From positions 1 through 22,171 of the IMG/VR virus record IMGVR_UViG_3300034073_001813: a DNA stretch of 22,171 nt; one strand, given 5' to 3'. The notes beneath the pieces are model-generated. The model was not told the origin of the DNA, ran no database searches, and was given only the letters and a program-made list of their open reading frames with translations. How positions within the stretch are numbered: position 1 is the stretch's first letter; every line of letters begins with the position of its first letter. Origin of the DNA: a virus. This document shows, in pieces, positions 1 to 22,171 of the stretch. Made by a program: the position numbers and the translations under genes.

Positions 1-2366
1 CCACGGCCGAATGGCGTCCCGGTCTGGGCGTAGCCGTCGCTGTTGGTCGCTCCCGTGCCGCGAGCCGTCGATGCCTGCGTCAACGTCAACGTCGAGCTGG
101 TGTCGTTCAGGCCGGCGCTGGTGAGCGACAAGCCGACGCCTTGGGTCCGCAAGATTTTGGCGGCCTTGAGCGTCAAGGCCCCGCTGGTCCCGCTGGTGGC
201 GTGTTGGAAGACGTCGCCGACATTGCCGGGACAATTCGACAGGCGGGTGAATCCGCCTTGCCACGGCAACGTCAGCGCCCCGTCGGCATTGGTCCTCTGC
301 GTCGCGTCGATGCCGGCCTCCCACGATCCTGGCGTCGCGCCCGCCGGTGCCTTCCACCACAAACCGCCGCCAAGGATGCCGTGCATCTCGCGTTCGCGGT
401 TGTACCAGGCGGCCGAGCCGGTGCCGACCGAAGGCGCGGCGATTGTCGACGACCATTTGGGACAAAGCTTCGCCGCGTTGATTCTGCCGGCGAGCCACTC
501 GATCGACCGCTCGTATAGGCTGTGTGTATACACGCCGGTGGCACCGCCGACCGTGGTGTCCCACTCGGTATCGGACCACTCCGCGGCGATCAAGCGGCCC
601 TCAAGATCGACCTCGTACGATTGGCGGATTTTGTGGTACGTCGTCGTGTCCGCCTCGGAGACCACCGTCGCCGGCCGTTGCTCGATCCATGCGTTGTGCG
701 TCGGCAGATTGGTGCAATACACCGTGTTGGCGATCGTGCGCTTGCCCTTGATCGACGTGATGGCGAACGTCCGAGAGCTGCCGACCTCGATGCGGATCGT
801 TGTCGCATAGGTCGGTCCCGCGTAAGGTCCGGTGCCCGTGCGAGGGTACGAGTCCTCGTCCCCGCTGTCGGCCGTCCAATCCTGGCTGTACGGGTACGTC
901 GTGTCGGTCGCATCGGTCGCCGCCGATTCGCTCGACGGCGAGCACAGGTCGATGACCCATGTCGCGCTGTTGCCCGATCCAGGCGCGGTGATCGCCGCGC
1001 CCGTGCTGTCCTTGGTCCAGCTTTTGGATCCGATCTTGATCGTCACTGCCGCGCCGGCCGCGGCACCGCCGGTCTCGGCCACGATGACCTCGAGGTATCG
1101 CCATCCCATCAGGCCCTGCCATGCCGGCGTATTGCCGGTGTAGGACCGCTCGACTCCCCACGGCGTACCGCCTAGCGCGGTATCGGTGCCTGTCAGATCG
1201 TCGGACTTCTCCGGCGTTTCGATCGACAAGGCATCCATTTTGCGATCTTTCAGCAGCAGCTTGAGATCAGCCGTCGGCTCGGATTCGGTCGATGCAGAGC
1301 TGGACTTTATCCCGATCGAGATCGCGCCCCAGTTGCTGGCCAGCGTGTAATCGTCCTCGTCCTCGACCGTGGTGCCGTCCTTGACCCAGACCTCGCTCGA
1401 CTCGTACCGGTATTCGCGGCTGGTGTCGGTATACGCTCCCCCGCTTGCGGTCACGTCCACCGTGGTCCCCGCCCGCTCGTACTCGAGCGTCATGGTGTCT
1501 GGATATGAGACCTCCATTGCGCGAAGCTGGGCGTCGAGGCTGTACTCCAATGGCACCGCCAGGAATCGCTGGGAATAAGCCGATCCCACGTCCCCGATCG
1601 CATCAGATACGCACGTCGCCGTCACCCGCACGCCGTCCGTATTGTTCGCATCGGCCGAGCCGTGCGTGCCGCTGGCGCTGATGTTCTGATCGATCTGGGC
1701 ACCGCGCCAAGTACCGGAGATCTTGCCGTTGATCGAGAACGCAGAATCATCGAAAAGCTGCTCGGCGAACGCCTCGACCTCGGCATCGACATAGTCGGGG
1801 ATGGCAAGCTCGGTCGAGCTGGCGAACGTGCCGGAACGCAAGGCGCTGGCCGACCCGAGGTTGACCTCGATGCTGTAACTCCCGCCATTCCTGGTGCGAT
1901 AGAACAGGCGGTACTCGACGCCGTGCGGCGGGTCCGGCATATAGTTGACCGCGTTGGACCCGGTCCCGCTCGGTGTCGCCGGTTTGGTGACCTCGAGGCA
2001 CAGTTGGCAATCGATCGAGATCTCCCAGTCCCCGGTCGAGTCGATCGAGATGTACTGCTTCCCGCTCGGCGTGTACGTCGTCAACCCATCGTCGGTCGTG
2101 GTGCCGCCGACCGCGTCGGTCACCACCACCCGCCAACCGATCTCGTAGGTGTATTGGCTTGATGGCGGCGTCGGAATATTGACGATCTCGTGCGGGTCGA
2201 AGGTAAACGAACCCGCGCCGGGAATCGACAACGATCCCCAGCTTTGCCCGTCGTGCGTCGGATCCTCCGGCGGTATTACGCCGTTGCCGTATCGGGTCCA
2301 CTCGATTTCGCCGACCAGATCGCCCGATCCCGTCAGCGTCTCGTCGCGCAGGACGTAGATTGCCAC
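1..2366 (-). CDS. Large tail-tip / fibre protein, C-terminus beyond the window
   Basis: A frame open from a GTG at 2366 to the window edge, at least 788 residues, with no stop. The start MAIYVLRDETLTGSGDLVGE lies 3 bases after the previous stop. Residues about 50-120 include YTYEIGWRVVVTDAVGG; later parts read SYPDTMTLEYERAG, TSREYRYESSEVWVKDGT, GWRYLEVIVAETGG and, near the edge, WYNREREMHGILGGGLWWK and GFTRLSNCPGNVGDVFQHA. The sequence is beta-rich and aromatic, fitting a tail fibre or baseplate-like tip protein. I do not recognise a specific family. It follows the hub, where host-recognition proteins occur. Truncated by the window. Confidence 0.75.
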   Translation of the reverse strand, partial: MAIYVLRDETLTGSGDLVGEIEWTRYGNGVIPPEDPTHDGQSWGSLSIPGAGSFTFDPHEIVNIPTPPSSQYTYEIGWRVVVTDAVGGTTTDDGLTTYTPSGKQYISIDSTGDWEISIDCQLCLEVTKPATPSGTGSNAVNYMPDPPHGVEYRLFYRTRNGGSYSIEVNLGSASALRSGTFASSTELAIPDYVDAEVEAFAEQLFDDSAFSINGKISGTWRGAQIDQNISASGTHGSADANNTDGVRVTATCVSDAIGDVGSAYSQRFLAVPLEYSLDAQLRAMEVSYPDTMTLEYERAGTTVDVTASGGAYTDTSREYRYESSEVWVKDGTTVEDEDDYTLASNWGAISIGIKSSSASTESEPTADLKLLLKDRKMDALSIETPEKSDDLTGTDTALGGTPWGVERSYTGNTPAWQGLMGWRYLEVIVAETGGAAAGAAVTIKIGSKSWTKDSTGAAITAPGSGNSATWVIDLCSPSSESAATDATDTTYPYSQDWTADSGDEDSYPRTGTGPYAGPTYATTIRIEVGSSRTFAITSIKGKRTIANTVYCTNLPTHNAWIEQRPATVVSEADTTTYHKIRQSYEVDLEGRLIAAEWSDTEWDTTVGGATGVYTHSLYERSIEWLAGRINAAKLCPKWSSTIAAPSVGTGSAAWYNREREMHGILGGGLWWKAPAGATPGSWEAGIDATQRTNADGALTLPWQGGFTRLSNCPGNVGDVFQHATSGTSGALTLKAAKILRTQGVGLSLTSAGLNDTSSTLTLTQASTARGTGATNSDGYAQTGTPFGR

Positions 2367-2369
2367 CGA

Positions 2370-2957
2370 TCAAGCGCCGGTATAGCCGCTGATCGATACC
2401 ACCACGTTGGATCCGGTGGTGACGCATGCGGCGTTGACAGCCGTGTTTGCCGTACCGCGCAACGGCACCGGCAGCGTGATCGATACCTGCCCGCCGGCGG
2501 CCGCCAGGTAGCACGAATAGATCGTCGTCGCGCCGTCCTTGATATTGACGCGCGTCGCCACCGTCGCGTGGCTGTTGAATGCCGTGATCTGGGTGATGTA
2601 GGTCCGCACGCCGGATCCCTGCGCCGCGATGACCGACGTGTCGCTGGTGTTGGTGATATCCGCCGAGACGCCCGCGACCATCGCCGGCCCAATCGACATC
2701 GAGACGATCGCCCGACCCTGCGTGTCGTACACGGCATTGACGCGATGGCCCTGGGATACCGCGTTGATGTTCGTCGTGCGGGCCAATCCGCCGATCTTCA
2801 CCGGGTTGCCGCTGTCGCTTACCCCGCTCGCGACATTGCCCGCCACCACCGCCGTGGTGCTTTGCTCTGGTATGTACGGATCCCCGCTTGATCCAGCGCC
2901 CGCGGCCTTGAGGTATACCGTCGTGCCGCTCGCGTCCTTGACCTGTATATCTGCCAT
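2370..2957 (-). CDS. Small beta-rich structural protein
   Basis: A 195-residue protein (MADIQVKDASGTTVYLKAAG), with a GGGGG run 5 bases before the ATG. It is rich in Ala, Thr, Val and Gly. The middle reads GGLARTTNINAVSQGHRVNA and the end NVVVSISGYTGA. The pattern resembles small phage proteins found by tail tips or virion surfaces. No enzyme motif is visible. It sits between the hub and a large tip/fibre gene, so a tail-tip role is likely. Confidence 0.65.
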   Translation of the reverse strand: MADIQVKDASGTTVYLKAAGAGSSGDPYIPEQSTTAVVAGNVASGVSDSGNPVKIGGLARTTNINAVSQGHRVNAVYDTQGRAIVSMSIGPAMVAGVSADITNTSDTSVIAAQGSGVRTYITQITAFNSHATVATRVNIKDGATTIYSCYLAAAGGQVSITLPVPLRGTANTAVNAACVTTGSNVVVSISGYTGA

Positions 2958-2966
2958 CTCGTCCCC

Positions 2967-5264
2967 CTATGCCAGCCACAGCCAGCCGCTGTTGCCGCCG
3001 TCGTTGTATTCCAATTCCTGCGTCCGCACCTCGACCGCCCGGTATCGCGCCCGCCGGACCTGCACGCCGCTGTCGTGCTCGCGCAGGATTTCCACCATCG
3101 GCATCGCCACGATGCGGTAGTTGCCGATCGAGACGTTGTCCGGCCCGTTGATCGTGACCACGTCGCCGAGCCAGAGCGGCACGTCGTTGACATCGCTCAC
3201 AATCAAGTCCGCCTCCCACTCGACGATGTTGCGACCCGGCATCACTCGGTGCGCGATCGACAGTCCGACGTTGCCGATCGCCTGCGTCGAGTTGAGCGCC
3301 GGATCCTGGTACAAGACCGGCTCGACGAAACCTACCCAGTTTGCCGGCCGGCTCGCCGGCGACAGACTTGGATCCTGCGACAGCTCGTCGTTGTACGTCG
3401 CCGATAGCACCTGCCCGGTGTGCGGATCCTGCCCGACCACCTGCACCTGATTGGCCTCCGGTCGCTCCCGCACTTGCGACAACGACCGATAGATCCGATT
3501 TGGCCGAAGCAGAGCGGTGATCGTCGCGGCCGCCGCGGCCGCCAAGCTTGGATACAGCGTCACCACCGGCGTTGGAGTCTCCGCATCGACATCGACCCAT
3601 CGGTATGTCAATCCGCCGTCGGTCGGCACCCATGCCCGCAGCCATGTCGAGCAATAGTCGGCGTGGATCTTGTCCAACCATTGGCCGATCGTGTCGCCGC
3701 GATCCGGCAACACTGCAAATTTGCCGAGGGATATATCGGTCGAAAGCGCCGCGCCGACTCCGACGTCGTCCACATCGATGTCCCCGCTGGTCGGATCGAT
3801 TCCCGCCTGGGACACCAGATCCTCGACCACGGCATCGATCGCCACGTTGTCGTACGGCAACGGGTGCGGGATCCATGTGCGGTCGAACAGCTCGTTGCGA
3901 TCCCCGCCGGCGAACGACAGCAATGACCAATCGTGGTCTGCCGACTTGTCGCCCTCGATGTACTCGATGCTCGGCGGTCCCAGCGTGCCGCGCACCACAT
4001 CGATCTCGCCTGGCGTCGGTGTAGCTCCGTCCTCGACGGCGATGCGGAACGGTCGATTGCCGGTGATCTCCGGTTGCTCGACGCCGGCATCCTCGAGGTT
4101 TTTACGTCGCGCCGACATCGAGACCCGCACCCGACCGTCCTCGCCGACATCCCAGGACAACGACTCAATCGCGCAGGTCACATCCACCTCGGCGTCCGCC
4201 ACCGTCGTGGTATACGTCGGTCCGTACCAGACATCCGCGCTGTAGATCCCGATATTGCGCGTGCCGTCGCCCGTCATCGTGATCTTGATCCTGGCCTGAT
4301 CCTGCGTGCCGTCGAGCGTCAATGCACTACCGGCGGCATCGGTTAGGCTGAACGTTGGAACGATGCTGTACGGCCCAGGTCCGAAATTGTGGCCGTAGTA
4401 CCTCGACGACAACGACGACGCACCGCTCGGCCACGGGTATCGGGATCGCTGGACCTTGCTGTAGACCGATCCGCTGGTCTCGTAGTTGACCAACGCCATC
4501 TGCCACGCCGCCTTGCCGACCGGAGCGTAGACATAGAACGGCGAATCCGGCGTGATCGTGGTCGGCGGCGTGCTGTCGGTTATCTGGTCCCATGCCGGCA
4601 AATCGGCGAACGTGTGGACGATGGCCGAGCCGTTGGCATCGATGATCAGCAGGTCGCGCACGCGAAATGGGATCATGGTCATCGCCACGAATTTGCGGCG
4701 CGAATCGTTGCCCGTCTTGGCGACCCGCTGGGTGGTTCGCGTCGCCGCCTCCGGCGTGTATTCCCCGACCAGAGCGCCGCCCTTGTACACCAGGTAGGTG
4801 CCATTGGAGCGGAGCTTGACCTCGACGCCGGTGCCACGGCCCCAGCCGCACTCAAGGACGACGGTATTGGCGTTGGATCCGACGCCGTCGATGTAGGCCG
4901 CAACATGCATGGCTTGATTGACGGTCGGAATGAATCGCGTCTCGACCACCTCGGCCACGCCCTGGGACTCGTGCCAAAAGTCGTTGGACGCCCGAATCTG
5001 GTTGACCTTCCACTTCCCCGGCGTCGGAAACACCAGGTTGGTCTGACCGATACGCTCGTAAGATCCAGTGAAGGTAGTCTCCCAGGCGGCCGTCAACGGC
5101 AGCGGAGCAAGCATCGCGGTATTGGTCACCGGATCGATATACGTCGTCGTGTCGGACAACGCCCGATCCCAGTTTGTGCCATCGACCGACGCGGCGATCC
5201 GTCCCAGATCGACCCGCGGCTCCGCGCAATCCAAATACACCTTGAGCGGCCATGATGTCGCCAT
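2967..5264 (-). CDS. Tail hub / tip protein with N-terminal lectin-like region
   Basis: A 765-residue protein starting MATSWPLKVYLDCAEP one base after the tape measure stop. Residues about 110-175 (MHVAAYIDGVGSNANTVVLE onwards) resemble a concanavalin/LamG-type beta sandwich. The middle and C-terminal parts have tail-hub character: DVTCAIESLSWDVGEDGRVR, YRSLSQVRERPEANQVQVVG and EWEADLIVSDVNDVPLWLGD, ending in a W-rich tail NSGWLWLA. Such proteins close the tail tube and carry receptor-binding parts. Position straight after the tape measure fits. It may combine functions split over two genes in other siphophages. Confidence 0.75.
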   Translation of the reverse strand: MATSWPLKVYLDCAEPRVDLGRIAASVDGTNWDRALSDTTTYIDPVTNTAMLAPLPLTAAWETTFTGSYERIGQTNLVFPTPGKWKVNQIRASNDFWHESQGVAEVVETRFIPTVNQAMHVAAYIDGVGSNANTVVLECGWGRGTGVEVKLRSNGTYLVYKGGALVGEYTPEAATRTTQRVAKTGNDSRRKFVAMTMIPFRVRDLLIIDANGSAIVHTFADLPAWDQITDSTPPTTITPDSPFYVYAPVGKAAWQMALVNYETSGSVYSKVQRSRYPWPSGASSLSSRYYGHNFGPGPYSIVPTFSLTDAAGSALTLDGTQDQARIKITMTGDGTRNIGIYSADVWYGPTYTTTVADAEVDVTCAIESLSWDVGEDGRVRVSMSARRKNLEDAGVEQPEITGNRPFRIAVEDGATPTPGEIDVVRGTLGPPSIEYIEGDKSADHDWSLLSFAGGDRNELFDRTWIPHPLPYDNVAIDAVVEDLVSQAGIDPTSGDIDVDDVGVGAALSTDISLGKFAVLPDRGDTIGQWLDKIHADYCSTWLRAWVPTDGGLTYRWVDVDAETPTPVVTLYPSLAAAAAATITALLRPNRIYRSLSQVRERPEANQVQVVGQDPHTGQVLSATYNDELSQDPSLSPASRPANWVGFVEPVLYQDPALNSTQAIGNVGLSIAHRVMPGRNIVEWEADLIVSDVNDVPLWLGDVVTINGPDNVSIGNYRIVAMPMVEILREHDSGVQVRRARYRAVEVRTQELEYNDGGNSGWLWLA

Positions 5265-5265
5265 A

Positions 5266-6810
5266 TCAGCCCCTCGGTACTCCGTACCCGCCCGATCGTC
5301 GCATCTCGTCCATCATAATGCGCCGGATCTGTCGCTCGATCTGCGTGCCGCCCATGACCGACGATGCCCCGACCATCGCCGGCGTCGGCCCCATCTGTCG
5401 CTCGCGGGCCGTGACGCCGAGTTGGAACAACGGCCCGCCGCCGACCCGCCGGGAATCGATGCCGGTATTGTCGGCCGTCTCCCGCGTGTTGCGCTCGATC
5501 GCCCCCAGCACCTCCTCTTGGCGCGATTGCTCCGACGGGATCTTGTTGCCGCCGAAGATCAGATCGGTCGGCAAGCTGGGACCGGCACCGGGCGCGGTCA
5601 GCGATCCAAGGATCTGCCGCTCGATTTCGCCGGCGCGGCCCATGATATCCACGGGTTGCAACGCGCCGTATTGTCGGGCGTTTAGGTCGTCGGCGAACGC
5701 CCGCATCGATTGCGCGGTGCCGGCAAACTTGGATCCGACGAACGGGATAACCTCGAGCATGTTGGCAATGGTCGCCGCGATGTTGGCCAGCGGCGTCATC
5801 ACATATTGCGTTGCGAGCTGAATCGAGTTCGAGACGATGTTCGGCAAGGATTGAAAGAATCCGAGCACAACCGACGCGAAATGGACCACTCCGCCGGTGA
5901 TCGAATTGGCACCGCCGCCGAAAGCGTTGCCGAGTACCTCCAATGTCTGTTGCAAAGCGCCCGAGCGCCCGATCGCCTCGAAAGCCGCGCCGATCTGCTG
6001 GCCGACTTGGGCAAAGTACTCGATCAAATCCGCGCCCGCCGGCGCGATGGCCGCGAACATGTTGGTCAACCCGATCCCGATCGGGAGCAACGCCGCATCG
6101 ATCGCATCCGCCAGGTTGTCGATCGTGTTGCGTACTCCACCGGTTGCGGTCGGCAGCCGATTCAGGCCGCCGACGATCCGCTGGATCGCGTCGGTTGCCG
6201 TGATGCCCATGCGCTGAATCTCGTCGGTCGACGCCGTGCCGAATGCATCCTGCAACACCCCGCGGATCTGTGGCACCCGCTCGGCGATCTGGTTGATCTC
6301 CTCGGCCGACAGCTTGCCCTTGGATGCGATCTGCCCGAGCGCCAGGATGACACCGTCGAGCTCGGTCTTGCCCTTGCCGGCGAGCGCCAGCGCATTGCCG
6401 AATCCGCGCACCGCCTGCTCGCTGAGTTGCGCCGACAAGCCCGCCGCCTCGAGCGCCAGCACCGCTTGCCGGACTTCGCCGACGCCCAGACCCGGCAGCT
6501 TGGCCAATTCCTGCAACCGTCCCAATTGCGCCGCAAGCTCTTCGGCACCGTTTGCGTAGGCCGCCAACCCACGCACCTGCGAATCGTACTCGGTCGCGCT
6601 GGCAAACGCCTTCGCACCGATCACGCCGCCCAGCACCGCCGTGGCACCGGCCGCGATGCCCATCGCGCCGGCGAGTTTCGACATCGCATCGCCGGCCTTG
6701 CCGGCGGCACGGCCGACCTGCTCGAGCTTCCCCTTGGTGCGGTCGAGCGCCCCGTCGACTTGACTCCGGCCGACTACTCCCAGCTTGACTATAAGTTCGG
6801 CCAGTGCCAT
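5266..6810 (-). CDS. Tape measure protein
   Basis: A 514-residue protein (MALAELIVKLGVVGR), start abutting the chaperone long-form stop. The N-terminal coiled part KGKLEQVGRAAGKAG is followed by a hydrophobic segment at about 48-70. A conserved tape-measure region runs from GLGVGEVRQAVLALEAAGLS through KGKLSAEEINQIAERVPQIR and MGITATDAIQ. Further hydrophobic segments occur at about 235-270 and 315-365. Tape measures set tail length and enter the host during ejection. At about 1.5 angstroms per residue it would specify a tail of roughly 75-80 nm, a short siphovirus tail (estimate). Confidence 0.9.
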   Translation of the reverse strand: MALAELIVKLGVVGRSQVDGALDRTKGKLEQVGRAAGKAGDAMSKLAGAMGIAAGATAVLGGVIGAKAFASATEYDSQVRGLAAYANGAEELAAQLGRLQELAKLPGLGVGEVRQAVLALEAAGLSAQLSEQAVRGFGNALALAGKGKTELDGVILALGQIASKGKLSAEEINQIAERVPQIRGVLQDAFGTASTDEIQRMGITATDAIQRIVGGLNRLPTATGGVRNTIDNLADAIDAALLPIGIGLTNMFAAIAPAGADLIEYFAQVGQQIGAAFEAIGRSGALQQTLEVLGNAFGGGANSITGGVVHFASVVLGFFQSLPNIVSNSIQLATQYVMTPLANIAATIANMLEVIPFVGSKFAGTAQSMRAFADDLNARQYGALQPVDIMGRAGEIERQILGSLTAPGAGPSLPTDLIFGGNKIPSEQSRQEEVLGAIERNTRETADNTGIDSRRVGGGPLFQLGVTARERQMGPTPAMVGASSVMGGTQIERQIRRIMMDEMRRSGGYGVPRG

Positions 6811-7367
6811 TCAGCGCGCTCCTGCGATCGCCTTGACGATCTGATCGTACAGCTCGATCTTGGATCGCTCGATGCGATCCGCCATCACCATCACGTCTCC
6901 CCACTCCGACCAGTCCAGATCAACCTCGGACGGGTGCCGGTGCAGGTACTTGACGGCGTACCAGGCGAGTGTGCCCGCTACGCCGACGGTGCGTTTTTTG
7001 CTTGATCCTTGATCGCGGCGATGTCGAGCACAGGGAATGCTTGCGCGAACTCGCCGACGATGTGAAGGAATAGGTGCCGATTATCTCGGGCCAGATCGGC
7101 GAACGCGCGAACCGCCGAGTAGGTCTGGCCCTCGGTGCCGTCGGGGACGTAGCACTTGCCGAGGACATAGACTTGCCGGATCAAGTCGATCGGAAACTCG
7201 GCGTAGTCGATTCGTAGCTCCCGCGATACATCGTCGCGCACGAAAAGATCCGCCGCCTTGGGTTCGCGGAACCGGAGTTCGCCCGGTTCCGCGATCCACG
7301 GCTCGAGGTCGATGACGAGGACCGGGCGCTCCTCCTGCTTCGCTTTGCCCAGTTTCGCGATCGACAT
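6811..7367 (-). CDS. Tail assembly chaperone, frameshifted long form (gpGT-like)
   Basis: A -1 slip at A_AAA_AAC (6993-6999) joins the first 125 codons to a 60-codon open stretch that ends at TGA 6811-6813, giving about 185 residues. The extension begins RTVGVAGTLAWYAVKYLHRH and ends QIVKAIAGAR, and its stop directly abuts the tape measure ATG. The extension has no good independent start, and the tryptophan and charged-residue pattern is typical of the T domain. This is the conserved siphophage G/GT strategy. Confidence 0.85.
6978..7367 (-). CDS. Tail assembly chaperone, short form (gpG-like)
   Basis: A 129-residue protein starting MSIAKLGKAKQEER, with TAATG overlap. It lies between the major tail protein and the tape measure, where tail chaperones always occur in siphophages. 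It contains helical ADLFVRDDVSRELRID and IRQVYVLGKCYVPDG. A slippery heptamer near its end allows a second, longer product. Chaperones coat the tape measure during tail assembly and are absent from the finished virion. Confidence 0.85.
   Translation of the reverse strand: MSIAKLGKAKQEERPVLVIDLEPWIAEPGELRFREPKAADLFVRDDVSRELRIDYAEFPIDLIRQVYVLGKCYVPDGTEGQTYSAVRAFADLARDNRHLFLHIVGEFAQAFPVLDIAAIKDQAKNAPSA
6993..6999 (-). promoter_or_regulatory. -1 ribosomal frameshift slippery heptamer A_AAA_AAC
   Basis: In the zero frame the mRNA reads GCA AAA AAC, so the heptamer A AAA AAC is exactly in phase for tandem -1 slippage, 4 codons before the TAG of the short chaperone frame. Downstream sequence in the -1 frame is open to the tape measure start. 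Frequency of slippage cannot be judged from sequence. Confidence 0.85.
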
Positions 7368-7786
7368 TACGGCGCGGCTCCGATTACTCCGAGACGCACG
7401 GTCACACGCTCGATGAGCATTCCGTCGACATCGACCGACAACCCGGCAGATTCGATCATGCCATAGTCGGTGAAAATGGTTGTGCCCGAGTCGAAAATGG
7501 TCTGGATGTAATACCCCTCTTTGTCCTGAAACGGCGCGGCCGCGGCGGCATTGACCAATGCCTCGAACGTCACGGTGCCCGACGATCGGGTTGGCATGTG
7601 CTGCTCGAGCGTGTCGCAAAGAGCGCCCATCTCGACGGTCCCCATCGTGGTCTCTCGCGAATAGGACCGGACGTAGCAGGTATAAGTTGTTGCGCTGGCG
7701 TCCCAGGACGGCGATCCATCGACGGCACCGCCGAGCTTGTAACTCATTGTGCAGTCGCGACCCCGCATCGGTGTGAATGTTGGCAT
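7367..7786 (-). CDS. Major tail (tube) protein
   Basis: A 139-residue beta-rich protein (MPTFTPMRGRDCTMSYKLGG) that would form the tail tube. AGGAG lies 7 bases before the ATG, the best ribosome binding site in this part of the operon, as expected for an abundant product. Segments such as TVTFEALVNAAAAAPFQDK and the C-terminal MLIERVTVRLGVIG fit tube proteins. Immediately downstream are the chaperones and tape measure, the standard order. It is on the short side for the family. Confidence 0.85.
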   Translation of the reverse strand: MPTFTPMRGRDCTMSYKLGGAVDGSPSWDASATTYTCYVRSYSRETTMGTVEMGALCDTLEQHMPTRSSGTVTFEALVNAAAAAPFQDKEGYYIQTIFDSGTTIFTDYGMIESAGLSVDVDGMLIERVTVRLGVIGAAP

Positions 7787-7812
7787 GATCTAACTCCTAT
7801 CTGATGATACGG

Positions 7813-8286
7813 TTACCCGATCTGGGCGACAAACGACATGGTCAAACCGTAGTCGACGATGCCGTCGTTTTGGACGATCACCTCGGTGGTGGCGTCCAGC
7901 CGACGAATCCACGCCGCGGGCGTGGTGCCGAGCGACTGGTTGTCAACCAGCGCATCGATGCGGTCCGCGATGGTTTGCAGTTTGGACCATGACACTGCGC
8001 CCTTCGCCGAGTCCCAGACCGTGACCCGGTATATCGGCTCTGTCATAACTCGTTCCCCGCAGAGCGTGATTTCGTCCTGGCTCCGCACGCCCGCGTTGCT
8101 AAACACGATGTACGGGGTCTGCGGTGGCCGACCAGTTCGCGGATCAACAAGCGGCGCGACATGGCTGTAGACGCCGATCTGGTAGAACGGTGCCCTGCCG
8201 TTGGTGGCGAGCGCCGCGGCCAGCGTGGCGTCCGCCGACAGCGTGTCGTACAGCCAATTTTCGACCAGCAATGCTTCGATGGCCAT
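7813..8286 (-). CDS. Tail terminator / tail completion candidate
   Basis: A 157-residue protein starting MAIEALLVENWLYDTL, overlapping the previous stop as TGATG. The N-terminal helix, TPYIVFSNAG and the YRVTVWD strand, followed by the helix SKLQTIADRIDALVDNQ and RRLDATTEVIVQNDG, match the general pattern of small tail-terminator proteins that cap the tail tube. Position between gp10-like and the major tail protein supports this. Confidence 0.75.
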   Translation of the reverse strand: MAIEALLVENWLYDTLSADATLAAALATNGRAPFYQIGVYSHVAPLVDPRTGRPPQTPYIVFSNAGVRSQDEITLCGERVMTEPIYRVTVWDSAKGAVSWSKLQTIADRIDALVDNQSLGTTPAAWIRRLDATTEVIVQNDGIVDYGLTMSFVAQIG

Positions 8287-8705
8287 CAGCGTGCCGCCTC
8301 GACGATTCGCTTGATCGCCGCCTGGAAGGCCGGCCCTACAGCCCGTAGCGCGGGCTCCATGAATGGTCGACGGGCAAGCTTGCGATTGGGAGCGCCCAGC
8401 TCGAGCGCGATGCCGTACGACGCCTCGTCGCCGACAAAGACTTCCCACACCGACGCGGACACCGGCCTGCTGCGGATGTTGTTTCGCAGGTTGCCGGTAT
8501 CCGTGGCCGGCGGTTCGCCTGGCGCGGATGCACGATGGGTCTTGGTGCCTCGCTCGTAGATGTTGCCGGAGCGCGGCCCGAGCAACGATGCCTTGGCATT
8601 GGCCTCGACCGTGAACGCGAATCCGCGCACCATCGCGTTCAGGCGCGCGAAATCGATGCGCTTGCGGTCGATGCCACGGGTATCCAGCTCGTAGGACAGT
8701 TTCAT
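8286..8705 (-). CDS. Tail completion / neck protein, HK97 gp10-like
   Basis: A 139-residue protein starting MKLSYELDTRGID, ATGA-coupled. It has the features of HK97 gp10-type proteins: an N-terminal helical part, the middle HRASAPGEPPATDTGNLRNN, YGIALELGAPN and the C-terminal RPFMEPALRA followed by an amphipathic helix. Such proteins sit at the head-tail interface and are needed to finish the tail. It lies directly before the tail terminator candidate, as expected. Confidence 0.85.
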   Translation of the reverse strand: MKLSYELDTRGIDRKRIDFARLNAMVRGFAFTVEANAKASLLGPRSGNIYERGTKTHRASAPGEPPATDTGNLRNNIRSRPVSASVWEVFVGDEASYGIALELGAPNRKLARRPFMEPALRAVGPAFQAAIKRIVEAAR

Positions 8706-9070
8706 CGCGCGCGCACCTTGATGTCGAGCGGCCCCAGAATGATCGCCTCTCCGGCTGCCGTCAAGCTGATCGTGAGACGGTAGGTGCCGGCCGTGGCCCA
8801 TGCCGTGCTTGGAGTCCAGGTAACCCGGCCGCCGGCGGCATAAGCGGCGGTGATCGTTTCGGCGTTGAGCAATACCGCGCCGGTCGATGCGTTGTAAACC
8901 TTGCCGCCGAGCGTGTAACCCGTGATGTCGAGCACGGTGCCGTCGCCCGCGCGAGCCTCGAGCTCGTACTCGTGGGCATCGCCGACAAACGTGTCGATCG
9001 CCGAAGCATCGTCCCCGCATGTTTCCGGCGACTGGTAGATGCGCCACGGTCCCTCGCGCAGGATAGCCAT
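8702..9070 (-). CDS. Small protein sharing the C-terminal domain of the preceding fibre protein
   Basis: A 122-residue protein (MAILREGPWRIYQSPET), start overlapping the previous stop as TGATG. From about residue 28 it aligns by eye with the last ~95 residues of the 621-residue protein: both have YNASTGA/RNASTGA, ATAGTYRLT, a glycine-ILE-hydrophobic stretch, GPL and end VRAR. Likely a duplicated BppU-like domain and a partner or attachment protein for the fibre. Function inferred. Confidence 0.65.
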   Translation of the reverse strand: MAILREGPWRIYQSPETCGDDASAIDTFVGDAHEYELEARAGDGTVLDITGYTLGGKVYNASTGAVLLNAETITAAYAAGGRVTWTPSTAWATAGTYRLTISLTAAGEAIILGPLDIKVRAR

Positions 9071-10935
9071 CAGCGTGCCCTCACGATCAATTGCAATGGT
9101 CCGGCGACAATCACGTCGGACCCGACGGTGGCCGATACCGTCAATCGATATGTCCCGGCCGTGGCCGACCAATCCGATATCGTGTCCACAGTGATATATC
9201 CCAACCGGGCCAACGACAACGACGCCGACTGGTCGGTGCCGACCGTCGCGCCGGTCGATGCATTGCGTACGCCGACCGTCACGGTCGCCCCGGTTAGGTT
9301 GATCGCGTTGCCATCGCGGTCGAGCACTTGCAGGTCCAGCCGGAGCAATGTGCCGACGAGGATGTCGACGACGCCGCCGGGGAACTGCTCGTCGGCCTTG
9401 ACCTGGTACGGCACGTTGCCGGTCGCGAACGTCGTGCCGCCACCGCCGCCGCTGGGAGCTTGCTCGAGCGCGTTGGTCGTGTATCGGAAGTCGGCGCCGT
9501 CCGCCTCGATCATGTTGTGCAATCGGCCCAGGATGTTGCCGACTTGTCCTGCCGAGTAGGTGCTGGTGCTGGTCGCACCCTCGAGAATCTCGGTGACCAT
9601 GATCGACATCGGATGGACATGGGTCGGCAGTAGCACGAATTCATCGTTGAGTGCAGGTGCTTCGGTCAATGGCTCGTCGAGGGTGATGACACCATTCGTC
9701 AACGCATACGACAGGATCGGCTTGGACTCGCCCGTCAGATTGCCGGATGTGAACAGGATTGTCTGGTGGTCGTAGGTGCCGTTTGGCTGTGTCAAATCGG
9801 TACGGAACGATGTCGTGGTAGCACCCGTGACGCTGTTGACCTTGCCCTCGGTGACGAAGTTGGCCTTGCGGAGCAGTTCGATTTCCTTGCCGAAGGTGCC
9901 CGCTGTCGTATGTCCTGCATACGGTTCGTCCCAGACTGCGTCGGCGATTTCTCCGGCGGCGCTGGCCGCGATTGCGTCGTCGGTGATTGCATCCGTTGCC
10001 AGCTTGGCGGCGGTGATCGCGTCGTCGGCGATGCTGGTAGCGGTGATTACCCCGGTATTGATCGTCCCGACCGTCACCGCGCCACCGGACAAGCTGATGT
10101 CCGCGGAGGCCAGCCGGCTCGACACGGTAGCATTAAGGTTGTCGCCCACGATCTTGCCCGCCGTGCCCGCGCCGTAAGCGCCGGGTAGAGCAGTCGACCA
10201 GGGATCGCCCGCGGCTCCGGCCGCGTTGAGTCCCGCGCCCGTCGATCCAGTGTTGAGGTGATCGGCCAGCGTCTCGTCCCAGACCGCATCGGCGATGGCC
10301 GCCGCGGTCGGAGGCGCGGTCGCCAGCGAGTAGCCGGTTTTGTCATTGTTTGTCGCCACCGTGACTCCGGTGGTCACCGAGTTGACCGCGCCCGACACCG
10401 AAGCCGCCACGATCTGGCCGCCGCCGAGGTTGTAGCCGGTGCCGTCGGCCGCGGCAGCGAGATTGTCGGCCGCCGTGGCGTCCCCGCTGATCTGGATCGC
10501 GTTGACCGGCATCGGCGTCGTACCGTCGGTGTAGGATTCCAGGTTGTCCGCCGCACCGCTGTCCCCGCTGATCTGCACCACGTTGGCATCGATCTGGCTA
10601 TTGATCGTCGCAGGCCAACAGGCGAAATGGCGCTCGGTCGTGCCGGCGATCGATCCTACCGTGGCCGTGATGTAGATTGTATAAGTCTTGCCCGCCTCGA
10701 AACCGTTGCCACTCGAAATGGTCAGTTCCTCGCTGTAAAAGCCGGTGGTGTTCGCATCGTCCAGTTTGCCCATCGTGCCGGTCAGGATAGGCGTGCCGGT
10801 CTCGTCTTCGTATACGCGATAGGATGGATCGCCGGTCGCATCGGTAGCCGCACCAGTGCTGGCAGAATGCGTGTTGACGGCGAAAACCAATTTGGACTGG
10901 TCGCCGACGTTGCGGTATCCAAGCCAAGAACTCAT
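9070..10935 (-). CDS. Fibre-like structural protein with QISGD and ADAVWDE repeats
   Basis: A 621-residue protein, ATGA-coupled to the gene before it. An N-terminal beta domain (about 1-105, with GKTYTIYITATVGS) is followed by a low-complexity shaft. The shaft holds two copies of QISGDxxAADNL (about 121 and 148) and two of IADAVWDE (about 214 and 330), motifs I have seen in other phage fibre-like proteins. A GGGGG linker near 515 leads to a C-terminal domain (about 525-621) with NASTGA, ATAGTYRLTVSATVG and ending VRAR. That last domain is repeated in the next gene. It resembles BppU-type baseplate/fibre N-domains. It may be a tail or head fibre; attachment site unknown. Confidence 0.75.
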   Translation of the reverse strand: MSSWLGYRNVGDQSKLVFAVNTHSASTGAATDATGDPSYRVYEDETGTPILTGTMGKLDDANTTGFYSEELTISSGNGFEAGKTYTIYITATVGSIAGTTERHFACWPATINSQIDANVVQISGDSGAADNLESYTDGTTPMPVNAIQISGDATAADNLAAAADGTGYNLGGGQIVAASVSGAVNSVTTGVTVATNNDKTGYSLATAPPTAAAIADAVWDETLADHLNTGSTGAGLNAAGAAGDPWSTALPGAYGAGTAGKIVGDNLNATVSSRLASADISLSGGAVTVGTINTGVITATSIADDAITAAKLATDAITDDAIAASAAGEIADAVWDEPYAGHTTAGTFGKEIELLRKANFVTEGKVNSVTGATTTSFRTDLTQPNGTYDHQTILFTSGNLTGESKPILSYALTNGVITLDEPLTEAPALNDEFVLLPTHVHPMSIMVTEILEGATSTSTYSAGQVGNILGRLHNMIEADGADFRYTTNALEQAPSGGGGGTTFATGNVPYQVKADEQFPGGVVDILVGTLLRLDLQVLDRDGNAINLTGATVTVGVRNASTGATVGTDQSASLSLARLGYITVDTISDWSATAGTYRLTVSATVGSDVIVAGPLQLIVRAR

Positions 10936-12035
10936 TTCACCACCATCCCCCCGAAGATCGGATACGCTCCCCCACCGCCGGACGGAAACGTCACGATCTC
11001 AATCATCAACTGCATCGATGTGATCGAGTCTGCCGTCGTGGTCCATGATCCGGTTAGACTCGTTCGCGATACCCGATCATACAAATAGTCGCTGGTTTGA
11101 TCCCACAGCAACGGCTTGTAGTTGTCCGGCGTGTCGGTTTGGACTGACATATTCAGGATATTGATCGTGCCTGTCGTGCCTGTAGTTCCTACGCACGCAA
11201 TATAATCGCTTCCTGCGTCTAGAGTCACTGGACTTGAAAAATACAGATCGGCCGAGGCTCGCCCCGCAATGTTATTTGTGTATGGACTCATCGAGTCCTG
11301 GCATAATGCTGTGCTGTTATTGCCGGAATTCCAATCGTATATGCTCCACGATAAGTCTGGACTAGTTTGTGTGGTGGAGTCTGCGGCTACGCGCAACCCT
11401 ACTACACGATAAGTCGAGCAAAGGCTTGAGGCGATTCGGAACTTGTTCCCGATCTCGACGACGGCGTTTGTCGCCTGAATCGCTTGGCCTGTTTCGGTGC
11501 TTGCCAACCGACCGTATACATCCGGCAATCCAGCGTTGTCTATAATGGCAAAACATTCGGCGAAACGCGTCGTTGATGGCGTGTACGTCGTTGACGTCCC
11601 GCTGTAACTGTAAGGCAGAAAACTAGAGTCCGAATAGTTAGTGTAGCCTTGGATTACCTGGACACTCGACGTAAACGTCGATGCCGCGAGTATGTCGATC
11701 ACATACCGCGTCCCCTTGGTTAGCGTACCGGTGGTGGTAAACGTGATTTCATTCCAGGCGTATGCTGTCAGGGTATTTACGGCAATTGTCTCCGATACGA
11801 CTGATGTACCACTGGGCGAACCGTTCCTGTTCGTGGTTTGTACCGATACCGTGACATTGTCGGTCCCGCTGATAGCCCCAAATCTCAATGCCACCTTCTT
11901 CACTACCGTGGCGGCTTCAGCGATGAAACCGATCCCGGCATATGCGTTTGCGGCGGTCACCGTTGACGAAATGGCGGCGGGAACAGAGCCTGAGTTTGGC
12001 AAGCCCAACAAAGGCGGGAATGTTAATTCGATCAC
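10932..12035 (-). CDS. Putative adhesin / fibre-like protein with jelly-roll-type domains
   Basis: A 367-residue protein with a GTG start overlapping the preceding TGA. It is rich in Ser, Thr, Asn and Tyr. Two similar beta-rich halves are visible: the first includes VKKVALRFGAISGTDNVTVS and TLTKGTRYVIDIL, the second KFRIASSLCSTYRVVGLRV and TLDAGSDYIACVG. This resembles carbohydrate-binding beta-sandwich domains seen in adhesins. The C-terminus PSGGGGAYPIFGG is a glycine-rich tip. The DNA is noticeably AT-richer and uses more relaxed codons than its neighbours, so the gene may have been acquired separately. A surface-binding role is inferred. Confidence 0.65.
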   Translation of the reverse strand: MIELTFPPLLGLPNSGSVPAAISSTVTAANAYAGIGFIAEAATVVKKVALRFGAISGTDNVTVSVQTTNRNGSPSGTSVVSETIAVNTLTAYAWNEITFTTTGTLTKGTRYVIDILAASTFTSSVQVIQGYTNYSDSSFLPYSYSGTSTTYTPSTTRFAECFAIIDNAGLPDVYGRLASTETGQAIQATNAVVEIGNKFRIASSLCSTYRVVGLRVAADSTTQTSPDLSWSIYDWNSGNNSTALCQDSMSPYTNNIAGRASADLYFSSPVTLDAGSDYIACVGTTGTTGTINILNMSVQTDTPDNYKPLLWDQTSDYLYDRVSRTSLTGSWTTTADSITSMQLMIEIVTFPSGGGGAYPIFGGMVVK

Positions 12036-12904
12036 GATCGCCAGCCTTCGATTTTGTAGAGGCCGTCGCCGGCTCGGCCATAGATCATGTCGCCGTCGAT
12101 CACCAGCGATCCGAAATCCAAATTGGATCCCAGCAAATCCTCGATGGTCGACCATCCCTCCAATCGCGACCATGCCAAGCCGAGCTGGTGCGTCTCGCGG
12201 AATCCAAGGCCGAATACCCACTCTCCGTCGGCCGTCGTACGGTTGGCGCTGAATCGGTCGCAATCGGCGAATCCATCGGGGATCAGGTACTCGAGCGAGC
12301 CGTCCCGGTAGTCCATGATCCAGGAGCAGGTATTGGCGGTGGTGCGTTTTTCGTTTGCGAACATCGCGCCCAAAACAAAATCGCCAACGACGAACCGTGC
12401 CAATGGCATCGAGTAGCCCTCGGCGCAATCGATCTGGATTTCGGCCGGCACCAACGAGCCCGCGGCGCGGCCGACGTATTGCTGGGACAACGTCTGCTGG
12501 ATCGCGCCGTCGGCGTTGTAGATCGCCCATGCCTTGGATTGGTCACGGCCCATGAGCATCGCCAGGATCTCCGCATCGCTCGCCCAGGAAGCAAACACGG
12601 ATTGGCTGCCCTTGGTCAATCGGGCCAGCTCGTTGCCCTCCCGATCGATGACGATCGCGATCTGCGGCTTGCCGGGCGCGGCCAGACCGCACAGCAAATT
12701 GTCGCCGACCTTGCCGACGAGCGACAGATTGCCCTTGATCGATGTTTCGACGATGTCCAGCTTGCCGTCGACAACGGCGGCGATGGCCGGCATCCGCCGG
12801 TTGCCCTTGGCGACCAGCGTGTTGCAGTACAGCGTGCCGTCGATAGCGCAAACCGGCGTGGTCGATGCGATGTCGGTGCTGGCGTAGATTTGCGTGGTGG
12901 TCAT
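12032..12904 (-). CDS. Unknown structural protein, beta-propeller-like
   Basis: A 290-residue protein starting MTTTQIYASTDIAST, with GGAG 7 bases upstream and an ATGA overlap with the preceding stop. The sequence is a run of short beta-like stretches with repeated small motifs such as KLDIVETSIKGNLSLVGKVGDN and AWAIYNADGAIQQT, and glycine-aspartate turns near the end (DGDMIYGRAGDGLYKIEGW). This pattern recalls propeller-type repeats, but I cannot assign a family. It opens the adhesin-like block and overlaps the next gene as GTGA, so the two are probably made together. Confidence 0.65.
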   Translation of the reverse strand: MTTTQIYASTDIASTTPVCAIDGTLYCNTLVAKGNRRMPAIAAVVDGKLDIVETSIKGNLSLVGKVGDNLLCGLAAPGKPQIAIVIDREGNELARLTKGSQSVFASWASDAEILAMLMGRDQSKAWAIYNADGAIQQTLSQQYVGRAAGSLVPAEIQIDCAEGYSMPLARFVVGDFVLGAMFANEKRTTANTCSWIMDYRDGSLEYLIPDGFADCDRFSANRTTADGEWVFGLGFRETHQLGLAWSRLEGWSTIEDLLGSNLDFGSLVIDGDMIYGRAGDGLYKIEGWRS

Positions 12905-13185
12905 TTGTCTTCTCCTGTTGCGTTGCGGTCGCGAAACTTGTTGATAATCATTTCGACGCCCTCCATTCCGAGGACGCCGAGGAGGAAGGCGAACCCTGTC
13001 GCTTTTTCGCTGCCGACGGATGCCGGGACGATAAGCGGCGTGAGATACACGGCACTGCAAGCGCCGGTGATCGCACCGGTCAGCATCGCGGCCCAGCGAT
13101 TGCGCGGGTCCGACAGGAAGCGCCTAAGGTATTTGAGGATCCCGCCCAAAAACCCGGCCAGAAGGTTTGCGGTGGTCTGATCCAT
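12901..13185 (-). CDS. Small membrane protein, holin-like candidate
   Basis: A 94-residue protein (MDQTTANLLAGFLGGILK) whose ATG overlaps the preceding TAA. Two hydrophobic segments are visible, about residues 30-53 (AAMLTGAITGACSAVYLTPLIV) interpreted as one membrane helix and about 61-80 (ATGFAFLLGVLGMEGVEMII) as another, with a charged tail KFRDRNATGEDK. Size, two membrane segments and a charged C-terminus are compatible with a holin, which times host lysis, but no endolysin gene is nearby. It could instead be a small structural or ejection membrane protein. Confidence 0.6.
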   Translation of the reverse strand: MDQTTANLLAGFLGGILKYLRRFLSDPRNRWAAMLTGAITGACSAVYLTPLIVPASVGSEKATGFAFLLGVLGMEGVEMIINKFRDRNATGEDK

Positions 13186-13556
13186 TAGGCGCGACCGTCC
13201 TGCGCGAGGTTGCATCGGACCGTCAGCATCAGTGCCTGGGAGCGGTGGCTGTCGGTCCCGATCACCGACCAAGCGGAGTCCGCGGTGCGAATCTCGTCGC
13301 TGGTCCTGACGTCCGTGCCGATCGGCAAAGCCCATGTCCATTCCCCCTCTTGGAGTACCGCGTCCGCTTGCTCGCTGTGTGACCCATTATTGTATGTCTT
13401 GGCACCCGGCACGTCACGGGCGACCCGACGCCAGGACACCTCGATGCCGCCCATCCCGTCGGAGTCGGTGACCTGCCGGTAGATATCGACCAGCTCGCTG
13501 GCAATTGTCGATGCCATGCGATGGCTCAGGTGCGTGAGCAGATCCGTCGGCACCAT
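13185..13556 (-). CDS. Putative head-closure / head-tail joining protein
   Basis: A 123-residue protein starting MVPTDLLTHLSHRMAS, overlapping the previous stop. It has a helical N-terminus, then ELVDIYRQVTDSDGMGGIEVSW and a beta-rich C-terminal half ending TVRCNLAQDGRA. The phrase combining 'IYR...DSDGMGG' with a following W-R is like head-tail joining proteins that plug the portal after packaging. The assignment rests on size, order and this weak resemblance. Confidence 0.6.
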   Translation of the reverse strand: MVPTDLLTHLSHRMASTIASELVDIYRQVTDSDGMGGIEVSWRRVARDVPGAKTYNNGSHSEQADAVLQEGEWTWALPIGTDVRTSDEIRTADSAWSVIGTDSHRSQALMLTVRCNLAQDGRA

Positions 13557-14047
13557 CACCAGATCTCCATCGGCCGGTATCGCTCGGCCATCGCCATGCA
13601 GTGTGCGTGCACCTGTTGCAATTGCACGGTCTTGTTCATGTCCGAAACCGCGATGTCGGCGGCAGCCTTGCCAGCCTTTTCGAGCCACGCTCGGCTCACG
13701 GCTCGACGCAAATCGTATGTCTCCTGCGGTGCGGGCCCGTCGTCCTCCCACAGCAGATCGTCGCCATCCGGCACTCGCTGGCCGGTGTACTGCAGCGACG
13801 GCTCGGTGGTCCAGGTCGGCGCGGTGGCCGAGCTGGTGCCGGCCCGAACAGCCCGGTAGAGCCGGCCATTGGGCGTGGCCGGCACTACCTTGTCTCCGAC
13901 CGCGTAGGCCGTCGATACGGCATGTGTGGACGCGCGCTGGCAACCATCGACGATCCGCAAAAGATCGTCCGACGAGAGCGTTGGGTACACGTCGCTCGAG
14001 CAGAGCGGCGCAAGCGCTTCGGCGGTTTGGGCGCGCGTCCTAGCCAT
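13556..14047 (-). CDS. Putative head-tail connector protein
   Basis: A 163-residue protein (MARTRAQTAEALAPLC). It has helical ends, with a central insertion at about 47-100 containing AYAVGDKVV and GRLYRAVRAGTSS, resembling small binding modules found in many phage structural proteins. Its position two genes after capsid matches the adaptor or connector slot (HK97 gp6-like), where proteins join portal to the tail. I do not recognise a definitive family motif. Its stop and the next gene's ATG overlap as TGATG. Confidence 0.6.
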   Translation of the reverse strand: MARTRAQTAEALAPLCSSDVYPTLSSDDLLRIVDGCQRASTHAVSTAYAVGDKVVPATPNGRLYRAVRAGTSSATAPTWTTEPSLQYTGQRVPDGDDLLWEDDGPAPQETYDLRRAVSRAWLEKAGKAAADIAVSDMNKTVQLQQVHAHCMAMAERYRPMEIW

Positions 14048-14051
14048 GCGA

Positions 14052-14486
14052 TTAGCCGATCACCAACGCCAGCGCATTGCTGTCGGCGGCGCTGTTGGGT
14101 CCAACCTTGCCGCGCGACAGGATGCAGGTGATGGACATCACGATCGCGCCAGCGCCCGCCGTGGCTTCCATTTTCAGCCATTTCTTGCGCTTGCGGAGAT
14201 CGATCTGAAACACGACGAACTTGTTGTCGTCGGTCGCGGTCGGAAGCGTGAAATCGGTCCCGCCCACGAATCCGGTGACATCGGCGTAGGAGCCGTCGGT
14301 GTCGGATTCCGTGAGTTTGAGCACGGTAAGAGCCGACGCCATCGCGCCCAGGTTGACGACGATGGTGGCATAGTCGGATTTGACGCCGCTGACGACGGTG
14401 TCGACGGATGTGGTGGTGTAGGCCGCACCATTCGCCGATACCGCCGGCAGCATGTTGGCCAATCGGATTGTCTGCAAAGCAACCAT
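14052..14486 (-). CDS. Small beta-rich head protein, possible decoration protein
   Basis: A 144-residue protein starting MVALQTIRLANMLPAV, with GGAGG 8 bases before the ATG. It contains no recognisable enzyme motif. The central part (VSGVKSDYATIVVNLG, then TVLKLTESDTDGSYADVTGF) looks beta-rich, followed by a basic RKRKKW segment. Being the first gene after the major capsid, with its own strong ribosome binding site and a stem-loop between, it could be a capsid decoration or stabilisation protein. That is inferred from position, size and composition only. Confidence 0.6.
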   Translation of the reverse strand: MVALQTIRLANMLPAVSANGAAYTTTSVDTVVSGVKSDYATIVVNLGAMASALTVLKLTESDTDGSYADVTGFVGGTDFTLPTATDDNKFVVFQIDLRKRKKWLKMEATAGAGAIVMSITCILSRGKVGPNSAADSNALALVIG

Positions 14487-14500
14487 TTGAGAATCCTCCA

Positions 14501-14526
14501 CCGGCCGAGGATTGCTCCCCGGCCGG
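14501..14526 (-). other. Strong hairpin after the capsid gene (no T-tract)
   Basis: An 11-bp stem of CCGGCCGGGGA with TCCTCGGCCGG (one G-U wobble) capped by GCAA, a GNRA tetraloop. It lies 11 bases after the capsid stop and just ahead of the next gene's ribosome binding site. With no T-run it is more likely an mRNA 3'-end stabiliser or partial attenuator than a full terminator. Confidence 0.7.
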
Positions 14527-14536
14527 CTTGTCGAAA

Positions 14537-15850
14537 TTAGCCGGTGATGAGACCGACGATCGGTCCGGCGTTGGTGGTGTCTCCGACGCCGAAGACGTTG
14601 ATGTCGAAACGCTCGACGGCGCGGAGCGCCAACTCGTCGTTCTGGAACGCGTCGTGCTCGCTCAGCGAGATCCCGATACCGCGGCGATCGCCGAAGAACG
14701 CACCCTGCGACAGGTCGCCGAGGAGCGCGCAGACCTGGGCGCTGGCCGTGGTGGACGGCATCGCCTGGCTGATACGGACCGGATAGCCCATGAAGAGCGG
14801 TTCGCGCGGGCCACCGACGGCGATGGTCTCGTTCGTGTTACCACCGGCCGCGTCGGCCAGATTGGCCATGACCGTGTGGTAGAAGGTGCGCGAGACATAC
14901 CACGCGGCGTTGGCGGTGTCCGCAAACTGCGGAAGCTTGCCGACGACGGCGCGGAAGTCGGCCAGAACCAGAGCACCGTAGGTCGATCCAGTCGCCTGGA
15001 CGGCCAAGCCGGCGATGTTGGACGCCGTGCCATCAACGCCGCGGAGCGCGGCGCGCGCACCGACGATGCCGCCGTAGGTCGACGTGCCGTCGCCGGCAAA
15101 CCCGCATTCGTCCTCTTTCTGGGCGAAAGCGCGAGCGCATTCGGCAGCCACCCATCCGCCGAGGTCCACCGCCGCATCCTCGTTGAGCTCGGAGCTCAAG
15201 CGGGTGTAGACGGCCAGCTTCTTGGCGGTGAGGCGGACGTTGTCGAACTGGTTGGTCGACTCGGTGATCGGCGATCCTTCGCCCACGAAGTAGGCGGTGA
15301 TGCCGCCGCTTCGCTTCGGCTGGACGCGGGTGTCGCTGGACATCGAGACCACGCGGGCGTTGGCGCGGAACACGCCGTACTGCTCGACCAGGTTGATGAT
15401 GTCGCCGGCGAACTCCTCTGGGACGAGGTAGCCGCCGAGGCTGTTGTCGTTGGTGACGTGCGTCTTGTAGCCGCGCTCGGTCGCCCACTGGATGGCCTTG
15501 GCGTTGCCGCAGACCGCGCCCAAGAACCACATACCGAGGCTGTACGCCTTGGCATTGGCCTCGGCCTTGGTGCCGCCGAAAATGCGAGAGGCGTTGCCGG
15601 TCTGGCTCATCGCCTTGACGTTGTCCTCGGCCCGCAGCTCGTCGGAGGAGCGGCGCTCGGTCGAGCCGTACGGCAGCATGTCGGCGCGAGCGCCGAGGCG
15701 GGAAAGCGCCTTGATGCGCTGCTCGAGCACTTCGTTGTCGTCCAGCAGCTTCTGGGCTTCGGCCGGGTCGAAGTCGTCGGATTTGAGAATGTCCTGCGCC
15801 TTGGTCGCGTTGGCGATGATCTGGGCGCGCAGGTTGTCGATACGATTCAT
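14537..15850 (-). CDS. Major capsid protein (HK97 gp5-like)
   Basis: A 437-residue protein that builds the icosahedral shell. The start at 15850 (MNRIDNLRAQII) has GAGG 7 bases upstream; an in-frame ATG two codons earlier (15856) overlaps the protease stop. Residues 1 to about 110 are charged and helical, like the delta scaffolding arm removed by the protease. The rest is the HK97 fold: NSLGGYLVPEEFAGDIINLVE, FRANARVVSMSSDT, YFVGEGSPITES, LAVYTRLSSELNEDA, and the C-terminal ERFDINVFGVGD. The gene order protease then capsid is canonical. The exact cleavage point cannot be read from sequence alone. Confidence 0.95.
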   Translation of the reverse strand: MNRIDNLRAQIIANATKAQDILKSDDFDPAEAQKLLDDNEVLEQRIKALSRLGARADMLPYGSTERRSSDELRAEDNVKAMSQTGNASRIFGGTKAEANAKAYSLGMWFLGAVCGNAKAIQWATERGYKTHVTNDNSLGGYLVPEEFAGDIINLVEQYGVFRANARVVSMSSDTRVQPKRSGGITAYFVGEGSPITESTNQFDNVRLTAKKLAVYTRLSSELNEDAAVDLGGWVAAECARAFAQKEDECGFAGDGTSTYGGIVGARAALRGVDGTASNIAGLAVQATGSTYGALVLADFRAVVGKLPQFADTANAAWYVSRTFYHTVMANLADAAGGNTNETIAVGGPREPLFMGYPVRISQAMPSTTASAQVCALLGDLSQGAFFGDRRGIGISLSEHDAFQNDELALRAVERFDINVFGVGDTTNAGPIVGLITG

Positions 15851-15852
15851 GG

Positions 15853-16884
15853 TCATACCTCGCTCGCGGCGGTCGCCGAGAGCCGTTGCGCGATCGACCG
15901 ACGGAGCAAATCGCGCCGTAGGTCGGTCTTGTCGTCGTTGTTCGCCGCGACCGCTGGCCCGTCGGCCTTGGTGTCGGACTCGTCGCCGTCCTCTGCATCG
16001 CGCAGGATAGGCCACGATTTGGAGGCGATTGTTGCCGCCTCCCGTCGGGACAGCGCCAGCGCATCGCGCAACCGGCGCTCAAACTGGGTGATCGTGCTCG
16101 GCCGGCCGGATTGGACCGCGTAGCTCTTCGCGGCTTCCGGCATCTTGGCGACCTCGAGCAGGATCCGGTGGTACTCGGTCAGCACCGCATCGATATCCTC
16201 GATCGGCTTGCCGTACTCGATCATCTCGGACACGGCCTCGAGCATGCGCCCGGTGAGCCGACCGATCAGCATCTCGCTTGCCTCATATTGCCAACCGTCA
16301 AACACGTCGACTGGATCGACGGGCATCTCGTCCTCTTGCTCGGCTTCGGGCATCTCGCCCTCCGGCATCATCGGCATGCCGTAGTCGTCCTTGATTTCGG
16401 CGAGCGATTTGATGGTCGCTATGTTGCGCGACTCCGCCGGCCTGGGAGTCAAAGACGCCTCGCCGAGCGGCCATGCGTTGATGCGGCTCGACTTGCCGAT
16501 CCCGGTGGCCTCGCGGATCACCAGATGCCCGGCGGCACCCGACGAAAAGCCGAGCCGGCCTTCCTGCGCCAGGCGCTTGATCATCTGCCGATATTCGTCG
16601 GACTGGTCGATCTGCGCTTCGTACCACAACCCGGCGTCCTTGACGGTCACCACGCCGTCGCCGATCGCCTTGCGGCCGACCTTGGGATCCATGCCGTGGG
16701 CGTAGTACAGCCGGAGCGGAAACTGTTCGCCGGGCTCGAGCGGTCGACCGAAGTCGGTGCCCTTCGTGAAAAAATCGCCCTCGAGGTCGGTGTCCCGCGG
16801 CGAGCCGAAGCGCACCAGGTAACCGGCGACCTTGCCGTCGTCGGTCGCCTTGATCGCGTCCCCGTATATCGTCAACATGTCCAT
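15853..16884 (-). CDS. Prohead protease (HK97 family, S78), with C-terminal helical region
   Basis: A 343-residue protein starting MDMLTIYGDAIK, with GGAG 6 bases before the ATG. It would cut the capsid protein's scaffolding arm and itself during head maturation. The first 160 residues form the protease: GYLVRFGS, then EGDFFTKGTDFG, candidate catalytic His63 in YYAHGMDP, serines 114/115 in GFSSGAAGH, and GEASLTPRPAESRN at about 141-154. Residues 160-343 are acidic and helical and may contribute to scaffolding, which is my inference. The stop overlaps the ATG at 15856 in an ATGA arrangement, suggesting translational coupling with the capsid gene. Confidence 0.9.
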   Translation of the reverse strand: MDMLTIYGDAIKATDDGKVAGYLVRFGSPRDTDLEGDFFTKGTDFGRPLEPGEQFPLRLYYAHGMDPKVGRKAIGDGVVTVKDAGLWYEAQIDQSDEYRQMIKRLAQEGRLGFSSGAAGHLVIREATGIGKSSRINAWPLGEASLTPRPAESRNIATIKSLAEIKDDYGMPMMPEGEMPEAEQEDEMPVDPVDVFDGWQYEASEMLIGRLTGRMLEAVSEMIEYGKPIEDIDAVLTEYHRILLEVAKMPEAAKSYAVQSGRPSTITQFERRLRDALALSRREAATIASKSWPILRDAEDGDESDTKADGPAVAANNDDKTDLRRDLLRRSIAQRLSATAASEV

Positions 16885-16885
16885 G

Positions 16886-17977
16886 CTAGTCTCCAAGCTC
16901 CGCAATCCCAACCGGCACCGCAGTCGGTCCCCAGACCGGATCGATTTCCACCCGTCCGAATCGCGACAAAGACATTCCGTTGCGCCATCGCTCATATCGC
17001 CCTTTGCCGAGGATCTCGCGTTGCTCGTCGGCCGTCAAGGTGTCGAATAGCTCTTCCTTGGTCGGGATCCGCGGCCGCACGTCCGGTGCTTCGGGATCGC
17101 CGGATAGCTCGGCCAAGCTCTTCGGCACCGGCACCATGACGCACCGGCAATTCGGATGGGACGGCATGATCTCGCTGGTTTTGTGCATGGTGCCGTGCAG
17201 CGCCCAGCAGACCATGCAAACCCGCGAATCACCGGCGCAAGCCCGCACCCAGCCATCGAGCACGTCGGCGTTGGCCATGTAGGTCTGGCGGTTCGCTTCC
17301 CGCGCGGCGCGGATCATCTCCGTCCTGGCGATGGTCTCCATCCGTCGGTAGGACGCCTGCCCGACCTTGACCATGCCATCGGCCACGGCCCGCGGCCCGA
17401 TCCCGGTCGGTGCCAATTGCTCGAGCATGAGCTGGGCGGCGGGACCGACCTCGGCGTACACCGCGGCGAGCGGCGAGCCGTCGCCGGCGAACCCGACCAG
17501 CTGGTCGAGCACGTCCCGGCTGGGAGTTTTCAGATCCCATCGCACTCCGGCCCGCACGATGTCCTGGGACGCAATGTCGGCAACCCGCGATGCGCTGTCG
17601 ACCGCGAAGTCGATCAACGCGAGCTGGCCGTCGCGGGTTTGCTCGACGGCGAATCGCTCGTACTCGTTGATCGCCGCCAACAGCTCGGCACCCGCGGCGT
17701 CGAATCGTTGGCGAAGCAGGACGGTCTGGCGGTCGGGCGCGATGCCCTGGGCTTCAAGGTCGTCGATCTCCTGGCGTATCTCGGCCAATCGATCCATGAC
17801 GCCTTCGAGCGCGTTGGCGTAGGCTTCGCGCATGCGCTGGACCACCGCCATGTCCCGGCGCTCGAGGCCGGCTCTGAAACGCCTTGCGGCGCGCCAGAGC
17901 TCGTTGTCCTCGAGCGATTGCTTTGTCGCTATTCGGTTGTCAACATGCGAAAAGGGATCTCGTCGGCGTCCTCCCAC
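16886..17977 (-). CDS. Minor head protein (SPP1 gp7 / Mu F type head morphogenesis)
   Basis: About 363 residues from a GTG at 17977, overlapping the end of portal by 49 bases. A GGGGGA sequence lies 9 bases upstream, but the start is uncertain because no ATG occurs in frame until 17851, and the residues before that look genuine. An N-terminal helical half includes MAVVQRMREAYANALEGV. The C-terminal half has the minor head protein signature: IARTEMIRAAREANRQ, then a cysteine/histidine set CMVCWALHGT followed by PSHPNCRC. Family members associate with portal and act during head assembly or DNA ejection. Placement between portal and protease is standard. Confidence 0.85.
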   Translation of the reverse strand: MGGRRRDPFSHVDNRIATKQSLEDNELWRAARRFRAGLERRDMAVVQRMREAYANALEGVMDRLAEIRQEIDDLEAQGIAPDRQTVLLRQRFDAAGAELLAAINEYERFAVEQTRDGQLALIDFAVDSASRVADIASQDIVRAGVRWDLKTPSRDVLDQLVGFAGDGSPLAAVYAEVGPAAQLMLEQLAPTGIGPRAVADGMVKVGQASYRRMETIARTEMIRAAREANRQTYMANADVLDGWVRACAGDSRVCMVCWALHGTMHKTSEIMPSHPNCRCVMVPVPKSLAELSGDPEAPDVRPRIPTKEELFDTLTADEQREILGKGRYERWRNGMSLSRFGRVEIDPVWGPTAVPVGIAELGD

Positions 17978-19644
17978 GCCGGCTCGTCCCCCAATTGCTT
18001 TGCGAGGCGCTCGCCTCGCATGATCTTGTCGCGGAGCCGGGTGGCCCAGCGATACCCGGCGTCGCCTCCCCAGAGATCCCAGGCCACGCGGCCGGGAGAC
18101 GGGAACCCGTCCTCGCCGGCATTGAATCCCTCGGCCTCTTTGTCGACTTCGTGCCGGCGGAAAAACGAGTACATCCGCAGGATGGTGTCCTCGCGGATAA
18201 CGCCGCCGTTGGCGATCTGGTTGGCGCGGGCGAGTCCGACGCGGGTGCCGCCGGCCTTGCCCTGGCGCTTCCACTCGAGCGCGCGCTTGGCGGCGTCCTG
18301 CATCGCTTCGGTCGGATAAGACTTGACATCGAGCGAACGGACGGCGGGCATAGGCTCGGCAGCCGGGACATCGGTGCCGGGATACATCGCGCCTTCGTCC
18401 TCGGCGTCGGGCTCGATGCCGGCGATGCGCTTGGCTTCGGCGCGATCGATGATGCCGGCTTTGTACAGCCGCTCCGAGCGCTGGGCTTCGGCGGCGAGGT
18501 CGTCGGCCAGAGCCCGCACCGCCGAAACGTCGAACTCGAGGTAATCGCCATCGGCGGATTCGGGGTATTCCGGCAGCAGTCCCAGCGTGATCGCTTCGGC
18601 AACCTGCGCCATGAGCGGAATCATGCCGTCTTCCCAGGCGGCTTGCTGGGCGCGTTCGTAGTTGCTGTAGGTCGATCGGTCGAGACCGGAGCCGAGTCCC
18701 AGCACCATCGGGTTGAGGCCGAGCGCGGAGCAGATGCGCTCCTCAGGCAGTCGTCGCACTTGATCGAGCGCCAGCTCGGTCGGCGACAGCGAGACGCGAT
18801 CGACCTTGTAGGCCGACTGCATCACAGCCACGCCGCCCGCGCCGTCGCCCGAGAAGTTTTCCTGCAACCGGCGCTTGAGCGCCCGCGCCGAATCCTCGTC
18901 GACGTCGACCATCTGGTCGCGTGCGTCGGGGCCAATGATCAACGCCGGCATCGCGTTGTTACGCATCAGGCCATAGGCTGTGCTCGAGGCGGCGTTGTCG
19001 GTGGCGATCTCGCGCAGGACCGACGTCAGCGCCGAGCGTCCCAAACGCAGGTCGTTGGGATCGCGGGAGTATCGGATATGGATGATATCGGCCGGATCGA
19101 TCTGGTAGGTTGCATTGTCGGCGGTGTACACCCAATACTTGATCGGCTGCTCCGTTTCGCCGACGGGTCGCATCATGTCCGCCGGCAGGTATTGCAGGTA
19201 GGTCGGCACGCCGGCCACGTTGTTGGACCGCACCTTGCGGATGTAGGCATTGCCCAGCAGCTTGTAATCGGTGATCACCCAGCTCCAAAACACCGACGGC
19301 GCGATGCCGGGCTGTGGAGCGCGCAGGATGTCGAGCGCCGGGTGCTCGGGCAGCATCTCCGACTGGCCGTCCGGCATCGGCCGCATGATCTGGGGGACGC
19401 CCTGCGCCCAGTTGCGGATGTACCAGTCCATCGCAACGGCCACGATCGAGTTGAGGCCGAGGTCGCCGCACTCGCGGGCCCAGTCGCGATGCGATCCTGG
19501 CAGCCGGCGCGTGAGGAGGGATTGAAGCTGGCCGGAGCCGACGCCGATCGACGTGTTGGATCGGGAGGCAAGCGGCGGCGGCAACGGCTCGTTTCGTCGA
19601 GCCGCCGCCTTCCAGGCGTCGCGCATCCTACCCAATAATCCCAA
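17929..19644 (-). CDS. Portal protein with C-terminal extension domain
   Basis: A 571-residue HK97-type portal, the ring at the capsid vertex through which DNA enters. Portal-like features include AMDWYIRNWAQGVPQ at about 71-85, LLGNAYIRKV (about 129), the PADIIHIRY segment (about 184), GRSALTSVL (about 202) and the PEERICSALGLNPMVLG segment at about 300-316. The canonical portal ends near residue 430. Residues 442-550 form an extra module beginning YPTEAMQDAAKRALEW and containing RRHEVDKEAEGF and GRVAWDLWGGDAG; I recall similar modules in other phage structural proteins, but its role is unknown to me. The start is TTG, chosen because GGGAGG (19652-19657) lies 7 bases upstream. The 3' end overlaps the next gene's likely start. 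Confidence 0.9.
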   Translation of the reverse strand: MGLLGRMRDAWKAAARRNEPLPPPLASRSNTSIGVGSGQLQSLLTRRLPGSHRDWARECGDLGLNSIVAVAMDWYIRNWAQGVPQIMRPMPDGQSEMLPEHPALDILRAPQPGIAPSVFWSWVITDYKLLGNAYIRKVRSNNVAGVPTYLQYLPADMMRPVGETEQPIKYWVYTADNATYQIDPADIIHIRYSRDPNDLRLGRSALTSVLREIATDNAASSTAYGLMRNNAMPALIIGPDARDQMVDVDEDSARALKRRLQENFSGDGAGGVAVMQSAYKVDRVSLSPTELALDQVRRLPEERICSALGLNPMVLGLGSGLDRSTYSNYERAQQAAWEDGMIPLMAQVAEAITLGLLPEYPESADGDYLEFDVSAVRALADDLAAEAQRSERLYKAGIIDRAEAKRIAGIEPDAEDEGAMYPGTDVPAAEPMPAVRSLDVKSYPTEAMQDAAKRALEWKRQGKAGGTRVGLARANQIANGGVIREDTILRMYSFFRRHEVDKEAEGFNAGEDGFPSPGRVAWDLWGGDAGYRWATRLRDKIMRGERLAKQLGDEPAWEDADEIPFRMLTTE

Positions 19645-19663
19645 TGGCCGGCCTCCCGATATG

Positions 19664-19697
19664 AAAAACCCCGCGTCGACTCAATGTCGGCGCGGGG
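19664..19697 (-). terminator. Intrinsic terminator 2, just upstream of portal
   Basis: On the minus strand CCCCGCG pairs with CGCGGGG, with a further CGAC/GTCG pairing after one mismatch and a 5-base loop, followed by five T residues. The portal ribosome binding site GGGAGG starts only about 6 bases after the T run, so this may act as an attenuator of the head operon. Confidence 0.75.
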
Positions 19698-19722
19698 CCA
19701 TGAGGAGAAACTCTAACACCCC

Positions 19723-19752
19723 AGTGTACTGTTCTGCGGGATTCGACGTCAA
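19723..19752 (-). promoter_or_regulatory. Possible sigma70-like promoter between the two terminators
   Basis: TTGACG (19747-19752, 5 of 6 consensus) and TACACT (19723-19728, 4 of 6) are separated by 18 bases, placing a start near 19715. It could restart transcription for the head genes after terminator 1, but terminator 2 lies between it and the portal start. It would then make either an attenuated leader or a short RNA of roughly 50 bases. Weak evidence from consensus matching only. Confidence 0.35.
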
Positions 19753-19778
19753 CGAATCGGCAAAGTTCCCCTTAACGC

Positions 19779-19806
19779 AAAAAAAGCCCTCCGGCGAACC
19801 GGAGGG
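19779..19806 (-). terminator. Intrinsic terminator 1 between terL and portal
   Basis: On the minus strand a perfect 8-bp stem CCCTCCGG/CCGGAGGG with a TTCG tetraloop is followed by C and seven T residues. This is a textbook rho-independent terminator and would end transcription coming from the terminase genes. Confidence 0.9.
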
Positions 19807-19888
19807 TAGATGCATGGCGATCCAGAATCACTTGGACCGGTGGTTAGTTCGCCGGCGTCAACGTCGATTCCTTCTGCACGGATCGGGG

Positions 19889-19930
19889 GGAGCTGGTGAC
19901 TTATTGGGTGGAGCTGGTGACTTATCGGGG
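19889..19930. repeat. Tandem 21-base direct repeat, two copies
   Basis: Two adjacent 21-base units starting GGAGCTGGTGACTTAT (19889-19909 and 19910-19930) differ at a few positions, and the first five bases of a third unit follow. They lie in the non-coding gap between terL and portal. They could be protein-binding sites or a replication slippage product. Confidence 0.7.
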
Positions 19931-19936
19931 GGAGCA

Positions 19937-19966
19937 GATCGTTTCGTCGATCCCAACAAAACGATC
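19937..19966 (-). other. Inverted repeat overlapping the terL stop codon
   Basis: Sequences beginning GATCGTTT and ending AAACGATC form a stem of about 10 bp with one wobble around a 10-base loop. The repeat overlaps the terL stop. No run of T follows on either strand, so it is not a standard intrinsic terminator. It may protect or end the terL message, or be incidental. Confidence 0.5.
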
Positions 19967-21146
19967 AGACCGCCGCGAAGCTTCGGCGGGAACCGAGCGC
20001 CAGCCAGGCGTAGGCCGTGGCATCGACGGCGTCGTCGTGCCGACCGACCGGGAACGAAAGCAGCTCGTCGGCGAACCATGCCGGCAGGTCGGGTGCGTGT
20101 ACGACGAGACCTTGCTCGTATCGGGCCTCCAGCGGCCCAAACCTCGTCACCTTGTCGCGGTCCGGCCTGATTCCCCGCACCGGCAATTTGGTGCGCCGTA
20201 GGAGCTCCTGGACGACTGCCGCCTGGTATTGCACCTGCTCGATGCCGATCGAGACCGGCGACCACTTCGCGGCCATTTGCTCGACGAAGCGCAGGACGCC
20301 GTCGAATGGTGCGCGGATCCGCGCCGCGTCGCGGATGTACACGATGCCGTCGTCCCCGCGGGATAGCACCACGGCGGCCGTGTAGTCGGCCTCGGCCTTG
20401 GTGCTGATCGCAAGGTCGACTCCCATGACGCACGACAGGCCATCCGGCGCGGTGCCGGTGCGAAGCCACTCGCGCTTTATGCGAGCGCCGGCGGCATCGA
20501 CAAACTCGGCGAGGTACTCCTGCCGGTACGCAATGCTGGGGAGGCTCGACGCCGCGGCCTCGACCTCGCCGGGATCGATGTACGGATTGCTGGTGGTCGG
20601 CATCTGCCACCGCGCCCACTCGGGATCGGCATCGGCCAGATCGTAGAGGACGCTGAAGTAGTTCCGACCCTTCGGGGTGCTGAGAAAAAATGCGTCTCCG
20701 CGCCAGTCGGTCAGCGTCGGCCGTATCGCCTCCGTCCAGGCCTCCTCGAGGTGCCGTGCCATCGCGGCCTCGTCGATCACCACGCGCTGGTATTTGCGCC
20801 CGCGAGCGACGGTGCTGGGGTCGTCGAGCGTCCAGTAGTCGATCGCCGCGCCCGTGATCAGCTCGATGCGCGGTGCCGGCGTCTGCACCGCGCGCCGGAT
20901 CACCGGCTGATAGATCCGCTTGTGGTCGTTGTACGCCTCCTCGAGGAGCCGGTAGGTCGGTGCAAACCATGCGACCGATCGAGCCGCCTTGAGGATCGGA
21001 TCGGCGAGCAGGTTACCACCGAGCGTGGTCTTGCCAAAGCGTCGGCCTTCTCAGCCACAGGCGAGGACATTGTAACGCCTCGCCTGTGCCAGTATCTCCA
21101 TTTGCGCGCTATGTGGCCTAGGAAGGATAAGTTTAATGTCGCTCAT
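19965..21146 (-). CDS. terL: Terminase large subunit (ATPase/nuclease) with an in-frame TGA just before Walker A
   Basis: The packaging motor and DNA-cutting subunit. From the ATG at 21146 the frame reads MSDIKLILPRPHSAQ and continues to codon 31, as terminase N-termini do. Codon 32 is TGA (21051-21053). The same frame continues with E33 and Walker A GRRFGKT at 34-40, Walker B VVIDEA at about 122, the coupling motif LSTPKGR at about 155, nuclease aspartate D244, glutamate E303 and the final HDDAVDA cluster at about 370-376. All motifs are intact. Skipping codons 32-34 gives a 390-residue protein with the typical CGRRFGKT sequence. Without recoding, only a 31-residue peptide would be made. The first later start in frame, GTG at 20903, lacks the ATPase loop. 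The first 31 codons use different codons (ctt, cct, agg, ata) from the rest. It could be a functional recoded gene, a recent pseudogene or an assembly error. Confidence 0.85.
21045..21056 (-). other. Candidate translational bypass site: GGC TGA GAA GGC
   Basis: Read on the minus strand, a glycine codon GGC is followed directly by TGA, then GAA, then an identical GGC, then CGA CGC encoding the start of Walker A. If peptidyl-tRNA left the first GGC and re-paired with the second, translation would continue as CGRRFGKT, the sequence expected for this family. The two GGC codons can also pair across a GAGAA loop to give a 4-bp hairpin. T4 gene 60 has matched Gly codons with a stop immediately after the take-off codon, which is known to be bypassed. 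Here the gap is nine bases rather than fifty. Bypass is inferred, not shown. Confidence 0.5.
21056..21088 (-). other. 11-bp perfect inverted repeat ending in the first GGC codon
   Basis: Arms CACAGGCGAGG (21056-21066) and CCTCGCCTGTG (21078-21088) are perfect complements around an 11-base loop. In the minus-strand mRNA the hairpin covers terminase codons for about AQARRYNVLACG and its last base is the first base of the GGC codon before TGA. Its position resembles the 5' stem-loop known to help bypassing in T4 gene 60. It could also be a nuclease recognition palindrome, or chance within a coding region. Confidence 0.7.
21120..21127 (+). promoter_or_regulatory. Ribosome binding site of the HNH gene, inside terL coding DNA
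   Basis: AGGAAGGA lies 8 bases before the ATG at 21136. It is antisense to codons 7-9 of terL, and the two genes' 5' ends overlap by 11 bases head to head. It decides in favour of the longer HNH start. A TATACT sequence at 21162-21167 is too close to the inner ATG at 21175 to act as an ordinary promoter with a leader. Confidence 0.55.
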
Positions 21147-21759
21147 TCTTCAACCACACGGTATACTCTTTAACATGAAACGAATCTGTCAGCATTGCCA
21201 AAAACAGTATGATACGCCTCCGTCCCAACGTCCTAAATTTTGCTCTTCCGCATGTGCTGGACTCGCGAAGCGAAAATCGCAAGACAGGAAATGTATCTGC
21301 TGTGGTGCATATTTTACCTGCCCCCCAAGCCGAGCGTCTATCTATTGTTCAAAGTCTTGCCATAGGACTCATAAGAATCTGATTGCTAATCCAAATTGGT
21401 CTCGAGACATTACTGGATGCAACAATCCGATGTTTGGGGTCAGGAGAGTCGGCGAGTCGAACCCTATGTTTGGCAGAAGGAAAGAAGAATCACCTCGATG
21501 GAAAGGCGGCAGAAAAATCAGGAAGGATGGATACGTCATCGTATGCGTGCCTGATGATTACCCAAATCCGTGTTCTAAGCATTCATCTGGTACGAAATAT
21601 GCTTTAGAGCATAGGATTGTCATGGAGCAAAATCTAGGACGATACTTAACTCCAATCGAAGTGGTTCATCACATCGACAGAAATCCTTCCAATAACAAGA
21701 TTGAAAATTTGAAATTGTACGCATCGCACGCGGAACATATACGGGAAGAGCACTCGTAA
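21136..21759 (+). CDS. HNH homing endonuclease with zinc-ribbon and NUMOD3-like motifs
   Basis: A 207-residue protein and the only convincing plus-strand gene. Two CxxC-type clusters (about residues 18-75) suggest zinc ribbons. Two NPMFG repeats at about 97-112 resemble NUMOD3 DNA-binding motifs and are followed by SPRWKGG. An HNH nuclease core follows at about 158-201 (EHRIVM, then VVHHIDRNPSNN, then ASHAEH), with candidate metal and catalytic residues H178, H179, N187 and H198/H201. Known relatives cut DNA at a specific site and spread their own gene. The ATG at 21136 has an AGGAAGGA ribosome binding site 8 bases upstream. An inner ATG at 21175 (MKRICQHC) looks more like the usual family start but has no such site. 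The gene is AT-richer than its surroundings and I found no GATC in it, unlike the flanks. HNH proteins beside terminases can also help packaging, but the orientation and NUMOD3-like motifs favour a homing gene. Confidence 0.9.
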   Translation: MSLILQPHGILFNMKRICQHCQKQYDTPPSQRPKFCSSACAGLAKRKSQDRKCICCGAYFTCPPSRASIYCSKSCHRTHKNLIANPNWSRDITGCNNPMFGVRRVGESNPMFGRRKEESPRWKGGRKIRKDGYVIVCVPDDYPNPCSKHSSGTKYALEHRIVMEQNLGRYLTPIEVVHHIDRNPSNNKIENLKLYASHAEHIREEHS

Positions 21760-21761
21760 AA

Positions 21762-22136
21762 TCAGTTTTTCGTTGCGTCGGCCGGCGCGAGCTCCTCGGC
21801 ATACTCGACGACGACTCGGACCGCACCTCCATCGGCTCCGGTCTGTTCCTGGCGAGCGGACCAGTCCTGCTTCATTTTGCGCTCGAGCCACCATGCCGCG
21901 GCTTGCCACGACTCGTCGGCCGCGGTGCGGACCCGCTGGACCATCGCCAGCTCCGCGTCGGCTTCGGCTGCTTTTACGTCGTCCGCAAATTCCGCGTATC
22001 GGACCAGCCATCGAGCAAAAGTGTCTTGATCGATTCCGCCGGCCCACGAAGCTGCGCGCCTGGTGTTGCCGGCTCGCAATGTGTCAATGATTCGCTGGTG
22101 ACGGTCGGCGTTGTATTTTGGCGGTCGTCCTGCCAT
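21762..22136 (-). CDS. terS: Terminase small subunit (DNA-recognition subunit of the packaging motor)
   Basis: A 124-residue protein. It would recognise the viral DNA and load it on to the large terminase subunit. It begins MAGRPPKYN, a common start for small terminases, followed by a predicted helix-turn-helix at about residues 12-45 with the phrase QDTFARWL. A charged helical stretch follows (about 48-95), then a short acidic tail. An AGGAG ribosome binding site lies 7 bases before the ATG. Its position directly ahead of the large subunit supports the call. Its stop codon lies only two bases from the stop of the opposite-strand HNH gene, so that gene is inserted tail-to-tail against it without damaging it. 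The family assignment rests on the N-terminal motif, size and position rather than on any single diagnostic residue. Confidence 0.8.
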   Translation of the reverse strand: MAGRPPKYNADRHQRIIDTLRAGNTRRAASWAGGIDQDTFARWLVRYAEFADDVKAAEADAELAMVQRVRTAADESWQAAAWWLERKMKQDWSARQEQTGADGGAVRVVVEYAEELAPADATKN

Positions 22137-22171
22137 GATCGATCTCCTTGGTCTGCCTTGCGTTGTTGGAG

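Follow-up and report, generated by a model that had tools for sequence, protein, structure and literature searches.

Introduction

In bacteria and phages, translational bypassing has so far rested essentially on one gene, gene 60 of phage T4. There, gene 39/60 carries the mobA insertion, and a 50-nt bypass is required in gene 60 (PMC3014915, PMC2988022), with a 5′ stem-loop as its motor in the current model (PMC5009743, PMC11194080). In the mitochondria of Magnusiomyces capitatus, many inserts (byps) are tolerated via translational bypassing, and the terminase of Streptomyces phage Hau3 has been proposed as a bypass candidate (PMC5009743). Synthetic 9-nt 'stop-hops' in E. coli are also described in that review (its reference 54). 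A natural in-frame stop-hop, on the other hand, had no known occurrence as of the same 2016 review; our own search covered open-licence literature only, and other work may exist.

Here, we followed up a first-pass annotation of a 22,171-nt stretch of viral DNA (the window; IMG/VR record IMGVR_UViG_3300034073_001813). It had reported an in-frame TGA at codon 32 of terL, within GGC TGA GAA GGC, and this was borne out, on the minus strand. Its suggestion of a bypass as in T4 gene 60 also gained support: an HNH cassette of that kind, combined with a Gly-to-Gly bypass over the stop, is in our judgement the best explanation and a probable one, albeit on comparative evidence alone and without translation data. 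The annotation knew of no terminase example, but a candidate, that of Hau3 at a UUA codon, had already been discussed (PMC5009743). It also lacked three features described below: a conserved, compensated hairpin just before the take-off codon, the replacement of the terL 5′ end, and the severed terL codons 1-30 of two relatives.

Results

Codons 31-34 of the window's terL read GGC TGA GAA GGC and are followed by CGR..., the site falling between the Cys and the remaining Walker A motif (Table 1). The terL remainder matches Terminase_6N and Terminase_6C as well as terminase PHROGs. An HNH gene had been placed just upstream of terL; it does lie there, with terS on its far side, but is antisense to terL. 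The HNH stretch has a GC content of ~45%, versus 65-70% in the surrounding DNA.

Table 1. Features of the terL locus in the window; take-off, landing and hop refer to the proposed bypass.
Feature	Position	Strand	Remark
terS, small terminase subunit	21762..22136	-	ends in TGA
HNH homing-type endonuclease gene (HNH_3 domain)	21136..21759	+	antisense to terL; later start 21175 possible
terL codons 1-31 (MSDIKLILPRPHSAQMEILAQARRYNVLACG), read as an imported replacement 5′ end	21054..21146	-	ATG at 21146-21144; haplotype block specific to inserted alleles, Fst 0.28-0.77
Hairpin left arm, CACAGGCGAGG	21078..21088	-	
Hairpin right arm, CCTCGCCTGTG	21056..21066	-	last base is base 1 of the take-off codon
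Take-off codon GGC (Gly 31)	21054..21056	-	GGC in 74/74 inserted alleles
In-frame UGA stop, terL codon 32	21051..21053	-	invariant; single-base sense variants absent
GAA codon after the stop	21050-21048	-	
Nine bases TGA GAA GGC, proposed hop span	21045..21053	-	TGAGTAGGT in most relatives
Landing codon GGC	21045..21047	-	GGT or GGC in 73/74 inserted alleles
Rest of terL, RRFGKTTLGG... to its own TGA stop (19967-19965)	19965..21044	-	open frame

When the portion of terL following the stop was searched as protein against IMG/VR, 80 terL loci (78-97% identity) were returned. In this unbiased set, 37 of the 80 nearest loci, or 38/81 counting the window, carry the same insert at the same position. 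Reading the Walker A region of the 80 loci, together with a pattern scan and removal of duplicates, yielded 113 distinct terL sequences; in 74 of these, the insert sits between ...NVLACG and RRFGKT (a proportion that is not a frequency, because the pattern scan had targeted the insert itself), while the other 39 read directly ACGRRFGKT. The insert measures 9 nt in 72 alleles and 11 nt in two, no further length emerging from a scan for others, and comes as TGAGTAGGT (65 alleles), TGAGTAGGC (5), TGAGAAGGC (1, the window), TGAGTAGAT (1) or TGAGTGTAGGT (2). Inserted alleles are spread over terLs down to 69% amino acid identity, and the two phages with the 11-nt allele have terLs 80% identical in DNA. 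The window's nearest relatives, L002, L004 and L005 (97, 95 and 94% amino acid identity; 91% in DNA), are insert-free and read ...ACGRRFGKT. GTDB cellular genomes contained no relative by protein or by pattern, and INPHARED none above 60% identity. Recurrence far beyond chance confirms, at the level of sequence, that the insert is real: the assembly artefact that the first-pass annotation had allowed for, or a sequencing error, is excluded by the same insert occurring in 74 distinct alleles from many samples.

As a separate observation, the source record of locus L060 (62,434 bases) contains two terLs, 31,457 bases apart. A genome dimer was rejected since the two differ (77% identical); the record is either chimeric or a junction of two related genomes.

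The UGA stop is present in all 74 inserted alleles. VGA and TGB pattern scans retrieved no terL with a sense codon replacing TGA, the scan covering TAA, TCA and TTA at the stop position found nothing, and the matches to sense variants of the stop proved to be chance matches in other genes. This bears on readthrough of UGA by a near-cognate tRNA, whose product, ACG-X-V/E-G-RRFGKT, would have three extra residues in the P-loop region. Readthrough could accommodate that 72/74 inserts are 9 nt long and thus frame-neutral, that the landing Gly keeps GRRFGKT intact, and that the GAT allele of L044 (see below) is also readable. However, alleles with a sense codon in place of UGA would be expected if three extra residues were tolerated, and none of the 39 uninserted terLs has extra residues here. 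Besides, the 11-nt allele, with two stops and a frame change in TGA GTG TAG, would need both stops to be read plus a frameshift, whereas GGC to GGT still fits in that allele; and both the GGC/GGY matching and the hairpin 5′ of the stop would be left unexplained. We therefore consider readthrough unlikely. A dedicated suppressor tRNA is likewise not supported, as no tRNA gene was found in four insert-bearing contigs of 31.5-32.4 kb (near-genome size). Reassignment of TGA would call for its use as a sense codon elsewhere in the genome; in these phages it is an ordinary stop that ends terS, terL and other genes. Selenocysteine insertion is not supported either: it would call for a SECIS hairpin 3′ of the UGA, whereas the hairpin seen here is 5′ and the 3′ side is unconserved. 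Independently of this question, two inserted phages have tRNA-Met (CAT) genes just upstream of terL (L127:2942-3015 and L010:4538-4611).

The codons flanking the stop differ between inserted and uninserted alleles. GGC as the take-off codon is universal among the former, as compared to 8/39 of the latter, in which the corresponding Gly is encoded by GGG (19), GGT (11), GGC (8) or GGA (1); no other take-off codon preceding a stop turned up in a scan. The landing codon is GGT in 67, GGC in six and GAT in one of the 74 alleles and never GGA or GGG, which occupy the landing-site Gly in 20/39 uninserted alleles. Where the next codon is AGA, the Gly codon is GGG in 17/23 uninserted alleles versus GGY in 26/26 inserted ones. 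Fisher's tests gave p = 1e-20 for take-off and 1e-11 for landing, uncorrected for relatedness; our tests generally ignore shared ancestry, a concern that the mosaic tree (see below) weakens. Two features expected of a bypass site are met, namely that take-off and landing codons pair with the same tRNA (GGC to GGT/GGC in 73/74 alleles) and that a stop directly follows the take-off codon (UGA, 74/74). GAT, a single allele shared by three contigs (L044, L057, L059; TGAGTAGAT), is the only non-Gly landing codon and the main misfit to the hop model, because tRNA-Gly pairs poorly with it. This misfit would soften if, as a paper cited in PMC3014915 states in its title, minimal peptidyl-tRNA:mRNA pairing can suffice for resumption. 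Should the landing codon be part of the element, GGY at the landing site could reflect mere hitch-hiking.

Directly 5′ of the stop, all 74 inserted alleles contain an 11-13-bp hairpin, CACAGGC[A/G]AG[G/A]CG...CCT[T/C]GCCTGTG, which ends at the take-off codon and folds with -23 to -25 kcal/mol (z -5.4 to -6.4), as opposed to -12.0 and -15.7 kcal/mol for two uninserted alleles. Across its eight versions, two pairs are compensated and no stem pair is broken. Third-position diversity of the stem codons is 0.047 with and 0.34 without insert, whereas it reaches up to 0.45 in loop codons and 0.40 in downstream codons, and the constraint on the stem ends sharply at the insert. Matches to the right arm outside terL were chance matches in other genes. 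Only 6 nt separate the two Gly codons and no A-site take-off stem-loop was seen: the sequence 3′ of the landing codon is unconserved, with downstream codons varying freely. A nascent-peptide signal like that of T4 could not be demonstrated. That the hairpin stimulates forward movement of the ribosome is an inference without experimental data, and its role could partly lie at the DNA level.

The covariation fits an RNA or a single-stranded DNA structure equally, and the hairpin might instead serve as a recognition signal for removing the nine bases from DNA or RNA, be it by site-specific excision or by RNA processing. In favour of this, L016 has the hairpin without the insert; yet L016 and L027 (the latter with one mismatch in the hairpin and likewise no insert) appear to be recombinants that carry a normal uninserted allele on their right side. 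Excision would not predict the GGC/GGY matching either, and no Rfam intron family, and thus no group I or II ribozyme, was detected in the window, L127 or L053. At 9-11 nt, the insert is moreover shorter than any self-splicing intron known to us. Altogether, we give removal of the nine bases very little credence.

Does the interrupted gene remain in use? The dN/dS of the downstream part of terL is 0.059 with and 0.053 without the insert, and no internal stop occurs in the downstream frame of any of the 74 inserted alleles. Downstream terL is under normal purifying selection, which excludes decay and, with it, the disabling insertion listed as an alternative in the first-pass annotation. An unrescued stop in the P-loop would inactivate TerL, and the carriers might then be defective, or a further terL present in the same cell might complement them. 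Besides purifying selection, the share of the allele in the nearest set (38/81, including the window) argues against this, as does the lack of a second terL in the ~31.5-kb contigs: by Pfam match, ten insert-bearing contigs (19-32 kb) each have at most one terL; in two of the ten the terL, situated at the end of the contig or close to it, escaped the match. An inactive terL is hence very improbable.

Homing endonuclease insertions have split phage genes (PMC2988022), and codons 1-31 and a restarted remainder could in principle make two polypeptides, as in Aeh1 nrdA. However, the first in-frame ATG, GTG or TTG lies 7-94 codons after RRF at unconserved positions, so that any restart would come at least seven codons after RRF and lose the Walker A lysine. 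Internal restart is thereby excluded, as no start codon restores translation before this lysine, and we regard a split gene as extremely unlikely.

The origin of the insert can be traced in L127 and L053. To the left of the HNH gene, both retain the severed original terL codons 1-30 (...LREAKRYNVLAC), and the break falls exactly in front of the Gly codon. Next come the antisense HNH gene and a second start of terL, which opens codons 1-31 including the hairpin; TGA GTA, or its longer version, then leads on to the Gly codon and the remaining terL. Comparing these junctions to empty sites makes the insertion point identifiable, as required for a homing cassette, and points to an element of ~0.7 kb between the Walker A Cys and Gly that brings a substitute 5′ end. 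Of the severed copy, L174, L125, L073 and L086 keep no more than the region of the start codon. Fungal mitochondrial homing ORFs, as in Allomyces atp6, similarly interrupt a gene and supply a substitute for the severed terminus; there, however, the junction is in normal reading frame, whereas the terL junction keeps a stop and an extra codon.

It had been anticipated that the insert would occur only with the HNH gene. Strict linkage fails, since 66 of the 74 inserted alleles are HNH-free and most inserted alleles retain only the 5′ block and the insert, yet an association remains: all eight HNH-bearing alleles are inserted, as opposed to 0/39 uninserted alleles with HNH (p = 0.03, relatedness ignored). 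The association is modest. Over codons 1-31, inserted and uninserted alleles are separated by an Fst of 0.28-0.77, which drops to ~0 right behind the insert and is also ~0 across almost the whole of terS. At least 16 switches of insert state fall on supported branches of the downstream-gene tree. Together, these patterns imply that the 5′ block is exchanged as a unit.

Discussion

Sequence comparison shows that a mobile HNH cassette interrupted terL between the Cys and Gly of ACG-RRFGKT, its cargo being the antisense HNH gene and substitute terL codons 1-31, and that it left UGA plus GAA or GTA between its own terminal GGC and the Gly preceding RRFGKT. From here on, the model is inferred. Full-length TerL would arise by a programmed 9-nt stop-hop, in which the ribosome would pause while GGC occupies the P site and UGA the A site. 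Since the hairpin's 3′ arm has its last base in the take-off codon, the whole arm would be inside the ribosome at take-off, a geometry that, if inferred correctly, is unlike that of T4; refolding behind the ribosome, the hairpin may pull the mRNA forward. Peptidyl-tRNA-Gly(GCC) would then leave GGC and re-pair with GGT or GGC nine, rarely eleven, bases on, the predicted product being exactly ...ACG-RRFGKT. Judging by the recombination pattern and by analogy to T4 mobA, without cleavage data, the interruption should confer resistance to the HNH nuclease, and the resistant allele could persist and spread with or without the HNH gene. Homing activity of the HNH protein is inferred too, neither this activity nor the cut site having been shown. 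All evidence for bypass is comparative, i.e. there are no proteomic, reporter or read-level data.

In strategy, the locus resembles T4 mobA/gene 60, an analogy drawn without comparing the HNH and MobA sequences. Both have an HNH-associated insert in a phage gene near its start, a Gly take-off codon directly before a stop, a matched landing Gly and a 5′ stem-loop upstream of take-off. On the other hand, the proposed terL hop spans 9 (11) nt and stays in frame, while that of gene 60 spans 50 nt; the stop is UGA rather than UAG, and the codons are GGC to GGY where T4 has GGA to GGA. TerL has one hairpin, ending at the take-off codon, and, unlike T4, no visible A-site take-off stem-loop. Its cassette brings a replacement 5′ end, which that of T4 does not, and it is represented by 74 alleles of a terminase as opposed to a topoisomerase of one phage. 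Hau3 also concerns a phage terminase gene proposed to need bypassing, yet its proposed signal consists of codon UUA and a KGWG peptide, with neither a stop plus hairpin nor a homing cassette. The byps, for their part, involve mitochondrial ribosomes, many genes, partial codon matching and apparent independence of context, and the E. coli stop-hops are artificial constructs, whereas the terL case is natural.

Taken together, it seems likely, though we hold this broader claim a shade less firmly than the bypass explanation itself, that a widespread homing element repairs its host gene in translation rather than by splicing, a hairpin-driven in-frame 9-nt hop joining the substitute 5′ end to the resident remainder; this would be the first in-frame stop-hop to occur naturally, and scores of phages would share it. 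If true, it would provide a second bypass system, compact and naturally replicated, with dozens of variants, a short hop and one hairpin. The rare 11-nt and GAT alleles would be natural mutants, the latter testing the landing rule. Homing elements would then neutralise themselves by translational recoding inside an essential motif, and the link between homing immunity and bypassing would become directly testable.

In L192 (positions 1809-3573), a homologue of the HNH protein (47% identical) is encoded directly upstream of a distant terL (25% identity) and antisense to it. No stop or insert was found in that terL, and the arrangement suggests that the link of this HNH family to the start region of terL extends beyond the present group. 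In the insert-free L005, a relic of terL codons 1-13 is fused to an unidentified ORF 610 to 93 bases before RRF, and the intact terL with a new start follows the relic, so that here a second gene insertion has replaced the 5′ end of terL.
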